Origin: Kitasatospora mediocidica KCTC 9733
GTDB lineage: Bacteria > Actinomycetota > Actinomycetes > Streptomycetales > Streptomycetaceae
NCBI RefSeq assembly: GCF_000744225.1
Contig: NZ_JQLN01000006.1
Location: 124,001-188,000 of the forward strand
Direction of reading: 5' to 3'
Length of the DNA stretch: 64,000 nt
Below, piece by piece: positions 1 to 64,000 of the stretch; the stretch's first letter is position 1; each line of letters begins with the position of its first letter. The notes under the pieces are model-generated. The model was not told the DNA's origin, made no database searches, and saw nothing but the letters and a program-made list of their open reading frames with translations. Both the position numbers and the translations under genes were made by a program.

Positions 1-136
1 GGCGGTGATGGCCCGCGACGCCAAGGCGCAACGCGGCGAACTACCCACGCTCTTCTGCTCGTTGGCGGAGCCCGACGGTGTCGCGCCGATCGCCGGCTGG
101 GTCAGGGAACAGCTGGCCCGATGGCGCGCGCACTGA
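1..136 (+). CDS. ureG: Urease accessory GTPase UreG, C-terminal fragment
   Basis: Only the last 44 or so codons are in the window; the gene starts before base 1. UreG is the SIMIBI-class GTPase that drives nickel insertion into urease. The visible tail, running through AVMARDAKAQRG to REQLARWRAH and a TGA at 134-136, matches the usual UreG C-terminus. The stop lies inside the next gene: ureD begins at 121, so the two overlap by 16 bp, as expected for translationally coupled urease accessory genes. No catalytic motif is visible in this fragment, so the call rests on the tail sequence and on the neighbouring ureD. Confidence 0.85.
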   Translation, partial: AVMARDAKAQRGELPTLFCSLAEPDGVAPIAGWVREQLARWRAH

Positions 137-978
137 CGGCCGCCGCCGCACCGGTGAGGGGCGAACTCCCGGTGTCCGTCGCGCGGATCGTCGCGGTGCC
201 GGACACCCGGGAGGACCACGCCGGCACGCTCCTGCCGGTGCTCAGCGGCGCCGGTCCGCTGGCCCTGCGACGGCTGCGCGCCGGGCGGGGGCCGGCGCCC
301 GCCGAGGTCGCGCTGGTCGGTGCGATGGCCGCGCCGCTCGGCGGCGACCGGATCGCCGTGACGGCCCGGGTCGAGGCCGGCGCGCGGCTACGGGTGACCA
401 GCGTCGCGGCCACCGTCAGCCTGCCCGGCCCGCAGCCCGGCCCGGCCTGGTACGACGTCGAGTTGACGGTGGCCGCGGGCGCCACGCTGGAGTGGCTGCC
501 CGAGCCGGTCGTCGCTGCGGCCGGGAGCCACCTGCAGCTCACCACCCTGATCACCCTGGAGGCGGGCGCCCGGCTGCGCTACCGAGAGGAGCAGATCCTC
601 GGCCGGCAGCACGACTGGACCGTGCACGGGCGGCCCGGGCGGCTGACCTCGCGCCTGACCGTCCGCCAGGCGGGCCGGCTGATCCTCGACCAGCAGAGCG
701 ACCTCGGCCCGGGCGCCCCGGGCTGGGACGGCCCCGCGGTCCTGGCCGGCCATCGCGCGACCGGTCAACTCCTCACCGTCGGACTGCCGTTCACGGAGCC
801 AGTGCCCGCAGCGCTGCCGGTTCTCGCTGCGCTGCCGGGGGAGCGGGAGAGTCCGGGGGAGGGCCAGGGCGCCGTCGCCCTCACCCTGCCCGGCGCGGAC
901 GCCCGCCTCCTGCTGGCCGTTGCCCCCGACGGCCTGGTGCTGCGCCGGCTGCTCACGCAGCCTGCGGACCCGTCATGA
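121..978 (+). CDS. ureD: Urease accessory protein UreD
   Basis: A 285-aa protein of the UreD/UreH family, which acts with UreF and UreG as the scaffold that delivers nickel to apo-urease in the cytoplasm. Family features visible are the early RVEAGARLRVTS strand, the LEWLPEPVV segment near residue 120 and the RYREEQILGR stretch near residue 155. The start ATG lies within the end of ureG (16-bp overlap), which fits the common Streptomyces order ureABC-F-G-D. Its 3' end overlaps the convergent monooxygenase gene by 6 bp, so there is no room for a terminator between them. Confidence 0.93.
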   Translation: MARALTAAAAPVRGELPVSVARIVAVPDTREDHAGTLLPVLSGAGPLALRRLRAGRGPAPAEVALVGAMAAPLGGDRIAVTARVEAGARLRVTSVAATVSLPGPQPGPAWYDVELTVAAGATLEWLPEPVVAAAGSHLQLTTLITLEAGARLRYREEQILGRQHDWTVHGRPGRLTSRLTVRQAGRLILDQQSDLGPGAPGWDGPAVLAGHRATGQLLTVGLPFTEPVPAALPVLAALPGERESPGEGQGAVALTLPGADARLLLAVAPDGLVLRRLLTQPADPS

Positions 979-2577
979 CGGGAGTGCGAGGACCTGCCGC
1001 AGCACCCGGTGCAGCTGCCCGGCCGCGCCCGGATGCTCCGCGCGTCCGGCGATGTGGCCATCGGGGCGCACCAGCAGCGCGCCGCCGTCAGGCACTTGGC
1101 AGATCCGCCGCCAGCTCCCCGGCTGCTCCTCGCGCGACCGCCCGTCGTCGAGCGGACGGAGGGTGACGGCGAGTCCGGCCGCAGCGGCGTCGTCGGCCTG
1201 CCGCTGCCAGGCGTCGTCGGGCGCCTGGGTCACCAGTGTGAAGCCGGGACCGACCAGATCCAGGGTGGAGTCGACGCCGGGCCGTCCGGTGAGCCGCACG
1301 TGCGGCGCACGCGCGCCGGGAGTGCCGCTCGGACGATAGGCGGACAGCCCCGTCGGGCCCCCGTCGTCGCCACCGCTCGCCGCGCTGTGCCCGGGCCTGC
1401 CGGCCTCGCCCTCGCCGATGACGGCGCCGGAGCGGTAGACCGCCGAGAGCAGGAGCTCGTCGTCGATGCGGTAGCCGCTGCGGTTGCGGGAGTTGTCCAG
1501 CGAGATGTCGATCACCTGCCGGGCGACCGGGCGGCGTTCGGCCTCGTAGCTGTCCAGCAGTCGGGTACCGGCCCGCCCGGCCGTGATGGCCGCGAGCTTC
1601 CAGGCGAGGTTGTCCGCGTCGCCGATCCCGGTGTTCATGCCGTGCCCGCCGGTCGGCGGGATGACGTGGGCGGCGTCACCGGCCAGCAGCACGCGGCCGC
1701 TGCGGTAGGCGTCGGCCAGCTGGGCATCCATCCGCCAGGTCATCGTGTCCTGGATCGTCACCGGCAGCTCGGGGAGTCCGGCCGCGCCGCGTACCAGCTC
1801 GGCGAGGTGGGCGGGGTCGGCGAGGCGTTCGTCGGGCCGGGCCGGGTCGAAGGGGTGCTGGTAGATCCACCGGTGGTCGTTGTCCACCGCGAGGAACCCA
1901 CCCCCGCCGGGCCGGGTGAGGAAGTAGGACGCGCTGAGCCGGTCGGCCACTACCGGCCCGAGCGGTGCCTCGAAGCGGACGCTGAGGAAGTGCCCGAGCC
2001 CCACCGGACCGGCCATCGCGACACCGCCGCCGGCCCGCACGCCGCTGCCGGCGCCGTCGCAGCCGACCAGCCAGTCGGCCCGCACGACGTGCCGCGCGCC
2101 GGTGGAGGCGTCCATGAGTACCGCATGCACCTGGTCAACGTCCTGGCCGAACGACTCCAGCCGGGTCCCGAACCGCACTCGGTCGCCGCCCGCCTCTCTT
2201 GCGCGGCGCAGCAGCACCGGTTCCAGAGCGTCCTGGGAGCAGATCAACCCGGGGGAGGGGGTGAGCTCGGTACCGTCCTGCGCCGGTGACCCGGTCCCGT
2301 CGCGGACGAACTCCGGATCCACGAGGTCCCGTCCGCGATAGAAGAAGACCTGGTCGGCGGGGAGCCCGGCGGCGCGGATCGCGTCCTCGACGCCGCAGCG
2401 CCGGAACACCTCCATCGACCGGGCCGAGACACCACGCGCCTTGGGGTGCCGACCTACCTCCGGCCGGGCCTCCACCAGCAGATGGTCCACGCCGTACGCG
2501 GAGAGCAGCACGGACAGGGTCAGGCCCACGGGCCCGCCGCCCGCGATCAGCACGCGCGTCGTGGTCGGGAATCGCAT
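973..2577 (-). CDS. FAD-dependent aromatic monooxygenase (PheA/TfdB or polyketide-hydroxylase type)
   Basis: A 534-aa class A flavoprotein monooxygenase. It probably hydroxylates an aromatic or polyketide substrate with NAD(P)H and O2. The N-terminus has the Rossmann dinucleotide motif GGGPVGL at about residues 13-19. The second FAD motif LAGDAAHVIPPTGGHGMN lies near residue 300. The C-terminal region of about 150 residues resembles the thioredoxin-like domain of this family. The ATG at 2577 has a GGGAGA ribosome binding site. The gene is divergent from a CGNR zinc-finger gene across a repeat-rich control region (2593-2850), which suggests joint regulation. The substrate cannot be read from sequence, and no polyketide genes lie next to it. 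Confidence 0.85.
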   Translation of the reverse strand: MRFPTTTRVLIAGGGPVGLTLSVLLSAYGVDHLLVEARPEVGRHPKARGVSARSMEVFRRCGVEDAIRAAGLPADQVFFYRGRDLVDPEFVRDGTGSPAQDGTELTPSPGLICSQDALEPVLLRRAREAGGDRVRFGTRLESFGQDVDQVHAVLMDASTGARHVVRADWLVGCDGAGSGVRAGGGVAMAGPVGLGHFLSVRFEAPLGPVVADRLSASYFLTRPGGGGFLAVDNDHRWIYQHPFDPARPDERLADPAHLAELVRGAAGLPELPVTIQDTMTWRMDAQLADAYRSGRVLLAGDAAHVIPPTGGHGMNTGIGDADNLAWKLAAITAGRAGTRLLDSYEAERRPVARQVIDISLDNSRNRSGYRIDDELLLSAVYRSGAVIGEGEAGRPGHSAASGGDDGGPTGLSAYRPSGTPGARAPHVRLTGRPGVDSTLDLVGPGFTLVTQAPDDAWQRQADDAAAAGLAVTLRPLDDGRSREEQPGSWRRICQVPDGGALLVRPDGHIAGRAEHPGAAGQLHRVLRQVLALPS

Positions 2578-2592
2578 GGCTCTCCCTTGCTC

Positions 2593-2624
2593 GGTAACGC
2601 CTATAGAGTGATTTTGACGTTACC
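2593..2624. promoter_or_regulatory. Inverted repeat over the monooxygenase promoter
   Basis: GGTAACG at 2593-2599 is matched by CGTTACC at 2618-2624, an 18-bp-spaced dyad. On the minus strand the spacer contains TATAGG, a plausible -10 about 25 bases before the monooxygenase start. The dyad is therefore placed where a repressor dimer would block that promoter. Assignment as an operator is inference. Confidence 0.4.
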
Positions 2625-2626
2625 AT

Positions 2627-2850
2627 GAGAGCGAGCGATGCTCTCGATGCGTGCGACGCCTCAAAGGGAGAGCAGTGTCTGCAAGTGAGAGCACTGCTCT
2701 CTTTCGCGAGCGATGCTCAACGACAAGGGCGGTGTTCGTCTACCACGAGCGGCGCCATCCAATGGCGTGCGCCGCTCTCGAATGCGGTCGATGTTCGCTA
2801 GCGAGAGCACTGCTCACTGAAGAGAGCAGTGCTGACAAAGGAGAGCAGTA
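2627..2850. repeat. Tandem array of about 19-bp palindromic units between divergent genes
   Basis: GAGAGC occurs at 2627, 2668, 2687, 2803, 2822 and 2841. The 2668/2687 and 2803/2822/2841 copies are exactly 19 bp apart. Degenerate units keep the same register in between (2649, 2706, 2725, 2765, 2784). The best units are dyads: GAGAGC-N3-GCTCTC at 2687-2701 and GAGAGC-N7-GCTCTC at 2627-2645. A 13-bp block GCGAGCGATGCTC recurs at 2631 and 2706. The last units run into the ribosome binding site of the CGNR gene. The array is direct observation; that it is a multi-site operator is inference. Confidence 0.75.
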
Positions 2851-2851
2851 C

Positions 2852-3514
2852 GTGCCCGACGACCTGCGCGGGACCAACCCCCGTGGCCTCTACTTCGTCA
2901 CCGATCTGGCCAACGCGATCCAGGAGGGTGGCACGGTCGACGCCGCCGAACTCCAGGACCTGCTGGCCCGCCACGGCGGCCCGCCGTTCGTGCTCACCGA
3001 CGACGACGCCCGGCAGCTGAGCGAGGCCGCCGGCCAGCTGATCCAGGTCCTGCAGTTGCACGACGAGGATCGTGCGGCCGAAGCGATCAACGCCCTGCTC
3101 GCCCGCTACCCGGCCGAGCCACGCCTGACCCGACTGCCAGGCCGCCCCTGGTCCCTGCACGCCCGCGCTCCCGAGGACGCCGACCTCACGCACTGGCTGC
3201 TGTCCACCGCCGCCCTGGCCCTCGGCCTCTGGCTCAGCGAACGAGGCGGTTGCGCCTGGGGCCGCTGCGCTGCCCCCGACTGCGACCGCTTCTTCATCGA
3301 CACCGGCCGCCGCACCCCCCAGCGCTACTGCTCCCCACGCTGCGCCACCCGCGTCCGCGTCGCCGCCCACCGCACCCAGCGCAGCTCGGCCGGACCAGCT
3401 GTGCCTGCCGGACCCGTGACATCCGCTGCGCCTGCCGAACTCCCCGGTTCCGCTGCGGCTGCCAGCCCCGGCCCTGACCCCGTTGGCGTCGCAAGCCCCG
3501 AAGACCGCGCCTGA
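2852..3514 (+). CDS. CGNR zinc-finger protein (putative DNA-binding regulator)
   Basis: A 220-aa protein with an N-terminal ABATE-type helical region and a C-terminal CGNR zinc finger, a module regarded as DNA-binding. Four zinc-ligand cysteines sit at about residues 138-160, in the order CAAPDC, then CSPRC, followed by the basic RVRVAAHR helix. The name-giving CGNR is CATR here. I chose GTG 2852 because AAAGGAGAG lies 7-14 bases upstream and the conserved protein begins there. Longer in-frame starts upstream would only translate the repeat array. The Pro/Ala/Gly-rich tail after residue 170 is low complexity. It probably binds the upstream repeats, controlling itself and the divergent monooxygenase; that is inference. 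Confidence 0.75.
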   Translation: MPDDLRGTNPRGLYFVTDLANAIQEGGTVDAAELQDLLARHGGPPFVLTDDDARQLSEAAGQLIQVLQLHDEDRAAEAINALLARYPAEPRLTRLPGRPWSLHARAPEDADLTHWLLSTAALALGLWLSERGGCAWGRCAAPDCDRFFIDTGRRTPQRYCSPRCATRVRVAAHRTQRSSAGPAVPAGPVTSAAPAELPGSAAAASPGPDPVGVASPEDRA

Positions 3515-3616
3515 GATGCCTGTGGCGCCTTGGAGGTTGTTGTCGTTCTGAACTTGATGCCTGCACTTCCGCTGTTCAGGCATAGGGTCGGTGAGCCCGT
3601 GGCAGTGGTGACGTGC

Positions 3617-3790
3617 CGGGATGGCCCGCCACTTTGTGCCGTTGTCGACCAGGTAGCGGATCGCGTCCAGTATCGCCCGGTGGCAGTACGCCTTCGGCTG
3701 GCCGCCGCGGCCCTGAAGCCAGCGCGGTGCCGGTAACAGCGGCCGGACCGCCACCCATTCAGCCTCGGTCCTATCAGAGGGATAGCGTCG
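3617..3790 (-). pseudogene. IS5-family (DUF4096) transposase N-terminal remnant
   Basis: About 58 codons on the minus strand read as the N-terminus of an IS5-type transposase: RYPSDRTEAEW, then VRPLLPAPRW, then a DAIRYLVDNGTKWRAIPA block. This is the helix-turn-helix-like DUF4096 segment. Similarity stops abruptly after the AIPA motif, and no DDE catalytic part follows. It is a decayed fragment, with no start or terminal repeats that I can recognise. Confidence 0.75.
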
Positions 3791-4051
3791 CACACGTTCC
3801 CCGTGGTCGGCCGCGTTCCCGTACGCGTTCGCGTGCGCGTGCGCGAGGCAATCACACTGTCGGGCAGCCCAGTTGGACGGTTTCTGGGGCGAGACGGAAG
3901 ACTGCGGCACGGGGTCTCCTGCTGCACGTGGACTTCGACACCCACGAGCTGTGCAGGAGGCCCTGTCTCCATGCGCGCACGGGCCGCAGATCCCCCGACC
4001 GGGCGACAGGCGTAGAGTCGTGTGTTGCCAAGATCGGCAGCGGACTTGCTG
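3791..4051. other. Gene-free stretch with an alternating GC/purine-pyrimidine tract
   Basis: No credible gene is present. At about 3821-3846 there is an alternating run made of GTACGCGTTCGCGTGCG-like steps, a sequence type able to adopt Z-DNA. The rest is nondescript and lies between the IS5 remnant and the SMI1/KNR4-type gene. Confidence 0.4.
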
Positions 4052-4726
4052 CTATCTGCCCTGGTCATAGGCAGCCTCGGCGTCTTCGAGCCAGCTGAGG
4101 TACCAACCGGCGAAGTCCAGAGGAGAGCCGTCGGTGTGGCGCATCGGTTGAAGATCCGTGCCATTGATGCGATCGTCACGCCACATTCGGCCCCGCTCCG
4201 GCCCGGTCACGACCAGCCAGACCACCATCCCGCAGCCCTCATCGCACAGGCAAAGCGCCCCGGCTGTGCGGCGTGGGTCGTACTGCACCTCGCCTAGACG
4301 CTCCTCCCACTCCTCAAAGGCCGCGGCGAGATCGGCGAGGTCGTCGAACTCCTCCTCCAGGGGCCGCTCAGCGAGGATCCCGACCGTTGCCGCTGGATCC
4401 GCCCCTCCCGGGAACGGCTCGGCGAACATGCCCGGCTCGACCTCCTCGATGAGCTCTCCGACCCACTGCCAGCCTGCGGAGCCCGCGCGTCGCACCGGGA
4501 GGATGCCGTACGCCGGCCCGGCCCCGCCCGCTCCGACATGCAGGAGGAAGGAGCGATAGTCCTCGGGCAGGTCAACGTCCAGCCATGCCTCGAGGTCGGC
4601 CACCTCGGCGGCAGTCAGAGTGGCATCGAGCGCAAAGCCGTGCGCCCTCGCCCCGAACACCTTGTCGCTGCCTGGCACTGCAGTCAGAGCCAGAACCCGG
4701 TCGCGCACCCCAGTCCAGTCGGTCAT
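4052..4726 (-). CDS. SMI1/KNR4-family protein
   Basis: A 224-aa cytoplasmic protein of the SMI1/KNR4 (SUKH) superfamily. Supporting motifs are the helix LTAAEVADLEAWLDVDLPEDYRSFLLHVG at residues 50-78 and the following GPAYGILPV strand, the family signature. In bacteria many members are immunity proteins for secreted toxins or contact-dependent systems, but no toxin gene is adjacent. The ATG at 4726 starts the conserved part directly. It is isolated among mobile-element debris, so it may be an orphan immunity-type gene acquired by transfer; that is inference. Confidence 0.75.
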   Translation of the reverse strand: MTDWTGVRDRVLALTAVPGSDKVFGARAHGFALDATLTAAEVADLEAWLDVDLPEDYRSFLLHVGAGGAGPAYGILPVRRAGSAGWQWVGELIEEVEPGMFAEPFPGGADPAATVGILAERPLEEEFDDLADLAAAFEEWEERLGEVQYDPRRTAGALCLCDEGCGMVVWLVVTGPERGRMWRDDRINGTDLQPMRHTDGSPLDFAGWYLSWLEDAEAAYDQGR

Positions 4727-5030
4727 GGCGCCCGACCCTAGCGGCGACCCCGGGAGCTCAGTCTGTCCGGGGTGGCGACACCGACGACGATCGGGAAGTG
4801 CCGCCGTCGAGCTCAGCAAGATCCAGAGCACCCGACCGAGCAGCCAGCCTCGAACTCGCGACCATCAAGATCGGTAGAGCAACAGCACATAGCCTCAGCC
4901 GCCTGAGTTGCCCCGCTCCACCGGAAGTCGGGCGGACCGACTCACTGGTCGCTTCAGAATGCGGGGCGGGGTCGACCGTCACTCGTAAGAGGATGGCGGC
5001 TCAGGTTGAGACCGTGGGGAGGGAGCATCA
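4727..5030. other. Gene-free intergenic stretch
   Basis: I find no gene, RNA gene or clear repeat here. It separates two divergent small genes, so promoters for both probably lie inside, but I cannot point to convincing -35/-10 elements. Confidence 0.3.
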
Positions 5031-5339
5031 GTGGCAGAGTGGCGGCTCATGCAGGGCGACGTCCTGCTCGGCGAGCTCAGCGAGTATGGCTGTGACCAGC
5101 CCTTCTTCCTGGCGCGCTTTTCTCCTGGGCCGGGGTGGGAGAGCGCCGAGGGCCTGTTCGGGGCGCTGACGACTCTCAGCGGGCCGGACCCCGACGGGAG
5201 TCAGGCCGCTCGGGTCATGACGCCTCTGCGGGACCTGGAACTCACGCTCGTCCCCACTGGGGGGCAGCAGCCCTCGTTGGGCGTGTTCAGGAACTGCGTG
5301 CTGCGGATCGACGGGGACACGGCTCGCCTGCGCTACTGA
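5031..5339 (+). CDS. Hypothetical protein, 102 aa
   Basis: A short soluble protein starting MAEWRLMQGD and rich in Leu, Gly and Asp. I recognise no domain. GTG 5031 has a GGGGAGGGA ribosome binding site 8-15 bases upstream, codon positions show the expected GC bias, and the frame is closed by TGA at 5337-5339. These support a real gene, probably a lineage-specific Streptomyces protein. It is directly followed by a transposase remnant. Confidence 0.6.
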   Translation: MAEWRLMQGDVLLGELSEYGCDQPFFLARFSPGPGWESAEGLFGALTTLSGPDPDGSQAARVMTPLRDLELTLVPTGGQQPSLGVFRNCVLRIDGDTARLRY

Positions 5340-5344
5340 CTGAG

Positions 5345-5490
5345 TGGCCGGGCTGTCCTTCAGAGCCGTTGCAGGCAGGTGATGCACCATGCGCTTGGAG
5401 CAGCCCACGACCTGGATCGGGACGTCGCGCCAGGCCACCCCTTTGCGCGACGCGGTCCGATGCCGGGAGTCCCTCTCTGACAGTCTCGGC
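5345..5490 (-). pseudogene. IS5-type (IS4811/IS1647-like) transposase internal remnant, left of the IS3 element
   Basis: The minus strand reads SRKGVAWRDVPIQVVGCSK, which fits the RKGVSWRDVP...VGCS block of IS5-family transposases that follows the DDLWERI N-terminus. The matching N-terminal block lies on the other side of the IS3 element (6964-7117). This part is therefore best read as one side of an old transposase gene split by the IS3 insertion. No DDE motif survives. Confidence 0.55.
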
Positions 5491-5546
5491 TGAGACGCCC
5501 GGTATGTCGGGTTAGTCTGGATCGGCGAGACAGGAGTATCACCGGC

Positions 5547-5930
5547 ATGGCCAGCGCCACCCACCCCGAGCAGGACCCGGCACCGCGCCCGAAGCGGCGG
5601 ACGTTCCCGGCGGAGTACAAGCTGCGGATCGTCGCCGAGTACGACGCGGCCCCGAACGGGGAGAAGGGCGCGATCCTGCGCCGCGAGCGGCTCTACCACT
5701 CGCACATCATCGAGTGGCGGGCCGCCCGGGACGCGGGCGCGATGGCCACCTTGGTCGACAAACGCACCTCGCCGGCCCGGCCGAAGAAGGCCGCCGAGCA
5801 GGCCGAGCTCGAGCGGCTGCGCAAGAAGGTCGCCCGGCTGGAGAAGGAGGGCGCGCAGAAGGACGCGGCTCTGGAACTGCTGGGAAAAGCACATGCGCTC
5901 TTGGAAATGCTCTCCGAGAGCGCGGACTGA
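5547..5930 (+). CDS. IS3-family transposase OrfA
   Basis: A 127-aa protein with an IS3-type OrfA helix-turn-helix (RRTFPAEYKLRIVAEYD, residues 19-35, through HIIEWR near residue 55) that recognises the element ends. A leucine-zipper-like coiled coil at residues 83-112 (AELERLRKKVARLEKE) mediates OrfA-OrfAB contacts. Near the end is the heptamer G GGA AAA (5882-5888) in the right frame for programmed -1 frameshifting into orfB, which would give an OrfAB fusion reading GKSTCALGNALRERGL across the join. The frame itself is intact. Confidence 0.9.
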   Translation: MASATHPEQDPAPRPKRRTFPAEYKLRIVAEYDAAPNGEKGAILRRERLYHSHIIEWRAARDAGAMATLVDKRTSPARPKKAAEQAELERLRKKVARLEKEGAQKDAALELLGKAHALLEMLSESAD

Positions 5931-6948
5931 AGCGCGACGTCGAGCAGGTCGTCGATGAGCTGTTCCCCGGCTTGGAGCGCGAGTTGAGCACCACGGCCGC
6001 TTGCCGGCTGTCCGGGCGCTCGCGGGCCACGCACTACCGAAGACTCCATCCGCCCGCCCCCAGGAAGCGGGCCCCGCGCCGCCTTCGGCGCTGACGCCTG
6101 CCGAGCGCGCCGAGGTCCTGGCCCTGCTGAACCGGCCCGACTATGCCGACCTGCCGCCTGCGCAGGTCTGGGCCCGCGAACTGGACGAGGGCCGCTACCA
6201 CTGCTCGGAACGCACGATGTACCGGATCCTGACCGCCGCCGGGCAGAACGGCGAGCGCCGCCGCCTGGCCACGCACCCGGCCAAGGCCGTACCGCAACTG
6301 CTGGCCACCGCCCCGGGGCAGGTCCTGACCTGGGACATCACCAAGCTTCAGGGGCCGAACAAGGGCGAGTGGTACCACGCCTACGTCATCATCGACATCT
6401 ACAGCCGCTACATCTGCGGCTGGACCGTGGAACGGGCCGAATCCGCCGAGCGGGCAGAGGAGTTGATCCGCGAGACCATCGCCCGCAACGGCATCGTTCC
6501 CGAGACCGTGCACGCTGACCGCGGCACCTCGATGACCTCCAAGAAGGTCTCCCAGCTGCTGATCGACCTCGGTGTCACCAGGAGCCATTCGCGCCCCAAA
6601 GTCTCCAACGACAACCCTTACAGCGAGTCGCATTTCAAGACCATGAAGTACATGGGCGACTTCCCTGGAAGTTTCAACTCCCTTGCTGATGCACGTGATT
6701 GGTGCGGCGGATTCTTCTCGTACTACAACCACGAGCACCGACACTCGGGCATCGGCCTGCACACTCCGGCGTCCGTCCATTTCGGGACCGCCGACCTGGT
6801 CCGCGAGCAACGCGCCGTCACACTGGCCGAGGCATACACCCGTCACCCCGAACGCTTCGCCCGTCGGCCCAGACCACCCCGGATACCCGAGCATGCGTGG
6901 ATCAACGAGCCGAAGCAGGAGACAGAAGCCGCACAACAGTCTTCATAG
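5931..6948 (+). pseudogene. IS3-family transposase OrfB with a frameshift
   Basis: OrfB is the rve-type DDE integrase part of IS3 transposases. Its N-terminal region (DVEQVVDELFPGLEREL to HYRRLHPPAP) is in the -1 frame from orfA. From about position 6092 the protein continues in another frame (ALTPAERAEV onward). A net one-base loss between about 6070 and 6092 thus breaks the gene. The catalytic triad is otherwise present: Asp in WDITKLQGP, Asp in HADRGTS, Glu in NPYSESHFK. A sequencing error would look the same. Confidence 0.75.
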
Positions 6949-6963
6949 CATCAAACCGTCTCA

Positions 6964-7117
6964 TTTGACTTGACAGCTTCCGAGTCGCCCGGGATGACGA
7001 TGGCGCCTGTCGGCCTCGAAGTAAGGAAGCTATGCGCTCCCAGAGGTCATCAGGAGAAAGCTCAGCAGATACTCCGCGAACTCTGCCCAGATGCACCGTC
7101 AACCCGTCAACCACCAA
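6964..7117 (-). pseudogene. IS5-type transposase N-terminal remnant, right of the IS3 element
   Basis: The minus strand from 7117 reads MVVDGLTV..., then LSPDDLWERIASLL (7060-7019), the diagnostic start of IS4811/IS1647-like IS5 transposases. RRHRHPGR follows in a shifted frame, so the remnant also carries an indel. It is interrupted by the IS3 element, and the next expected block (RKGVAWRDVP) is found at 5345-5490. Confidence 0.6.
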
Positions 7118-7825
7118 CTGACCGACACACCGATCTCATTCTGAAACGATCAGGTGCGACACGAGGTCGCTCCAAGTAAGTAAGGGCAGCCAGGTGAAGG
7201 AGGTATCGATCGGCTGAACTTCGGGCCAGTGTCCAAGGCCCGTCCCCACGCTCACATGCGTCGCTGGCAACGGCGGGGTGTGAAGCTGAGCGTTCAAGCC
7301 CAAGGGCGCCTCGGCCATCGAGGAGCCACAGGCGAGGGGAAGGCTGGACGGGCGAACGCAAGTGAACCCCTGACGACGCCCCGTGATTTCAAGACCGCGC
7401 GATGGCATGCAAGCGGCGGTCACAGGACCCGGTGCTGAGAGGCACCAAGCGACCCTCAGGAAGCTGATACCAGAGGGGAGGACACCGCTGGTCCCGGGGC
7501 AAAGGGGGCGCCCACCCCAGCCGCGTCTTACTGGTGCGGAACGTGGAAACCCCGTCGAGGTCCAGGTGAAGAGCCTGGTAGGCCGACCGTAAGGAGAGCT
7601 GAACTCCCCGGCGGGAGAAGGATGATCCAAGAAGCGAAAGCCGGTGGGCCGAAAGGCCGGAGGAAACCGGGAGAACGGGACCTTCACCCGCTCCCGCATA
7701 ACTCGCCGGATACGGGCCCTGGTGGCCCGGCCCGAAAGGGAGCCCACGTGGATCGGGTGAGCCTTTGAAGTCACCGCTGCAAGGACGTCGCAACCGAAGG
7801 ACAAGTTAGGTACTGGAGGCGCGAA

Positions 7826-9598
7826 TTGGGGGGCACGGTCTTGGCTGAGCTCTCGGCGGCTGCGGTGAACGGACCTGAGGACGAGACCCTTGACTGGCAC
7901 AGCATCGACTGGGCCGAGTGCGAGGAGAACGTACGGCGACTGAGGCAGAGGATCTTCAAGGCGACGCAGGACGGGGACCTGAAGAAGGTCCGCAACCTGC
8001 AGAAGCTCATGCTGCGGAGCCGGAGCAACACGCTGGTCAGCGTGAAGCGGGTGACGCAGCAGAGCAGTGGTCGCAAGACCGCCGGCATCGACGGGGAGCG
8101 AGCCCTCACCCCAGAGGCGAGGGGCAAGCTGGCGGCCGAGATCCATCGGTCGTCCCAGCCCTGGAAGGCCAGGCCGGTCAAGCGAGTGTTCATCCCGAAG
8201 AGCAACGGGAAACAGCGACCGCTCGGCATCCCGGTCATCCGTGACCGGGTGCTCCAGGCCCGCGTGAAGAACGCGCTGGAGCCCGAGTGGGAAGCGCGGT
8301 TCGAGCCGAGGTCCTATGGCTTCCGGCCCGGCCGCGGCTGCCAGGACGCGATCATGACGATCTTCCTGACGGTGAAGGGCAAGTCCTCGAAACGTCAGTG
8401 GGTGCTGGACGCGGACCTGTCTGCGGCGTTTGACCGCATCGACCACGACCATCTGATGTCCTCCATCGGCCAGTTCCCTGCCAGGGACCTGATCCGGGGC
8501 TGGCTCAAAGCGGGAGTGGTCGACCGTGGTCGGTTCGCACCGACGGAGGAGGGAACTCCTCAAGGTGGTGTGATCAGTCCGCTGCTGATGAACGTCGCTC
8601 TGCACGGACTGGAACAGGCCGCAGGGTGCCAATACAGGGCAACCGGAGCCGAGCGAGAACCCGGTGCGTCCCCCGGCACTCCCGTGCTGGTGAGGTACGC
8701 CGACGACTTCGTGGTGCTCTGCCACGACGAAGCCCAGGTGCACCAGGTCAGGTCTCGGCTGGAGGACTGGCTGAAGCCGAGAGGTCTTCGCTTCAACGAG
8801 GAGAAGACCAAGGTCGTTCACCTCGATGAGGGGTTCGACTTCCTCGGCTTCACCGTCCGCCGAACGGGCGGCAAACTGATCGTCAAACCGAGCACGGCGG
8901 CCTGCAAGAGGCTCCGGGAGCGGCTACGGACCGAGGTGAAAGCCCTTCACGGTGCCAACGCCGAGGCCGTACTGCGCAGGCTCGTCCCGATCGTTCGCGG
9001 TTGGGCGGCCTACTACCGGGCGATGTCCTCCACGACGACGTTCGCGTCGCTTGACCACTACATGTGGCGTCTGACCTGGAACTGGGCCAGGCGAGGCCAT
9101 CCCAAGAAGTCGAGGTACTGGATCGTGGACCGGTACTTCGGCAAGTTCCACCCGTCCAGGCAAGATCGGTGGGTCTTCGGTGACCGCGACAGCGGCGCCT
9201 TCCTACCCAAGTTCGCCTGGACCGGAATCGTCCGCCACCAACTCGTCAAGGGCGGAGCGTCCCCGGACGACCCCGCACTCGCCGAGTACTGGCAGCACCG
9301 CCGCCGCAGGAAGGCGCCGCCGCCGATGGACAAGACCAGTCTCGTTCTGGCGGTCCGGCAGCAGGGGCTCTGCCCCCTCTGCAAGCAGGCGCTGATCGCC
9401 GGGGCCGAGTACGAACCGGACAGTCCACGCGAGTGGATCAACTGGTTCGCGGCCTCGAAGAAGATGCTCCACAAGCATCACTTCACCTACCGGCGACACG
9501 GCGGCACGGACGAGCGGAACAACCTTCGCCTCGTGCACTCCGAATGCCACCGCCAGCACCACGCGGGCGACGGCAAACAGACCACGTCAACCTGCTGA
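7826..9598 (+). CDS. ltrA: Group II intron-encoded protein: reverse transcriptase, maturase and HNH endonuclease
   Basis: A 590-aa multifunctional protein that helps the intron splice and retrohome. RT blocks: GRKTAGIDGE (residue ~89), PKSNGKQRPLGIP (~127), FRPGRGCQDA (~167), DLSAAFDRIDHD (~195), GTPQGGVISPLL (~241) and the catalytic YADD at about 291. A GIIM-type maturase X domain follows (LRRLVPIVRGWAAYYR, ~388). The C-terminus is an HNH nuclease with CPLCKQ and HKHHFTYRRHGGTDERNNL. TTG 7826 is preceded by CTGGAGG at 7813-7819. All catalytic motifs are intact, so it looks functional. Confidence 0.95.
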   Translation: MGGTVLAELSAAAVNGPEDETLDWHSIDWAECEENVRRLRQRIFKATQDGDLKKVRNLQKLMLRSRSNTLVSVKRVTQQSSGRKTAGIDGERALTPEARGKLAAEIHRSSQPWKARPVKRVFIPKSNGKQRPLGIPVIRDRVLQARVKNALEPEWEARFEPRSYGFRPGRGCQDAIMTIFLTVKGKSSKRQWVLDADLSAAFDRIDHDHLMSSIGQFPARDLIRGWLKAGVVDRGRFAPTEEGTPQGGVISPLLMNVALHGLEQAAGCQYRATGAEREPGASPGTPVLVRYADDFVVLCHDEAQVHQVRSRLEDWLKPRGLRFNEEKTKVVHLDEGFDFLGFTVRRTGGKLIVKPSTAACKRLRERLRTEVKALHGANAEAVLRRLVPIVRGWAAYYRAMSSTTTFASLDHYMWRLTWNWARRGHPKKSRYWIVDRYFGKFHPSRQDRWVFGDRDSGAFLPKFAWTGIVRHQLVKGGASPDDPALAEYWQHRRRRKAPPPMDKTSLVLAVRQQGLCPLCKQALIAGAEYEPDSPREWINWFAASKKMLHKHHFTYRRHGGTDERNNLRLVHSECHRQHHAGDGKQTTSTC

Positions 9599-9623
9599 CC
9601 TGCGAAGCCCATGCGGCTTGCTT

Positions 9624-9658
9624 GAGCCGGATGCCGGGATGACTGGCACGTCCGGTTC
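9624..9658 (+). ncRNA. Group II intron domain V
   Basis: A 35-nt hairpin beginning GAGCCGGATG and ending GTCCGGTTC, with the AGC catalytic triad near its start (GAGCC), the most conserved part of group II ribozymes. It lies about 25 bases after the stop of the intron protein, as usual. Confidence 0.85.
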
Positions 9659-9699
9659 TGAGGGGGCCGGGTCACGGCAACGTGACCCGGCTACCCGAC

Positions 9700-11609
9700 T
9701 CAGGCGTGCGCGCACGGGCTGCTGGGGTTCAGGGTGTACCGTCCGGCGACCCGGTAGGTGCCGGGCTCGGGGGCGTAGAGCATGGTCCACCCGTTGGACT
9801 CGGCGAGGCAGCCGCGCGATGCGCTGTCGGTGGTGCCCTGGACGCCGAGCCACGGTGACCAGGGGATCCGTAGCAGGACCGGTCCGGCGTACGGCACCTC
9901 CAGGGTCAGCTCGGCCGGGGTGGCCTGGGTGACGGTGGCGGGCGGCGCGGCCAGCGAGGTGGCGTCGGTGACCCGGTAGAGGCGCCACTTGTCGTCGTGC
10001 CAGATGAGGTTCAGCCAGGGGTAGCCGGCCGCGACGATCCTGGCCTCGTCCACGGCGGCGTCGTCGGGCGTGTCCGGAGGGAGCAGGACGAAGCCGACGC
10101 CCCAGTGCTGGAGCCAGGCGTGGTAGGCCTCGGGGGTGAGGCCGTCCTGGTAGAAGAGCGGGTTGCGGCTGACGTCGGCCTGCCGGTTCCAGCCGCGCGC
10201 CAGGTCGACGTACGGCGCCAGGGCGGAGGACTCCCAGTGGCTGCGCAGCGGGACGACCTCGATCCGGCCCCGGTCGGCGCCGACCTGGTGCAGTTCGTTG
10301 ATGATCGGCGCGGCCGGCAGGGCCGTCGTCGGGGAGGGGACTGTGCTGATCAGGTCGCCGACGGGCGTGGCGATCTGCCAGGTGGCCACGGCGAGGAACG
10401 CGGCGCCCAGCCCGACCCGCCGCCAGCCCCGAGCCGGACGCCCAGCGCCACCGGCCCCCGACCGGTCGCCACGCCGCCTGCCCCGGCTACGCCGCCTGCC
10501 CCCGCCAGCCCACCTGCTCCCGCCAGGCCGCCAGCCCCGGCGACTGCCCGCGGCTGGTCCGCCGACGCCCGGTCGAGCGCTGCGGCGAGCAGCGTGCCGG
10601 CGCCGAAGAGCAGCAGCAGCCGTTCGACGTTGCTGCCGATCGGCGAGGGCACCAGCCAGGTCAGCAGCACCCCGACCGCGTACACCGCCGCCCCGACCCG
10701 CAGCACCCGCCACTGACGCGGCACCAGCACCGCGAGCAGTCCGGTCCCGACGGCGACCGGGAGCGCGACGTACCAGTCGAAGGGCTGCACCCCGTAGAAC
10801 GGGAAGAGCAGCGAGGTCCCGGCGATCACCGCGGCCGGCCCGGCGACCACCGCGTACGCGTCCCGTCGGCGTCCCGTCAGGAAAAGCCCGGCGGCGGCCA
10901 CTCCGAGGAACAGGCCCGCCACCGGGCTGCTCAGCGTGGCCAGCGTCGCGAGCAGAGCGACCGCGGCGGTCCGCGCGCTCCGGCGCGGGAGCGGGCTCTC
11001 GGGGAAGAGCAGCGCGGTGGCGGCCAGGCCGAAGGCGCAGCCGAGTGCGAAGGTGACCCGTCCCGAGGCGGCGTTGCACCAGAACGCGAAGGCCGTCCAG
11101 AGTGCGGGCATCAGGGGCCGGTCCAGCCGCGAGCGTTCCAGCAGCCGGGCGGCGAGGGCCGCCGCCACCGTGCCCGCGATCACGCCGGTGGTGCGCACGC
11201 CGATCAGGCTCATCACGTACGGCGAGAGGACGCTGTAGGAGACGGTGTACATCCCGCCGTACCAGGACAGGTTGTAGCTGGAGTCGGGGTTCCTGCGGAT
11301 GAACTCGGTCCACGCGTACTGGGCAGCCAGATCGCCGGCGTTGCGCGCCAGGAACAGCGCCCAGACCGCGTGCAGGACCAGTGCCAGCAGGGTCGCGGCG
11401 ACCACCGGACGGCGCAGTGCCGACCGCAGCTGCCGGTAGCCGAACCGTTGACGCCCCGCGAGCCCGCTCGATCTGCTGCCGCTCAACCCGCTGCCGCTCG
11501 AACCGTCGCCGCTCAACCCGGCGCCGCAGCGGTCGACACGGGGCTGCTGGCATGCGTCATGGAGTCCTCGACAGGGAGTCACGGTGCCGAGCAGGCCGGA
11601 CCGAAGCAA
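9700..11609 (-). pseudogene. Polytopic membrane protein gene with a frameshift
   Basis: Two minus-strand frames together make one protein of about 630 aa. The 5' part has roughly nine or ten membrane helices (from AATLLALVLHAVWALFLA onward, with the loop NLSWYGGMYTVSYSVL). The 3' part is a soluble domain (WNRQADVSRNPLFYQDGLTPEA ... NPSSPCAHA). The join is in a Gly/Ala-rich repeat region at about 10415-10440, where the sequence must shift frame to continue at RVGLGAAFLAVATW. The protein resembles uncharacterised integral membrane proteins of Streptomyces with a GT-C-like layout. The start is uncertain (no good RBS; Ser/Gly-rich N-terminus). The group II intron touches its stop codon. The frameshift could be real, in repetitive DNA, or an error. 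Confidence 0.65.
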
Positions 11610-11757
11610 CGGGTGGGTGTCAGGATAACCATGCTCCGTGATCTTGCCGCAGGGCCCCGGCCCACGCGATCCTCTGTCGGCGATCCACCCGCCTGGCGGC
11701 GGCCCGCCCGGCGCCGGCGCCCGGCCGACGCGGTCCGGGGCAGGCCGGCACAGCAGC

Positions 11758-11788
11758 GGACCCCGCCGGCCGGGGGCCGACGGGGTCC
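11758..11788 (-). terminator. Putative terminator after the CtaG-like gene
   Basis: GGACCCCG (11758-11765) pairs with CGGGGTCC (11781-11788). It lies 27 bp past the stop of the leftward gene at 11815. There is no T-run, as is common in high-GC actinobacteria. Confidence 0.4.
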
Positions 11789-11814
11789 TTGGTGCTGCGG
11801 GTGCTGCCGGGGGC

Positions 11815-12792
11815 TCAGGTCTGGGCCGGCCGGCCGCCGCGCTTCTCCAGCGAGGCGAGGTAGGCGTTGTAGGCGTTCAGCTCGGCGTCACCGTCGCGCT
11901 CGGCGGCCCGGTCGCCGCGTCGCGCCGTGCGCTCCTCGGACTTGGCCCACTGGAAGACCAGCGCGATCAGCACCACCGCGGTCGGAATCTCGCCGAACGC
12001 CCAGGTGATCCCGCCGGCCAGCTTCTGGTCCGCCATCAGGTCGGTCCCGGGCGGGGCGCCGGCCGCCGTGAAGGTGGTCACCAGCTGACTGGTCGCCATC
12101 ATCACCGCCACGCCGAAGAAGGCGTGGAACGGCATCCCCATGAAGAGCTCGATGATCCGCATCACGTGCCCGGGTCGGTGCGGGCCCGGGTCGACACCCA
12201 TGATCGGCCAGAAGAAGAGCAGCCCGGCCATCAGGAAGTGCACCATCATCGCGATGTGCCCGATCCGCGACTGCATGAGGAAGTCGAAGAGCGGGGTGAA
12301 GTACAGGCCGTAGAGGCTGGCGATGAAGAGCGGGATGGTGAAGGCCGGGTGCGAGATCACCTTGACGTACCGGCTGTGCAGCAGCGCCACCAGCAGCTCG
12401 CGCGGCCCGCGCGGGCGGCCCTTGCCAGCCGGGCGCAGCGAACGCAGCGCCAGCGTGATCGGCGCGCCGAGCAGCAGCAGGATCGGGACCAGCATGCTGA
12501 GCGCCATGTGCTGGATCATGTGCGCGCTGAACAGCACCATGCCGTAGTCGTTCAGACCCGAGCAGGTCACGAAGACCATGGTCAGCACGCCGGCCACCCA
12601 GGCCGCCGTCCGGCCGACCGGCCAGCGGTCGCCGCGCCGCGCCAGCCGGACCACGCCGGCGCCGTACAGCGCCAGCATCAGCAGGCAGCCCAGCAGGAAC
12701 GCCCAGTCGGGCGACCAGGTGAGCACCGACGAGAGCGAGAACGGTCCGAGCGCGCCTCCGCCGTGGTGGTGCATCCCTGACATGCCATCCAT
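11815..12792 (-). CDS. Cytochrome c oxidase assembly protein, caa3/CtaG family
   Basis: A 325-aa membrane protein of the CtaG (DUF1404-like) family, linked to copper delivery to, or assembly of, heme-copper oxidases. It starts with a His/Met-rich segment (MDGMSGMHHHGGG), a plausible metal-binding stretch, followed by about seven membrane helices. Family motifs: SAHMIQHMALSMLVP (residue ~90), HPAFTIPLF (~147) and HFLMAGLLFFWPIMGVDP (~184). The C-terminal tail after residue 290 is charged and cytoplasmic. It stands alone, with pfkA in tandem upstream and a hairpin downstream. Copper transfer is family knowledge, not visible here. Confidence 0.88.
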   Translation of the reverse strand: MDGMSGMHHHGGGALGPFSLSSVLTWSPDWAFLLGCLLMLALYGAGVVRLARRGDRWPVGRTAAWVAGVLTMVFVTCSGLNDYGMVLFSAHMIQHMALSMLVPILLLLGAPITLALRSLRPAGKGRPRGPRELLVALLHSRYVKVISHPAFTIPLFIASLYGLYFTPLFDFLMQSRIGHIAMMVHFLMAGLLFFWPIMGVDPGPHRPGHVMRIIELFMGMPFHAFFGVAVMMATSQLVTTFTAAGAPPGTDLMADQKLAGGITWAFGEIPTAVVLIALVFQWAKSEERTARRGDRAAERDGDAELNAYNAYLASLEKRGGRPAQT

Positions 12793-12923
12793 CGGCGGCC
12801 CCGCTTCCCTGATCCTGTGCAGTCGCGGACGGCCGGCCCCCGCGAGGTCCGGTTCGTCCGATTTTCGTCGGGTCCCACCCTACGGGCGCCCGGTCGGCCC
12901 GCTGCGCGCGACCCCACCCTCAT

Positions 12924-12980
12924 AGCACCGCGACCCCACCCCCGAAGCACCGCAACCGCACCCCCGAAGCACCGCAAGCC
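12924..12980. repeat. 22-bp tandem repeat, about 2.5 copies
   Basis: AGCACCGC recurs at 12924, 12946 and 12968, each 22 bp apart, with intervening ACCGCACCCCCGA-like spacers. The repeat sits between pfkA's terminator and the CtaG-like gene. I assign no function. Confidence 0.55.
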
Positions 12981-13004
12981 CCGCCGTCGGACGGCGGGGC
13001 TTGC
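12974..13004 (-). terminator. Terminator of pfkA
   Basis: A perfect 13-bp stem, GCAAGCCCCGCCG (12974-12986) with CGGCGGGGCTTGC (12992-13004), and a 5-base loop, 22 bp beyond the pfkA stop. It is strong and symmetrical, so it would work in both directions. Confidence 0.75.
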
Positions 13005-13025
13005 GGGCGGACGCGGAAGAGGCGG

Positions 13026-14051
13026 TCAGATGACCATCTCGGCCTCGACGTAGCGCTCCGGCGGCACGGTCTTCAGGTCCGCCACCGCCTCGGCCAGCGG
13101 CACCAGGACGATCTGGGTGCCCTGCAGGGCCGTGATCTGTCCGAAGGCGCCCTTGTGGACGGCCTCCACGGCGTGCCAGCCGAACCGGGTGGCGAGCACC
13201 CTGTCGTACGCGGTGGGGGTGCCGCCGCGCTGGGTGTGACCGAGGATGACCGGCTTGGCCTCCTTGCCCAGGCGGTGCTCCAGCTCCCGGGAGAGCTGGT
13301 TGGCGACACCGGTGAAGCGCTCGTGGCCGTAGATGTCCTTGACGCCCTCCTCCCAGTGCATGGTGCCGGGTTCGGGCTTGGCGCCCTCGGCGCAGACCAC
13401 GATCGCGAACTTCTTGTTGCGGTCGAAGCGCTCGCGGACCACCTCGGTGAGCTTGTCGATGTGGAACGGCCGCTCCGGAACGACGATCGCGTGCGCGCCG
13501 GCGGCCATTCCGGCGTGCAGGGCGATCCAGCCGGTGTGGCGGCCCATCAGCTCGACGACCATGACCCGCTGGTGGGATTCGGCCGTGGTCTTCAGCCGGT
13601 CCAGCGCGTCGGTGGCCACCGAGACGGCGGTGTCGAAGCCGAAGGTGACGTCGGTGCAGGCGATGTCGTTGTCGATGGTCTTGGGGACCCCGACCACCGG
13701 CAGGCCGCCGTCGCTCATCAGCTTGGCCGCCTTGAGGGTGCCCTCGCCGCCGATCGGGATGACCGCGTCGATCCCGAGGTCGTCGCAGTACTTCTTGGCC
13801 CGTTCCACCCCGTCCCGCAGGTGGCTGGGCTGGACGCGGGAGGATCCCAGGATCGTCCCGCCCTGGGCCAGGATGCCGCTGACCGAGTCGAGGGTCAGTG
13901 GACGGTGGACGCCTTCGAGGAGGCCTCGCCAGCCGTCCTGGAAGCCGATGATCTCGTCGCCGTGGTCGACCACCCCCCGGTGGACCACGGAGCGGATCAC
14001 GGCGTTGAGGCCGGGGCAGTCGCCGCCGCTGGTCAGCACACCAATACGCAT
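13026..14051 (-). CDS. pfkA: ATP-dependent 6-phosphofructokinase
   Basis: A 341-aa PfkA, which phosphorylates fructose 6-phosphate to the 1,6-bisphosphate in glycolysis. The nucleotide loop GVLTSGGDCPGLNAVIR is at residues 4-20. The GGEGTLKAA motif is near 100, and the catalytic block PKTIDNDIACTDVTFGFDTA is near 123 (Asp of TIDND as base). MGRHTGWIA and the substrate-binding LGHTQRGGTP are near residues 165 and 265. The full length equals that of the actinobacterial enzymes. ATG 14051 begins the conserved MRIGVLTSGG; the in-frame TTG 12 bases upstream is unlikely. A strong terminator follows. Confidence 0.97.
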   Translation of the reverse strand: MRIGVLTSGGDCPGLNAVIRSVVHRGVVDHGDEIIGFQDGWRGLLEGVHRPLTLDSVSGILAQGGTILGSSRVQPSHLRDGVERAKKYCDDLGIDAVIPIGGEGTLKAAKLMSDGGLPVVGVPKTIDNDIACTDVTFGFDTAVSVATDALDRLKTTAESHQRVMVVELMGRHTGWIALHAGMAAGAHAIVVPERPFHIDKLTEVVRERFDRNKKFAIVVCAEGAKPEPGTMHWEEGVKDIYGHERFTGVANQLSRELEHRLGKEAKPVILGHTQRGGTPTAYDRVLATRFGWHAVEAVHKGAFGQITALQGTQIVLVPLAEAVADLKTVPPERYVEAEMVI

Positions 14052-14344
14052 CGTTCTTCGCAACTCCCGAGAGAACCGGACGGCCGGACTAACCCTGGGA
14101 ACCCGGGGGGCTCAGGGCGATCGGAATCGGACATTCAGCCCGAAGCTGATCATAGCGGCCCCCGCCTCCGGCCAGGTGGGAGCAGGCGTGGAGGCGGCGT
14201 CGTCGACGCTCCCGCGCGGTGTGCCGTCGACTGCCGAGGAGGGTGTGCGGTCGACGCGTCTTATTGTCATATGTTTTGCGCTGCGGATGTCCCCGCCGCC
14301 AGATGGTGGACATCCGGGGCGGGGACGCTGAGTCGGTCGGACGA
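14052..14344. other. Intergenic region with an AT-rich island
   Basis: The 293 bp between pfkA and gatD (same strand) contains no convincing gene. An AT-rich patch at about 14261-14280 (TTATTGTCATATGTTTTGC) stands out in this GC-rich region. It is the likely place for the pfkA promoter, reading leftwards, but I cannot fix a -35/-10 pair. Confidence 0.35.
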
Positions 14345-15193
14345 TCAGGCCGGCTGGCCGGTGGCCGCGATCCGCTCGGCGCGCAGCGCGTCGTACCAGG
14401 TGGTGTCAGCCGGCGGGAGCGCGTTGACGTCCAGCGCCAGCTTGATCAGCAGGTCGGCGACCGCGGGGTTGCGGGCCAGCACCGGGCCGTGCAGGTAGGT
14501 GCCGAAGACGGTGTCCCGCCAGGCGCCCTCCGTCCCGTTGCCGTCGCCGTTGCCGCCGCCGTGCGGGCCGCCGGCGGTGACGGTGGCCAGCGGGGAGACG
14601 CCCTGGCCCAGGTGCGTGACGCCCTGGTGGTTCTCGAAGCCGGTCAGCGTGGGCAGACCCAGCCGCGGGTCCGGCTCGGCGAGCACGTCGCCGACGCTGC
14701 GGGCGCCCTCGCCACGGGTGCTCCAGACGTCGAGCAGGCCCAGGCCCGGCTCACGCTGGCCGAGGTCGTTGATGAACTCGTGCCCCAGGATCTGGTAGCC
14801 GGCGCAGACCGAGAAGACGATCGCGCCGTTGTCCACGGCCCGGGCCAGGCCCGAGTCCTGACGCAGCCGCTCGGCGGCCAGCCGCTGCGGCCGGTCCTCA
14901 CCGCCGCCGATCAGGTAGATGTCGCCGCTGGTCGGCACCGGCTGGTCGGAGCGGACGTCGATCCGCGACACGGCCAGGCCGCGCTGACGGGCCCGGCGCT
15001 CCAGGACCAGCGCGTTGCCGCGGTCGCCGTAGGTGCTCAGCAGGTCAGGGTAGATCCAGACCAGCCGCAGACTGCTGTCGCTCATCCGAGAGGGCCTTCC
15101 GTATTGCTGCTGCTGCTGCTGCGGCGGCTGCTGGTATTGCTGCGGGTGCTGCTGCTGGCGCGGGTCGTAGCCGGGCGGCGGGGGCATCGACAT
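14345..15193 (-). CDS. gatD: Lipid II isoglutaminyl synthase, glutaminase subunit GatD
   Basis: A 282-aa class I glutamine amidotransferase of the CobB/CobQ type. With MurT it amidates D-glutamate of lipid II to D-isoglutamine in peptidoglycan synthesis. The core starts LRLVWIYPDLLSTYGDRGNAL. The catalytic Cys is in FSVCAGYQILG (residue ~130) and the His in GTYLHGPVL (~232). The MurT stop and this start overlap at 15193, so the pair is translationally coupled. The first 36 residues are a Gln/Pro-rich low-complexity extension encoded by CAG-type repeats. An internal ATG at 15085 (MSDSSLRLVW) matches the usual N-terminus and may be the true start. Confidence 0.92.
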   Translation of the reverse strand: MSMPPPPGYDPRQQQHPQQYQQPPQQQQQQYGRPSRMSDSSLRLVWIYPDLLSTYGDRGNALVLERRARQRGLAVSRIDVRSDQPVPTSGDIYLIGGGEDRPQRLAAERLRQDSGLARAVDNGAIVFSVCAGYQILGHEFINDLGQREPGLGLLDVWSTRGEGARSVGDVLAEPDPRLGLPTLTGFENHQGVTHLGQGVSPLATVTAGGPHGGGNGDGNGTEGAWRDTVFGTYLHGPVLARNPAVADLLIKLALDVNALPPADTTWYDALRAERIAATGQPA

Positions 15194-16461
15194 CAGCCGG
15201 CCACCACCTTGCGCAGCTGCTGGAAGGCGGTGTAGTTGGCGATCGCCTCGATCCGGCCCGGCGGGGCCATCCGGACGGCGTCCGCCAGCGAGTCCACCAC
15301 GTGGAACTGCAGGCCGGCCACCTCCAGACGGACCGCCAGGTCCAGCTTGCGCTGGCCCATCACGAAGACCGGGTGCCCGGCCAGCCGCTCGTAGTCGACG
15401 TCCCAGAGCCAGGAGGTGTCGGTGCCGTCGGCGTCCATCGCGTTCACCGAGAGGATCACCGGCGCCGGCGGGCCGTCGATCAGCGAGAAGGTCTCCAGCC
15501 AGCCGGCCGGGTTCTTGGCCAGCAGCAGGCGCACGTCACGGCCCTGGTAGGAGACCACGTCGTAGCGGCCCGCCACGGCGGACACCGACTGCATGCGCTC
15601 CAGGGCGACCTGCGGCGGAACGCCGAAGACCGCGGCCACGGCGGCCGAGCTGGTCGCGTTGGCCAGGTTGGCCCGGCCCGGCAGCTGGAGCTGGATCGGC
15701 CAGGCGGCGCCGTTCGGGTCGACCACGTGGACGCCCTGCAGCGCCCAGTGCGGCTGCGGACGGCGGAAGCCGCACTCCTGGCAGTACCAGTCGTCGCCGG
15801 GGCGCTGCATCACGCCGCCGCAGGACGGGCACGACCAGGCGTCCTCCTTCCAGGCCTGCCCGGCGGCCACCCAGACCACCCGGCGGCAGGAGGACGCGGC
15901 CCAGGTCACCAGCGGGTCGTCCGCGTTGGCGATGATCACGGCATCGGTGTCCTGCAGGCCCTCGCGCCACTTCTCGGCCATCATCCGGGTCTCGGCGGCC
16001 CGGTCCAGCTGGTCGCGCGAGAGGTTGAGCAGCGCTATGGCCTTGGGGCTGGTGTCCCGTGCCACGCCGGCCAGGTACTTCTCGTCCACCTCGATCACGC
16101 CGTAGCGGGCGTCGCTGCCGCCGGCCAGGGCGGCGGTGATGCCGGCCGGCATGTTGGCGCCGAGCGCGTTGGAGACCACGGGGCCGGCGGCGCGCAGCGC
16201 CTCGGCGATCAGGCGGGTGGTGGTGGTCTTGCCGTTGGTCGCGCTCACCAGGACGACGTCCAGGTGGTCGGCGAGTTTGGCGAGCAGGTCGGGGTCCAGC
16301 TTGAGGGCGACCTTGCCGCCGATCACCGATCCGCTGCCGCGGCCTACCGTCCGGGAGGCGGCGGCAGCCACCTTGCCCGCGGTGACGGCGAGCTTGGCGC
16401 GGGCGGGAAGTGAGGAGTCGCGCGCGCCGGGCGCTGCGGCCTCCGATCCGGTGCCTGGCAT
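15193..16461 (-). CDS. murT: Lipid II isoglutaminyl synthase, Mur ligase subunit MurT
   Basis: A 422-aa Mur-ligase-fold ATPase that, with GatD, amidates the lipid II D-Glu. The ATP loop SATNGKTTTTRLIAEAL lies near residue 75. The Mur ligase middle domain contains a four-Cys zinc ribbon typical of MurT (CPSCGG and CQECG, residues ~200-225). The C-terminal DUF1727 domain contains NAMDADGTDTSWLWDVDYE. An AGGAGGA ribosome binding site precedes ATG 16461. It forms a two-gene operon with gatD by direct stop-start overlap. Confidence 0.95.
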   Translation of the reverse strand: MPGTGSEAAAPGARDSSLPARAKLAVTAGKVAAAASRTVGRGSGSVIGGKVALKLDPDLLAKLADHLDVVLVSATNGKTTTTRLIAEALRAAGPVVSNALGANMPAGITAALAGGSDARYGVIEVDEKYLAGVARDTSPKAIALLNLSRDQLDRAAETRMMAEKWREGLQDTDAVIIANADDPLVTWAASSCRRVVWVAAGQAWKEDAWSCPSCGGVMQRPGDDWYCQECGFRRPQPHWALQGVHVVDPNGAAWPIQLQLPGRANLANATSSAAVAAVFGVPPQVALERMQSVSAVAGRYDVVSYQGRDVRLLLAKNPAGWLETFSLIDGPPAPVILSVNAMDADGTDTSWLWDVDYERLAGHPVFVMGQRKLDLAVRLEVAGLQFHVVDSLADAVRMAPPGRIEAIANYTAFQQLRKVVAG

Positions 16462-16595
16462 GCTCAGGGGTTCCTCCTGTTGCTGACGACCCCCCTTGGC
16501 CTTGTCGGGCCGCTGGGCGGCGGGGACGGGGTCAGCCTAACGGCTTGTCCGTGGCAGGCCGAGCCATGCCCCCGTGCTGTCGTGCGCGGTCAGCG

Positions 16596-16645
16596 CCCTG
16601 ACGGTCGCCGGACAACCGCTTGCGGCTGTCCGGCGACCGTCAGGG
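16596..16645 (-). terminator. Long perfect hairpin terminator after the ACT-GNAT gene
   Basis: A 19-bp perfect stem joins 16596-16614 (CCCTGACGGTCGCCGGACA) with 16627-16645. The 12-base loop carries a CCGC/GCGG mini-stem. It begins 31 bp past the stop at 16676 and insulates murT-gatD from the upstream gene. Confidence 0.75.
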
Positions 16646-16675
16646 GAGGCGTGCCAGGGCGGGTCCGACGACGGC

Positions 16676-18076
16676 CTAACGGCCGGGGACGGCGGGCCAC
16701 GGGCTGGGCAACTGCTCGACGGCGCCCGCGAGGTGGGCGGTGATCACCAGGGTGCCGTCCTCCATCTGGTAGTCCAGCGGGATGGCCAGCCGGCGCATCG
16801 CGGCGATCAGCGCCGTGTTGGCGGCCTGGGTGACCGCGTAGACGGTGGAGACGCCCGCCTCGGCCGCCAGCGCTGCCATCCGCCGCAGCAGGTCCAGGCC
16901 CAGACCCCGGCGCTGCCAGCCGTCCTCGACCAGGACGGCCAGCTCAGCGCTGTCGTCGTCCCACATCAGATGGGCCAGCGCGACGATCCGCCCGTCGGCG
17001 CTCTGCACGGCCAGCGTCTGCCCGTGCCGAGGGTCGAGCAGGTGGTCCAGGTAGCGGTCCGCGTCGGCCACCGGGCCGTGGTAGCGCAGGCGCAGCGTGC
17101 CGGTGGAGCAGCGCCGGTGCATGGCCAGCGCCTCGGCCTTGTCGGACGGGTCGGCCCGCCGCACGGTCAGGTCGGTGCCGGCCGGCAGGCTGAGCCGGGC
17201 GGCGACCTGCGGGACCCGCGGGCCGAGCACCGCGTCCAGCTCGACCAGCGCCTTGGCGCGGGCGAACTCGGTCGGGGTGAACGGCAGATGGGGCCGGGAG
17301 AGTTCGACGAGCTCGCCGGACGGCATCGGCAGTCGCATCAGGTGGCCGTCCAGGCTCGGCGCGGACGACTGCCCTCCCGTGGCCGGGAACTGACGGATCG
17401 TGCACTGGCCGAAGAGCTTGCGCAGTGCGACCGGCAGCTCGGCGGCGTCCAGGGCCGTCCTGGTGGCCAGTGCCAGCACGTGGGCCGGCAGGTCCACCAG
17501 ATCGTGGGCGTCGGCCGGGTCGGTCCAGATCTCCCGCCCGCCGGCCCGGGCGACCGCGCCGGCCAGCATGGCGCGGGGCAGGTCGCGCGGCGCGCGCAAC
17601 AGGAACTCGTCGACGGTGGCCTCGGGCAGCGGGTGGGTCTGCAACGAGATGATGCTGACCCGCAGCTCGGCGAGGGCGGTGCAGACCGTGGCGAGGCTGC
17701 CGGGGGCGTCCGAGACGGTGGCGCGCAGCCGCCAGAGCGTGGTCTCGGCGGGCGGCAGCGCCGGAGCCTGCTCGGCGGGCTGCTCGACGGGCCGGTCCGC
17801 CGCGGTGGGCTCCGGGCCCGGTGGCCCGTGCGGATGGCGGTGCTCCCACCACGAGTGGAACACCGCTGTGGCGACCAGGGCGAAGGCGGAGGAGACCAGC
17901 AGCACCGGCCCGTCGTGGCCGTGCACCACCACGTCGGCGACCAGGTCGGCGGTGGCCACGGCCAGGAAGACCGCGGCGATCTCGACGGCGTCGCGCCGCC
18001 ACCGGTCCGCTCTGCTGCGGCGCTGGGCACGCGAGGGCTGTTGGAGGGGCAGGTGCGGGACGGGAAGCTCAGTCAT
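16676..18076 (-). CDS. Membrane-anchored ACT-domain and GNAT acetyltransferase fusion
   Basis: A 466-aa protein. Two hydrophobic segments at about residues 30-75 (AVEIAAVFLAVATADLVADVVV and VLLVSSAFALVATAVF) suggest membrane attachment. An ACT-like small-molecule domain follows (TTLWRLRATVSDAPGSLATVCTALAELRVSIISLQ, ~110-145). The C-terminus is a GNAT acetyltransferase (LTVRRADPSDKAEALAMHRRCS; motif A WQRRGLGLDLLRRM near residue 400). ATG 18076 was chosen because it starts the conserved part and upstream sequence is intergenic. Ligand and acyl acceptor are unknown. ACT plus GNAT suggests amino-acid-responsive acetylation, which is inference. Confidence 0.8.
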   Translation of the reverse strand: MTELPVPHLPLQQPSRAQRRSRADRWRRDAVEIAAVFLAVATADLVADVVVHGHDGPVLLVSSAFALVATAVFHSWWEHRHPHGPPGPEPTAADRPVEQPAEQAPALPPAETTLWRLRATVSDAPGSLATVCTALAELRVSIISLQTHPLPEATVDEFLLRAPRDLPRAMLAGAVARAGGREIWTDPADAHDLVDLPAHVLALATRTALDAAELPVALRKLFGQCTIRQFPATGGQSSAPSLDGHLMRLPMPSGELVELSRPHLPFTPTEFARAKALVELDAVLGPRVPQVAARLSLPAGTDLTVRRADPSDKAEALAMHRRCSTGTLRLRYHGPVADADRYLDHLLDPRHGQTLAVQSADGRIVALAHLMWDDDSAELAVLVEDGWQRRGLGLDLLRRMAALAAEAGVSTVYAVTQAANTALIAAMRRLAIPLDYQMEDGTLVITAHLAGAVEQLPSPWPAVPGR

Positions 18077-18159
18077 GTCTTCACCATGCCCTGCGGGTGT
18101 TTCACGATCACGAATGCCTTGTGACCGGCTGGTTAATGTCTCTGACGCAGGGCGACGGG

Positions 18160-19599
18160 CTACTGACGAGTACTCAGCCGGCCCGTCAGTTCGCAGGCGG
18201 CCGACCGCACCTCCGCGAGCAGGACGGCGAGGTCGGCCTCGGTGGTGGTGGCGTTCAGCAGGCAGGCCCGGACGGCCTCGCGGCCCGCCAGCACCGTCCC
18301 GGTGACGAAGGCCTGCCCGCCTCGCTGGACGGCCTGCGGCAGTGCCTGGTTGAGCACGTTGAGAGCCTCCTCGTCGAGCCCGGCCGGGCGGGCCCGGAAC
18401 GCGACGATCGAGGTCTCCACCGGGGCCAGCAGCTCCAGCTGCGGATCGGCCTCGACCAGTTCGCCGAGCCGGCGGGCCAGCCGGGTGCAGTGCGCGATGT
18501 CGGCGGCGATGCCGTCCCGGCCGCGGTGCGCGATGGTGGCCCAGACCTTGAGCGAGCGGAACGGGCGGGTCTGCTCGGTGCCGTACTCGGAGAACCAGCC
18601 GAGCCCGCCGGCGTCCTCGTCGCGCAGGTAGGAGGGCACCAGGCTGAAGGTGGCGCGCAGCTCCTCGGCGTCGCGCACCAGCGCGCAGCCGCAGTCCACC
18701 GGCACGCCGAGCCACTTGTGCGGGTCGAGCGCGAGCGAGTCGGCGCGCTCCAGGCCCGCGTAGCGGTGCGCGATCGACGGGTCCAGCACGCCGAAGGCGC
18801 CGTACGCGCCGTCGACGTGCAGCCAGAGGTCCTGTTCGGCGCAGAGGTCGGCGATCGGCTCGAAGCGGTCCACCGCGCCGGTGTTCACCGTCCCGGCGGA
18901 GGCCACCACCAGGAACGGCAGCAGCCCGGCCGCCCGGTCCGCGGCCACCGCGGCGCGCAGCGCCTGCGGGTCGAGCCGGCCCTCGGCGTCGGTGGCGACC
19001 GTGCGCAGCTGCCGGCTGCCCAGGCCCAGCAGCTCGGCGGCCTTGCGCACGCAGGAGTGCGTCTCGCCGCTGACGTAACCGACCAGCGGGGGCAGGCCCG
19101 CCAGGCCGTCGGCCCGGACGTCGTGACCGGCCCGGCGGGCGGCCCGGCCGCGGGCGGCGGCCAGGCAGACGATGGTGGCCATCGAGGTGCCCGAGGTGAG
19201 CAGTCCGCCGCCGGGCGGGTGCGGGAAGTCCACCAGCTCGGCGATCCAGCGCACCACGGCCCGTTCCAGGTGCACGTCGGCGTGGTCGCCGCCGGCCGAG
19301 CTCGGGTTCATCGCGGCGGCGGCCAGCGTGGCCAGCACCCCGGCGGGCGCCGGGGCCGAGTTGACCCAGCCGAAGAACCGCGGATGCCCGTTGCCCATCG
19401 GCGCCGGCATCACCTCGGCGCCGATCACCGCCAGCAGCTCGGCCAGCGCGCGGCCCTCGGCGGGCAGCGGCGCCTCCAGCAGGGCCTGGCGGGCGGCCGG
19501 GTCCATCGGCTGCCAGACCGGCTTGCCGGGGACCTGTTCCAGGTAGTCGGCGACCAGGTCGGCGGTGGCGTGGGCGGCTTCGCGGAAGTACTCGGGCAT
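18160..19599 (-). CDS. PLP-dependent group II decarboxylase (aromatic-L-amino-acid decarboxylase family)
   Basis: A 479-aa fold-type I PLP enzyme. The cofactor Lys is K295 in LDPHKWLGVP. Asp263 (HVDGAYG) would pair with the pyridine nitrogen, and His181 (SGETHSCVRKA) would stack on PLP. Substrates of such enzymes include aromatic amino acids, glutamate and ornithine-like compounds; the sequence does not say which. It starts with ATG 19599. It is separated from the ACT-GNAT gene by 83 bp and from the upstream HELGH gene by 31 bp, so an operon with the latter is possible. Confidence 0.9.
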   Translation of the reverse strand: MPEYFREAAHATADLVADYLEQVPGKPVWQPMDPAARQALLEAPLPAEGRALAELLAVIGAEVMPAPMGNGHPRFFGWVNSAPAPAGVLATLAAAAMNPSSAGGDHADVHLERAVVRWIAELVDFPHPPGGGLLTSGTSMATIVCLAAARGRAARRAGHDVRADGLAGLPPLVGYVSGETHSCVRKAAELLGLGSRQLRTVATDAEGRLDPQALRAAVAADRAAGLLPFLVVASAGTVNTGAVDRFEPIADLCAEQDLWLHVDGAYGAFGVLDPSIAHRYAGLERADSLALDPHKWLGVPVDCGCALVRDAEELRATFSLVPSYLRDEDAGGLGWFSEYGTEQTRPFRSLKVWATIAHRGRDGIAADIAHCTRLARRLGELVEADPQLELLAPVETSIVAFRARPAGLDEEALNVLNQALPQAVQRGGQAFVTGTVLAGREAVRACLLNATTTEADLAVLLAEVRSAACELTGRLSTRQ

Positions 19600-19630
19600 G
19601 GGGTCGATCGTACGTGCGGGCAGACACGGC

Positions 19631-20734
19631 CTAGTCCAGGGATGCGGACAGCCCGGCGGCGGAGCGGCAGTAGCGGGCGATCTCGGTGTTGGTCAGCTTG
19701 GCGCAGAGCCGGCCGGCCGCGCCGCTGTCGGTGTAGTTGACCGTGTAGTAGCTGACCATGCCCTCGGCGCAGGCCTTGCGCTGCCAGCCGTCCGCCGCCG
19801 TGGCGCACTGCTGGCCCACCCAGTCCTCGCGGTCCAGGTTGTACTTCATGGTTCGCGAGCCGACGCCCCGGCTGCAGTCGTTGGCACCGCCGGACGCCTG
19901 CCCGGCCAGGCACCACTTCAGTGCCTGGGCGTAGACCTCGGGGTGGTTGGCGTAGTCGTGCGAGCTGAGGAAGAACGTCGGGGCGTAGAAGTAACAGGCG
20001 GACTGGAAGAGGGCCGGCTGCTCCGGGCAGGGGTAGAGCGGCTCCTGGGCGAGTTTGTCGGCGGGCAGCTGCGCCTTGGCCTTCTCGTCCTCCTCGTCCG
20101 GGCCGAAGAGCTGCATGAACAGGCCCTCGGAGCAGGTGATCCGCAGGTGGTCGCTGCCGAAGCTGTTGCACAGCGTGCGCGCGGTCGGCACGTCCTGCTT
20201 GGCGACGAACATCGTGCCGTGGCCAACTCCGTGTACGCACGGACCCCGCAACTCGGGGGCGCAGAGCTTGAGCAGGTCGGTGCCGGGGTCGGTGGAGGTG
20301 GCCAGCATCTCCTCGACCGCGCCGTGCAGGTAGCCGGCCGCGCAGGTGTCGTGCGGGAAGGAGATCACCTTGGCGAAGTCGCGGTCGTAGCGCTTGACGG
20401 CGGCGTGGCCCAGCTCGTGCGCGACCGGGTGGCAGAACCGGACGGTGTACGGGTCCTTCTTGGTGATCTTGTCCAGGTCGGCCAGGGCGACCCCGGGGTC
20501 GGTGGCCGCCATCTCGGCCATCAGCTTGTTGCGCAGCGTGCTGCGGGTCCACACCGCCGGGTCCCCGGTCGGCGAGGGGGATCCGGCCGCCGCGCCCTGG
20601 GCGGTCGTACCGGGCGCGCCGGCTCTGACGGCGGTGACGGCGGCCGGCGGGACCCACTGGGTGACGGCCACCGCGCCGAGGCCCAGAGCCCCGAGCAGGA
20701 ACGCGGTGAGGATCGCGAAGGCGCGCGGGTGCAT
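19631..20734 (-). CDS. Secreted or membrane-anchored protein with a HELGH metallopeptidase-like motif
   Basis: A 367-aa protein with an uncleaved-type N-terminal hydrophobic segment (residues 5-27), placing the rest outside the cell. The body is Cys- and His-rich. H106-E-L-G-H110 (in CHPVAHELGHAAVKRY) fits the zinc-peptidase HExxH pattern. Two further Cys/His blocks, CAAGYLHGAVEE (~131) and CVHGVGHG (~166), suggest more metal ligands or disulfides. I do not recognise a named family. Peptidase activity is inference from one motif, and the Cys/His blocks could equally bind metal or heme. It is divergent from a GNAT gene. Confidence 0.65.
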   Translation of the reverse strand: MHPRAFAILTAFLLGALGLGAVAVTQWVPPAAVTAVRAGAPGTTAQGAAAGSPSPTGDPAVWTRSTLRNKLMAEMAATDPGVALADLDKITKKDPYTVRFCHPVAHELGHAAVKRYDRDFAKVISFPHDTCAAGYLHGAVEEMLATSTDPGTDLLKLCAPELRGPCVHGVGHGTMFVAKQDVPTARTLCNSFGSDHLRITCSEGLFMQLFGPDEEDEKAKAQLPADKLAQEPLYPCPEQPALFQSACYFYAPTFFLSSHDYANHPEVYAQALKWCLAGQASGGANDCSRGVGSRTMKYNLDREDWVGQQCATAADGWQRKACAEGMVSYYTVNYTDSGAAGRLCAKLTNTEIARYCRSAAGLSASLD

Positions 20735-20888
20735 GACGGTCAGATCCCCCGGTGGGCGAAGTGGACGGACATCCCCTCATCCTGGCGTGCGGGGTGCGGA
20801 AATCCGCCATTCCGTGGGCCATCCGGGGGCGCGCCCCGGCTGTGGCAGCATGCGGGGGAGACTCTCCTACGCCTGTTTGGAGTACCGC

Positions 20889-21425
20889 ATGGAATCGTCC
20901 GCCCCCGCCCTGAGTTTCCGCCCCGCGACCGGGAGCGACACGGACGCGCTCGTCGCGCTCGTCCAGTCCGCCTACCGCGGGGAGGCGAGCAAGGTCGGCT
21001 GGACCACCGAGGCGGACCTGCTGGACGGTCAGCGCACCGACGCGGACGCCGTCGCGGAACTGCTCGCCAGGCCGAACAGCCGGGTGCTGGTGGCCGAGCG
21101 GGCCGGTGAGCTGCTGGCCTGCTGCCAGCTGGAACGGCGTGGCGAGCGGGCGTACTTCGGGATGTTCTCGGTGCGGCCGGAGCGCCAGGGCGGCGGGCTG
21201 GGCCGGGCGGTGCTCGCGGAGGCGGAGCGCTTCGCCCGCGAGGAGTGGCAGGCCGCCGAACTGGAGATGACGGTGATCGTCCAGCGCAGCGAGCTGATCG
21301 CCTGGTATGAGCGGCGCGGGTTCCGGCGCACCGGTGTGCTCTCGCCGTTCCCCTATGGCGAGGAGCGCTTCGGCGTGCCCAAGCGGCCCGACCTGGCCTT
21401 CGAGACGCTGACCAAGGTGCTCTGA
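20889..21425 (+). CDS. GNAT-family N-acetyltransferase
   Basis: A 178-aa acetyl-CoA-dependent acetyltransferase. The acetyl-CoA motif A is clear: FSVRPERQGGGLGRAVLAEAERFA at about residues 95-118. The C-terminal part YERRGFRRTGV (~140) is motif B. ATG 20889 starts MESSAPALSFRPAT, the first GNAT strand; upstream in-frame codons look non-coding. The substrate is unknown. It is monocistronic and divergent from the HELGH protein gene. Confidence 0.9.
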   Translation: MESSAPALSFRPATGSDTDALVALVQSAYRGEASKVGWTTEADLLDGQRTDADAVAELLARPNSRVLVAERAGELLACCQLERRGERAYFGMFSVRPERQGGGLGRAVLAEAERFAREEWQAAELEMTVIVQRSELIAWYERRGFRRTGVLSPFPYGEERFGVPKRPDLAFETLTKVL

Positions 21426-21481
21426 ACACCTGATGTCACATTCTGCCGATCATTCGTGACAAGTGGTGACCGCCTTTATGT

Positions 21482-23002
21482 GTGTTTAGTCTGCATTTTG
21501 TGACCCCACTCCGCCTCCGTGCGCGCGCCGGCGTCCTCGCCTGCGCCTTGGCACTGCTCGCGATCCCCACCGTCGGCTCGGCCCCCAGCTGGTCCGCCCC
21601 ACCGTCGCCCCAGGTGACCCAGGACAGGTTGACCCCCACGTCGGCGACCCCGAACACTCCGGTCACCGCGCGGCTGACGCTGCACTCGTCCGCCTGTTTC
21701 ACCGCGAAGGTGGTGGGCGTGGGGGTGCGGGACGCGGCGGACCGGAACCTGGACTTCCCCGGTGGGCTGACCAATACGACGATCTGCCCGCAGGGCGTGT
21801 CGCTGACCACCGGCGCGCGGTCGTTCCCGGCGGGGACGTACCGGATCTTCGGCTTCTACCAGGACCAGGGCGGCGGCTGGCACAACCTCACCGAGCAGCG
21901 CCTGGTCGTCGGCGTGACCCCCACGCCCACGCCGACCCCGACGCCCACCCCGACTCCGACTCCGACTCCGAGGCCCACGCCGGGTCCCGCGCCCCGGGTG
22001 ACGCAGGATCGGCTGGAGCCCAGCTCGGTGCCGACCGGCACCCCGTTCACCGCGCGGCTGACGCTGCACTCCTCGCTCTGCTTCACCGCGAAGGTGGTGG
22101 GCGTGGGGGTGCGGGACGCGGCGGACACCAACCTGGACTTCCCGGGCGGGCTCACCGACACGTCGATCTGCCCGCAGGGCGTCTCGCTGACCACCGGCGC
22201 CCGCACCCTCCCCGAGGGCACGTACCGGATGTTCGGTTTCTACCAGGACCAGGCCGGCGGCTGGCACAACCTGACCGAACAGACCCTGACGGTCACCGCG
22301 GCCACCCCGACCTCGCCGATCGCCGGCACCAGACTGGTGTGGTCCGACGAGTTCGACGGACCGCTCTCGGCCGCCCGGTGGAACAAGGCAACCAGCAGCG
22401 CGTACAAGTACGGCACGCACAACCCCGACGACGACAAACTCGACCGGATCGACCCGAACGGCGTCACGGTGGCGAACGGCGTGGCCACCTTCACCGCCCG
22501 GCCCAGCGTCTTCACCCTCCCGGGCGGCAGCCAGGCCTGGAGCACGGGTCTGCTGACCACCGAGAACACGGCCGAGAAGTTCATGGTCAGGACCGGCGAC
22601 TACGCGGAGACCCGGGTCAAGCTGCCGGAGACGATCGGCGCCTGGCCGGCGCTGTGGACCTGGCGCGACGGCGGCAACGAGGTGGACTCCTTCGAGTACC
22701 ACCCGGACAACCCGAACCTGCTGGAGCTGACCAACCACGTCATCCACGCGCAGAAGTACTGGACCGACAAGGACGCGGTCAAGCCCGGGCAGTGGGTCAC
22801 CATCGGCACGCACTACGGCGCGAAGTCGGTCGGCTGGTACGTGAACGGGGTGAACGTCTTCGAGGACGGCAGGGGCGTGGGCGCGAACTGGTCGGCCTAC
22901 CTGATCCTCAACCTCTCGCTCTGCTCGGGGGACTTCCACCCGGGCCCGAGCGGCACCGCGCCGGCCAGCTTCGCCGCGGACTACGTCCGCGTCTACCGCT
23001 GA
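21482..23002 (+). CDS. Secreted family 16 glycoside hydrolase with duplicated N-terminal modules
   Basis: A 506-aa exported protein. A Sec signal peptide (basic LRLRAR, then GVLACALALLAIP) is followed by two nearly identical beta-rich modules, about residues 44-143 and 172-270. Each contains LHSS.CFTAKVVGVGVRDAAD and YQDQ.GGWHNLTEQ. A Thr-Pro repeat linker joins them. The catalytic domain starts LVWSDEFDGP (~282) and carries the GH16 signature E400-V-D-S-F-E405 (nucleophile and acid/base). Likely substrate is a beta-1,3- or 1,3/1,4-glucan or related polysaccharide. The start is GTG 21482 or GTG 21500, neither with a clear RBS. The modules may bind carbohydrate. Confidence 0.88.
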   Translation: MFSLHFVTPLRLRARAGVLACALALLAIPTVGSAPSWSAPPSPQVTQDRLTPTSATPNTPVTARLTLHSSACFTAKVVGVGVRDAADRNLDFPGGLTNTTICPQGVSLTTGARSFPAGTYRIFGFYQDQGGGWHNLTEQRLVVGVTPTPTPTPTPTPTPTPTPRPTPGPAPRVTQDRLEPSSVPTGTPFTARLTLHSSLCFTAKVVGVGVRDAADTNLDFPGGLTDTSICPQGVSLTTGARTLPEGTYRMFGFYQDQAGGWHNLTEQTLTVTAATPTSPIAGTRLVWSDEFDGPLSAARWNKATSSAYKYGTHNPDDDKLDRIDPNGVTVANGVATFTARPSVFTLPGGSQAWSTGLLTTENTAEKFMVRTGDYAETRVKLPETIGAWPALWTWRDGGNEVDSFEYHPDNPNLLELTNHVIHAQKYWTDKDAVKPGQWVTIGTHYGAKSVGWYVNGVNVFEDGRGVGANWSAYLILNLSLCSGDFHPGPSGTAPASFAADYVRVYR

Positions 23003-23020
23003 CCGGCGCGATCGCGTCGC

Positions 23021-23485
23021 TCAGGAGGTGACCTGGATCTCGAACGTCGCCGTGTCGTTGTTCGGATAGGGGTCGTTGTCGCTGCTGACGGACACCGTGC
23101 CGTGGAGGACGGTGTCCGCCGGCACGTCCGCGTCGATCCGCGCCGGGACCTGGGCGGTCGCCGTCTGCTCCACCTGCAGGCCGGCGCGGAACCTGCAGCG
23201 GACCGTCCGGTCTCCCACCACTGCGCAGCCCTTCGGGAAGAACGGCCCCTCGGGTGTGGCGCCCTCGGGCAGTGACACCGTCACGGTGAACTCGCCCGCG
23301 TCCGCCGGGCCCTTGTTGGCCACGAACCCGCGCACGACGGTCAGGCCGCCCGCGGCCACCGGGTCGGGATCGATCCGCTTGACCTTGAGATCCGTGCCCT
23401 CCGCACGGATCGTGGCGGGCGCCGCACCCAGCAGGGCGCCCGCCACGCAGCACACCGCCACCACCGTTGCCAATCTACGAACCAT
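23021..23485 (-). CDS. Small secreted DUF11/CARDB-like beta-sandwich protein
   Basis: A 154-aa protein with a signal peptide (MVRRLATVVAVCCVAGALLGAAPA). It has one Ig-like DUF11-type module, with LTVVRGFVANKGPADAGEFTVTVSLPEG and a closing SVSSDNDPYPNNDTATFEI. Such domains occur in cell-surface or secreted adhesive and structural proteins; no catalytic residues are apparent. Two Cys residues inside the module could form a disulfide. It converges on the GH16 gene with 18 bp between stops. Its partner is unknown. Confidence 0.75.
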   Translation of the reverse strand: MVRRLATVVAVCCVAGALLGAAPATIRAEGTDLKVKRIDPDPVAAGGLTVVRGFVANKGPADAGEFTVTVSLPEGATPEGPFFPKGCAVVGDRTVRCRFRAGLQVEQTATAQVPARIDADVPADTVLHGTVSVSSDNDPYPNNDTATFEIQVTS

Positions 23486-23619
23486 CGGTCCACACCTCGC
23501 ACGCGCTGTGCCTGATCCTGCTCGGACACGGTCACGGTAGGAGTCGGCGGACCGGGTCCGGCCGCGCAACGCCCACCCCGCCGCCGCCCGCCCCCGGATG
23601 GCTGAGCGGTGCGGAGCGG

Positions 23620-24534
23620 TCAGACCCGGCTCAGTGCCGGGGTGAAGGGGCGCCCGTCCAGCGTCCAGTGCGGGTCGGGGGTGATGTCGAGCGCCGCGTA
23701 GACGTGCGCGGCGACGTCCGGGTGCCGGACGGTCCGCACGGGGGCGCCGGGCTCGATGCCGGGGCCGAAGGCGGCCACCCAGGCGGTGCGCTCCAGGGTG
23801 CTGCGCCCGCCGTGGCCGCCCTGGTCGAGGTGGCCGTGGTCGGTCACCACGATCACCGTCCACTCCTCGTCGGCGTAGCCCGGGCGCTCGCGGACGGCGG
23901 TCAGCAGACGGCCGAGCCTCTCGTCGGCGGCCTGGATCGACTGCCGGTACTCCTCGCCGCAGCCCAGGAAGTGCGCGGTCTCGTCCACCGCGCCGAGGTA
24001 GACGAAGGAGGCCTGCGGGTCGTCGTCGCCGCCCAGCACGTACACGGCCTCGGCCGTCACCCGCTCGTCGCAGACCTCCCAGGCCTGCGGGGTGTCCTCC
24101 AGCGGGGCGATGTAGGAGAGCCGGCCGGGCGCCGCGAACAGCGGGCCGCCCTGGCGGGCCAGGAAGAGCGGCTCCCAGCCGCCGGCGGCGAAGGTGCGGC
24201 GGCGGTGGACCGCGGCCAGCCGGGTGGTGAAGTCGGGGAAGACGTCCAGTCGGTTGCCGCCGAAGTGGTTGCCGAAGACGCCGTGCTTGGCCACGCTCAC
24301 ACCGGTGACGATGGTGGCCCAGCACGGTCCCGACATGGTCGGGGTGGCCTCGTCCACCTCGACCGGGGCGAGGAAGCCGGCGGCGGCGACCGCGTCCAGA
24401 TGCGGGGTGTCCAGCTCCGGCAGGAGGTCGAGGCGGACGCCGTCGATGCCGACGACCAGGACACGGCGGGGGCCGGCGGGCCAGCTGCTGGACACGGGGG
24501 GATCCGATCTTTCGGGAGCGGGAGCTGTCGGCAC
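23620..24534 (-). CDS. Alkaline-phosphatase-superfamily phosphodiesterase/nucleotide pyrophosphatase
   Basis: A 304-aa protein of the type I phosphodiesterase family. Metal site residues are visible in VVGIDGVRLD (~27), the nucleophile region TPTMSGPCWATIVTG (Thr or Ser, ~65), DETAHFLG (Asp/His, ~190) and VTDHGHLDQGGHGG (Asp-His and final His, ~235). No signal peptide is seen, so it is probably cytoplasmic. GTG 24534 is the likely start, though the first 20 residues are unconserved. Substrate could be a phosphodiester or a nucleotide. Confidence 0.85.
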   Translation of the reverse strand: MPTAPAPERSDPPVSSSWPAGPRRVLVVGIDGVRLDLLPELDTPHLDAVAAAGFLAPVEVDEATPTMSGPCWATIVTGVSVAKHGVFGNHFGGNRLDVFPDFTTRLAAVHRRRTFAAGGWEPLFLARQGGPLFAAPGRLSYIAPLEDTPQAWEVCDERVTAEAVYVLGGDDDPQASFVYLGAVDETAHFLGCGEEYRQSIQAADERLGRLLTAVRERPGYADEEWTVIVVTDHGHLDQGGHGGRSTLERTAWVAAFGPGIEPGAPVRTVRHPDVAAHVYAALDITPDPHWTLDGRPFTPALSRV

Positions 24535-24691
24535 CCTAGCCGGACGAGCGGGGTCCCGGGGGCGGGCCGCCCAGCCGCTTCCCGGGATTATCGGGCTCGT
24601 CGATCGAACTGTTTACCTGTCAGGGGTCAAGTGTTCGCCCGCCGGTTGCCGCCCGGCCCGCCGGGTGCTCGGGGGAGCGCCCGCCGTGGGG

Positions 24692-26116
24692 TCAGCGCCG
24701 GAACACCCCGGTGAGGACGCGCCACCAGGTGCGTCGGGGGCGGTGCCGCGGGGCTGACGGCGGCGTCACCGGCACCGGGGGAGCCACCGGTGCGGGGGTG
24801 GTGGCGGCGACCACCGGCTCTGGCTCCGGCTCGTGTTCGGGTTCCGGTTCCGGTTCGATCCGGGGCGTGAAGCACACCGGCAGCTCGACCAGATGCCGGG
24901 ACAGCCAGGCCGAGGTCCAGGTCAACTCCTCCTCGGGAATGTCGAGTCGCAGGTCCGGCAGGCGGGTCAGCAGGATGTCGATGCCGGTCTCCGCGATGGC
25001 CCGGCCGATGTCCTGGCCGGGGCACTCGTGCGGGCCGCCGCCGAACGCCAGGTGGGAACGGTTGCCGTAGAGCGGCTTCGCCAGGTCGGGACGGACGGCC
25101 GGGTCGACGTTGCCGGCCGCGATACCGAGCAGGAGCATGTCGCCGGCCTTGATCTGCTGCCCGCCGAGTTCGGTGTCGCCGGTGGCCCAGCGGCCCGCGA
25201 CCAACGACATCGGCGCGGCGTCCCAGAGGACCTGGTCCAGGGCCTCGGCGAGGGTCATGTGGCCGCCGGACAGGTGGGCGCGGAACCGCGGGTCGGTGAG
25301 GACGAGCTTCAGGGTGTCCGCGATCAGGTTGACGGTCGTCTCGTTCGCGGCCAGCAGCACCACCCGCAGGTGCTCCAGCACCTCGTCGTCGGTGAGCCCT
25401 GCCTCGTGCTGCATCAGCCACGACACGAGGTCGGCGCCGGGGGCCACGCGCTTGCGTTCCATCGTGCGGCGCAGGGTCTGGACGACGTAGTCGTTGCTCG
25501 CGATCGCCGTCTCGGTGCCCTTCATCAGGTCACGTGCCGCGGCGACCAGTTGGGGCCCGTACTCCTCGGGCATCCCGATCACCTGGGTCATCACGAGCAT
25601 CGGCAGGTGCTCGGCGAACCCGGCCACCAGCTCGGCCCGGCCGGTGGACCCGAAGTCCTCGACCAGCTGGTCGGTGAACCGGGTGACGTAGCGGCGGATC
25701 CCGCGCCGGTCGAAGCGGTTCAGGCCGTCGGTGACCGCGCCGCGCAGGCGCCGGTGCTCCTCGCCGTCCGCGAAGACGCACAGCGGCTGCCAGGCGATCA
25801 CCGGCATCAGCGGGGAGTCCGGGGTGACCAGGCCCTCCTGGAACGCGCTCCAGCGGCGGGAGTCCCGGGAGAACCGGGACGGGGTGCGCAGGGCGGTGAG
25901 GTTCGCGGAGTGGCCGAGAATCAGCCAGGCCGGGAGGTCGCCGTGCAGCAGCACGGGTGCCACCTCGCCGTGTTCGGCGCGGAGTTTCTCGTAGAGGCCC
26001 ATCGGATCGGCCTCGGCCTCGGGACCGTAGAGCCGCCGGAGGGTATCGGTGCCGGCCCGGTGGGCAGGGCAGCCGGGGGGCGGGGTGGGGGAGTCCTCTG
26101 GGTACGGGGTGGTCAC
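24692..26116 (-). CDS. Conservon cytochrome P450, CYP157-like, lacking the ExxR motif
   Basis: A 474-aa P450 encoded last in the conservon. Heme-binding FGGGPHECPG places the ligand at Cys365. The oxygen-activating I-helix reads AANETT (256-261). The normally invariant K-helix ExxR is replaced by DQVLW at 294-298, as in CYP157C1 of S. coelicolor, which has EQSLW. CYP157 members are typical of conservons, so this supports the family call. Residues 420-474 are an unusual Glu-Pro-rich then Pro/Ala/Val-rich tail, ending in the basic aromatic WWRVLTGVFRR, possibly a docking or membrane-touching segment. Function in conservon signalling is unknown. Confidence 0.9.
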   Translation of the reverse strand: MTTPYPEDSPTPPPGCPAHRAGTDTLRRLYGPEAEADPMGLYEKLRAEHGEVAPVLLHGDLPAWLILGHSANLTALRTPSRFSRDSRRWSAFQEGLVTPDSPLMPVIAWQPLCVFADGEEHRRLRGAVTDGLNRFDRRGIRRYVTRFTDQLVEDFGSTGRAELVAGFAEHLPMLVMTQVIGMPEEYGPQLVAAARDLMKGTETAIASNDYVVQTLRRTMERKRVAPGADLVSWLMQHEAGLTDDEVLEHLRVVLLAANETTVNLIADTLKLVLTDPRFRAHLSGGHMTLAEALDQVLWDAAPMSLVAGRWATGDTELGGQQIKAGDMLLLGIAAGNVDPAVRPDLAKPLYGNRSHLAFGGGPHECPGQDIGRAIAETGIDILLTRLPDLRLDIPEEELTWTSAWLSRHLVELPVCFTPRIEPEPEPEHEPEPEPVVAATTPAPVAPPVPVTPPSAPRHRPRRTWWRVLTGVFRR

Positions 26117-26150
26117 GGTATCTCCGGGGTCGGCGCGAGGCGGTCGTGAG

Positions 26151-26200
26151 CGGTGCTCGTGAACGGTGCTCGTGAACGGTGCTCGTGAACGGTGGTCGTG
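26151..26200. repeat. 13-bp tandem repeat between cvnD and the P450 gene
   Basis: CGGTGCTCGTGAA is repeated three times exactly (26151, 26164, 26177), then a degenerate copy follows (26190-26200). It occupies most of the 93-bp gap inside the operon. Recent slippage is likely; a regulatory role is possible but unproven. Confidence 0.85.
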
Positions 26201-26209
26201 CGGCGGCGG

Positions 26210-26827
26210 TCACGGCACGGGCTGGGCCGAGAGGTCGTACAGGTAGCGCATCAGGGCCATCAGGACGTCCCGGCTGGATTCGCGGGTCCGGGCGTCGCAC
26301 GTCACGATCGGCACCTCGGGCGGCAGGTCCAGTGCGGCCCGCAGCTCCTCGGTCGGATAACTCGGCGACTGCGGAAACGTGTTGGCCGCGACGACGAAGG
26401 GCACGCCGCGATCCTCCAGCCGCCCGATCACCTCGAAGCTGACCTCCAGCCGGCGGGTGTCGACCAGGACCACCGCACCGAGGGCGCCCTCGAACAGGCC
26501 GTTCCAGAGGAACCAGAACCGCTCCTGCCCGGGGGTGCCGAACACGTAGAGGACGAGCTCGTCGCTGATGCTGATCCGGCCGAAGTCCATCGCGACCGTG
26601 GTGGAGGTCTTGCGCTCGACCCCGGCGAGGTCGTCGACGCCGGCTCCGGCCTGCGTCATCGTCTCCTCGGTGGTCAGTGGGCGGATCTCGCTCACCGAGC
26701 CGACCAGGGTCGTCTTGCCGACGCCGAAGCCGCCCACGATCACCACCTTGACCGCCATGGCGGCCGAGGCCGGCAGCAGGTCCGCGCTCGACGGCCCCAC
26801 CACCGGTTCAGAGCTTCTGAAGTCCAT
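26210..26827 (-). CDS. cvnD: Conservon GTP-binding protein CvnD
   Basis: A 205-aa small Ras-like/MglA-like GTPase. Walker A GGFGVGKTT is at residues 32-40. The switch-II-like FGTPGQERF is near 95, and the unusual guanine-specificity region is ANTF (~148). In conservons CvnD is the G-protein-like output that works with the CvnA kinase and CvnB/CvnC at the membrane. The MDF.SS start is typical of the family and overlaps cvnC by 20 bp, implying coupling. Confidence 0.93.
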   Translation of the reverse strand: MDFRSSEPVVGPSSADLLPASAAMAVKVVIVGGFGVGKTTLVGSVSEIRPLTTEETMTQAGAGVDDLAGVERKTSTTVAMDFGRISISDELVLYVFGTPGQERFWFLWNGLFEGALGAVVLVDTRRLEVSFEVIGRLEDRGVPFVVAANTFPQSPSYPTEELRAALDLPPEVPIVTCDARTRESSRDVLMALMRYLYDLSAQPVP

Positions 26828-27170
26828 GAATCACCGCCTCCAACAGGGCACGGTCGGGAAGGATCGCCTGCGGGACGCAGGCGCGGGCCTCGATGAGCTC
26901 CTGGGTCAGGAGGTCGGCCAGCAGCACGGTGACCACGCTGACCGGCAGCCGCAGGTAGGCCGAGACCTCGGCCACGGACAGCGGCGAGCCGCAGATCCGC
27001 AGGATGTCCGCGTGTTCGGGCTGCAGCGCGGGAGTCGGGTCCGAGCGGGAGACGATCAGGGTGACCAGGTCGAGCATGGTCTCCCCGTTCGGACCGCTGC
27101 GGCCTCGCGTGATCACGTAGAGACGTTCGGGGTCGTCCTCTTCGCTCGGGCCCGGGTCGGCTTCGCTCAT
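26808..27170 (-). CDS. cvnC: Conservon protein CvnC (DUF742)
   Basis: A 120-aa DUF742 protein. The winged-helix-like core is visible: RLYVITRGRSGP (~16), LRICGSPLSVAEVSAYLRLPVSVVTVLLADLL (~58-89), and a C-terminal LLEAVIHGLQKL. It starts at ATG 27170, which overlaps the end of cvnB by 4 bp (ATGA-type). It is thought to help couple the GTPase to the kinase module; the mechanism is unknown. Confidence 0.92.
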   Translation of the reverse strand: MSEADPGPSEEDDPERLYVITRGRSGPNGETMLDLVTLIVSRSDPTPALQPEHADILRICGSPLSVAEVSAYLRLPVSVVTVLLADLLTQELIEARACVPQAILPDRALLEAVIHGLQKL

Positions 27171-27571
27171 GCGACCTGCTCGCCGTTGCGTGGGGCGGTG
27201 CTGAGATGTTCGCCGATCCGGGCGACCAGGTCCCGCATCTGCTGACCCATCAGCCCGGCGTCGACACCCTCGTCGGCCAGCACCGCGAGGTAGGCCCGGG
27301 CGCCGGCCGCCATCAGGTAGAAGAAGCCGCCGCTCATCTCGATCACGACCAGCCGCATCCGGCCGTCGCCGTGCGGGAACTCGTGTCCCACCGCGGTGGC
27401 CAGGCTCTGCAGGCCGGCGCACGCGGCCGCGAGGCGGTCGGCGGTGTCGGCGTCGGCGCCGTGCTGGGCCATCCGCAGGCCGTCGGCGGAGAGCACGATG
27501 ACGTGGCGGACGCACGGGACGCTCTCCGCGAGGTCCTTGAGCATCCAGTCCATGTTGGTCCGCTGGTGCAT
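27167..27571 (-). CDS. cvnB: Conservon roadblock/LC7 protein CvnB
   Basis: A 134-aa roadblock/LC7-fold protein. It contains LDWML-type MDWMLKDLAESVPCVRHVIVLSADGLRMA at residues 7-35 and the C-terminal helix AGLMGQQMRDLVARIGEHL. Such proteins are GAP-like partners or dimeric scaffolds for the MglA/CvnD GTPases. It overlaps the cvnA stop at 27571 and the cvnC start, so the three are translationally coupled. Confidence 0.93.
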   Translation of the reverse strand: MHQRTNMDWMLKDLAESVPCVRHVIVLSADGLRMAQHGADADTADRLAAACAGLQSLATAVGHEFPHGDGRMRLVVIEMSGGFFYLMAAGARAYLAVLADEGVDAGLMGQQMRDLVARIGEHLSTAPRNGEQVA

Positions 27572-29103
27572 CACTGCTCGCCCTCCGCTGCCGACTCTTC
27601 GTTGGTGGGGCCGGCCGCACCGCTGGACGGTGCGTGGCCGTTCACCCCCTCGGTGAACGCGGCCAGCCACATGCCGGGCTGGACCGGTTCCTGGGTTGGG
27701 GCCGGCGTGCTGACGGGCCTGGGCGCGGCGGCGCGGGAGGGCGCGGCGTGACGGCGGCGCTGCGGCAGGCCGTTCGGCGTCCACTCGGTCACCACCGGCG
27801 CCTCGTCGTCGGCCGGTCCCGGCGCCGCGACGGTGCCCAGGGTGGCCCCGCGCAGCGGGCCCGTGGAGGAGGGCGGCACCGCCCTCGCCCCCCACGGCCG
27901 CGGTCCGCCGGCGGGCCGGCGCGCGTTGGCGATGCCGATGCCGCTGGGCCGTCCGGTGGCGGGCGCCGTGGTGATGAGCTCCTGCGGCACGATCAGCACG
28001 GCCCGCACACCGCCGTAGGCGGACGGGCGCAGCGAGACCTGGAAGCCGTAGGCCCGCGAGAGGCGGCCGACCACGGCCAGGCCGAGCCGGGGGGTCTCGC
28101 CGAGGTCGTTGAGGTCGATGCCGGCCGCCGCCTCGGCCAGCATCCGCTCGGCGCGGGCGCGGCCCTCCTCGCTCAGGCTGAGGCCGCCGTCCTCGATCTC
28201 GATCGCGATACCGGTCTGCACCTCGACGGCGGTCAGGTGCACACTCGTCTGCGGCGGGGAGTAACGGGTGGCGTTGTCCAGCAGTTCGGCGACCGCGTGG
28301 ATCAGCGGTTCGACGGCGGGGCCGACCACGGCGACCTGGGAGACCGGGTGCAGTTCCACCCGCTGGTAGTCCAGGATCCGCGACATGCCACCGCGCAGCA
28401 CGCTGTAGAGCCCCACCGCCCTGCTCCACTGCCGGCCGGGGCGGGCGCCGCCGAGGACGGAGATGCTGTCCGCGAGGCGGCCGACCAGCGCGTTGCCGTG
28501 GTCCAGCTTCAGGAGGTCCTCGAAGACGGCCGGGTCGTTGCCGTGCCGGTGCTCCATCTCGCGCAGGTCCTGGGCCTGCCGGTGGATGATCGCCTGCACG
28601 CGGCGGGCGATGTTGACGAAGGCTCGCTGGGTGGACTCGCGCATGCCCTCCTCGTTGTCGACGGCCTCCAGGACCGAGCGCAGCACGGACTGCCGGGTGG
28701 CCTCGAACTGCGGGTCGGTGGTGTCCTGGGGCCGGTACCCCTTCAGCACGTCCTCGATGAACTCGCCGCGCTGGAGCCGGCCGACCGCCTCGGGCACCTC
28801 CACCCTGGCCAGCCGGATCATCCCGGCGTCGCACCGGGCCAGGCGGTGGTGCAACTCGCTCTCCCGCTGGGCGTGCCGCCTGCGCAGCGCCGCCAGCGCG
28901 CGTCCCCGGCGCGCCGCCTCGGCGGCCACCACGGCCACCGCCGCGGTGCCCACCGCGCCGAACCAGACGACTCCCGCACGGGCGTCGCCGGGGGCGACCG
29001 ACGCGGCGACGACGGCGACGGCCGCCGTCACGACCGTGGGCAGGAGCCACGCCAGAACGGGAGCGGAGCGCTGACCTCCGGGTGACGATCCAGCACGAAG
29101 CAT
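27571..29103 (-). CDS. cvnA: Conservon sensor histidine kinase-like protein CvnA
   Basis: A 510-aa membrane protein with two N-terminal hydrophobic helices (LAWLLPTVVTAAVAVVAASV and WFGAVGTAAVAVVAAEAA). A coiled-coil/dimerisation region follows (VRAFVNIARRVQAIIHRQ-like), then a HATPase_c domain with N-box LLDNATRYSPP and G-boxes EDGGLSLSEEG and LGLAVVGRLS. The C-terminal 130 residues are Pro/Ala-rich. This CvnA is compact, with little room for an extracellular sensor. I chose ATG 29103 because GAGG lies 6 bases before it; the in-frame ATG at 29109 would overlap that site. First gene of the five-gene conservon. Confidence 0.88.
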   Translation of the reverse strand: MLRAGSSPGGQRSAPVLAWLLPTVVTAAVAVVAASVAPGDARAGVVWFGAVGTAAVAVVAAEAARRGRALAALRRRHAQRESELHHRLARCDAGMIRLARVEVPEAVGRLQRGEFIEDVLKGYRPQDTTDPQFEATRQSVLRSVLEAVDNEEGMRESTQRAFVNIARRVQAIIHRQAQDLREMEHRHGNDPAVFEDLLKLDHGNALVGRLADSISVLGGARPGRQWSRAVGLYSVLRGGMSRILDYQRVELHPVSQVAVVGPAVEPLIHAVAELLDNATRYSPPQTSVHLTAVEVQTGIAIEIEDGGLSLSEEGRARAERMLAEAAAGIDLNDLGETPRLGLAVVGRLSRAYGFQVSLRPSAYGGVRAVLIVPQELITTAPATGRPSGIGIANARRPAGGPRPWGARAVPPSSTGPLRGATLGTVAAPGPADDEAPVVTEWTPNGLPQRRRHAAPSRAAAPRPVSTPAPTQEPVQPGMWLAAFTEGVNGHAPSSGAAGPTNEESAAEGEQ

Positions 29104-29394
29104 CAGCATCCTCAAACGATCAAAAGAGTACGGAGACGGGTGGGACCAGCGGGTGCGGGCCGCGTCCGGGGCGGGGCTGTCAGGACAGTGCTGACAGGGC
29201 CTCAAAAGCCCTTCCGCACAGCCGATTCGGCGCCTCGCACCCCGCCGGTCGGGGTGGTGCTGGCACCAGCATTGCCCGCCTCGGGCCGGTCGTATCGACG
29301 TCCGGGCCCAGTTCGCTCATGAGAGGGGAATAACCGAGAAACTGCCCCGCGACGGCGAGAGTTGGTGATAGGTCACCCTCGCGGTCATGTACGA
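29104..29394. other. Conservon upstream region
   Basis: No gene is visible. The region between cvnA and the hairpin at 29395 must hold the conservon promoter, reading leftwards. I see no confident -10 or operator. Confidence 0.3.
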
Positions 29395-29426
29395 CGCCCC
29401 CCTGCCCGTCTGTGGGCAGGGGGGCG
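29395..29426 (-). terminator. Terminator of the FAD-dependent oxidoreductase gene
   Basis: A 13-bp perfect stem, CGCCCCCCTGCCC (29395-29407) with GGGCAGGGGGGCG (29414-29426), and loop GTCTGT. It lies 23 bp past the stop at 29449. Confidence 0.75.
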
Positions 29427-29448
29427 CCGGGTGTTCCCGGCAGGCTGT

Positions 29449-30819
29449 TCAGCGGCTCACCAGCGCGTCGAGGACGGCTACGGCGACGGTGTCGGCCTGG
29501 TCGCGGATCTCCGGGACGGCGGTGGTCTCCAGCAGGTTGCCGCGGCGCAGCGGGCCCAGCGTCCACAGCGGAGCGGCCGGGCCGCCCGGGCCGGGGACCA
29601 GGCGCCCGGCGTCGACGGTGTCCAGGCCCAGGCCGCACGGTCCGGGCCGCGCGGTGCCGGAGGCGATCAGGTCCGCCACCAGCGGGTCATCGGGCCGGCG
29701 GAAGTCGGCCTGCGAGCCGGTGCAGTTGACGACCGCGCCGACCTCCAGGGCGGTGCCGTCCACGAGTTCGACCTTGAGGCCCGCGGCGGTCGGCACCACC
29801 CGGGCGACCTCGCCGCGCCCGGTCCGCAGCCGGTCGGCGGCCCGGGCGCGGTCCAGGGCGGCCACCGTGCGCGGCGGGATGCGGTGGCGGTGCACCTCCC
29901 AGTGCCGCAGGTCCCTGGCCAGGAAGCGGGCCCGTTCGGCCAGGTCGAGGCGCTGCCAGAGGGCGGCGGTGACCGGTCGCAGGCTGTCCACGCCCGGCCG
30001 CCAGTCGCCGTGCAGGCGCAGGGCGGTGCCGATCTGGCGCAGCGCCGTCGCCCGCGGGTCGCCCGAGTCGTCGAGCAAGGGCGGTGCGAGCACCGGGAGT
30101 TCGCCGGTGGCGTGCGGTTGTGGGAGCAGGCCGTGGCGGGACACCGCGTGCATCACGCGGCCGGGGCGGTCCAGGGTCAGCGCGGCGTCGACCATGGTCA
30201 GGCCGGTGCCCACCAGCAGCACGTCGGCGTCCTCGGGGATCGCGGCGAGCGCCCCGGGTGCCCACGGGTCGGCCACGAAGTACGGCGAGTCGCGCAGCTC
30301 CGGCGGCGCCCAGCCCAGCGTGGGAGGGAGGTTGCCGAGCGCGAGCACCGCGGCGTCGGCCCGCACCGCGGCCTCGCCGGGCAGCCGCAGCGCGACCGCG
30401 CGCGGCTCGGCCGTCAGCCCCAGGACCCGCTCGCGCAGGTGGTGCAGCCGGACGCCGCCGCCCGGCTCCGCCGCGCGCTCCAACACGTCGGCCAGGTAAC
30501 GGCGGTAGAGCCGGCGCGGCAGGAAGTCGCCGAAGCCGGGGTCGGTGGCCTGCTGCGCCGTCGCCCAGCGCAGGAAGTGCCCGGGGTCCTCGGCGTACGC
30601 GCTCATCCGGCCGGCCGGCACGTTGAGCAGATGGCGCGGGTCCTCGGTGCCGTAGGCGACGCCGCGGCCCGCGTCGGCCGGGTCGATCAGCCGTACGTCC
30701 AGGGGCAGTCGGCGCTCCCGGGCGCGCTGGAGCAGCCGGGCCGCGGTCAGCGTTCCGGAGGCCCCGGCGCCGATCACCGCGACCTGGTGGGTCGGCTGCG
30801 CCTCTTGGCTGCCGGTCAT
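29449..30819 (-). CDS. FAD/NAD(P)-binding oxidoreductase (YdhS-like)
   Basis: A 456-aa flavoprotein. The FAD Rossmann motif VAVIGAGASGTLTAARLLQRA is at residues 13-33. RGVAYGTEDPRHLLNVPAGRMSAYAEDP (~53-80) is typical of the YdhS/FAD-NAD(P)-binding family. A second nucleotide site has LLVGTGLTMVDAALTL (~205). These proteins have poorly known reactions, possibly hydroxylation or amine oxidation. The gene is flanked by a strong terminator and is divergent from a SARP regulator gene 151 bp away. Confidence 0.85.
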   Translation of the reverse strand: MTGSQEAQPTHQVAVIGAGASGTLTAARLLQRARERRLPLDVRLIDPADAGRGVAYGTEDPRHLLNVPAGRMSAYAEDPGHFLRWATAQQATDPGFGDFLPRRLYRRYLADVLERAAEPGGGVRLHHLRERVLGLTAEPRAVALRLPGEAAVRADAAVLALGNLPPTLGWAPPELRDSPYFVADPWAPGALAAIPEDADVLLVGTGLTMVDAALTLDRPGRVMHAVSRHGLLPQPHATGELPVLAPPLLDDSGDPRATALRQIGTALRLHGDWRPGVDSLRPVTAALWQRLDLAERARFLARDLRHWEVHRHRIPPRTVAALDRARAADRLRTGRGEVARVVPTAAGLKVELVDGTALEVGAVVNCTGSQADFRRPDDPLVADLIASGTARPGPCGLGLDTVDAGRLVPGPGGPAAPLWTLGPLRRGNLLETTAVPEIRDQADTVAVAVLDALVSR

Positions 30820-30969
30820 CTTCTACACCTCTCAGTACGGGTTGGTCGGGGGCGTGCCGGCAGGTGCGGCACGGGTGGGATCAGGCCGGATCAGGTGCTG
30901 ACAGGGGCTGATGGCCCGGTGGCCGCGCACTACAGTGAGCTGTTCGGGAGTTACTCAAAGGGGGCTGCG

Positions 30970-31812
30970 GTGATCCGGATTCTCGGGCCGGTGTGCATCG
31001 AGGCGGCGGGGGTCGAGCGGGCCCCGACGTCGGTGATGGTCCGCGGTGCGCTGGTGGCGCTGAGCCTGGATCCGGGGACCGGTATGTCGCAGTCCCGCCT
31101 GCTCGAACTGCTCTGGGACGAACCGCCGGCCTCCGCGAACGCCAACCTGCGGCAGTACGTGAGCCGGTTGCGCAGGGAACTGCAGGTGGCGGGCCGCGGA
31201 GTGCTCTCCGGGCGGCGCGCCGGCCGACTGGGCGTCAGCTATCAACTCGATGCTCCTGACTGCGAGGTGGACCACCGCCTGTTCGCCGATCTGGTGCGCA
31301 CCGGGCGCCGGCTGCTCGACACCGGCTACTCCGTCGAGAGCGAGCGGGTGTTAGGCCGGGCGCTGGCGCTGTGGCGAGGACCGGCCGGCGTCGACGCGGC
31401 GGGTTCCGTACGGCTGCGCCGCCACCTCGCCGCGTTCGACGCACTCTGGCTGCACTGCCGCGAGGACCTCGCCGAGGCCGCCCTCTACGCGGGACCGTGC
31501 GCGCAGGCCGTGGTGCGGGCGCGCTCGATCATCGCCGACCACCCGCTGCGCGAGCGGCCGTGGGCGGTGCTGATGGCCGCCCACCACGGCGACGGCGATC
31601 TCTCCGAGGCGCTGGCCGCCTACCAGGAGTTCCGCCGGCTGCTGCGGGCCGAACTGGGCGTCGAGCCGTCGCGGAACCTGGCCTCGCTGCAGTCGGCGGT
31701 GCTCAACCGCAGCGCGATCGCGGTGCAGTCGCTGCTCGGGGCGATCAGGACCGCCGACCTGCACGGGTCGGGCGGTGGCCCGGTCGGGGCCAGGTCCGTC
31801 ACGACGGTGTGA
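30970..31812 (+). CDS. SARP-family transcriptional regulator (AfsR/DnrI type)
   Basis: A 280-aa SARP made of an OmpR-like winged helix (IRILGPVCIEA ... SRLLELLWDEPPASANANLRQYVSRLRREL, residues 2-75) and a bacterial transcriptional activation domain (CEVDHRLFADLVRTG to RRLLRAELGVEPSRNLASLQ, ~97-245). Such small SARPs are cluster-specific activators of antibiotic genes. They bind heptamer direct repeats spaced at 11 bp overlapping -35 regions. GTG 30970 begins the conserved strand. A heptamer triplet of that kind lies 180 bp downstream. Nearby candidate targets include the AsnB and RiPP-like loci; that link is inference. Confidence 0.9.
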   Translation: MIRILGPVCIEAAGVERAPTSVMVRGALVALSLDPGTGMSQSRLLELLWDEPPASANANLRQYVSRLRRELQVAGRGVLSGRRAGRLGVSYQLDAPDCEVDHRLFADLVRTGRRLLDTGYSVESERVLGRALALWRGPAGVDAAGSVRLRRHLAAFDALWLHCREDLAEAALYAGPCAQAVVRARSIIADHPLRERPWAVLMAAHHGDGDLSEALAAYQEFRRLLRAELGVEPSRNLASLQSAVLNRSAIAVQSLLGAIRTADLHGSGGGPVGARSVTTV

Positions 31813-31991
31813 CGGCACGGACACGGGCACGGCGCTGGCCTCACTTCGTCGGAATCGGCGAAGTCGAGAAAAGCCGCCGGGGGATCTCCCTGTCAACCCT
31901 GTCGAACCGTGGCCGACGCGGGACCGGAGCGGGTCTGCGGGTATTTCCCGAGGTCGGCGGGCAATGCCCCGCGTGGGCGCCGACCTGCTGG

Positions 31992-32020
31992 TATGCGGCC
32001 CATATGCGGACCGTATGCGG
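31992..32020. promoter_or_regulatory. SARP-like triple heptamer direct repeat
   Basis: TATGCGG occurs at 31992, 32003 and 32014, exactly 11 bp apart with 4-bp spacers (CCCA, ACCG). This geometry is the hallmark of SARP binding sites. I see no -10 box 8-10 bp beyond it on either strand, and the flanking genes converge here, so the regulated transcript is not obvious. PhoP boxes also use 11-bp repeats, but their sequence (GTTCACC) differs. Confidence 0.4.
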
Positions 32021-32077
32021 AACGGGAAAAAGCGGCGCCGGGAATTAGCGAGGGTGTTTTCCCGGCGGCCCGGATTC

Positions 32078-32470
32078 TCAGACGGTCGACAGCACCGCGG
32101 TACTCGCCAGTTTGTCGGCGAAGGTCTGTCGCTTGGCGTCCCGAAGTGGCCAGAACCAGCCGACGAAACAGGACAGTGTGTCGAGCAGGTGGGCGAGGTC
32201 GCGCAGGAAGGCGCGCAGCACGCCGACCTCCGGGGAGCCGTCCGAGCGGACCATCGTGGTGTCCATCAGGTGCTTGCCCCAGCTCTGGCCCGTCCGGCCC
32301 GCCAGGTACCAGCGGTTGTACGCCAGCAGGCTCAGCGACACCGCGCCCATGCCGACCTGGAGGGCGACGTTCCCCGGGTCGAACACGCCGGCGATGATGT
32401 TCGGCGCGCCGCAGGCCAGGATGTCGATCATGTGGGACACCACCCGCACCGACCAGTGGGCGTAGGTCAA
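32078..32470 (-). CDS. RDD-family membrane protein
   Basis: A 130-aa protein with about three membrane helices. Family features are R-V-V-S-H-M-I-D near residue 10 (in place of the RxxAxxxD signature), YNRWYLAGRTGQSWGKHLMDTTMV (~52-75) and the terminal FADKLASTAVL. RDD proteins are ion or solute exchangers, or helpers of unknown cargo. TTG 32470 is the likely start, since GAGGAGAG lies 7 bases upstream. It is convergent with the SARP gene. Confidence 0.8.
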   Translation of the reverse strand: MTYAHWSVRVVSHMIDILACGAPNIIAGVFDPGNVALQVGMGAVSLSLLAYNRWYLAGRTGQSWGKHLMDTTMVRSDGSPEVGVLRAFLRDLAHLLDTLSCFVGWFWPLRDAKRQTFADKLASTAVLSTV

Positions 32471-32695
32471 CGCTCTCTCCTCGCGTGCGCCGGTCCTTGT
32501 CTCCAGGGTGGCCGCGGGAGGCGGGCGTGCAACCGCTGGTGCGCCGAGTGGCGGCGCGGGCGCCGGTGTGGTGGCACATCGGCGGCGCCAACACGCCGAC
32601 GTGCGGGGGAGGGTCCTGAGTGGGGCGCGTCTGGTCGGGTAAGTGTTGAGCACAGCAGGGGCCGCCGAGGTCCCCGAGCCGTGAGGGGTGAGGTC

Positions 32696-32878
32696 ATGTC
32701 CGACTACGCCGCGGAGTTCGTCGCCGAGTCGCTGGACCCGGAGGATCTGGAGGCCGAGACCCCGGTCGGCGAGGCCGTTCCGGCACTCGACGAGCTTCCG
32801 CTGGCCGCTGCCGCCGACGTCGCGGACGCGGTCGAGCAGAGCCGCGAGGTCCCGGTCGACGAGGACGAGTACCGCTGA
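32696..32878 (+). CDS. Small acidic peptide, 60 aa
   Basis: A 60-aa highly acidic peptide (MSDYAAEFVAESLDPEDLEA... ending DEDEYR) with no Cys or Trp. ATG is preceded by GGTGAGG at proper spacing, so translation is likely. It ends 49 bp from the convergent asnB stop, with a shared terminator between. It resembles neither a known toxin nor a known RiPP precursor. Size and acidity would suit a leader-type peptide or a small regulatory protein. No function is assigned. Confidence 0.5.
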   Translation: MSDYAAEFVAESLDPEDLEAETPVGEAVPALDELPLAAAADVADAVEQSREVPVDEDEYR

Positions 32879-32887
32879 CCCGCATCG

Positions 32888-32915
32888 GCGCGGGACCCCG
32901 CGAGGGGTCCCGCGC
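32888..32915. terminator. Bidirectional terminator between the 60-aa peptide gene and asnB
   Basis: A 12-bp perfect stem, GCGCGGGACCCC (32888-32899) with GGGGTCCCGCGC (32904-32915), and tetraloop GCGA. It sits between convergent stops. Confidence 0.8.
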
Positions 32916-32927
32916 TCTCGCTGCGGC

Positions 32928-34778
32928 TCAGACCCGCAGCGAGACCGGGTACTCCCGCAGCCAGCCGTCGAGGCCGAGCAGCACCTCGGCACTGGAGCGT
33001 GCCCGCTGCGGGTCGCTGCCCGGGGCGATCGCCGTCGACAGGGCGGCCTGGTTGATCAGTCCCTGCGAGGGCGCCTTGAGGTCGGAGGCCAGCGCCGTCA
33101 GCTCGGTGTGCAGGGCGAGCGGGTAGCCCGGGTCCTGGGTGCTCGGGTACGGGCTCTTCACCCGCTCGACGATCTCGGTCGGCAGCACGTCGCGGGTGGC
33201 CGCGCGCAGCAGGCTCTTCTCCCGGCCGTCGAAGGTCTTCATCGCCCACGGTGTGTTGAACACGTACTGGACGAGCCGGTGGTCGCAGAACGGCACCCGG
33301 ACCTCCAGGCCGCTGGCCATGCTCATCCGGTCCTTGCGGTCCAGCAGCAGGTTCACGAACCGGGTGAGGTGCAGGTAGCAGATCTCCCGCATCCGGCGTT
33401 CCAGTGGGTCGGCGGCGGGCAGGTGCGGGACCTCGGCGATCGCGCTGCGGTAGCTGTCCGCGATGTAGGCCTCCAGGTCGAGGCGGCTCAGCAGGTCCGG
33501 GTCGAGCAGGCCCTCGCGCGGCGCGACGCCCGTCCCGGCCAGCTGCTCGGCCGCGGCCCGCCAGGGGAAGGTGTCGGCGTTGACCGCGGCCGGCTGGTGG
33601 AACCAGGGGTAGCCGCCGAACACCTCGTCCGCCGACTCGCCCGACAGGGCGACCGTCGAGTGCCGGCGGATCTCGCGGAACAGCAGGAAGAGCGAGGTGT
33701 CCATGTCGCCGAAGCCGGACGGCAGGTCGCGGGCGTGCAGCACGGCGTTGCGGTTGGCCGGGTCGGCCAGTGCGGCGACGTCGAGCACGATGTCGCTGTG
33801 GTCGGCGCCGACGTGCCGGGCCAGCAGATGGGCGAACGGGCCGTCCGGCGTGGCACGCAGCGCGTCCGGCTGGAAGTTCTCCAGCTGCCCGGCGAAGTCG
33901 ACCGAGAACGAGCGCACCGGCCCGGTGCCCGACGCGGCCAGGCCGCGGGCGGCCAGCGCGGTGATCGCGCTGGAGTCCAGGCCGCCGGAGAGCAGCGAGC
34001 AGAGCGGCACGTCCGATATCAGCTGGCGGCGCACGATGTCGTCCAGCAGGTCGCGGACCGTGCCGATGGTGGTGTCCAGGTCGTCCGTGTGCTCCTGGGC
34101 TTCCAGCGACCAGTAGCGGTGCACGGTCAGGCCCTGGCGGCGGACCCGCACGAAGTGTCCGGGGCGGACCTCCTTCATGCCCTGGTACACCGCGTGCTCG
34201 GGCGTCTTGACGAGCGAGAGCAGCTCGCGCAGCCCGTCCAGGCCGACCACCGGGTCGACGGTCGGGTGGGCCAGGATCGCCTTGGGCTCCGAACCGAAGA
34301 GCACACCATCGGCGGTCGGGTAGTAGTACAGGGGCTTGACGCCCATCCGGTCGCGGACCAGCAGCAGTTCCTCGCTGCGGTTGTCCCAGATCGCGAAGGC
34401 GAACATCCCGTTCAGTCGCTCGACGAAGCCGCTGCCCCACTGGAGGTAGGCGCGCAGCACCACCTCGGTGTCGCTGCGGGTGCGGAAGCGGTGGCCGTGG
34501 CTCTCCAGCTCGGCCTTCAGCTCCAGGTGGTTGTAGACCTCACCGCTGTAGGTGAGCGAGGCGAGCAGGCGTCCGTCCTCCTCGACGGTCATCGGCTGCA
34601 CGCCGCCCTCGACGTCGATCACCGCCAGTCGCCGGTGGCCTAACGCGGCGCGCGGTGTGAGGTGGACGCCGCCCGCGTCGGGGCCGCGGCAGATCATGGT
34701 CGCGGTCATGGCGTCCATGGCCTGCTGCTGAGTCGTGAGGTCGTGGTCGAACGCCACCCAGCCGGTGATCCCGCACAT
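32928..34778 (-). CDS. asnB: Asparagine synthase (glutamine-hydrolysing)
   Basis: A 616-aa class B asparagine synthetase. The N-terminal Ntn glutaminase begins with catalytic Cys2 (MCGITGWV), with the RGPDAGG and GHRRLAVID glutamine site near residues 32-55. The synthetase domain has the PP-loop SGGLDSSAI (~245) and SGESADEVFGGYPW (~370). Full length with all motifs argues for true aspartate-to-asparagine or peptide amidation, not a lasso cyclase, which lacks an active glutaminase. I chose ATG 34778 because Cys must follow Met. Paralogues in actinomycetes often act in peptide-antibiotic clusters, which is possible here. Confidence 0.92.
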   Translation of the reverse strand: MCGITGWVAFDHDLTTQQQAMDAMTATMICRGPDAGGVHLTPRAALGHRRLAVIDVEGGVQPMTVEEDGRLLASLTYSGEVYNHLELKAELESHGHRFRTRSDTEVVLRAYLQWGSGFVERLNGMFAFAIWDNRSEELLLVRDRMGVKPLYYYPTADGVLFGSEPKAILAHPTVDPVVGLDGLRELLSLVKTPEHAVYQGMKEVRPGHFVRVRRQGLTVHRYWSLEAQEHTDDLDTTIGTVRDLLDDIVRRQLISDVPLCSLLSGGLDSSAITALAARGLAASGTGPVRSFSVDFAGQLENFQPDALRATPDGPFAHLLARHVGADHSDIVLDVAALADPANRNAVLHARDLPSGFGDMDTSLFLLFREIRRHSTVALSGESADEVFGGYPWFHQPAAVNADTFPWRAAAEQLAGTGVAPREGLLDPDLLSRLDLEAYIADSYRSAIAEVPHLPAADPLERRMREICYLHLTRFVNLLLDRKDRMSMASGLEVRVPFCDHRLVQYVFNTPWAMKTFDGREKSLLRAATRDVLPTEIVERVKSPYPSTQDPGYPLALHTELTALASDLKAPSQGLINQAALSTAIAPGSDPQRARSSAEVLLGLDGWLREYPVSLRV

Positions 34779-35018
34779 CTCTTGCAGACTCCCTAGGTTG
34801 GCCGCCCCGACGGGGGCAGGCGGCAGTGGCAGCCCTGCGGTACGAGTGGGAGCAGGGCCGTCCGCTGCATCGATCCGTGTGCAGATGGTCACGCTACGCC
34901 TCGTGAACGGCATGTGCATGAGGTTCCGTCAATTCGCTCAGGCTCGAACAGTCCCACTGGTTGCTACCGGCGGGTAATCTGGCGCTCCGCCCCCGAAATC
35001 GACCGGAAGCAGGCCGCC

Positions 35019-35405
35019 TTGTCCCTCCGTCGCCTCTCCCCGTACGCGCTGGCCGCCCTGCTCGGAGCAGCCGGTGCCGCGCACTTCCGCAAGCCGAAGA
35101 TGTTCGACGAGCTGGTCCCCGGATGGCTGCCGGGGGAGGCACGCGACTGGACCCGGGCCAGTGGTGTGGCCGAGCTGGCGTTGGCCGCCGCCGTCGCGGT
35201 CCCCGCCACCCGCCGGGTCGGCGCCCTGGCCGGCGCGGGGTTCTTCGTCGCGGTGTTTCCCGCCAACGTCAAGATGGCGCTCGACTGGCGCGATCGCGGT
35301 CCGCGTGAGAAGGCCCTCGCCTACGGCCGGCTGCCGCTCCAGGTGCCGCTGGTGCTCTGGTCGCTCGGGGTCGCCAAGCGCTCGAAGGTGCGCCGACAGG
35401 CGTAA
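35019..35405 (+). CDS. DoxX-family membrane protein
   Basis: A 128-aa integral membrane protein with four predicted helices (YALAALLGAAGAAHF, GVAELALAAAVAVPA, RVGALAGAGFFVAVFPANVKMAL, PLQVPLVLWSLGVA). The FPANVKMALD motif is characteristic of the DoxX-like branch. TTG 35019 (MSLRRLSPYAL) matches the usual start; the in-frame ATG at 34914 would add 35 charged, unconserved residues. No partner gene defines its role. Confidence 0.75.
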   Translation: MSLRRLSPYALAALLGAAGAAHFRKPKMFDELVPGWLPGEARDWTRASGVAELALAAAVAVPATRRVGALAGAGFFVAVFPANVKMALDWRDRGPREKALAYGRLPLQVPLVLWSLGVAKRSKVRRQA

Positions 35406-35525
35406 CTTGGAGGTGACATCCGTCCCTGGATGTGACAGCCGTCGCGCACCCGTCGCCCGCCATCCGGCCCGCACGCCGCGCGCCCGTCCGGTCCACGACC
35501 ACTGAACCGCTTGGTGGAGGCCGCA

Positions 35526-36068
35526 ATGAAACTGCAGAACGAACTCCCCGTCGACCACCGGCTCGCCCAGGTCTACCGCTTCGGCGCCGGTCTCGGAGGC
35601 CTGTTGCTGCTGATCTGGGGCTGCTTCGGCCTGGCCGGTGAGGCGGGCTTCCTGGACACCACCGGCAACAACCTCGCCGGTCTGTCCAGCAACGGCGCGC
35701 TCGGCGTGCTGTCCATCGTGTTCGGCGCCGTTCTGATGATCGGTGCGGTGATCGGCGGCAACACCGCCTCCTGGATCAACATGTCCGTGGGAGCGATCTT
35801 CTTCGTGGCCGGTTTCGTCGGCCTGGCGGCGCTCGGCAGCAGCTGGAACCACCTGGCCTTCCGGATGGCCAACGTGCTCTTCAGCTTCGTCTTCGGGCTG
35901 ATGATCGCCACCTTCGGGATGTACGGCAGGGTCAGCGGCCACCTGCCGCACGACAATCCCTACTGGCAGCATCGGCACACCGACCCGCACGAGGAGGAGA
36001 CCGCCATCCAGGGCCGCTGGCACGTGCCGGCGTTCAAGACGGCGCTGCGCCCGACCGTGCGGCACTGA
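35526..36068 (+). CDS. DUF4383 membrane protein
   Basis: A 180-aa membrane protein with four hydrophobic helices (GGLLLLIWGCFGLAG, LGVLSIVFGAVLMIGAVIG, MSVGAIFFVAGFVGLAAL, VLFSFVFGLMIATFGMYG) and a C-terminal hydrophilic tail rich in His (HLPHDNPYWQHRHTDPHEEE). It fits the DUF4383 family of actinobacteria. ATG 35526 has GTGGAGG 7 bases before it. The His-rich tail may bind metal; function is unknown. Confidence 0.8.
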   Translation: MKLQNELPVDHRLAQVYRFGAGLGGLLLLIWGCFGLAGEAGFLDTTGNNLAGLSSNGALGVLSIVFGAVLMIGAVIGGNTASWINMSVGAIFFVAGFVGLAALGSSWNHLAFRMANVLFSFVFGLMIATFGMYGRVSGHLPHDNPYWQHRHTDPHEEETAIQGRWHVPAFKTALRPTVRH

Positions 36069-36146
36069 TCCGCCCGTCCGTCCGTATTGCGTCCGTCCGT
36101 TTTTCGTAAGGCGTGTGCGGGCCCGCACACCGCCCCGGCCCTCGTA

Positions 36147-36188
36147 GGGTGCCCGTGGAGCGTGCAGAACCGCCCTCCACGGGCACCC
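36147..36188 (+). promoter_or_regulatory. Strong 5'-leader hairpin before mtnP
   Basis: A perfect 14-bp stem, GGGTGCCCGTGGAG (36147-36160) with CTCCACGGGCACCC (36175-36188), and a 14-base loop. It ends 16 bases before the mtnP ATG, just ahead of its AAGG ribosome binding site. It could be the previous gene's terminator or a leader element that controls mtnP translation. Direct repeats GCGTCCGTCCGT lie upstream at 36078-36102. Confidence 0.45.
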
Positions 36189-36204
36189 AGCGAAGGGCTT
36201 CGTC

Positions 36205-37083
36205 ATGACCGCCGCCGAGACCGATTCCGAGACCGCCGCCGTGGTCGCCCCCGTCGCCGAGATCGGGGTGATCGGCGGCTCGGGCCTCTACGAGCTGCTG
36301 GACGACGTCACCGAGGTCACCGTCGGCACGCCGTACGGGCCGCCCAGCGACGCGCTCTTCGTGGGCGCCATCGGCGGCCGATCGGTGGCCTTCCTGCCCC
36401 GGCACGGGCGCGGCCACCGGATCCCCCCGCACCGGATCAACTACCGGGCCAACCTCTGGGCGTTGCACGCGCTCGGGGTGCGCCAGGTGGTCGCCCCCTG
36501 CGCGGTGGGCGGACTGCGGGCGGAGTTCGGGCCGGGCACGCTGCTGGTCCCCGACCAGTTCGTGGACCGCACCTCGGGCCGGGAGCAGACCTTCTACGAC
36601 GGCGTCGCGCTGCCCGGCGGCCACGTGCCCGAGGTCCTGCACGTCTCGGCCGCCGATCCGTACTGCCCGGCCGGGCGGGCCGCCGCGCTGGCCGCCGCCC
36701 GCGCGCAGGCCTGGGAGCCGGTGGACGGCGGGACGCTCGTGGTGATCGACGGCCCGCGGTTCTCCACCCGCGCAGAGTCGCGCTGGTTCTCCTCCAACGG
36801 CTGGTCGGTGGTCGGCATGACCGGCCATCCGGAGGCCGTGCTGGCCCGCGAGTTGGGGATCTGCTACAGCTCCCTCGCCCTGGTCACGGACCTGGACGCG
36901 GGCGTCGAGTCGGGCGAGGGCGTCACCCACGCGGAGGTGCTGGCCGTCTTCGCCCGCAACGTCGACCGGCTGCGCACCGTGCTGTTCCAGGCCGTCGAGA
37001 ATCTGCCGGCCACCCGTGACTGCGTCTGCTCGCACGCCCTGGACGGCGCCGTGACGGGCCTGCCGGGCGTGCCGTCCGCCTGA
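36205..37083 (+). CDS. mtnP: S-methyl-5'-thioadenosine phosphorylase
   Basis: A 292-aa PNP/MTAP-family enzyme that splits methylthioadenosine into adenine and 5-methylthioribose 1-phosphate for methionine salvage. Key blocks: IGVIGGSGLYELLDD (~20), the phosphate site PRHGRGHRIPPHRINYRANLWAL (~73), APCAVGGL, GPRFSTRAESRWF (~190) and MTGHPEAVLARELGICYSSLALVTDLDAG (~210). The length is normal. The first 15 residues are an Ala/Glu/Thr-rich extension. It may run as a single gene, and a hairpin precedes it. Confidence 0.9.
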   Translation: MTAAETDSETAAVVAPVAEIGVIGGSGLYELLDDVTEVTVGTPYGPPSDALFVGAIGGRSVAFLPRHGRGHRIPPHRINYRANLWALHALGVRQVVAPCAVGGLRAEFGPGTLLVPDQFVDRTSGREQTFYDGVALPGGHVPEVLHVSAADPYCPAGRAAALAAARAQAWEPVDGGTLVVIDGPRFSTRAESRWFSSNGWSVVGMTGHPEAVLARELGICYSSLALVTDLDAGVESGEGVTHAEVLAVFARNVDRLRTVLFQAVENLPATRDCVCSHALDGAVTGLPGVPSA

Positions 37084-37264
37084 GGCGCGGGCCGTCAGCA
37101 GGTCGGCCGGTAGGCCGGGCGAGACCGAGCGGATGCGACCGGCGCAGCGGCCGCACAGCGGCAGCCGTCCTCGCCTGGTCCGATCGGATGGTGGCCGCGG
37201 GCCCACCGGCGCGCCGTGCCGCCGGGGCCGCGGGCGGGTGGGCCGACGGGCTAGGTTACAGCGT

Positions 37265-38428
37265 GTGACCGGCAACGATGTGGTCCTGGCGCTGGTGGTC
37301 GTCACCGCGCTCGGCTTCGACTTCACCAACGGATTCCATGACACCGGCAACGCGATGGCCACCTCGATCGTCACGGGGGCGCTGCCTCCGCGGGTCGCGG
37401 TCGGCCTCTCGGCGGTGCTGAACCTGGTCGGGGCGTTCCTGTCGACCGCTGTCGCGGCGACCATTGCCAGTGGGCTGGTCAACAGTCAGGAGGTGACCCT
37501 GACCGTGGTCTTCGCCGGGCTGATCGGCAGCATCCTGTGGAACCTGGCGACCTGGTTCCTCGGGATCCCGTCCAGCTCCTCGCACGCGCTGATCGGCGGT
37601 GTGGTGGGCGCGACGATGGCCGCGGCCGGCTCCTCGGCCGTCAAGTGGCAGGGGCTGGTCTCCAAGGTCATCGTGCCCGCCGCGCTGTCGCCGTTCATCG
37701 CCGGCGCGATCGCCGCGCTCGGGACCTACCTGGTCTACCGGCTCACCCACGACGTGGCCGAACGGCCGCGCGCGCACGGCTTCCGGATCGGCCAGGTCGG
37801 TTCGGCCTCGATGGTCTCACTCGCCCACGGCACCAACGACGCGCAGAAGACCATGGGCGTCATCACGCTGGCGCTGATCGCCAACGGAACCCTGCACAGC
37901 GGAGCGAAGTCCCCGACCTGGGTGATCGCCTCCTGCGCCACGGCGATCGCGCTGGGCACCTACATCGGGGGCTGGCGGGTCATCCGGGCGCTGGGCAAGG
38001 GGCTGGTGGAGATCGAGTCGCCGCAGGGGATGGCCAGCGAGTCGGCCTCGGCCGCGGTGATCCTCTCCTCCACCGACTTCGGCTACTCGCTCTCCACCAC
38101 GCACGTGGCGACCGGCTCGATCCTGGGCTCCGGGATGGGGAAGAAGGGGGGCGTGGTGCGCTGGCACGTCGCGCGCCGGATGGTGGCAGCCTGGCTGCTC
38201 ACGCTGCCGGCCTCGGCGGTGGTCGGCGCGCTGGCCTACTGGGCCGCGAACGGGATCGGCGGGACTGCCGGTGTGGTGGTGATCTTCGTGGTGCTGGTGC
38301 TGGCCTCGATCGCCTTCTTCGTCGTCTCCCGCCACCCGGCGGTGACGCCGGAGAACGTCAACGCCGCGTGGACCGGATCGGTTGCCCCGGTGCCGGCCCC
38401 GAAGGACACGGACGAGGTGCGGTCGTGA
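37265..38428 (+). CDS. Inorganic phosphate transporter, Pit family
   Basis: A 387-aa membrane transporter for phosphate, probably as a metal-phosphate complex with H+ symport. The duplicated Pit signature is visible as FTNGFHDTGNAMATSI (~19) and SLAHGTNDAQKTMGVI (~185). About ten helices are predicted. GTG 37265 starts MTGNDVVLALVV. Its stop overlaps the next start (38425) by 4 bp. No PhoU-like regulator follows, unlike in some Pit operons. Confidence 0.93.
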   Translation: MTGNDVVLALVVVTALGFDFTNGFHDTGNAMATSIVTGALPPRVAVGLSAVLNLVGAFLSTAVAATIASGLVNSQEVTLTVVFAGLIGSILWNLATWFLGIPSSSSHALIGGVVGATMAAAGSSAVKWQGLVSKVIVPAALSPFIAGAIAALGTYLVYRLTHDVAERPRAHGFRIGQVGSASMVSLAHGTNDAQKTMGVITLALIANGTLHSGAKSPTWVIASCATAIALGTYIGGWRVIRALGKGLVEIESPQGMASESASAAVILSSTDFGYSLSTTHVATGSILGSGMGKKGGVVRWHVARRMVAAWLLTLPASAVVGALAYWAANGIGGTAGVVVIFVVLVLASIAFFVVSRHPAVTPENVNAAWTGSVAPVPAPKDTDEVRS

Positions 38429-38685
38429 ACACCTGGATCAACCTGAACGCGCTGTGGAAGATCGTGGTGGTCGGTCTGCTCGCCGGAGCCGGACTGCCGG
38501 CCCTCTTCGCGGTCGGTCTGCGCCTGCTCAGCCCGCCGGCCCCGGCCGGTGGGGTGGCGACCGGTGAGGTGGCGGCCGACCGGCCGAGCGCCGGGCCGGT
38601 CGGCTACGCCCTGGCCGGTCTGTGCTTCGCGGTGGTGCTCGCCGCGATCGGCTGGGGCATCTCCGTCATCGTCAACCACAGCTGA
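38425..38685 (+). CDS. Small membrane protein co-transcribed with the phosphate transporter
   Basis: An 86-aa protein with two membrane helices (IVVVGLLAGAGLPALFAVGLRLL and GYALAGLCFAVVLAAIGWGISVIV) joined by a hydrophilic loop. GTG 38425 overlaps the transporter's stop by 4 bp, so it is translationally coupled and probably an accessory of the Pit protein. It is common next to Pit genes in Streptomyces; its role is unknown. Confidence 0.8.
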   Translation: MNTWINLNALWKIVVVGLLAGAGLPALFAVGLRLLSPPAPAGGVATGEVAADRPSAGPVGYALAGLCFAVVLAAIGWGISVIVNHS

Positions 38686-38722
38686 CGGTCGGCACGGAGA
38701 GCCGAGGCGTCGCCCTGCGGGG

Positions 38723-39955
38723 TCACCCTCGGGCGGACCAGGAGGCGGGCAGGGCGTCGAACCATCCGACGATGCGTTCGTTTCCGCCGCGCGCTCCGGT
38801 CTCCGGACGCAGGACGCGCAGGTCGTCCGTCCGGCGCGCCAGGGCGCCGATGGCCTCCTGGAGATACAGGCGGGCCAGTGCGGCGCCGGGGCAGTGGTGG
38901 GAGCCCATGCCGAAGCCGAGGTGCGGGTTCTCGCCGCGCCGGACGTCGAAGGTGTCCGGGCCGGGGAACGCGCGCTCGTCCCGGTTGGCCGCGCAGAGAG
39001 CGCCCACCGCCACCTCGCCGCGACGGATCAGTGTGCCGCCGATCTCGACGTCCTCGGCGGCGTAGCGGGGGAACGTCGAGGTGCTGTGGAACGGGGTGAA
39101 GCGGATCAACTCCTCGACCGCCGACGGTACGAGATCCGGGCGCAGCCGCAGCCGTTCCAGCTCCGAGCGGTGACAGGCCAGCGCGCACACGAAGTTCGCC
39201 AGCATCAGGACCATGTTCTGCAGCCCCGGCAGCAGGAGCCGCAGGGCCACCGTGACCAACTGGCGGTCGGTCAGGCGCTCCGCGCCTTCGCCGCGGGTCC
39301 GGATCATGGAGCTCAGCAGGTCGTCGGCGGTGCCGGAGGCGGCGGCCGAGCGGGCGGCCGTGAGCTCCGTCAGGTACCGGGTCAGCGCGCGCCGGTCCTG
39401 CTTCTCGGCCTCGGACGGCGGGGTGGTGGTGCCGGCCGCTCCCAGCAGGTAGGCCCGGACGTCGGTCCGATCCGCGGGAGGCACGTCGAGCAGCTCGCAG
39501 ACGACCGCGGCGGCCAGTGGCTTGACGAACGTGGCCATCAGGTCGGTGGGTTGGGGCAGTTCGGACGGTTCGGCGGGGCCCTCGCGGTGGTCCGGACGGT
39601 GGATCAGCTCACCGGCCAGCGTCCGTGCCAGCGGGCGCAGTCGCTCGATCTGCCGGGGCTTGAGGCCCGCCTTGGTCACCCGGGTGACCTGCGCCGGCGA
39701 CAGTGCTGCGGTCGGCGGCGGCTCGGTCGGCTCGGTCGGCTCGGTCGGCGGGGTCAGGTCGAAGCGGGGGTCGGTGAGGAGCCTGCGGACGTCGGCGTAG
39801 CGGGAGCAGAGCCAGGCCGGGCCGAGATCCCCGAGGTCGACCGGGCACAGTCCCTCGGCGTCGCGCAGGGTGGCGTAGCGCGGATCGAGGTGCAGCAGGT
39901 GAGGCTCGCCGAAGGGGTAGGGCTGCACCTCCGGTGTGCGTTCGGGGTACTTCAC
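38723..39955 (-). CDS. Cytochrome P450 paired with a small peptide gene
   Basis: A 410-aa class-I-type bacterial P450. The heme loop GFGMGSHHCPGAALAR gives Cys355, and ExxR is E282-R285. The I-helix (LLLPGLQNMVLM, 243-247) lacks the usual Ala/Gly-Gly-x-x-Thr, so proton delivery is atypical. Such loss is known in P450s that do not carry out plain hydroxylation. The 77-aa peptide gene (39996-40229) is 40 bp upstream in the same direction, the arrangement of P450-modified RiPPs that cross-link Trp, Tyr or His side chains. The peptide link is inference. A Thr/Glu/Pro-rich insertion lies at residues 68-83. Confidence 0.85.
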   Translation of the reverse strand: MKYPERTPEVQPYPFGEPHLLHLDPRYATLRDAEGLCPVDLGDLGPAWLCSRYADVRRLLTDPRFDLTPPTEPTEPTEPPPTAALSPAQVTRVTKAGLKPRQIERLRPLARTLAGELIHRPDHREGPAEPSELPQPTDLMATFVKPLAAAVVCELLDVPPADRTDVRAYLLGAAGTTTPPSEAEKQDRRALTRYLTELTAARSAAASGTADDLLSSMIRTRGEGAERLTDRQLVTVALRLLLPGLQNMVLMLANFVCALACHRSELERLRLRPDLVPSAVEELIRFTPFHSTSTFPRYAAEDVEIGGTLIRRGEVAVGALCAANRDERAFPGPDTFDVRRGENPHLGFGMGSHHCPGAALARLYLQEAIGALARRTDDLRVLRPETGARGGNERIVGWFDALPASWSARG

Positions 39956-39995
39956 CGGGCGGTTCCTCTCTGCGGCGCGGGATCGGGGATCGGGG

Positions 39996-40229
39996 TCAGG
40001 CGTGCTGCGGGATGCTCTCCCAGCCGAAGCCGTCGCCCGCGGGGGTGGTCGGCGTGCCGGTCGCGGTCGCGGTGGCTGTGGCGGTCGTGCCGTCCGCGGA
40101 GGGGGAGGCGGCGGAGGCGTCGAGGTGGAGCGCGACGCCCGTCAGGCTGAGGACGGCGGCGATCGCGACGCCGGCGACGGCCGACCGGATGGTCGTGGAA
40201 CCGGCCTTGGTGGCAATGGACTTGGACAT
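39996..40229 (-). CDS. 77-aa peptide, candidate precursor for the adjacent P450
   Basis: A 77-aa peptide with a hydrophobic stretch (residues 16-36), an Ala-Ser-Ala region at about 38-42, a Thr/Ala/Pro-rich middle (45-63) and a C-terminus with Trp70, Phe68 and His76 (core-like GDGFGWESIPQHA). ATG 40229 has CGGAGG at proper spacing. The next gene in the same direction is a P450. It may be a leader-core RiPP precursor whose aromatic C-terminus is cross-linked, or a small secreted protein with a signal peptide. Both fit the hydrophobic N-terminal half. Confidence 0.6.
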   Translation of the reverse strand: MSKSIATKAGSTTIRSAVAGVAIAAVLSLTGVALHLDASAASPSADGTTATATATATGTPTTPAGDGFGWESIPQHA

Positions 40230-40270
40230 GTTCGTGCCTCCGGGAGGGGTCTGCGGGGAGCTGTTGAATC

Positions 40271-40280
40271 CTGTATACAG
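40271..40280 (-). promoter_or_regulatory. Palindrome CTGTATACAG with an embedded TATACA -10-like box
   Basis: A perfect 10-bp palindrome about 40 bp upstream of the leftward 77-aa peptide start. On the minus strand TATACA would serve as -10. The same dyad could bind a regulator acting on both divergent peptide operons. No -35 is clear. Confidence 0.4.
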
Positions 40281-40481
40281 CGGGGTTCCGGGCCGGTCTG
40301 CGGCTGGTGCTGGCAGGTGGCGGACATGGCAGGGAGAGTCCGCTGCGGCACCGTTCGGCCGGTTCAGGCCAGGCGCGGGGGAGTGCAGGAAGTGACCACT
40401 TCACCCGGTCCGGCGCGGCCCGCAGCATGGGATGTGTCAGCAGCCCGCTGGCACGGTCCACCACCCGAAGGAGACTGGAAT

Positions 40482-40610
40482 ATGTCTGCGTTCGAGGAAC
40501 TCGAGAACCTGGTCACGACGATGGCCGCAGCCGAGCCGGAGGACAACGACGAGGACGGCGTCGGCGACGTGGCGTGGCGCATCTCGTACTCGACCTTCTA
40601 CAACTCCTAG
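40482..40610 (+). CDS. 42-aa acidic peptide, candidate RiPP precursor
   Basis: A 42-aa peptide: an N-terminal helix-like half (MSAFEELENLVTTMAAAE), a very acidic run (PEDNDEDGVGD, 19-29) and a C-terminus with Trp32, Arg33, Tyr36, Ser35/37, Thr38, Phe39 and Tyr40. An acidic leader plus a Ser/Thr/Tyr-rich core of about 12 residues is the layout of many RiPP precursors. An AAGGAGA site lies 7 bases before ATG 40482. It is followed by a strong hairpin and by four co-directional genes (M29-like, PhyH-type hydroxylase, MFS, 89-aa). No class of known precursor is recognised. Confidence 0.65.
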   Translation: MSAFEELENLVTTMAAAEPEDNDEDGVGDVAWRISYSTFYNS

Positions 40611-40620
40611 TACCCGCAAG

Positions 40621-40686
40621 GCAGGGGCACTCGTCGCACCGTGCGGGAAGGTCCTCCCTTCCCGCCCGGGCGAGGAGTGCCCCTGC
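40621..40686 (+). promoter_or_regulatory. Nested hairpin between the peptide gene and its downstream operon
   Basis: Outer arms 40621-40637 and 40670-40686 pair over 17 positions with one mismatch. Inside is a perfect 9-bp hairpin, GCGGGAAGG (40643-40651) with CCTTCCCGC (40657-40665), and loop TCCTC. It can act as a partial terminator or 3' stabiliser, giving much peptide mRNA and less of the enzyme genes, as in many precursor-first RiPP operons. The structure is direct; the role is inference. Confidence 0.6.
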
Positions 40687-40712
40687 TTCGTCCGATCCCG
40701 AGGAGCTCGGCC

Positions 40713-41873
40713 ATGAACTTCGTCATTCCGGACGAGAAGGTGCAGCAGGGCATCAAGGTCCTGTTGGACGACTACGTCCTGATCGAGAGCACCGACACCT
40801 TCGTCATCGCCTACACCCCGGACAGCCGTGAACCGGCGGCCTGGCTGGCCCTCGCGCTCAAGCACCGGGGCTTCCCGGCCGGGATCGTCGCGATGCGCAA
40901 GCTCCAGGACCCGGAGTTCGCCGGGCGTTTCGAGGCCGCGCTCCCCGACCCGCAGACGCTGCCGGGGCGTCTGGTCGTCCTCACGCTGGAGCGCGACACC
41001 ATGTCGCACTTCAACGTCTTCGAGGCCGCGATGCGGAAGTTCGGCGGCGAGCGCACGATGATCCTGCGGATCATCAGTGCTTCCACCGCGTTCTTCGCCA
41101 AGTCCCTCAACCTCGCGCCCGCTCAACTGAGCCGGTTCAACGCGACGTTGCTGGACCGGGTGAAGCCGGCCCGCAAGGTGCGGATCACCAGCCGCGGCGG
41201 TACCGACCTGACCGTCGAGCTCGACTCGGAGCGCTACCACTGGATCAGCAACCGGGGCGTCTGGCGGCCCGGCGGCTTCACGATCCTGCCGGCCGGCGAG
41301 ATCGCGACCTTCCCGGTCACGGTCGACGGTGTGCTGGTCGCCGACGGCGCGTTCAACGCCAACATCATCACGCCGCTCAACGCCAGCCTGGCCGCCAACC
41401 CGGTCCGGGTGGAGATCAAGAACGGCTGTGCGGTCAGCCTCAGTTGCGCCGACCCGCAGCTCGACGAGATGTTCCAGCTGTGCCTGAAGAGCCCCTACGG
41501 CCGCAACGTCGGAGAGTTCGGGCTCGGGACCAACCGCGGCATCGACGAGTTCATCACCGCCAACTCGCACATCAACGAACGGCGTTGCGGCGTCCACCTG
41601 GGATTCGGGCAGCACAACCAGCGGCTGAGCCGGGTCCCGTACGTCGCCGAGGTCCACCTCGACCTGATCACCGACGGCGCGCTGGTCTGGGTCGACGACG
41701 ACCCGGTGCCGATCGACCTGGAGAGCTTCGCCGCCACCGACGTGCAGCACCCGGCCGACGCCCTCGACGAGGACATCACCGGTGACTGCTGCGGCCTGGG
41801 CTACGGTCAACTCGAAGGCCTGGCCTGCGCGGTGCCCGCCGGCTCCGACATCCCGGAGAGGATCCAGCGATGA
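40713..41873 (+). CDS. M29-like aminopeptidase-family protein in the peptide operon
   Basis: A 386-aa protein whose C-terminal two thirds resemble M29 (aminopeptidase T/AmpS) metallopeptidases. All expected metal ligands are in place: E196 (PAGE), E268 (VGEFGLGTN), H295 (GVHLGFG) and H315-x-D317 (VHLDL). GGTDLTVELDSERYHWISN (162-180) is the GTDL block. The N-terminal 150 residues differ from classical M29 enzymes. Position straight after a candidate precursor suggests it trims or binds the peptide; it could also be recruited for another reaction. It overlaps the next gene (ATGA). ATG 40713 has GAGGAGC 11 bases upstream. Confidence 0.75.
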   Translation: MNFVIPDEKVQQGIKVLLDDYVLIESTDTFVIAYTPDSREPAAWLALALKHRGFPAGIVAMRKLQDPEFAGRFEAALPDPQTLPGRLVVLTLERDTMSHFNVFEAAMRKFGGERTMILRIISASTAFFAKSLNLAPAQLSRFNATLLDRVKPARKVRITSRGGTDLTVELDSERYHWISNRGVWRPGGFTILPAGEIATFPVTVDGVLVADGAFNANIITPLNASLAANPVRVEIKNGCAVSLSCADPQLDEMFQLCLKSPYGRNVGEFGLGTNRGIDEFITANSHINERRCGVHLGFGQHNQRLSRVPYVAEVHLDLITDGALVWVDDDPVPIDLESFAATDVQHPADALDEDITGDCCGLGYGQLEGLACAVPAGSDIPERIQR

Positions 41874-42712
41874 GGACCACCGAGCCGGCCACGGCGGATG
41901 GTGCTCTGGCGGACGACGCCGCGACGCTCGCCCGGCGGGGCTATGTGATCCTGCGCGGGATCCTGGACGCCGACGAGGTCCGGCGGGCCCGCGCCCTGTG
42001 CACCGGACACCTCACGGGCGAGGGCTCGCAGGAGATGCTGACCAGCGACTTCCTGGCCGACGACTTCCTCGCCGGGATCGTGCTGCGCGAGCGCGTGGTG
42101 CGGGCCGTCAAGGTGCTGCTGGGCGAGGACCGGCCGGTGCTCTACCCGAACTGCACCGCGCGCAAGAACGTCTACGTCCCGTGGCACGTGGACGCGACGT
42201 TCGTCGGACCGACCGCCGGTTACGTCTGGGAGCCCGGCTTCGCGCACGTCCAGTGCGGCCTGTACCTCCAGGACAACGACCCGGTCGGCGGGGGCGGCAT
42301 CGACGTGGTGCGTGCCTCGCACCTGATGTCCTTCGACGGATACGGCACCACCGAACCGGAGTTCGACATCCCGGCGCGCACGGTGGGCGAGTCCGACCTG
42401 CGCGAGCGGGTCGACACCAGGGCCGGCGACGTCGTGGTCTGGGACGCTCGTCTGATGCACACCAGCACGCCGGTCCTGCGGGAGCCGGGCCGGGAGAAGT
42501 TCGGGGTCTTCTTCAGCTACGCCCGCCCGCACGCGCGCGACAACCACCGGTTCCTGACGCAGATCGCGGTGGACTCGATGCGCACCATGAACGGCGTCTC
42601 GCGGCGGATCCCCCGGCTCGCCGAGATCGCCCGGATGCGCTACCCGGAGAGCTTCCCGGCCTGGTTCGCCAAGGAGGCCGCCGACGCGGCCGTCCAGATC
42701 GTCACGCTGTGA
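41870..42712 (+). CDS. Phytanoyl-CoA dioxygenase (PhyH)-family iron/2-oxoglutarate hydroxylase
   Basis: A 280-aa double-stranded beta-helix oxygenase. The facial triad is H106-x-D108 (PWHVDATF) with H197 (RLMHTST). R208 in EPGREKFG is a fair candidate for binding 2-oxoglutarate. PhyH enzymes hydroxylate, halogenate or epimerise small molecules and carrier- or peptide-bound residues. Here the operon suggests hydroxylation of the 42-aa peptide, which is inference. It overlaps the M29-like gene by 4 bp and is followed after 13 bp by the MFS gene. Confidence 0.85.
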   Translation: MRTTEPATADGALADDAATLARRGYVILRGILDADEVRRARALCTGHLTGEGSQEMLTSDFLADDFLAGIVLRERVVRAVKVLLGEDRPVLYPNCTARKNVYVPWHVDATFVGPTAGYVWEPGFAHVQCGLYLQDNDPVGGGGIDVVRASHLMSFDGYGTTEPEFDIPARTVGESDLRERVDTRAGDVVVWDARLMHTSTPVLREPGREKFGVFFSYARPHARDNHRFLTQIAVDSMRTMNGVSRRIPRLAEIARMRYPESFPAWFAKEAADAAVQIVTL

Positions 42713-42725
42713 AGGGGCGAGCGAC

Positions 42726-44024
42726 TTGACATCGACGACACTGGCCGCCGGCGGGGACGAGCAGACCTCGCAGTCGCCGGCGGCCTTCCCGGACGGTCGG
42801 TTCCGCGCGCTGTGGGCCGCCACCGGCCTGTCCCAGGTCGGCTCGGCGGTCAGCAACGTCACGATTCCGGTCTGTGCGGCGGTCACGCTGGGCGCCTCGG
42901 CCCTGGAGATGACCTGGCTGGCGGTGATCGAGCTGCTCCCGTCGCTGCTGATCAGGATTCCGGCGGCCTCGTGGTCCGACGGGCTGCGCCGTCCGCGCGC
43001 GCCGGTGATGGCGGCGTGCAACCTGGTGCAGGCCGCCGTCATGGGGTTGGTGCCGCTGCTGTGGTGGCTGGGGGCGCTGAACATCGTGCTGCTGCTGGTG
43101 CTGGCCGCCGTGGCCTCGTTCGCGCTCGGCGTGTACTCCGCGCTGGCCAGTCCGCTGCTGGTGCAGATCGTGCCGAAGGCGCACCTGGTGGAGGCCAACG
43201 GCAAGATGTCGGCGACCCGGAGTGTGGCGGACATCAGCGGGCCCGCGCTCGGCGGGGCGCTGCTCGCGCGGATCGCGGCGCCGTCGGTGGTGCTGGTGGA
43301 CGCGCTGTCGTTCCTGCTGTCCGCCGCCCTGCTGAGCAGAGTGCGGACCGAAAAGGTGGCCCAGGGTGCCACCACAGGCGCCCCGAAAGCGGCGAAGGAG
43401 AGGCTCGGCGCCGCCGCGAACGTGCGGCTGGCACGCGCGATGGCGCGACAGTCCGGTGTCCGGGCCATGGTGGCCGTGGCGTTCGTCAACGGTCTCACGC
43501 AGCCGGTGCTGGTGCTCTTCCTGGTGCGGTCCGTCCACATGCGGCCGTCGTTGATCGGTTCGCTGCTGGCCTTCGGCGCCGTCGGCGGGGTGGCCGGCGG
43601 CATGCTCGTCGGGCGGGCGCAGAAGTCGCTGGGCTCGGGCCGGACGGTGGCCGTGGGCGCCGCCGCCAGCCTGCTGTCGCTCGCGCTGCTCCCCTTCGCG
43701 TCGGCCGGGCCGAGCGCGATGGCCGGGCTGGTGCTGCTGGAACTCGCCGGGAGCTTCGGCGGGACGCTGCTGGTCGCCACGGTCTTCGGCGGCCTCCAGG
43801 CGGCGGCGCCGCGCGAGCGGATCGCGCAGGTGATGGCGATGGCCTGGGTGCAGTTGCAGGCCGCCGGCCTGATCGGGGTCCCGATCGGTGGGGCGCTGGC
43901 CATCGGGTACGGAACGCGGTGGGCGATGGTCGTCGCGTTCGCGGTGCTGGCCCTCGCCCTCGGCCCGCAGCTGGTCCGCTGGGCCCTGACGCGGTGGGCT
44001 CCGGACCCGCCGATCGCGATGTGA
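42726..44024 (+). CDS. MFS efflux transporter of the peptide operon
   Basis: A 432-aa MFS (MFS_3/enterobactin-exporter-like) transporter with 12 predicted helices. The first motif region is FRALWAATGLSQVGSAVSNVTIPVCA (~28-53). The loop 2-3 signature is degenerate (SWSDGLRRPRAP), as is typical of this subfamily. TTG 42726 is preceded by AAGGGGCGAG. Its place suggests export of the operon's product and self-protection. Confidence 0.87.
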   Translation: MTSTTLAAGGDEQTSQSPAAFPDGRFRALWAATGLSQVGSAVSNVTIPVCAAVTLGASALEMTWLAVIELLPSLLIRIPAASWSDGLRRPRAPVMAACNLVQAAVMGLVPLLWWLGALNIVLLLVLAAVASFALGVYSALASPLLVQIVPKAHLVEANGKMSATRSVADISGPALGGALLARIAAPSVVLVDALSFLLSAALLSRVRTEKVAQGATTGAPKAAKERLGAAANVRLARAMARQSGVRAMVAVAFVNGLTQPVLVLFLVRSVHMRPSLIGSLLAFGAVGGVAGGMLVGRAQKSLGSGRTVAVGAAASLLSLALLPFASAGPSAMAGLVLLELAGSFGGTLLVATVFGGLQAAAPRERIAQVMAMAWVQLQAAGLIGVPIGGALAIGYGTRWAMVVAFAVLALALGPQLVRWALTRWAPDPPIAM

Positions 44025-44040
44025 GCGGACGGGGCGTCTG

Positions 44041-44310
44041 ATGTACCTGACCAAGACCACGGTGGACACGCCCGGCGACGGGCCGCAGTCCGCGGAGCAG
44101 CTGCACCGGCAACTGCTCCGCAGCACGGCGGGCAGCGACAGCCTGCAGCACGCGCATATCGAGGTCCATCCGGACTTCGTGGTGTTCAGCCTCTACGTAC
44201 AGGCCCACGACCTGCTGGACGCGGCGCGGGTGGCCGAGCAGCTCTGCTGCCGGACCATGGCCAGCGCCTGCCACGGCTGGGCCGTCCGCTCCACCGAGGT
44301 GGGCCCCTGA
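44041..44310 (+). CDS. Hypothetical 89-aa protein of the peptide operon
   Basis: An 89-aa soluble protein (MYLTKTTVDTPGDGPQ ...) with a beta-strand-like HAHIEVHPDFVVFSLYVQA stretch at residues 38-56, a Cys pair CC (~69-70) and a further Cys in ACHGWAV. ATG 44041 lies 16 bp after the MFS stop, so it belongs to the operon. I recognise no family. Size and place would suit a peptide-recognition or scaffold protein, but nothing proves that. Confidence 0.55.
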   Translation: MYLTKTTVDTPGDGPQSAEQLHRQLLRSTAGSDSLQHAHIEVHPDFVVFSLYVQAHDLLDAARVAEQLCCRTMASACHGWAVRSTEVGP

Positions 44311-44334
44311 GGGTCGCGGTGGGGCGGATCCGTG

Positions 44335-45351
44335 CTATTCGAGGTCGTCCGGGGTGATCCAGGCCCGCGAGACGGCCTGGGCTCCGGCCTGGAATCTGCT
44401 GCGTGCGCCTAGCCTGGTGTGCAGGTCCGCCGCGACCCGGCGGGCCGTGCGGACCGAGACGCCCAGCTGGCGGGCGATGGCTTCGTCGGTCAGCCCTGCT
44501 GCCAGCAGCCGCAGGACCTGCCGCTCCTGGCTGGACAGCCCGTCGTCGTCGCGACGGCGACAGGCGCCGAGCGCCGTCGCGGAGCGCCAGACCGAGTTGA
44601 ACAGGGCGGTCAGTGCCGTGATGACGCCGACACTGGAGATCACGATCGCCGCCGTGCCGCCCTCGGCCGGCTCGAGCGGCACCACCGCCACCCGGCGGTC
44701 CACGACGAGCATCCGCAGCGGCAGCGACGCGGTGGTGCGGACCTCACTGCCGAGCCCGCCGAGCCACTGGGCGTACTCCAGGGTCGGCTTGTGGTTGCGC
44801 ACGCTGTCCTGGTAGACCGTGCGGACCCGCACCCCGCGTTCGATCGCCTCGGCGTCCAGCACCCGGCTGGCGTTGAGGTTCTCCTCGGACTGGGCACCGC
44901 CCGGCATGAACGAGCAGGCCTCCCACTCGCAGGAGCGCGCGAGCCGGCTCAGCCGGTCGCGGATGGCGTCGATGCCGGACAGGCGCTCGATCTCGGAGTT
45001 CGCGTCCGCGTCCGAGGCGGAGTCGGCCGGCCGGCTCTCGGCGCGCTCGGCCAGCAGGAGGGACAGCGCGGCCGTGCCCTCCTCGATCTGCTGGTGCCGA
45101 CGGGCCATCTCGGCCTGCTGACGGGCGACCAGGGCGGAGAGGCCGACCTCGGGACGTACGGCCTTCGGCCCGGGCCGGCCCGGGAACACCTGGAGCAGTG
45201 AGATACCGGTGAGCTCGTCGAGCGCGACGCGTAACTGGTCGTGGTCGACGTGGAGCCGGCGGGAGAGCACGTCGAGGCCCTCGTCCGGGTGTTGAAGCAT
45301 CGCAAGGTACACAGACTCGGCGAGGCTGCTCAGCCCAAGCCCTTGGAACAT
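44335..45351 (-). CDS. LuxR-type regulator with TrmB-like N-terminal domain
   Basis: A 338-aa regulator. The first 75 residues are a TrmB-like winged helix (LAESVYLAMLQHPDEGLDVLSRRLHVDHDQLRVALDEL). A PLD-like sensor region follows, and the C-terminus is a LuxR helix-turn-helix (LSSQERQVLRLLAAGLTDEAIARQLGVSVRTARRVAADL, ~275-315). Such proteins are common pathway-specific regulators in Streptomyces. ATG 45351 is preceded by GGGAG at 6 bases. It converges on the peptide operon and is divergent from the M16 peptidase pair. Confidence 0.87.
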   Translation of the reverse strand: MFQGLGLSSLAESVYLAMLQHPDEGLDVLSRRLHVDHDQLRVALDELTGISLLQVFPGRPGPKAVRPEVGLSALVARQQAEMARRHQQIEEGTAALSLLLAERAESRPADSASDADANSEIERLSGIDAIRDRLSRLARSCEWEACSFMPGGAQSEENLNASRVLDAEAIERGVRVRTVYQDSVRNHKPTLEYAQWLGGLGSEVRTTASLPLRMLVVDRRVAVVPLEPAEGGTAAIVISSVGVITALTALFNSVWRSATALGACRRRDDDGLSSQERQVLRLLAAGLTDEAIARQLGVSVRTARRVAADLHTRLGARSRFQAGAQAVSRAWITPDDLE

Positions 45352-45803
45352 TGGCCACTCCCTCTGTCGCGGTTCGGCGACGGACTTTGGCGCACGTCTC
45401 CTCCCGGTTCTGCTCATGTAGTCGCCACATCTGTCAACTGGTCTTCACAGAGTGACACTTGACGTGCTGTCCGACAAGGGAGCCGGTCGGGACACCCGTC
45501 GGTGATCGCAGCGCCGGCGGTCGGGGCGGCGGGTGCTGCGAGATGGGTCCGGTGGTCGGAGATCGCTCGAACTACGGTGGATTGTAGTGGAGTTCGGCTG
45601 GAGCGATACTCCTGTGCGGTGGCGGATGGCGCCGCTGGGCCGCGGCGGGCCGCGTCAGCCCGAGGGGGTGGCCGAAAGCTGCACCGGAGCGCGGCGGCCC
45701 GAACCGGCCCGCTTCCGCACGTCCGGCCGCTTTCGCCCGCCCGCCCGGGCTGACCGCAACTGACCACTTCCGGCCGACGCCTCGCGCCGCGTATCCATGG
45801 GGC
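45352..45803. other. Regulatory region between the LuxR gene and M16 peptidase genes
   Basis: A 452-bp gene-free stretch. GTCAA at 45433 faces TTGAC at 45459 as a weak dyad (minus-strand TTGACA at 45432-45437). No firm promoter can be assigned. Its size and divergent setting suggest shared control. Confidence 0.35.
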
Positions 45804-47147
45804 ATGGCACTGACGACGCATACCAGGTCCCGGTCCGGCTCCGGGTCCGGCTCCCCGGGCCCGAGGCAGCGGGTCGTCGAGCGCGGAACGCTCGGCAACG
45901 GACTGCGGCTGGTGCTGAGCCCGGACCGGCACGCCCTCGTCGCGGCCGTCGCGGTCGTCTACGACGTGGGGACGCGGACCGAGCCCGAGGGCCGCTCGGG
46001 GTTCGCCCACCTCTTCGAACACCTCATGTTCCAGGGCTCGGTGGGTCTGCGGAACGCCGCGTACACCCGGCACGTGGAGCGGTCCGGCGGCACCTTCCGC
46101 GGCTCCACGCACCTCGACCTCACCCAGTACGGCGAGGTCGCCCCCGCCAACGCCCTGCAGCGGATGCTCTATCTGGAGTCCGACCGGATGCGCGGCCTGC
46201 GACTCACCGAGGCGAACCTCGCCAACCAGATCTCGGTGGTCAAGGAGGAGATCCGGGCCAACGTCCTGAGCCGGCCGTACGGCGCTCTGCCCTGGCCCCG
46301 GCTGCCGTCGCTGATGTTCGACACCTTCCCCAACACCCATGACGGCCGGGGCTCGTTCGCCGATCTGGAGCGGGCTACCCGTTCGGAGGCAGCCGACTTC
46401 TTCGACCGCTACTACGCCCCGGGCAACGCCGTGCTGTGCGTCTGCGGAGACTTCGACCCCGATCGCGCGCGCCGGGGCATCGAGCGCTACTTCGGCGACA
46501 TCCCGGCCCGACCGGTGCCCGCCCCCGCCGACGTCCGCGAGCCCGAGCGGGCCGGTGAGCGCCGCGCATGCTACCGGGACCCGCTGGCACCCCGGCCGGC
46601 GATCGCCTGGGGCTGGCGGGTGCCTGATCCGATCGAAGACCTCGACGGGTTCCTGCCCTACCTGCTGCTGGCCGGTCTGCTGGCCGGCCCGGACACCTCC
46701 CGCCTGGTCCGGCGCCTGGTCTCGGTGGACCGGACGGCGACGTCGGTCACCGGCCGGGTCGGCTTCCTCGGCGACCCGTTCGCCCTGCGTGACCCGACGG
46801 CCCTGGTGTTCCAGGCCCGGCTGCCGGCCGACGGTGACCCGTGGCGGCTCCTGGACGCCGTCGACGAGGAGATCGAGCGACTCGCCCTGGACGGCCCCGA
46901 CCCGGCCGAACTCGACGGCGTCGCCGCACGGGTGGTCGTCAAGCAATTGGAGCGCACCGACTCGGCGCTGGGCCGCGCCGAACGGCTGGCCGTCTTCGAG
47001 TTGCAACGCGACGACCCGCTCCTCCTCGGCGAACTGCCGCGCCTGCTCGGCTCGGTGGGAGCGGACGCGGTGCGCGAGGCGGCCGGGCGGCTGACCCCGG
47101 ACCGGCGCTCGGCCATCGAGGTCGTGCCCGGGGCCGGAACCCGGTGA
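45804..47147 (+). CDS. M16 zinc peptidase, catalytic subunit
   Basis: A 447-aa M16B (pitrilysin-fold) peptidase. The inverted zinc motif is H69-L-F-E-H73 (HLFEHLMF), with the third ligand E149 (VVKEEIRAN) at the expected 76-residue spacing. It has two homologous halves, as in the family. Its GTG-overlap partner 47144-48490 lacks the motif, so the two should form a heterodimer like other M16B pairs that cut short peptides. Next to the RiPP-like operon it is a good candidate for leader removal; that is inference. Confidence 0.92.
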   Translation: MALTTHTRSRSGSGSGSPGPRQRVVERGTLGNGLRLVLSPDRHALVAAVAVVYDVGTRTEPEGRSGFAHLFEHLMFQGSVGLRNAAYTRHVERSGGTFRGSTHLDLTQYGEVAPANALQRMLYLESDRMRGLRLTEANLANQISVVKEEIRANVLSRPYGALPWPRLPSLMFDTFPNTHDGRGSFADLERATRSEAADFFDRYYAPGNAVLCVCGDFDPDRARRGIERYFGDIPARPVPAPADVREPERAGERRACYRDPLAPRPAIAWGWRVPDPIEDLDGFLPYLLLAGLLAGPDTSRLVRRLVSVDRTATSVTGRVGFLGDPFALRDPTALVFQARLPADGDPWRLLDAVDEEIERLALDGPDPAELDGVAARVVVKQLERTDSALGRAERLAVFELQRDDPLLLGELPRLLGSVGADAVREAAGRLTPDRRSAIEVVPGAGTR

Positions 47148-48490
47148 CCCGGCCACCCGCGCGAAGGCTTCCCACGCGAAGGCTTCCCGCGCTCGGCGCG
47201 GTGCGGCCGGTGCGCGTCCCCGAGCATGTCGAGAGCACGCTGCCCAACGGCCTCAGGGTGCTGGCCGTCCAGCGCCACGGCGAGCCGCTGGCGGAGATCA
47301 GGCTACGGATCCCGTTCGCCGGTGCGGATCCCGCGCCGGCCCGACTACTCGCGCGCACCCTCTTCTCGGGCAGCACGTCCGGGTCGGCGGCCCGGACGGC
47401 AGCGGCCGTCCGGGACCTCGGCGCCACCCTCGGCGTCGAGGTCGACCAGGACCGGTTGCGGATCAGCGGCCGAGCGCCGGTCGGCGCCCTGGACCGGCTG
47501 CTCGCGACGGTGGCCCAGGCCCTCGAAGCGGCCGCCTACCCGCCGTCCGAGGTCGCCACCGCCCGTGCCGCCCTCGCCGACCGGCTGCGCACGGACCGGT
47601 GCGAGCCGGCCCGGCTGGCGGGGGCGGCGCTCGCCGCGCGGATCTATCCCGGCCACCCGTACCGCCTGGACGCGCCCGAGCCCGAGGAGGTGGCCTCGGT
47701 GCAGGCGGGGGAGCTGCGCGCCCTGCACGCGCGGCTGGTCCGGCCGGCCGGCAGCACCCTGGTCGTGGTCGGCGACCTGGATCCGCAGGCCGTCGTCGCG
47801 GTCGCGGCGCGTCAACTGGCGGGCTGGACCGGCGCGGTGAGCGAGTACGCGCTGCCCCCGGTGCCGCCGCTCCGACCCGGTGCGCTGCTCCTGGTCGACC
47901 GGCCCGGGAGCACGCGGTCGTCCCTGCGGATGGCCTTTCCGGCGGTCCCGCGCGGCCACCCGGACAACCCGGCGCTGCGGCTGGCGAACCTCGTCTTCGG
48001 CGGCTACTTCTGCTCGCGCTGGACCGCCAACCTGCGGGAGGACAAGGGCTACACCTACGGCCCGAGCTCGGTGATCCAGGACCGGCGGGCCGGGGCGCGG
48101 CTGATCGCCTCGGCCGAGGTGGCCGCCGAGCACGCGGCCGCGGCACTCGGCGAGACGCTCTACGAACTCGCCAGGATGGCCTGCCTGCCGCCGGGGCAGG
48201 CCGAACTGGACCGCGCGCGCGGCTACACGCTCGGCGCGCTGGTGGTGCTCGGCATGTCCACCCACCGTGACCTCGCCGACCTCGCCGCCGGCCTCGTCGA
48301 CGGCGGACTGCCGCTGACGTACCTGGCCGGGTACGCCGACCGGCTCGCGGCGGCCACCGTCGAGGAGGTGCACGAGGCCGCCCGCCGTTACCTCGCGCCG
48401 TCGGGCGCGGTCACCGTACTGCTCGCCGACGCGCAGCGGGTGGGGCACGCGGTCGCGGCGCTGACGCCGGTGACGGTCCGGCGGGGCTGA
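47144..48490 (+). CDS. M16 peptidase-like, non-catalytic subunit
   Basis: A 448-aa M16-fold protein. The first-half zinc site is absent: residues 67-71 read RLLAR instead of HxxEH. The substrate-binding Arg/Tyr loop of M16B partners is present (LREDKGYTYGPSS, ~301-313). That is the classic split of a catalytic plus substrate-binding pair. GTG 47144 overlaps the previous stop by 4 bp, so the two are coupled. A 13-bp direct repeat (GCGAAGGCTTCCC) at 47160-47187 lengthens its N-terminus. Confidence 0.9.
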   Translation: MTRPPARRLPTRRLPALGAVRPVRVPEHVESTLPNGLRVLAVQRHGEPLAEIRLRIPFAGADPAPARLLARTLFSGSTSGSAARTAAAVRDLGATLGVEVDQDRLRISGRAPVGALDRLLATVAQALEAAAYPPSEVATARAALADRLRTDRCEPARLAGAALAARIYPGHPYRLDAPEPEEVASVQAGELRALHARLVRPAGSTLVVVGDLDPQAVVAVAARQLAGWTGAVSEYALPPVPPLRPGALLLVDRPGSTRSSLRMAFPAVPRGHPDNPALRLANLVFGGYFCSRWTANLREDKGYTYGPSSVIQDRRAGARLIASAEVAAEHAAAALGETLYELARMACLPPGQAELDRARGYTLGALVVLGMSTHRDLADLAAGLVDGGLPLTYLAGYADRLAAATVEEVHEAARRYLAPSGAVTVLLADAQRVGHAVAALTPVTVRRG

Positions 48491-48640
48491 CGGGGGTCGA
48501 CGATGCGACCCCTGTCAGTCAGTCGGTGCGGAACTCGCGGTAATCGGCTGGCAGATCGGGTTCGACGGCGCTAGGCTCCCCGCGATGATGACTCACTCCG
48601 ACAGCAGAATGGGGGACCCGTCCACGCAAGGTGAGTGCTG

Positions 48641-50077
48641 ATGCTCACTCAGACCGTGCACGGTGATTCCCGACTTTCCCTCTGGCTGCGCGTGCGCGAG
48701 TACGCCGTGCCGCCGTCCATGATCGAGACCGCGACCGCTCGCCGCTCTGCCGGCGACTGGGCCGGCGCCTGTGCCGCCGCGGGTTTCGACGTCGATCTCA
48801 ACCTGCGCGCCGCGGCGCGCACGTACGGCCGGGAGTTGGCAGCCCGGATCCGCGCCGACCTTCGTCGGCTGGCTCCCGACCTGCTGCGCTGGCACATGCC
48901 CAGGGTCGCGCCCGACGGACTGTTGCGCCCGGGGCTGACCCTCACGCTGGCCCGGTACGACCCTGCGGGGCGTCACGGCCCGGGACCGGTGCACCTGGTG
49001 GTGCGGACTCCGCCCGCCTGGGCGGACGGCGGTCAGCGGATCAGCCTCGCGCTGTGGGACGGCTCGCACGCCGAGACCGGCGGCCACCCGCCCGGGCAGC
49101 CGCCTGCGCCGGCGCATCCGCATCTGCGGCCGAACCGGCAGTTCCGTCTGGATCTGCACCGCCATCTGTGGGACGCGCACAGGTCCGACGAGCTGCGGAC
49201 CCGGTCCGGGGCCGATCGGCCGCCCGCCGACGGCCGCCCATCGGCGGACCCGGACTTTCTGGGGCTGTTGCCGCCGGGGCACGGCTGCGCCGTCGACCGG
49301 TGGGCGGCCGAGGCGGGGATCCTGCTCCGCGCCGAGGGGCGTTCGTCAGGGCGCCTGCGGGTGCGCTGCGGGACCCGTCACCGGCTGGTCCTGGACGCCC
49401 AGGTGGACTCGGACCTGGGCCTGACGGTGGCCGCGGCGGCGCCCGCCGACGGTGACGCCCGCGCGCCGCTGCTGGTCCTGCCCGACGCCGCGACCTGGGT
49501 GCTGCCCGACCTGGAACTGGTCCGCGCCGGTTCGATCGAGGTCGACCGGCTGCACCCGCTGGTCGCTTCCGCGCTGGCGCCGGACCACGCGCCGGCCGGT
49601 CCGTCCCTGCCGCCGGACCGGGCAGGCCGGCCGCGCCTGGTGGAGTGCCGGGGAGCCGTGCACCGGATCGCCCTGGTCGACGGGGTGTTGGTGCCGTTGG
49701 ACCACGACCCGGCCGAGATCCGCCGGGAGGAGCTGCTGGTCGCGCTGAGCGGCACTCCGCTGCCCTGCCTGCGGGCGATCGACGCCGCGCATCGTCGTCC
49801 GGACTGCCTCACCGGCGTCCGCGAACGCCTGGACCATGGCGACACCGCCGGTGCGCTGGCCGTCGTCGAAGGCCTGCTGGGCCCCGGCGCGGTGTTGCGC
49901 AGCGGCGATCTGCGCGACGAACTGGAGGCGGCCGCGCTGCGGCGGATCACCTACGGACTCTTCAGAGCAGGCCTGGTGGGACCAGCGCCCGCTCGCATGG
50001 CTCCCCATCGCTCCCGCCCGACCGACGCCTTTCCCGGCGACCGCCGCTCCCGCCCGCGCCTGGCGCACCTGCGCTGA
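48641..50077 (+). CDS. Hypothetical protein of the MoxR-VWA triad
   Basis: A 478-aa soluble protein with no family I recognise. It has an Arg-rich N-terminal region (MIETATARRSAGDWAGACAAAGFDVDLNLRAAARTYG, ~27-63), a middle section with repeated beta-strand patterns, and an Arg/Pro-rich tail. ATG 48641 has AGGTGA at 7 bases. It is followed after 51 bp by a MoxR-type ATPase and then a VWA/metallopeptidase gene, an arrangement found repeatedly in actinobacteria. It probably provides the target or adaptor of that module, which is inference. Confidence 0.65.
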   Translation: MLTQTVHGDSRLSLWLRVREYAVPPSMIETATARRSAGDWAGACAAAGFDVDLNLRAAARTYGRELAARIRADLRRLAPDLLRWHMPRVAPDGLLRPGLTLTLARYDPAGRHGPGPVHLVVRTPPAWADGGQRISLALWDGSHAETGGHPPGQPPAPAHPHLRPNRQFRLDLHRHLWDAHRSDELRTRSGADRPPADGRPSADPDFLGLLPPGHGCAVDRWAAEAGILLRAEGRSSGRLRVRCGTRHRLVLDAQVDSDLGLTVAAAAPADGDARAPLLVLPDAATWVLPDLELVRAGSIEVDRLHPLVASALAPDHAPAGPSLPPDRAGRPRLVECRGAVHRIALVDGVLVPLDHDPAEIRREELLVALSGTPLPCLRAIDAAHRRPDCLTGVRERLDHGDTAGALAVVEGLLGPGAVLRSGDLRDELEAAALRRITYGLFRAGLVGPAPARMAPHRSRPTDAFPGDRRSRPRLAHLR

Positions 50078-50128
50078 CCCCGGGGACCTCCGTCCCCTTC
50101 CACCACGAACCCCCTCAGGTGATCACCC

Positions 50129-51394
50129 ATGCCCATGTGCACCCCGTCCGTCGCCCTCTCCGACCCGGCTTCCGCCTCCCAACTCGACCTGGCCGGAGAC
50201 CTGTTGGCCCTGCTGCGCGACACCACCACCGAACCTCGTCCCGACACCCAGCTGGAGGCCCTGACGCTGGCGGTGGCCGCCGACCTGCCCGTGCTGCTCT
50301 GGGGAGAACCGGGGATCGGCAAGACCGCCGCCCTGACCCAACTCGCCACCTCCCTGGACCTGCCGCTGACCACCGTGATCGCCAGCGTCCACGAGCCGTC
50401 CGACTTCTCGGGGCTGCCCATCGTCGGCGACGATCCCACCGTGCAGGGTGTCCCGATGGCCCCGCCGGACTGGGCCGTGCGGCTGGTGCGGGCCGGCCGC
50501 GGGCTGCTCTTCCTGGACGAGCTGTCCACCGCGCCGCCTGCCGTGCAGGCCGCGTTGCTGCGCCTGGTGCTGGAGCGGCGCATCGGCGCCCTTCAACTCC
50601 CGCCGGGCGTAAGGATCGTGGCCGCCGCCAATCCGCGCTCCTCGGCCGCCGACGGCTGGGAGCTGAGCCCGCCGCTGGCCAACCGGTTCGTCCATCTCCA
50701 GTGGACCCACGACCATGAGGTCGTGGTCCGCGGCCTGGGCGGCACCTGGCCCCGGGCGACCCTGCCCCGGCTCGACCCGCAGGCACTGCCGGCGGCGGTG
50801 GCCTTCGCCCGGCGCGCGGTGTGCGGGTTGCTGGCCGCCCGTCCCGCGCTCGTGCACCGGCTGCCCGGCAACGAGACCCGGCGGGGCGGGCCCTGGCCGT
50901 CGCCGCGGAGCTGGGACATGACGCTGTGCCTGGTTGCCTTCGCGACGGCGGCCGGCGCGGATCGTGACGTGCTGTCCCTGCTGGTCCGGGGCACGGTGGG
51001 GGACGGCCCGGGGCTGGAACTGCTGGCGAGCCTGGACCGGCTGGACCTCCCGGATCCCGAGGAGCTGCTCGCCGACCCGGCCGCCGCCGTACTGCCCGAG
51101 CGGGGGGATCTGCGCCAGGCCGTGCTGGACGGCGTGGTGGCCGCCGTCCGCACGCGTCCGGAGCAGTCCCGCTGGGACGCGGCGTGGGCGCTGCTGGTCC
51201 GGGCGCTGGAGACCGGCGCCCCGGACCTCGTGGTCGTCCCCGCGACCACCCTCGCCTCGCTGCGCCGCGAGGGCTGGGACGTTCCGGCCGCGATCGAACG
51301 GCTGGCCGGCGCGGTGGCCCTCTCCCAGCGGGCGGACCGGGCGGCGGAGCGGACGGCGGACCGCGTCGGGTCCGCCGCGGAGGCGGGCCGATGA
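50129..51394 (+). CDS. MoxR-type AAA+ ATPase
   Basis: A 421-aa AAA+ ATPase. Walker A is GEPGIGKTA (59-67), Walker B is LLFLDEL (126-132), and the sensor-1 region is IVAAANPRSSA (~165). MoxR ATPases work with VWA proteins as chaperone-like modules that remodel or activate partners. Its stop overlaps the VWA gene start (ATGA at 51391), typical of the RavA-ViaA-like couples. Confidence 0.9.
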   Translation: MPMCTPSVALSDPASASQLDLAGDLLALLRDTTTEPRPDTQLEALTLAVAADLPVLLWGEPGIGKTAALTQLATSLDLPLTTVIASVHEPSDFSGLPIVGDDPTVQGVPMAPPDWAVRLVRAGRGLLFLDELSTAPPAVQAALLRLVLERRIGALQLPPGVRIVAAANPRSSAADGWELSPPLANRFVHLQWTHDHEVVVRGLGGTWPRATLPRLDPQALPAAVAFARRAVCGLLAARPALVHRLPGNETRRGGPWPSPRSWDMTLCLVAFATAAGADRDVLSLLVRGTVGDGPGLELLASLDRLDLPDPEELLADPAAAVLPERGDLRQAVLDGVVAAVRTRPEQSRWDAAWALLVRALETGAPDLVVVPATTLASLRREGWDVPAAIERLAGAVALSQRADRAAERTADRVGSAAEAGR

Positions 51395-52644
51395 GCCCGG
51401 ACACGGCGCCCGGCACCCGGGGGAGGCTGGACCTCGACAAGCTCCTCGCCGCCCGCCTGCACGCCGTGCGGGTCCGCCCCTACCTGGCCACGGCACTGTT
51501 CGCCCTGCACATCGTCGAGTCACGCCGGGTCCCGACGATGGCCGTCGACCGGCACTGGCGGTGCTACGTCTCACCCGGGTTCGTCGACCGCACGCCGGAG
51601 GAGGAGCTGGCCGGGGTCTGGGTGCACGAGGTGTCGCACCTGCTGCGCGACCATCACGGGCGCGGCGACCGGGTCGCGCGCGAGCGCGGGCTGACCGGCC
51701 CGGGGGAGCGGCTGCGGATGAACATCGCCGCGGACTTCGAGATCAACGACGACGTCTTCGGGCACGGGCTGCTGCGGCCCGAAGGCGTCGTCGAGCCGGG
51801 CTTGTTGGGGCTGCCCGCAGGGCAGCTCATGGAGGACTACCTGCGTCAGTTCGGGCTCGGCGCGGGCACCCAGGACCTGGCCTGGCTGGATTGCGGCAGC
51901 GGCGCCGACGGCCTGGACCGGGAGTGGGACCTGGGGCCGGAAGGCGCGCACGGCCTGAGCGAGCAGGAACGGGACGCCGTCCGGTTCCGGGTGGCCCAGG
52001 GCATCGCCGGCCGCCCGGGGAGAACCCCAAGGGCGTGGCAGCGCTGGGCCGAGGAGGCGTTCCACCCGCCGCAACCCTGGCGGGAGTTGCTGGGGGCGGC
52101 GGTCCGCGCGGCCTCCTCCGGATCCGGCGCCGGCCAGGACTACACCTACAGCCGGCCGTCGCGGCGCTCGGCCGCGGTGCCCGGCGCCGTGCTGCCGAGC
52201 CTGCGGCGCAGGCCGCCCCGGGTCTCGGTGATCATCGACACCTCCGGGTCGGTCAGCGACGCCGAGCTGGGCAGCGCGCTCCTGGAGGTCGCCGCGATCG
52301 CCCGCGCGGTGGGCGGCCGTCGCGACCTGGTCACCGTGCTGCCGTGCGACGCGTCGGCCCGGATCGCGCACCCGCTCTGCCAGGCCGCGGGGATCCCGCT
52401 GATCGGCGGCGGGGGTACGGATCTGCGGACGGGCTTCGCCAAGGCCCTGCGCACGCGGCCCCGGCCCGACGTCATCGTGGTCCTGACCGACGGCCAGACG
52501 CCCTGGCCGGCCACCCGGCCGTCGTGCCGGACGGTGGTGGGTCTGTTCGCCCGGCCGCACACGGCACGTGGGTGGAACGAGGACGATCCCGACTACGTCC
52601 CGAAGGCGCCGCCCGACTGGGCCCGGGTGGTCGACATCGGATGA
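51391..52644 (+). CDS. VWA-like protein with an N-terminal metallopeptidase-like domain (DUF2201)
   Basis: A 417-aa protein. The N-terminal domain has H79-E-V-S-H83 (VWVHEVSHLLRDHH), an HExxH zinc site. The C-terminal VWA-like domain carries a MIDAS-type D-T-S-G-S (VSVIIDTSGSVSD, ~275) and GGGTDLRTGF (~340). DUF2201 proteins have this layout and pair with MoxR ATPases. ATG 51391 overlaps the ATPase stop. Whether the HExxH site cuts protein is unproven. Confidence 0.88.
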   Translation: MSPDTAPGTRGRLDLDKLLAARLHAVRVRPYLATALFALHIVESRRVPTMAVDRHWRCYVSPGFVDRTPEEELAGVWVHEVSHLLRDHHGRGDRVARERGLTGPGERLRMNIAADFEINDDVFGHGLLRPEGVVEPGLLGLPAGQLMEDYLRQFGLGAGTQDLAWLDCGSGADGLDREWDLGPEGAHGLSEQERDAVRFRVAQGIAGRPGRTPRAWQRWAEEAFHPPQPWRELLGAAVRAASSGSGAGQDYTYSRPSRRSAAVPGAVLPSLRRRPPRVSVIIDTSGSVSDAELGSALLEVAAIARAVGGRRDLVTVLPCDASARIAHPLCQAAGIPLIGGGGTDLRTGFAKALRTRPRPDVIVVLTDGQTPWPATRPSCRTVVGLFARPHTARGWNEDDPDYVPKAPPDWARVVDIG

Positions 52645-52690
52645 CGGCCCGCCCGCCGAAGGCCGTTCCCGGTGGCGCATCATGGGGCAC

Positions 52691-52999
52691 ATGATCACTG
52701 TTCACCTGAAGTACGAGATCGACCCCGACAAGCTCGACGACTTCGAGGAGTACGGCCGCCGCTGGGTCGGCCTCGTCAACCGCTTCGGCGGCACGCACCA
52801 CGGGTACTTCCTGCCCAGCGAGGGCGACAGCGACATCGCCTACGCCCTCTTCTCTTTCCCCGGCTTCGCCGCGTACGAGCAGTACCGCATGGACAGCGCC
52901 GCCGACCCGGAGTGCCAGGAGGCCTTCGACCTGGCGCGTCGCACCGGCTGCATCAAGCGCTACGAGCGCCGCTTCCTGCGCCCGCTCGACGGCGTGTAG
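52691..52999 (+). CDS. NIPSNAP-family protein
   Basis: A 102-aa single ferredoxin-like domain of the NIPSNAP/DUF family. Signature YEIDPDKLDDFEEYGRRWVGLVNRFGGTHHGYFLPSEGDSD is at residues 8-48. These dimeric proteins are of unknown function. An in-frame ATG at 52682 is the only upstream alternative. Flanking genes are not clearly related. Confidence 0.85.
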   Translation: MITVHLKYEIDPDKLDDFEEYGRRWVGLVNRFGGTHHGYFLPSEGDSDIAYALFSFPGFAAYEQYRMDSAADPECQEAFDLARRTGCIKRYERRFLRPLDGV

Positions 53000-53036
53000 C
53001 GCAGGGCGTGCAGGGCGTCGGCCGAGGCGTCAGCGG

Positions 53037-54110
53037 TCAGCGGGCGGCCTCCGGGCTCCGGCGGTGTTCGGCGGCCGGGGTGCCGGGGGCGGACCAGAGG
53101 TCGGCCGGTACGACGCTCAGGGATCGGCCGTACGGGTCGAGGAGGTGGCCCAGCAGCTTGTCCTGGCGGAGCATGACCGCCCGGTCGACGATGTCGAGGC
53201 TGGGATGCATGGTCGAGAGGTGCGTCTCGAAGCGCAGGACATCGGCGAGGGAGTGCAGGCTCGCTTCCACGATGAGGTTGTAAGGGCCGCTGACGGCAGC
53301 GCAGTTGCGGGTCTGCGGGTACTGGACGAGGGCGTGGCCGACCTCCGGGAGGTCGGCGGGCGGTACCCGGGCCCAGAAGGTGACCGCGACCGGCCAGCCG
53401 CCCAGCGGGCGGGAGAAGTCGCAGCGGAAGGTGATCAGCCCGAGGCGGACGAGCCGGTCGATCCGGCGCTTCACCGTGGCGGCGCTGGTGTCCAGCGCGG
53501 TGGCCACCGCCTGGTAGGAGGCCCGGCCGTCGACCGCCAGCCGGACGAGGATCGCCCGGTCGAACGCACTGACGTCCGGCGAACCCCGGCGGGTGCGCGG
53601 TTCCTCGGGCGGCGCGGCCAGTTGGGCGCGCTGGCCGGGGTCGAGTGCGGCTATCCGCCAGCTGCCGCCCTCGGTGAACATGTGCGTCGCGATCCGGGTG
53701 CGGACGGCGGTCACGCCCGCAATCGCCGGCAGCTGGTCGAGGGTGTAGCGGGACATCGCGAGGAGGTCGCGGGTCGCCACCGTGGCGAGCACATCGTGGC
53801 TGCCCGCCGGGCGTTCGAGGGTGAGCGCGTGCGCGTGGCCGCTCAGCTCCCGGATCACGTCGTCGGCGCTTCCTACCGCGCAGTCGATCTCCACGAAGGC
53901 GACGCAGATGTGCTCGAAGAGCAGCGGGCCCGGTGAGCCCAGCACCCAGGCCTCACCGCGCTGCCGCATCCGGCTCCAGCGGCGCGCGACGGTGACGGGA
54001 TCCACTCCGAGGGCGCTGCCGAGGACCGCCCACGACGCCCGCGGCCGCAGTTGGAGGGCGTGGATGAGCGCGAGGTCCTCCTCGCCCAACATCGGCTCGT
54101 TTTCCTGCAT
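53037..54110 (-). CDS. Lrp/AsnC-type regulator with two HTH-RAM halves
   Basis: A 357-aa protein built of two Lrp-like units. Each has a helix-turn-helix ([34 protein letters not shown], ~9-42; [37 protein letters not shown], ~183-220) and an effector-binding RAM-type half. It is divergent from the lactate monooxygenase gene, so it probably senses an organic acid or amino acid and controls that gene; that is inference. ATG 54110 is chosen; ATG 54092 is a possible alternative. Confidence 0.88.
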
Positions 54111-54231
54111 CTCTGCGCTGCTCCCTGCGGGATTCCTGCGTTTTCGGTGCTCCCACCGCCCAGCATCGCACTGTGGTGGCAACGGAGTTCGAGGGACCCT
54201 GGAGCCGGGGCCCGACCAGGAGGAGCACGTC
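54111..54231. promoter_or_regulatory. Divergent control region of the Lrp-type and lactate monooxygenase genes
   Basis: A 121-bp spacer between divergent starts, the usual place for Lrp-type binding sites. I see no clear repeat or -10/-35 in it. Confidence 0.35.
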
Positions 54232-55398
54232 ATGAGCCAGGCGTTCGGTTCGTATCAGGACGAGATCTACGGCGGCGGTCTTCGCGGGGTGATGCCGTCG
54301 TTCCCGATGACCTACAGCGGCTGGGAGGCGGGGGCGCAGGCCGCGCTGCCCCCGTCGGTCTGGTCCTACGTGGCCGGCGGCGCGGGAAACGAGCACACCC
54401 AGCGGGCCAACGTCAGTGCCTTCGAAGGGTGGGGGCTCATGCCGAGGATGTTCGTCGGGGCCGCGCAACGCGACCTCTCCGTCGACCTGTTCGGGATGAC
54501 GCTGCCGTCGCCGCTGTTCATGGCCCCCGTCGGCGTCATCGGTCTGTGTGCCCAGGACGGCCACGGCGACCTCGCCACGGCCCGGGCCGCCGCGCGCACC
54601 GGCGTCCCGATGATCGCCTCGACCCTGACGGTGGATCCGATGGAGTCGGTCGCCGCGGAGTTCGGCCCGACCCCGGGCTTCTTCCAGCTCTACACCCCGA
54701 CCGACCGGGAGTTGGCCGAAAGCCTGGTGCGGCGCGCCGAGGCGGCCGGCTTCAAGGGCATCGTGGTGACCCTGGACACCTGGGTCACCGGGTGGCGCCC
54801 CCGGGACCTGGCCGCGAGCAACTTCCCCCAGCTGCGCGGCCACTGCCTGGCCAACTACACCAGCGACCCGGTCTTCCGCTCCCAGCTGGCCCGGACGCCG
54901 GAGGAGGACCCGGCCGGGGCCGTCCTGCGCTGGATACAGGTCTTCGGCAACCCGCTCACCTGGGACGACCTGCCGTGGCTGCGCTCGCTCACCTCGCTGC
55001 CGCTGATCGTGAAGGGCATCTGCCACCCCGAGGACGTGCGGCGCGCCAAGGACGGCGGCGTGGACGGCATCTACTGCTCCAACCACGGCGGTCGCCAGGC
55101 GAACGGCGGGCTCGCAGCCCTCGACGCGCTGCCCGACGTCGTCGACGCGGCCGGCGACCTGCCCGTCCTCTTCGACTCCGGTGTCCGCAACGGCACCGAC
55201 GTGGTCAAGGCCGTGGCCCTGGGAGCCACCGCCGTCGGCATCGGACGCCCGTACGCCTACGGCCTCGCCCTGGGCGGCACGGAGGGCGCCGTCCACGTGC
55301 TGCGCTCGATCCTGGCCGAGGCCGACCTCACCATGGCGGTCGACGGCTACCCCTCGCTCGCGGCGCTCACGCCCGACGCCCTGCGACGCACCCGGTGA
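54232..55398 (+). CDS. Lactate 2-monooxygenase (FMN-dependent alpha-hydroxy-acid oxidase family)
   Basis: A 388-aa FMN TIM-barrel enzyme. It oxidises L-lactate to acetate, CO2 and water. It closely resembles mycobacterial lactate monooxygenase: [28 protein letters not shown] (44-71), [14 protein letters not shown] (~175) and the catalytic His-Gly motif [11 protein letters not shown] (~281-291). The arginine of that motif binds the substrate carboxylate. A strong AGGAGG site precedes ATG 54232. Other 2-hydroxy acids are possible substrates. Confidence 0.9.
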
Positions 55399-55585
55399 CG
55401 CCGCTGGCCCCGGCGGAGCCCGAGCCTGCCCTCAAGGTCCGGCTGATCCCTTTCCGTGTCCAGTCGGCGCGTGTTGCGTGAGCCCCTGCCGTTGTAGATC
55501 AGTGCAGAGCGTGGGCAACCTGCCAGGTACTCAAGTGCGGAATAATCGCTGTTCAGTCGCCGCCGCACGGTGATAGAAAACCCGG

Positions 55586-56374
55586 GTGACCAAGACTTTG
55601 GACTTCCCCGACCTGCTGCGCCTGATCGACGAGCGGTCGGCCGCCTTCCGGGCCGCGATCGCCTCCGCGCCCAGCCTCGATGTGCAGGTGCCGACCTGCC
55701 CCGAGTGGACGCTGCTCGACCTGGTGCACCACCTGGGCGGGGGGCGTCGCGCCTGGGCCGCCACGGTCGCGGCTGGGCCGGACGCCTCGGGCAAGTTGGC
55801 GGGGGAGGGCCTGGCCGCACCGCAGGAGCGCGAGGCCCTGCTCGCTTGGCTGGCCGAGTCGACGCGGCAGATGCTGGACGCGTTGCGGGAGGCCGGCCCG
55901 GAGCGCGGTTGCTGGACGTGGTGGGGATCGTCGCAGTCGCCGCGGACCTGCGGCGCCGTCGCCCGGCACCAGCTCCAGGAGATCGCGATGCACACCTATG
56001 ACGCCCAGCTCACCGTGGGCGCCCCGGAGCCGCTGCCGGAGGAAGTGGCGCTCGATGGTGTCGAGGAGTTCCTGTTCACCTGCTGCACCACGACGGTCGC
56101 CTGGCCGCACGCGCCCGCCGTCGTCGACTACCACGTCACCGAGGGCGACTCCTGGCGCCAATCGGTCTCCGCCGATGGTTCGCGGGCCTTCCGTCTGCCC
56201 GAATCCGGCGGTGTGCCCGCCGCCGGCGAGAACTCGGAGTCGGTCGACGTCTCCGCCCGGGGCACGGCGAGTGACCTGGTCCTGGCCTTCTACGGTCGCA
56301 TCCCGCTGGACTCCCTGAAGCTCGAAGGCGACCGGCACCTCTTCGACCTGCTGGAGGAGTGGGACATGGAGTAG
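55586..56374 (+). CDS. Maleylpyruvate isomerase family mycothiol-dependent enzyme
   Basis: A 262-aa protein of the MDMPI/DinB-like superfamily. The signature VPTCPEWTLLDLVHHLGG (~35-52) holds one metal-binding His; others are in HTYDAQL (~137). The mycothiol thiol cofactor is actinobacterial. Substrate could be maleylpyruvate or an unknown electrophile. GTG 55586 starts MTKTLDFPDLL. No partner operon is visible. Confidence 0.85.
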   Translation: MTKTLDFPDLLRLIDERSAAFRAAIASAPSLDVQVPTCPEWTLLDLVHHLGGGRRAWAATVAAGPDASGKLAGEGLAAPQEREALLAWLAESTRQMLDALREAGPERGCWTWWGSSQSPRTCGAVARHQLQEIAMHTYDAQLTVGAPEPLPEEVALDGVEEFLFTCCTTTVAWPHAPAVVDYHVTEGDSWRQSVSADGSRAFRLPESGGVPAAGENSESVDVSARGTASDLVLAFYGRIPLDSLKLEGDRHLFDLLEEWDME

Positions 56375-56439
56375 GACCGCACACCTCGTGCCGCGCCCGG
56401 ACACTGCCGCCTTCGGACCTTTCGGGCTTGGGCCTGACA

Positions 56440-56483
56440 GCGAACCTATGCGTCCTTGTCCGCGAACCTATGCGTCCTTGTCC
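56440..56483. repeat. 22-bp tandem duplication at the end of the DUF5954 gene
   Basis: Two exact 22-bp copies (56440-56461 and 56462-56483, beginning GCGAACCTATGC). The inner copy encodes the last residues and stop of the leftward gene; the outer copy is its untranslated duplicate. It looks like a recent slippage duplication. Confidence 0.9.
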
Positions 56484-57589
56484 TCGAAGCGCGGGACGGG
56501 CTTGCCACGGCGGGCCATCTCGGCCTCGAAGAGGCGCTGGAACTCCTTCGCCGCCTCGTCGAGGACGATCGGGGCGTCCTCGTCCACGTTGACGCCCTGG
56601 GCGCGCAGGCGCTGGTCGTGCACCATGATCGGATCCTCCGGGTCGCGGTCGGAGCGGCGCGGGCCCTCGGGGCCGTCCGGGCCGAACCGGACCGTGCGTT
56701 CCACCCGGATGATCCGCACGAACCGGTCCTCGACGGTGATTTCGCAGCTCTGCTCGGCTTCGAGCAGGTCCGCCGCCCGGGCGTAGACCGTCCGCTGCTC
56801 GGGGGTCAGGCGACGCTCGATCGGCTCGCTCACCCGCAGGTGCATCGACAGGATGTCCCGGGCGCGGAAGGGCGTGGGCGCGTCGGGCATGCCGTTCGGC
56901 CGCCACCTGCCCGCCACCCGCTCCGCGACGGTGAAGGCGGCCGGCAACAGCACCACCCCCGGGTGGGTCCGGTTCACCCGCATTGCGTCCTCGCGGACCT
57001 CCGGTGCGACCTGCCCCTCGGGGGGCAGCAGTTGGATGAGGTCGGTCTTCAGAATGCCCTCGGACATGCCGGTCGGCAGGGTGGGGTCCATGACGAACCC
57101 GACGCTCGGCTCCAACCCCTTGGCCAGGCCCTGACTGTGCTGGTCGTCGTCGGGGTCGCTGGAGCGGGGTGGCTCGGGGCCGTCCGGACCGCTGCGGATG
57201 TGCCGCTCGGCCCGCACCACGCGGTAGCGGGTCCCCAGTTCGATCTCGTCGATCTTCTCCCAGTCCAGCCGCTCGGCCAGCGCCTGGTACCGCTGCTGCG
57301 CCTCGGTGTCGCCGGCGTCCCGCGCCCAGGCGGCCTGCTCACGACTGAGCATGCCCAGATGCTCGCGTGCCGACTGCGGATAGCACTCGCTCAGCGAGGA
57401 GAGCAACTCCCAGCCACCGCCCGGTAGCTCGCGGGCGACGCCGAAGACCGGGCTGCCGGCCGACAGGATCCGCGGATACTCCTTGCGTGCGGTCCACGCC
57501 TCGACATCCGCGAGCTCCGCCGCCGGACCGACCGGAGCGGTCATCCTGATGGTCAGATAACCGGGAGCATCGTCAGGGAAGTTCGCCAT
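56468..57589 (-). CDS. DUF5954 family protein
   Basis: A 373-aa cytoplasmic protein. The repeated ERHIRSGPDGPEPPRSSDPDDD (~140) and ERTVRFGPDGPEGPRRSDRDPED (~295) modules are characteristic of this actinobacterial family. The family is uncharacterised, with no obvious catalytic residues. ATG 57589 starts MANFPDDAPGYL. Its 3' end lies in a 22-bp duplication. Confidence 0.85.
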   Translation of the reverse strand: MANFPDDAPGYLTIRMTAPVGPAAELADVEAWTARKEYPRILSAGSPVFGVARELPGGGWELLSSLSECYPQSAREHLGMLSREQAAWARDAGDTEAQQRYQALAERLDWEKIDEIELGTRYRVVRAERHIRSGPDGPEPPRSSDPDDDQHSQGLAKGLEPSVGFVMDPTLPTGMSEGILKTDLIQLLPPEGQVAPEVREDAMRVNRTHPGVVLLPAAFTVAERVAGRWRPNGMPDAPTPFRARDILSMHLRVSEPIERRLTPEQRTVYARAADLLEAEQSCEITVEDRFVRIIRVERTVRFGPDGPEGPRRSDRDPEDPIMVHDQRLRAQGVNVDEDAPIVLDEAAKEFQRLFEAEMARRGKPVPRFEDKDA

Positions 57590-57761
57590 GCGCACATGAT
57601 GCGACCGGGCGGGCACCGAGCGCAGCAAAACCGGCCGCCGTTCCCCTGCACGAGTGGACTGCCACCGGTGAGGTTGATCGGCGACCGGTCGGGTGAGCGG
57701 TATCCAAGACCGACCGGCACATGGTGGGTGGAGGAAGGAGCGGGTCCAGGCCCGCATCCGC

Positions 57762-59084
57762 TCAGCCGTGCGGCTTGACCTCGGTGGCGACGAAGTCGCC
57801 GATGGCGGCGAAGACGGCTGCGGGCTGCTCGATGTGGGGGAAGTGGCCGGCCTCGTGGACGGGGTGGAAGGTCGCGCGGGGGAAGGCGTCGGCCAGGGCG
57901 CGTTCGTAGGCGAGCGGGACGATGCCGTCCTGCTCGCCGGCCAGGACGAGCACGGGGACGGCGACGCGGTGCAGGCGGCCCTGGAGCTTGGGGTCGTGGC
58001 AGAACGGGTCGCCGGCGTAGACGGCGAGGGTGGCCTGGTTGGCGCCCATCGCGGCCTTCTGCTCGTCGGTCAGGGTGGCGGGGTTGAGGCGCAGGGCCGG
58101 GTTGTGGAAGGCGAGTTCGCCGGTCCGGACCGGGCCGATCTCGGCGGGGTTGGCGATCTGGATCGGGGCCTGGGGCGCGATGCCGGTGGCGCCGAGCAGG
58201 ACCAGGGCGCTGATCGCGGCGCGGTTGTCGCGGACTCCCATCTCGGCGGCGATCCAGCCGCCGACCGAGCTGCCGGCCACCAGCACGCCGTTGAGATCGA
58301 GCGCGTCGAGCAGGTCCAGGTAGATGCCGGCCAGGTCGGCGACGCTGTCGGCCCAGTGCGGGCGCGGCGTGCCGTCGAAGCCGGGGTGGGTGGGGACGAC
58401 CACGTAGGCGTGCTGGGACATCCCGGCCGCGAACCCGGCCATCGAGCGGGGGCCGGCGCCGCCGTGCAGCATCAGCACGCCGGTGCCGTCGGTGTTCTCG
58501 CCGAACTCCTGGACCGTCAGGCTCAGGCCGCCCGGCAGGGTGATGGTGCGGGTGGTGCTGGTGGGAGCGGTGGCAGTCATCGTGAGGTCCTCTGTCGCTG
58601 AATCGTTGGTGGTCACGGCGGTGCCTGTGACGGCGGTGCCGGTGACGGTGGTGGCATAGCGGCTCATGACCTCGGCGACGGCCTGCGGGGTCGCCCCCCG
58701 GCCGCCGCCGATCATGTCGCGCAGATCCCGGAAGTACTGCACGTACAGATCCGGGGTGAAGGTGTTGATCATGACGAGCGGCTCGTCGCCCGGGTTGGCG
58801 AAGGTGTGCGGAGCGCCGGTCGGGACCATGACGAGGGTGCCGGCAGGTGCCTCGTGCTCCTCCTGTCCCACAGTGAACCTGGCTGTGCCCGAGACGACGT
58901 AGAAGCCCTCGTCGTGCTGGGCGTGCCGGTGCTGAGGCGGGCCCGCCGTGTGCGGGGGGATCGTGACCTCGGCGATTCCCAGCCGGTGTGCCGTGGTGGC
59001 GCCGCTCTCCAGGATCCGGATGCGGGCGGCCCCCAGGTCGATCACCTCGCCGTCGTCCGGGCGGACGACCGAGACGTCGTTCAT
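57762..59084 (-). CDS. In-frame cupin and alpha/beta-hydrolase fusion
   Basis: One continuous 440-aa frame. The first 150 residues are a cupin (GPPQHRHAQHDEGFYVVSGTARFTVG; His/Glu metal ligands). Residues 169-440 are an alpha/beta hydrolase with LMLHGGAGP, the nucleophile elbow AGSSVGGW (Ser ~259), Asp in LAGEQDGIVPL and His in HEAGHFPHIEQ. The linker has a GTAVTGTAV repeat. An internal ATG at 58580 with AGGAC could also start the hydrolase separately. ATG 59084 is selected because AAGGAG lies 6 bases away. Divergent from a TetR gene. The two domains are usually separate genes; here no stop divides them. Confidence 0.8.
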   Translation of the reverse strand: MNDVSVVRPDDGEVIDLGAARIRILESGATTAHRLGIAEVTIPPHTAGPPQHRHAQHDEGFYVVSGTARFTVGQEEHEAPAGTLVMVPTGAPHTFANPGDEPLVMINTFTPDLYVQYFRDLRDMIGGGRGATPQAVAEVMSRYATTVTGTAVTGTAVTTNDSATEDLTMTATAPTSTTRTITLPGGLSLTVQEFGENTDGTGVLMLHGGAGPRSMAGFAAGMSQHAYVVVPTHPGFDGTPRPHWADSVADLAGIYLDLLDALDLNGVLVAGSSVGGWIAAEMGVRDNRAAISALVLLGATGIAPQAPIQIANPAEIGPVRTGELAFHNPALRLNPATLTDEQKAAMGANQATLAVYAGDPFCHDPKLQGRLHRVAVPVLVLAGEQDGIVPLAYERALADAFPRATFHPVHEAGHFPHIEQPAAVFAAIGDFVATEVKPHG

Positions 59085-59121
59085 GATCTGCTCCTTGGTG
59101 AGAGTCAACTGTCATGAATAT

Positions 59122-59153
59122 AGAGCGCTCGCACGCATTCGTGCAAGTGCTCT
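59122..59153. promoter_or_regulatory. TetR-type operator between divergent genes
   Basis: A near-perfect dyad: GAGCGCTCGCACG (59123-59135) and CGTGCAAGTGCTC (59140-59152) match at 11 of 13 positions around a 4-bp centre. It lies midway between the cupin/hydrolase and TetR starts, the normal TetR autoregulatory position. Confidence 0.6.
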
Positions 59154-59187
59154 CTCATCACCAGAGTGGACTTGCTAGAGTTGTCCC

Positions 59188-59892
59188 ATGGAGAAGAGCG
59201 AACCGAGGGCACGGCAGAGCGCGAGCGCGGGTACGAGCGCGGACACGGGTACAGGTGCGGGTATGACGGGCCGGGCGAACCAGAAGCTGCGCACCCGCAC
59301 CGCGATCCGGCAGGCCGCCGCCGAGCTGATGCGCACCGGCCGCGAGATCACCATGCCCGAGGTCGCCAGGGCCGCGCTGGTCTCCGAGGCCACGGCCTAC
59401 CGCTACTTCCCCGACCTGGCCAGCCTGCTCCAGGAGGCCATGGTCGGGGAGTTGCCGTCCCCGGCCGAGGCGTTGGCCTCCGTCGCCGACTCCGTCGATC
59501 CGGTCGAACGGGTCGCCGCCGCGACCGAGCACCTGCTGCGCCTGGTCCTCGCCTACGAGGGCGCCACCCGCGCGATGATCGCGGCGACCATCACCCGCCC
59601 GGCGGCCGCGGCCGAGGCCCGGCCCGCGCTGCGCGTCGGCCTGATCGACCACGCGCTCGCCCCGCTGGCCGACACCCTCGGCGCCACCGCACCCGCGGCC
59701 CTCGCCCAGCTCAAGAGCGGTCTCGCTGTCGTCGTCAGCGCCGAAGCCCTCTTCACCCTCACCGACCTGTGCCGGTTGCCCCCCGAGGACGCCATCGCCA
59801 CTGCCGTACACACGGCGACCGCCCTCACCCGGGGCGTGCTCCAGCAGCACGCCGACACGCAGCACGCCGACACGCAGCACGCCGACGTGTAG
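59188..59892 (+). CDS. TetR-family regulator
   Basis: A 234-aa repressor. The N-terminal HTH is RTRTAIRQAAAELMRTGREITMPEVARAALVSEATAYRYFPDLASLL (~36-83), with the TetR recognition helix at the end. The Ala-rich C-terminal half should bind a ligand. The first 30 residues are Ser/Thr/Gly-rich. The C-terminal QQHADTQHADTQHADV comes from a 15-bp DNA repeat. It controls the divergent cupin/hydrolase gene through the operator at 59122-59153; that is inference. Confidence 0.88.
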   Translation: MEKSEPRARQSASAGTSADTGTGAGMTGRANQKLRTRTAIRQAAAELMRTGREITMPEVARAALVSEATAYRYFPDLASLLQEAMVGELPSPAEALASVADSVDPVERVAAATEHLLRLVLAYEGATRAMIAATITRPAAAAEARPALRVGLIDHALAPLADTLGATAPAALAQLKSGLAVVVSAEALFTLTDLCRLPPEDAIATAVHTATALTRGVLQQHADTQHADTQHADV

Positions 59893-59917
59893 CACCCCGG
59901 CACGCAGCACGCCGCCG
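59845..59917. repeat. 15-bp tandem repeat across the TetR stop codon
   Basis: Five units near CAGCACGCCGACACG start at 59845, 59860, 59875, 59890 and 59905. The TAG stop is in the fourth. Units 1-3 code for repeated QHADT. Confidence 0.9.
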
Positions 59918-60017
59918 TCGCCCGGCCCGACGACGACGGCGCGCCCGCCCGTGCTGCGGAGTAACGTGGAACACGCCGGAGTTACCAGCCGGCGGTCGAC
60001 CGCGAGGAGGTCATTAC

Positions 60018-60098
60018 ATGCAGCTTGGTGATGCAGAAGCCCTGACGCTGCGACTCGTGGTCACGACACTCTCACCCAGCCTCCGGCGGGGAGACTGA
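60018..60098 (+). CDS. Possible 26-aa peptide
   Basis: A short frame starting ATG 60018 with GAGGAGG at proper spacing (MQLGDAEALTLRL ... RRGD). Upstream, GTAAC/GTTAC arms (59962 and 59983) flank a possible promoter. The strong RBS is the main support. No family and no downstream co-directional gene are visible, so it may be a leader peptide or chance. Confidence 0.25.
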   Translation: MQLGDAEALTLRLVVTTLSPSLRRGD

Positions 60099-60252
60099 CA
60101 AAGACGCACGGGGTCGGGGGCGCAGGTAACCGTCTGCTGCACAGCTCAGGACTTGAGCACTGCGGCAGTTGCCCAGGGCTCAGGCCGTTTCCGCAGGGAT
60201 GCGGGAGCGGCCTTCTCCGTGCCCCGGCTCCGCTTCGTCCCGAACGGCGGTG

Positions 60253-60672
60253 TCACGGGCGGCGTCGGCGCCCGCGCCGGAGGTGCGACACGACGGACCA
60301 GGCAGCGGTGATGACGGCGATCGCGGCGAGGACGAGCAGCCAGTTTCGCAGGTAGGGGAGCGGCAGAATCGTGGGGTTGCCGTTGTGGTGGCCGGCCCGC
60401 AGGACGGCGGGGAGGGCGACGGCGCTGACGGCGGCGGCCACGATGAGACCGGTGCGGACGGGAGTGGTGCGGGCGATGGTGACACCGGCCAGGCAGGCCA
60501 GCGGAAGCCAGAGCCCGTCGTGCAGGACGAGTCCGCCGATCGCCCAGCGCGCGATGTCGAGGGGGTGGTGGGTGAGGTCGATGTAGGGGTCGGTGGCGAT
60601 GCCGTAGAGGCCGCAGCCGGTCAGCGCCAGACCGACGAGGACGAGCAGGGTGCGTGCGGTGCGCATCGGCAT
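60253..60672 (-). CDS. Membrane protein coupled to the molybdopterin oxidoreductase
   Basis: A 139-aa protein with four predicted membrane helices (LLVLVGLALTGCGLYGIA, LWLPLACLAGVTIA, TGLIVAAAVSAVALPAVL, WLLVLAAIAVITAAWSVV) and a basic C-terminus. Its ATG overlaps the TGA of the preceding oxidoreductase (TGATG), so it is translationally coupled and probably a subunit or electron-path partner. Function unknown. Confidence 0.75.
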   Translation of the reverse strand: MPMRTARTLLVLVGLALTGCGLYGIATDPYIDLTHHPLDIARWAIGGLVLHDGLWLPLACLAGVTIARTTPVRTGLIVAAAVSAVALPAVLRAGHHNGNPTILPLPYLRNWLLVLAAIAVITAAWSVVSHLRRGRRRRP

Positions 60673-61853
60673 CAGAGGACCTCGATCCGGGTGACCCACT
60701 TGGTCTGCAGGACGCCGGGTCGGTTGGGGGCGATGATCCGGGCGGGGTAGCCGTGGTCGGGGTCGAGGACCTGGCCGTTGACGCGTAGCGCGAGCAGGGT
60801 GAGCGGGTCGCGGGCGTAGCCGGCGGGCATGTCGGTCACCCGGTACGGCCCGTCCTTCTCCAGGGAGGTGATCTGGACGTGTGCGTCGGCGGGGGCACCG
60901 GCGAGGTCGAGCAGGTCGCGGACGCGCACGCCCGTCCAGTGGGCCGAGGCGCTCCAGCCCTCCACACAGGCGATCGGCAACTCGGCGGTGGTCTGCGGAA
61001 GTTGTGCGAGGTCGGCGAGGGTGAGACGGATCGGGTGCGGGCCCTGGACGGTCAGCTGCCAGTTCTCGGCCGACGCCGTGCTGGTGCCGGCCTGGACGGC
61101 GGTGCGGTTGACCGGCAGGCCCTGCGGCCCGACGTCGGGACGGCGCGGCGCGAACAGGTCCAGCGCGCGCAGCCACGGCACGCTCTGCCCGGCGGTGGTG
61201 AGGGTGACCACCCCTACCGAGGCGGTGACGGCGGTGAGGAACGCCCGGCGCTGCGCCAGGCCCGGCCTGACGCGTCGCCAGTGCCGGGCGATCAGCGGCG
61301 CCTTGGCGGCGATGTGCAGCAGCAGTCCGCCGACCGCCAGCCAGGCCAGCCAGAAGTGCGTCTGGCGGAACGGGAACGGCCACGGGTACCACTGCAGCGT
61401 GTTGAGCAGCCCGGTGAACACCTCCAGCACCATCGCGCCGACCAGGATCGCGATGCTCAGCCGCTCCAGCGCGTGCAACACGCTGCGCGCCGGCGGCCAT
61501 TCGAAGAGCCGGGGGTAGACGGTCCAGAGTTTGGCGCCGAGCAACGGGATCGCGGCGATCCCGCTGATCACGTGCAGCCCCTGGGTGACCTGGTAGCCGT
61601 TCACCGGCCGGCTGGGCAGGTGGTCGCGCAGCCAACCGGGCGGCTGTTGCAGCAGATGGCTGAGCAGTCCGGTCAGGAAGCAGGTGAGCAGGGCCGCGCC
61701 GAGCCAGCGGCCGATCACCACGGCCGTGCGCGGCTCGTGCAGGGCGGAGGTGAAGGTGCCTTCGCGCAGCGGCCCGCGCCGCAGCGCGTCCGGCGGGGTC
61801 GGCAGCGGGAGGTCGTACGGCTTGCGCCGGGGGGCAGGGGTGTCGTCGTCCAC
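60672..61853 (-). CDS. Membrane-bound molybdopterin-dependent oxidoreductase (sulfite-oxidase-like)
   Basis: A 393-aa protein. N-terminal half: four membrane helices like a cytochrome-b-type unit (AALLTCFLTGLLSHLL to WLAWLAVGGLLLHIAAKAPL), with His residues positioned as possible heme ligands. C-terminal half: an Oxidored_molyb domain with the molybdenum Cys in IACVEGWSA (~284) and NRPGVLQTKW near the end. GTG 61853 starts VDDDTPAP. Substrate may be sulfite, protein Met sulfoxide or another oxo compound. Coupled to 60253-60672. Confidence 0.85.
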   Translation of the reverse strand: MDDDTPAPRRKPYDLPLPTPPDALRRGPLREGTFTSALHEPRTAVVIGRWLGAALLTCFLTGLLSHLLQQPPGWLRDHLPSRPVNGYQVTQGLHVISGIAAIPLLGAKLWTVYPRLFEWPPARSVLHALERLSIAILVGAMVLEVFTGLLNTLQWYPWPFPFRQTHFWLAWLAVGGLLLHIAAKAPLIARHWRRVRPGLAQRRAFLTAVTASVGVVTLTTAGQSVPWLRALDLFAPRRPDVGPQGLPVNRTAVQAGTSTASAENWQLTVQGPHPIRLTLADLAQLPQTTAELPIACVEGWSASAHWTGVRVRDLLDLAGAPADAHVQITSLEKDGPYRVTDMPAGYARDPLTLLALRVNGQVLDPDHGYPARIIAPNRPGVLQTKWVTRIEVL

Positions 61854-62007
61854 CCCACCATCACACCGCCTGCGGAGCGCCCTGAGGCGCCAGAACGTGC
61901 TTACGGAAGTCCTACGGAGGCCGCGGCGGGACGGGGGAGTGACGCGTCGACGGCCCGCTCGCGGCGCCACCGCCCGATACCTGGGCCGGGGCGTTAGCCT
62001 CGGGGGC

Positions 62008-62493
62008 GTGACGGACGGCACTGACAGGCATGCGGGTGGCAACGCGCCCGCCGGGTTCGAACTGGGCACCGACGGACCCGGGACCATCGTCGTCGGACTC
62101 GACGGCTCCGACTCCTCCTACCGCGCGGCCGCCTACGGCGCGGGCCTGGCCCGGCGGCAGGGGGCGCTGGTCGCCTTCGTCTACGTCCAGCCCGTCCAGG
62201 CGGCGGGCGCGATGATGGGGGTCGCGGTGGACGCGATCACGCAGGAGGTCGCCGAGGGCCTGCTGGCCGAGATCCGGCAGGCCGTCGAGCGACTCGGCGA
62301 TCCGCGCTCGCTGCGCTGGGAGTTCCGTACCTTCCATGGCGACCCGTACCACGAGCTGGCGAAGGCGGCCGACGACCTCAGGGCCGACGCGGTGGTCGTC
62401 GGCGTCTCCGAACACGTGGGGCACCGGATCGTGGGCTCGGTCGCGGTGCGCCTGGTCCGGGCCGGGCGCTGGCCGGTGACGGTCGTGCCCTGA
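62008..62493 (+). CDS. Universal stress protein
   Basis: A 161-aa UspA-fold protein. GTIVVGLDGSDSSYRAAAYG (~25-44) and the ATP-type loop near VVVGVSEHVGHRIVGSVAVRLVRAGRWPVTVVP (~128-160; G-2x-G-9x-G(S/T)-like pattern) mark the family. GTG 62008 precedes the conserved part. Single domain, cytoplasmic. Role in stress survival is family knowledge. Confidence 0.87.
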   Translation: MTDGTDRHAGGNAPAGFELGTDGPGTIVVGLDGSDSSYRAAAYGAGLARRQGALVAFVYVQPVQAAGAMMGVAVDAITQEVAEGLLAEIRQAVERLGDPRSLRWEFRTFHGDPYHELAKAADDLRADAVVVGVSEHVGHRIVGSVAVRLVRAGRWPVTVVP

Positions 62494-62540
62494 CGGTCGT
62501 GCCCTGACGGTCGCGCCCTGACGGTCGCGCCCTGACGGTA
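62477..62540. repeat. 14-bp tandem repeat across the universal stress protein stop codon
   Basis: Four units of TGACGGTCGYGCCC (62477, 62491, 62505, 62519) and a partial fifth (62533). The stop TGA is the first triplet of unit two. Confidence 0.9.
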
Positions 62541-62603
62541 CGTCAGCGCCACGGGCGGCCCGGGCCGTGAGGTGCGGTCAGACGATGAACTAGCCTGCTG
62601 GCC

Positions 62604-63863
62604 ATGATCGAACTCAGCCTCGCCCAGCGGATGACCGGGCGAATAACCGACGCGCTGCCGCCGCGCGGTCCGCAGCGGTCGCTGCTGCTGTCCAGCTTCG
62701 TGAACCGGGTCGGCAACGGGCTGTTCAACACCGCCTCGGTGCTCTACTTCACGCGGGTGGTGCACCTGTCGGCGGCTCAGGTCGGGCTCGGGCTCACCAT
62801 CGCGGGGGTGGTGGGGCTGTTCGCGGGCATTCCGGCGGGAGACCTGGCGGACCGGCGCGGGCCACGCGGGGTGATGATGCTGACGCTGGCGGTCCAGGCG
62901 CTGACGATGACGGCGTTCGTCTTCGTGCACGCCTGGGGCGCGTTCACGCTGATCGCCTCGCTGGACCTGCTGGCGGCCTCCGCCAACAACGCCGCGCGCG
63001 GCGCGCTGATCGCGCGGGTCGGCGGCGACCGGCCGGCGGCGTTCCGGGCCAGGCTTCGCACCTTCGTCAACGTCGGTGTGGTGTGCGGGACTCTGGGCGC
63101 GGCCTTCGCCGTCCAGATCGACAGCCGGGCGGCGTACACGGCGCTGATCCTGGCCAACGCCGCCAGTTACGTCGGCTGCGGGCTGCTGCTCCTGCGGGTG
63201 CCGAACTACCAGGCGCTGCCCCGGCCGAAGCGCGAGAGCCGCTGGGCGGCGCTCGCCGACCGGCCGTTCGCCCTCTTCGCGCTGCTCGACGGCGCGATGG
63301 GCCTCCAGTACCCGGTCGCCTCGCTGTTGCTGCCGATCTGGATCGCCGCGCACACGCACGCGCCGCGGTGGACCGTCGCCGCCGTCTACGCGGTCAACTC
63401 GGCGGTCTGCGCGCTCTTCCAGCTCAGGATCGGCTCCGCGGTGGAGACCCCGCGCCAGGGTGGCCGGGCGCTGCGGCTGGCCGGGCTGCTCTTTCTGCTG
63501 AGCTGTCCGCTGATGGCCCTGACCGCCGACGTCCCGCCGTGGGCCGCGATCGTGCTGCTGCTCGTCGCGATCACCGTGCACAGCGTCGGGGAGGTGTGGC
63601 AGTCGTCGGCCGGCTTCGCGCTCGGCTTCGGTCTGGCGCCCGAGCACGCCCAGGGCCAGTACCAGGGGCTGGTCGGGCTCGGGTTCGACACCGGCCAGGC
63701 GCTGGCACCGGCGCTGCTGGCCACGGTCTGCCTCGGGCTCGGTCAGCTGGGTTGGCTGCTGCTCGGGGTGTTCTTCGCGGTCCTGGGCCTGCTCGGCCCC
63801 CCGCTCACCGCCTGGGCCGAACGCACCCGCCCGCCCGCACCCGCGGCGTCGACGTCCGGCTGA
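62604..63863 (+). CDS. MFS transporter
   Basis: A 419-aa MFS protein with 12 predicted helices. Helix 1 is SLLLSSFVNRVGNGLFNTASVLYF. The loop 2-3 signature is GDLADRRGPRG (~82). It resembles drug or metabolite exporters. ATG 62604 has no strong SD. Substrate unknown. Confidence 0.9.
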   Translation: MIELSLAQRMTGRITDALPPRGPQRSLLLSSFVNRVGNGLFNTASVLYFTRVVHLSAAQVGLGLTIAGVVGLFAGIPAGDLADRRGPRGVMMLTLAVQALTMTAFVFVHAWGAFTLIASLDLLAASANNAARGALIARVGGDRPAAFRARLRTFVNVGVVCGTLGAAFAVQIDSRAAYTALILANAASYVGCGLLLLRVPNYQALPRPKRESRWAALADRPFALFALLDGAMGLQYPVASLLLPIWIAAHTHAPRWTVAAVYAVNSAVCALFQLRIGSAVETPRQGGRALRLAGLLFLLSCPLMALTADVPPWAAIVLLLVAITVHSVGEVWQSSAGFALGFGLAPEHAQGQYQGLVGLGFDTGQALAPALLATVCLGLGQLGWLLLGVFFAVLGLLGPPLTAWAERTRPPAPAASTSG

Positions 63864-63952
63864 GCGCGCCGGCACCGCCAACACCGCCGACCCCGTCGGC
63901 ACCGCCACAAACGCACTGGCGGGCCGGGCGGCTGTGGCGGCATCCTGTCCTG

Positions 63953-64000
63953 ATGCTGATCAGAGAAGCCACCGTCGCGGACTGGCCCGCCATCTGGCCG
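63953..64000 (+). CDS. GNAT N-acetyltransferase, N-terminal fragment
   Basis: The 16 codons MLIREATVADWPAIWP match the first beta-strand and helix of GNAT acetyltransferases. The gene continues beyond the window. Confidence 0.6.
   Translation, partial: MLIREATVADWPAIWP

Follow-up and report, generated by a model that had tools for sequence, protein, structure and literature searches.

The window analyzed here is a 64,000-nucleotide stretch of the Kitasatospora mediocidica KCTC 9733 genome. The locus of interest comprises the following features, with positions counted from the first nucleotide of the window.

40482..40610, plus strand: putative precursor peptide gene, 42 aa, with an acidic leader and the core ...AWRISYSTFYNS; ribosome site AGGAGA
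40611..40712, plus strand: intergenic hairpin in the interval between the precursor and M29-like genes (RNA z -6.7)
40713..41873, plus strand: gene for an M29-fold, CgnB/NicX-like protein with six putative ligands and a conserved E-D...D-C-C tail
41870..42712, plus strand: PhyH-type Fe/2OG oxygenase, assigned by Pfam; HxD at 106-108
42726..44024, plus strand: predicted MFS exporter (Pfam MFS_1)
44041..44310, plus strand: 89-aa ferredoxin-like protein, common to five PhyH-type loci
44335..45417, minus strand: LuxR-type regulator, shared by the five PhyH-type loci and Amycolatopsis L020
45804..47147, plus strand: M16 metallopeptidase with HxxEH, candidate catalytic subunit of a leader protease
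47144..48490, plus strand: M16 partner subunit, with a GTG start and a 4-nt overlap with the preceding stop

An earlier note on this DNA had described a tight operon of five genes (peptide, M29-fold protein, PhyH, MFS, and 89-aa protein), and their order and positions hold. The last four are indeed closely packed: the M29-like and PhyH genes overlap by 4 nt, and gaps of 13 and 16 nt separate PhyH from MFS and MFS from the 89-aa gene, respectively. The peptide gene, however, is set off from the M29-like gene by 102 nt that include a strong hairpin. The cluster limits given in that note, 40482-44310, are too narrow, as the LuxR-type regulator and the M16 pair lie beyond them. The GTG start of the M16 partner is an interpretive choice, the longest open reading frame called by the program beginning at 46841. 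Pfam matches are clear for PhyH (41.4 bits, cut-off 22) and MFS_1 (98 bits, cut-off 33.4), and no Pfam family matched the 42-aa peptide or the 89-aa protein. The latter has a ferredoxin-like domain by predicted fold, with generic Foldseek matches; of 394 genomes from the family, 16 (its own included) hold a relative, 13 of these weak.

Counting its own genome, the M29-like gene occurs in 7 of 100 relatives (two as weak partial matches), 6 of 394 genomes in a family sample, and 2 of 396 in a phylum sample (one a partial match). We compared 21 loci carrying such a gene. Outside these counts stand a 4-kb locus (L037), though it has the peptide, M29, and MFS genes; L038, presumed to be the same locus as L022; L010, L011, and other repeats of counted loci; and the weak partial M29 matches L006, L007, L012, L013, and L040. 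The Kitasatospora genome holds one M29-like match only. Among the fetched loci, a second copy was seen solely in Sphaerisporangium L015, with ligands intact in both copies as judged by eye; a possible second peptide beside that copy (L015 1964-2173, minus strand) was left out of the counts.

The start of the window peptide is uncertain: our script chose an upstream start giving 72 aa, versus 42 aa from ATG 40482, which is conserved in L009 and L014. A short peptide with the core motif W-x-[ILV] lies at 20 of the 21 loci, spanning actinobacteria, Luteimonas, and Pseudomonas (17 by the strict script and three, L027, L029, and L032, by eye). L031 is the single locus at which none was found beside the M29-like gene. 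The strict rule fits 18 of 31 small open reading frames upstream of M29 genes versus 3 of 640 elsewhere, the Nocardia peptide being one of those three. All 21 peptides carry a net negative charge (-1 to -10). The proposed RiPP-like architecture of acidic leader and aromatic C-terminal core is supported. The expected conservation of a Trp/Tyr/Phe tail survives in part: Trp is conserved, with Ile, Leu, or Val two residues on, but the WRISYSTFYNS tail as a whole is not. This Trp is the sole core residue present in every peptide (18 peptides contain one Trp and three contain two), is followed by 4-14 residues in all 21, and is directly preceded by Tyr in none. Catellatospora carries near-identical tandem copies. 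Five pairwise comparisons, two of them sharing the window peptide, together give 13/15/39 changes at the three codon positions. At the sequence level, this codon-position bias and the conservation across loci indicate that the peptide reading frame is more than chance.

The earlier note held that homologous operons without a conserved peptide, or homologues of the peptide in unrelated contexts, would speak against its reading. The former are confined to the one locus above, and a nine-row peptide profile found none of the latter. In 293 genomes sampled from the order, with scoring limited to 25 candidates in each, it matched in the Kitasatospora genome only, and it matched in 8 of 14 locus genomes, always beside the M29 gene. 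Seven of these eight had supplied profile rows; the Actinoallomurus peptide alone is independent (E 5e-13). The more distant peptides were missed in the other six genomes, so the profile tests close relatives only. When groups were left out in turn, P450-group peptides kept a narrow margin over shuffled sequences (lowest 13.5 versus 13.2 bits), and the Streptomyces, gammaproteobacterial, and Nonomuraea peptides scored no better than shuffled sequences. The case for these last three therefore comes from position and the W-x-[ILV] core.

For the M29-like protein, the predicted model (pLDDT 89) matches NicX (Z 23.7), PepS (20.0), AmpT (19.7), CgnB (18.2), and CgnE (18.1), with the next match at 8.5. 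Six putative metal ligands (E196, E268, E289, H295, H315, and D317) are invariant in all 21 aligned relatives. Both observations bear out the M29 fold with a complete ligand set that had been proposed. The match to Pfam PF02073 (M29) is weak, at 20.3 bits against a gathering cut-off of 27, and E values of 1 or below were reached by 10 of the 21 members (lowest 1.1e-5). We rejected the plain label "M29 peptidase". Against PDB sequences, a 5-row profile had a single match, NicX (E 0.03); with 21 rows this match was gone and three chance-like ones stood in its place. CgnB and CgnE were unmatched by the 21-row profile at E <= 10, the presence of both chains in the file being unconfirmed, and kinship with CgnB thus rests on fold. 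Searches with phmmer using L031 and L029 as queries returned nothing useful.

The genes around this constant pair vary. Oxygenase candidates occur in 16 of the 21 loci and are of the PhyH, P450, JmjC plus aKG-HExxH, or aKG-HExxH type, and the type switches within a single 10-row M29 clade (support 100/98). Because no oxygenase was recognized in the other five (L026-L029 and L031), the coupling may not be universal. In the flanks of the gammaproteobacterial loci (L027-L029), Pfam comparison covered 19 neighbor proteins, a subset of the open reading frames that may include crude calls other than true genes. It gave no P450, PhyH, JmjC, or further Fe/2OG family, but did show two NAD oxidoreductases and, next to the M29 gene of Pseudomonas, an ABC exporter. 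Loci of the group from Streptomyces, Amycolatopsis, and Nocardia encode proteins of the aKG-HExxH family, and those of L030 (318 aa) and Nocardia score 70 bits with the peptide beta-hydroxylase model, above its curated cut-off of 40. None lies in the window's own cluster, and two lie elsewhere in the genome. The M16 pair, likely the leader protease, accompanies four of five PhyH-type loci, and in two of these it is oriented divergently from the peptide gene. Neither the L009 flank nor the surroundings of non-PhyH groups showed it. In the P450 and JmjC groups, all-against-all comparison of crude gene calls yielded no further family present in at least three loci that was recognized as a protease, extra clusters being left unannotated.

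A RiPP reading of the operon is well supported by these data, and its product is most likely a modified peptide derived from the short gene product with its one conserved Trp. We favor, with some reserve, biosynthesis by crocagin-type logic leading to a different product. The M29-like protein would bind the precursor and present its core to the oxygenase (PhyH here; P450, JmjC, or aKG-HExxH elsewhere), which would oxidize Trp or a core residue near it, with the beta carbon as the probable site. Driven by the M29-like metal site, elimination or ring closure might follow, in line with the proposal for CgnB. The leader would be cleaved off by the M16 pair and the product exported by the MFS protein. 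A broader reading, possible but doubtful, makes M29-fold proteins class-defining, stand-alone RiPP modifiers: in the gammaproteobacterial two-gene cassettes, the M29-like protein alone would alter the invariant core Trp by new metal-driven or oxygen-dependent chemistry, and at least four unrelated oxygenase families would be exchangeable add-ons recruited through it.

The intact putative dinuclear-metal ligands, the structural matches to the solved aminopeptidases PepS and AmpT, and the weak Pfam M29 match could instead point to an active aminopeptidase, which would shorten the leader from its N-terminal end as far as a modified core residue, leaving the oxygenase as the sole chemistry. We consider this unlikely, as CgnB and CgnE showed no aminopeptidase activity (PMC10070186), the M29-like protein and peptide also occur without a recognized oxygenase, and in four of five loci of the PhyH type a distinct protease pair, M16, is present.

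Quite improbable, in our view, is a NicX-like metallo-oxygenase that modifies Trp, acting alone in two-gene loci, with PhyH, P450, and JmjC enzymes as later tailoring. NicX has a mononuclear iron site without the peptidase Glu. Its rank as top structural match, the 5-row profile match, the universal core Trp, and the Luteimonas and Pseudomonas pairs without a recognized oxygenase beside them are consistent with this idea, but the sequence match was lost with the larger profile. Moreover, E196 aligns with Phe in NicX, so the M29-like site looks dinuclear, like those of CgnB and the aminopeptidases.

A hairpin with z <= -2 follows the peptide reading frame in 12 of 14 loci folded (of 20 bearing a peptide; the L009 and L019 gaps were folded in part only); the one at 40611..40712 is probably a stoichiometry or attenuation element. 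That the short reading frame and hairpin together form a regulatory leader (attenuator), or that the frame encodes a signal peptide, with no substrate in either case, is suggested by these strong hairpins but highly improbable, given amino-acid-level conservation of leader and core, third-position bias, few Trp residues for a Trp attenuator, the Catellatospora tandem copies, and the associated peptide beta-hydroxylase family; we rejected the attenuator reading.

Among RiPP pathways studied so far, we found only that of crocagin to be built around an M29-fold protein, whose role there is still proposed. A constant peptide and M29-like protein with exchanged oxygenases, along with apparent two-gene versions, make that role directly testable. 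The two-gene loci raise the question of whether the M29-like protein has its own chemistry, and the oxygenase swaps that of whether it is a general adaptor. The W-x-[ILV] core, acidic leader, and M29-fold gene also offer a handle for genome mining.

In our literature search on RiPPs with M29-type proteins, Adam et al. 2023 alone was found relevant, and some of these relatives may already be listed there. The aKG-HExxH peptide beta-hydroxylase RiPPs (TIGR04267), exemplified by PflC and PosC (PMC12636437), have other precursors and partners, and the window's cluster has no such enzyme. Family M29 peptidases (AmpT, AmpS, and PepS) share the fold and metal ligands, but the M29-like protein of the window scores below the Pfam cut-off and shows ~16% identity in structural alignment; the family also has a precursor-like peptide alongside in 20 of 21 loci and an extra conserved DCC tail. 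NicX, a ring-cleaving 2,5-dihydroxypyridine dioxygenase, is closest in fold and differs in the Phe at E196 and in gene context. The earlier note knew no RiPP class with this enzyme pair; that is incorrect, as the crocagin pathway of Chondromyces crocatus, which leads to a tetracyclic pyrroloindoline, pairs the Fe/2OG enzyme CgnC with CgnB, a dinuclear-zinc protein of M29 fold, the catalytic role of CgnB being a proposal only (PMC10070186). Both systems have a short precursor, a core Trp, an M29-fold protein (here predicted to bind dinuclear metal and peptide), an Fe/2OG oxygenase and, as we infer for the Kitasatospora locus, leader removal by a separate hydrolase. The putative ligands parallel CgnB E161, E252, E274, H280, H291, and D293 in order and approximate spacing, mapped without superposition, and the adjacent PhyH gene supplies a putative Fe/2OG counterpart of CgnC. 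Crocagin has the methyltransferase CgnL; here 5 of 21 loci encode a methyltransferase close to M29, the window not being among them, and the annotated cluster genes, unlike those of crocagin, include no carbamoyl- or glycosyltransferase. This is not a crocagin system: the leader is acidic rather than basic, the core lacks the terminal Tyr-Trp, and a single M29 copy with an intact site stands in place of CgnB and the metal-deficient CgnE. Also unlike crocagin, the oxygenase type is swapped between loci, and the M16 pair replaces CgnD.

The five genes that the earlier note had grouped in a RiPP-like operon are confirmed in the window sequence, and the cluster continues 3' of them:

40482-40610, precursor peptide; no Pfam family
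40713-41873, M29-like gene; below the Pfam M29 cut-off (20.3 versus 27 bits)
41870-42712, PhyH gene; Pfam score exceeds the cut-off
42726-44024, MFS gene; Pfam score exceeds the cut-off
44041-44310, gene for an 89-aa protein; no Pfam family
44335-45417, LuxR-type regulator; 3' continuation
45804-48490, M16 peptidase pair; 3' continuation

A long hairpin lies between the peptide and M29-like genes (40611-40712), with z <= -2 in 12 of 14 folded loci. On the minus strand at 38723-40229, a P450 gene comes after a 77-aa signal-like peptide ending in DGFGWESIPQHA; a 65% identical P450 in L009, another locus carrying the M29-like family, adjoins a small ORF ending in DGFGWQVAPRS. The window peptide and P450 are probably a separate neighboring P450-type RiPP pair.

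We studied 21 loci, comprising 19 from a profile scan of named genomes, the window, and L009. Their hosts are Kitasatospora, Streptomyces, Sphaerisporangium, Catellatospora, Actinoallomurus, Actinokineospora, Amycolatopsis, Nonomuraea, Nocardia, a Frankiaceae MAG, Luteimonas, and Pseudomonas brassicacearum. The M29-like protein is rare, occurring in 6 of 394 genomes of the family sample and 2 of 396 of the phylum sample, the window's own genome included in each. Sphaerisporangium L015 has a second M29-like gene (792-1913, minus strand), 9 kb from the first and with ligands intact by eye, which adjoins a divergent MFS gene and an 89-aa-type gene.

Across these loci, the precursor peptide is real and associated with the M29-like gene. 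A short upstream ORF ending in a W-x-[ILV] core is present in 20 of the 21; only upstream of the M29-like gene of L031 was no peptide found. The core in the window is AWRISYSTFYNS, and others are AWSISYTTFRS, QWTISYTTYRN (one copy of a tandem pair), SWSVSYTTSRPEDVDY, AWYLNTR, AWFVAT, PWRITWDTAAK, PWEITWATRSKDQNQ, VWYIAYRTFIDDQPR, and close variants. The feature shared by these cores is a Trp with Ile, Leu, or Val two positions later, and not the entire WRISYSTFYNS tail. Leaders are acidic, Cys is absent from all 21 peptides, and Trp occurs once in 18 of them and twice in the three gammaproteobacterial ones. In L016 (3986-4265), tandem precursor genes differ by one core residue (WTIAYTTYRN / WTISYTTYRN).

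A strict script based on size, ribosome site, motif, and leader charge within 700 nt upstream detected the peptide in 17 of 21 loci; those of L027, L029, and L032 were identified visually, the last lying ~2 kb upstream. Small ORFs fitting the rule number 18/31 upstream of M29 versus 3/640 at other positions in these loci, where the Nocardia peptide itself accounts for one of the three; with the charge rule dropped, the counts are 20/31 and 37/640. Codon-position changes, summed over five pair comparisons of peptide genes, are 13/15/39. In leave-one-group-out profiles, the PhyH, P450 (narrowly), and Nocardia peptides outscored all shuffles; the Streptomyces, gammaproteobacterial, and Nonomuraea peptides did not. 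A nine-row peptide profile, which reaches close relatives, matched 1 of 293 genomes sampled from the order (the window's own) and 8 of 14 locus genomes, every match in the latter adjoining an M29 gene; no homologue in an unrelated context emerged from either set. Seven of the eight matched genomes had supplied profile rows, Actinoallomurus being independent (E 5e-13), and the six missed carry more distant peptides.

The structure model of the M29-like protein (pLDDT 89) matches NicX best (Z 23.7), followed by PepS, AmpT, AmpS, and then CgnB (Z 18.2, rmsd 3.7 over 265) and CgnE (Z 18.1), the M29-fold proteins of crocagin biosynthesis; the following match reaches only Z 8.5. A search of PDB sequences with the 21-row family profile did not find CgnB or CgnE at E <= 10. 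Residues E196, E268, E289, H295, H315, and D317 are invariant (21/21), as is a C-terminal E-D...D-C-C motif. In our own mapping, these six residues follow each other in the order, and at roughly the spacing, of the six zinc ligands of CgnB (PMC10070186).

Oxygenase candidates occur in 16 of 21 loci. PhyH is found in five (the window, L009, and L014-L016) and P450 in four (L017-L020); these two groups share one supported M29 clade, and the oxygenase was therefore exchanged. Six loci (L021-L025, L030) have JmjC and a 318-aa-type protein, a relative of which accompanies an arginase and a methyltransferase in Nocardia L032. The 318-aa-type proteins of L030 and L032 reach 70 bits with the aKG-HExxH peptide beta-hydroxylase model, whose cut-off is 40, the call in other Streptomyces-type loci being by similarity to L030; Amycolatopsis L020 also contains a relative. 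A genome-wide search for TIGR04267 gave, among the gammaproteobacterial hosts, no match in the L027 and L028 genomes and one in that of L029, away from the locus. The L031 protein at 8152-9081 resembles aKG-HExxH hydroxylases by eye, without HExxH or an NCBIfam match; its gene adjoins the M29-like gene that has no visible peptide. In L032 (7789-13140), an arginase-family gene (PF00491) accompanies a core that contains Arg, VWYIAYRTF, and it is possible that this gene encodes a peptide arginase yielding ornithine.

An MFS gene is present in 17 of 21 loci, several kb away in L015, L020, and L026. In five (L009, L014, L016, L026, L032), a methyltransferase gene of one family lies no more than 7 kb from the M29-like gene; the window has no gene of that family. 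The peptide and M29 genes of Luteimonas and Pseudomonas are surrounded by unrelated genes (19 neighbors scanned), including polA, tex, a GFO/IDH oxidoreductase, regulators, and an ABC exporter.

The M16 pair also adjoins the L014, L015, and L016 clusters, but was not found in the L009 flank; in L015 and L016 the pair and the peptide gene are divergent. A second M16 copy in the window's own genome is merely 39% identical. Relatives of the first subunit (51-55% identity) occur in three genomes lacking an M29-like match (G092, G083, G096), where they may serve other peptide clusters. In class III lanthipeptide biosynthesis, M16 heteromers are known to act as leader proteases (PMC10885120).

The earlier note knew of no RiPP class with this enzyme pair; crocagin already combines an M29-fold protein with an Fe/2OG oxygenase, so our finding is a variant and the pairing itself is not new. 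Adam et al. mention single-copy CgnB homologues and RiPPER-found candidate precursors. We found no description of the precursor family in the open literature, and some loci may stand in the supplement of Adam et al. As described in PMC10070186, CgnB and CgnE bind the crocagin precursor, CgnC hydroxylates the core Tyr and Trp, and the zinc site of CgnB has the proposed role of driving the elimination with which ring closure begins. By analogy, the window cluster would divide its labor similarly, with the M16 pair taking the leader-protease role of CgnD. In the apparent two-gene loci of Luteimonas and Pseudomonas, the M29-like protein may act alone. No metal-deficient second M29 copy comparable to CgnE is seen, the sole two-copy locus, in Sphaerisporangium, having both sites intact by eye. 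Unlike crocagin, these peptides have no Tyr-Trp core, carry residues after the Trp, and have acidic leaders; with these differences, the product must differ from crocagin.
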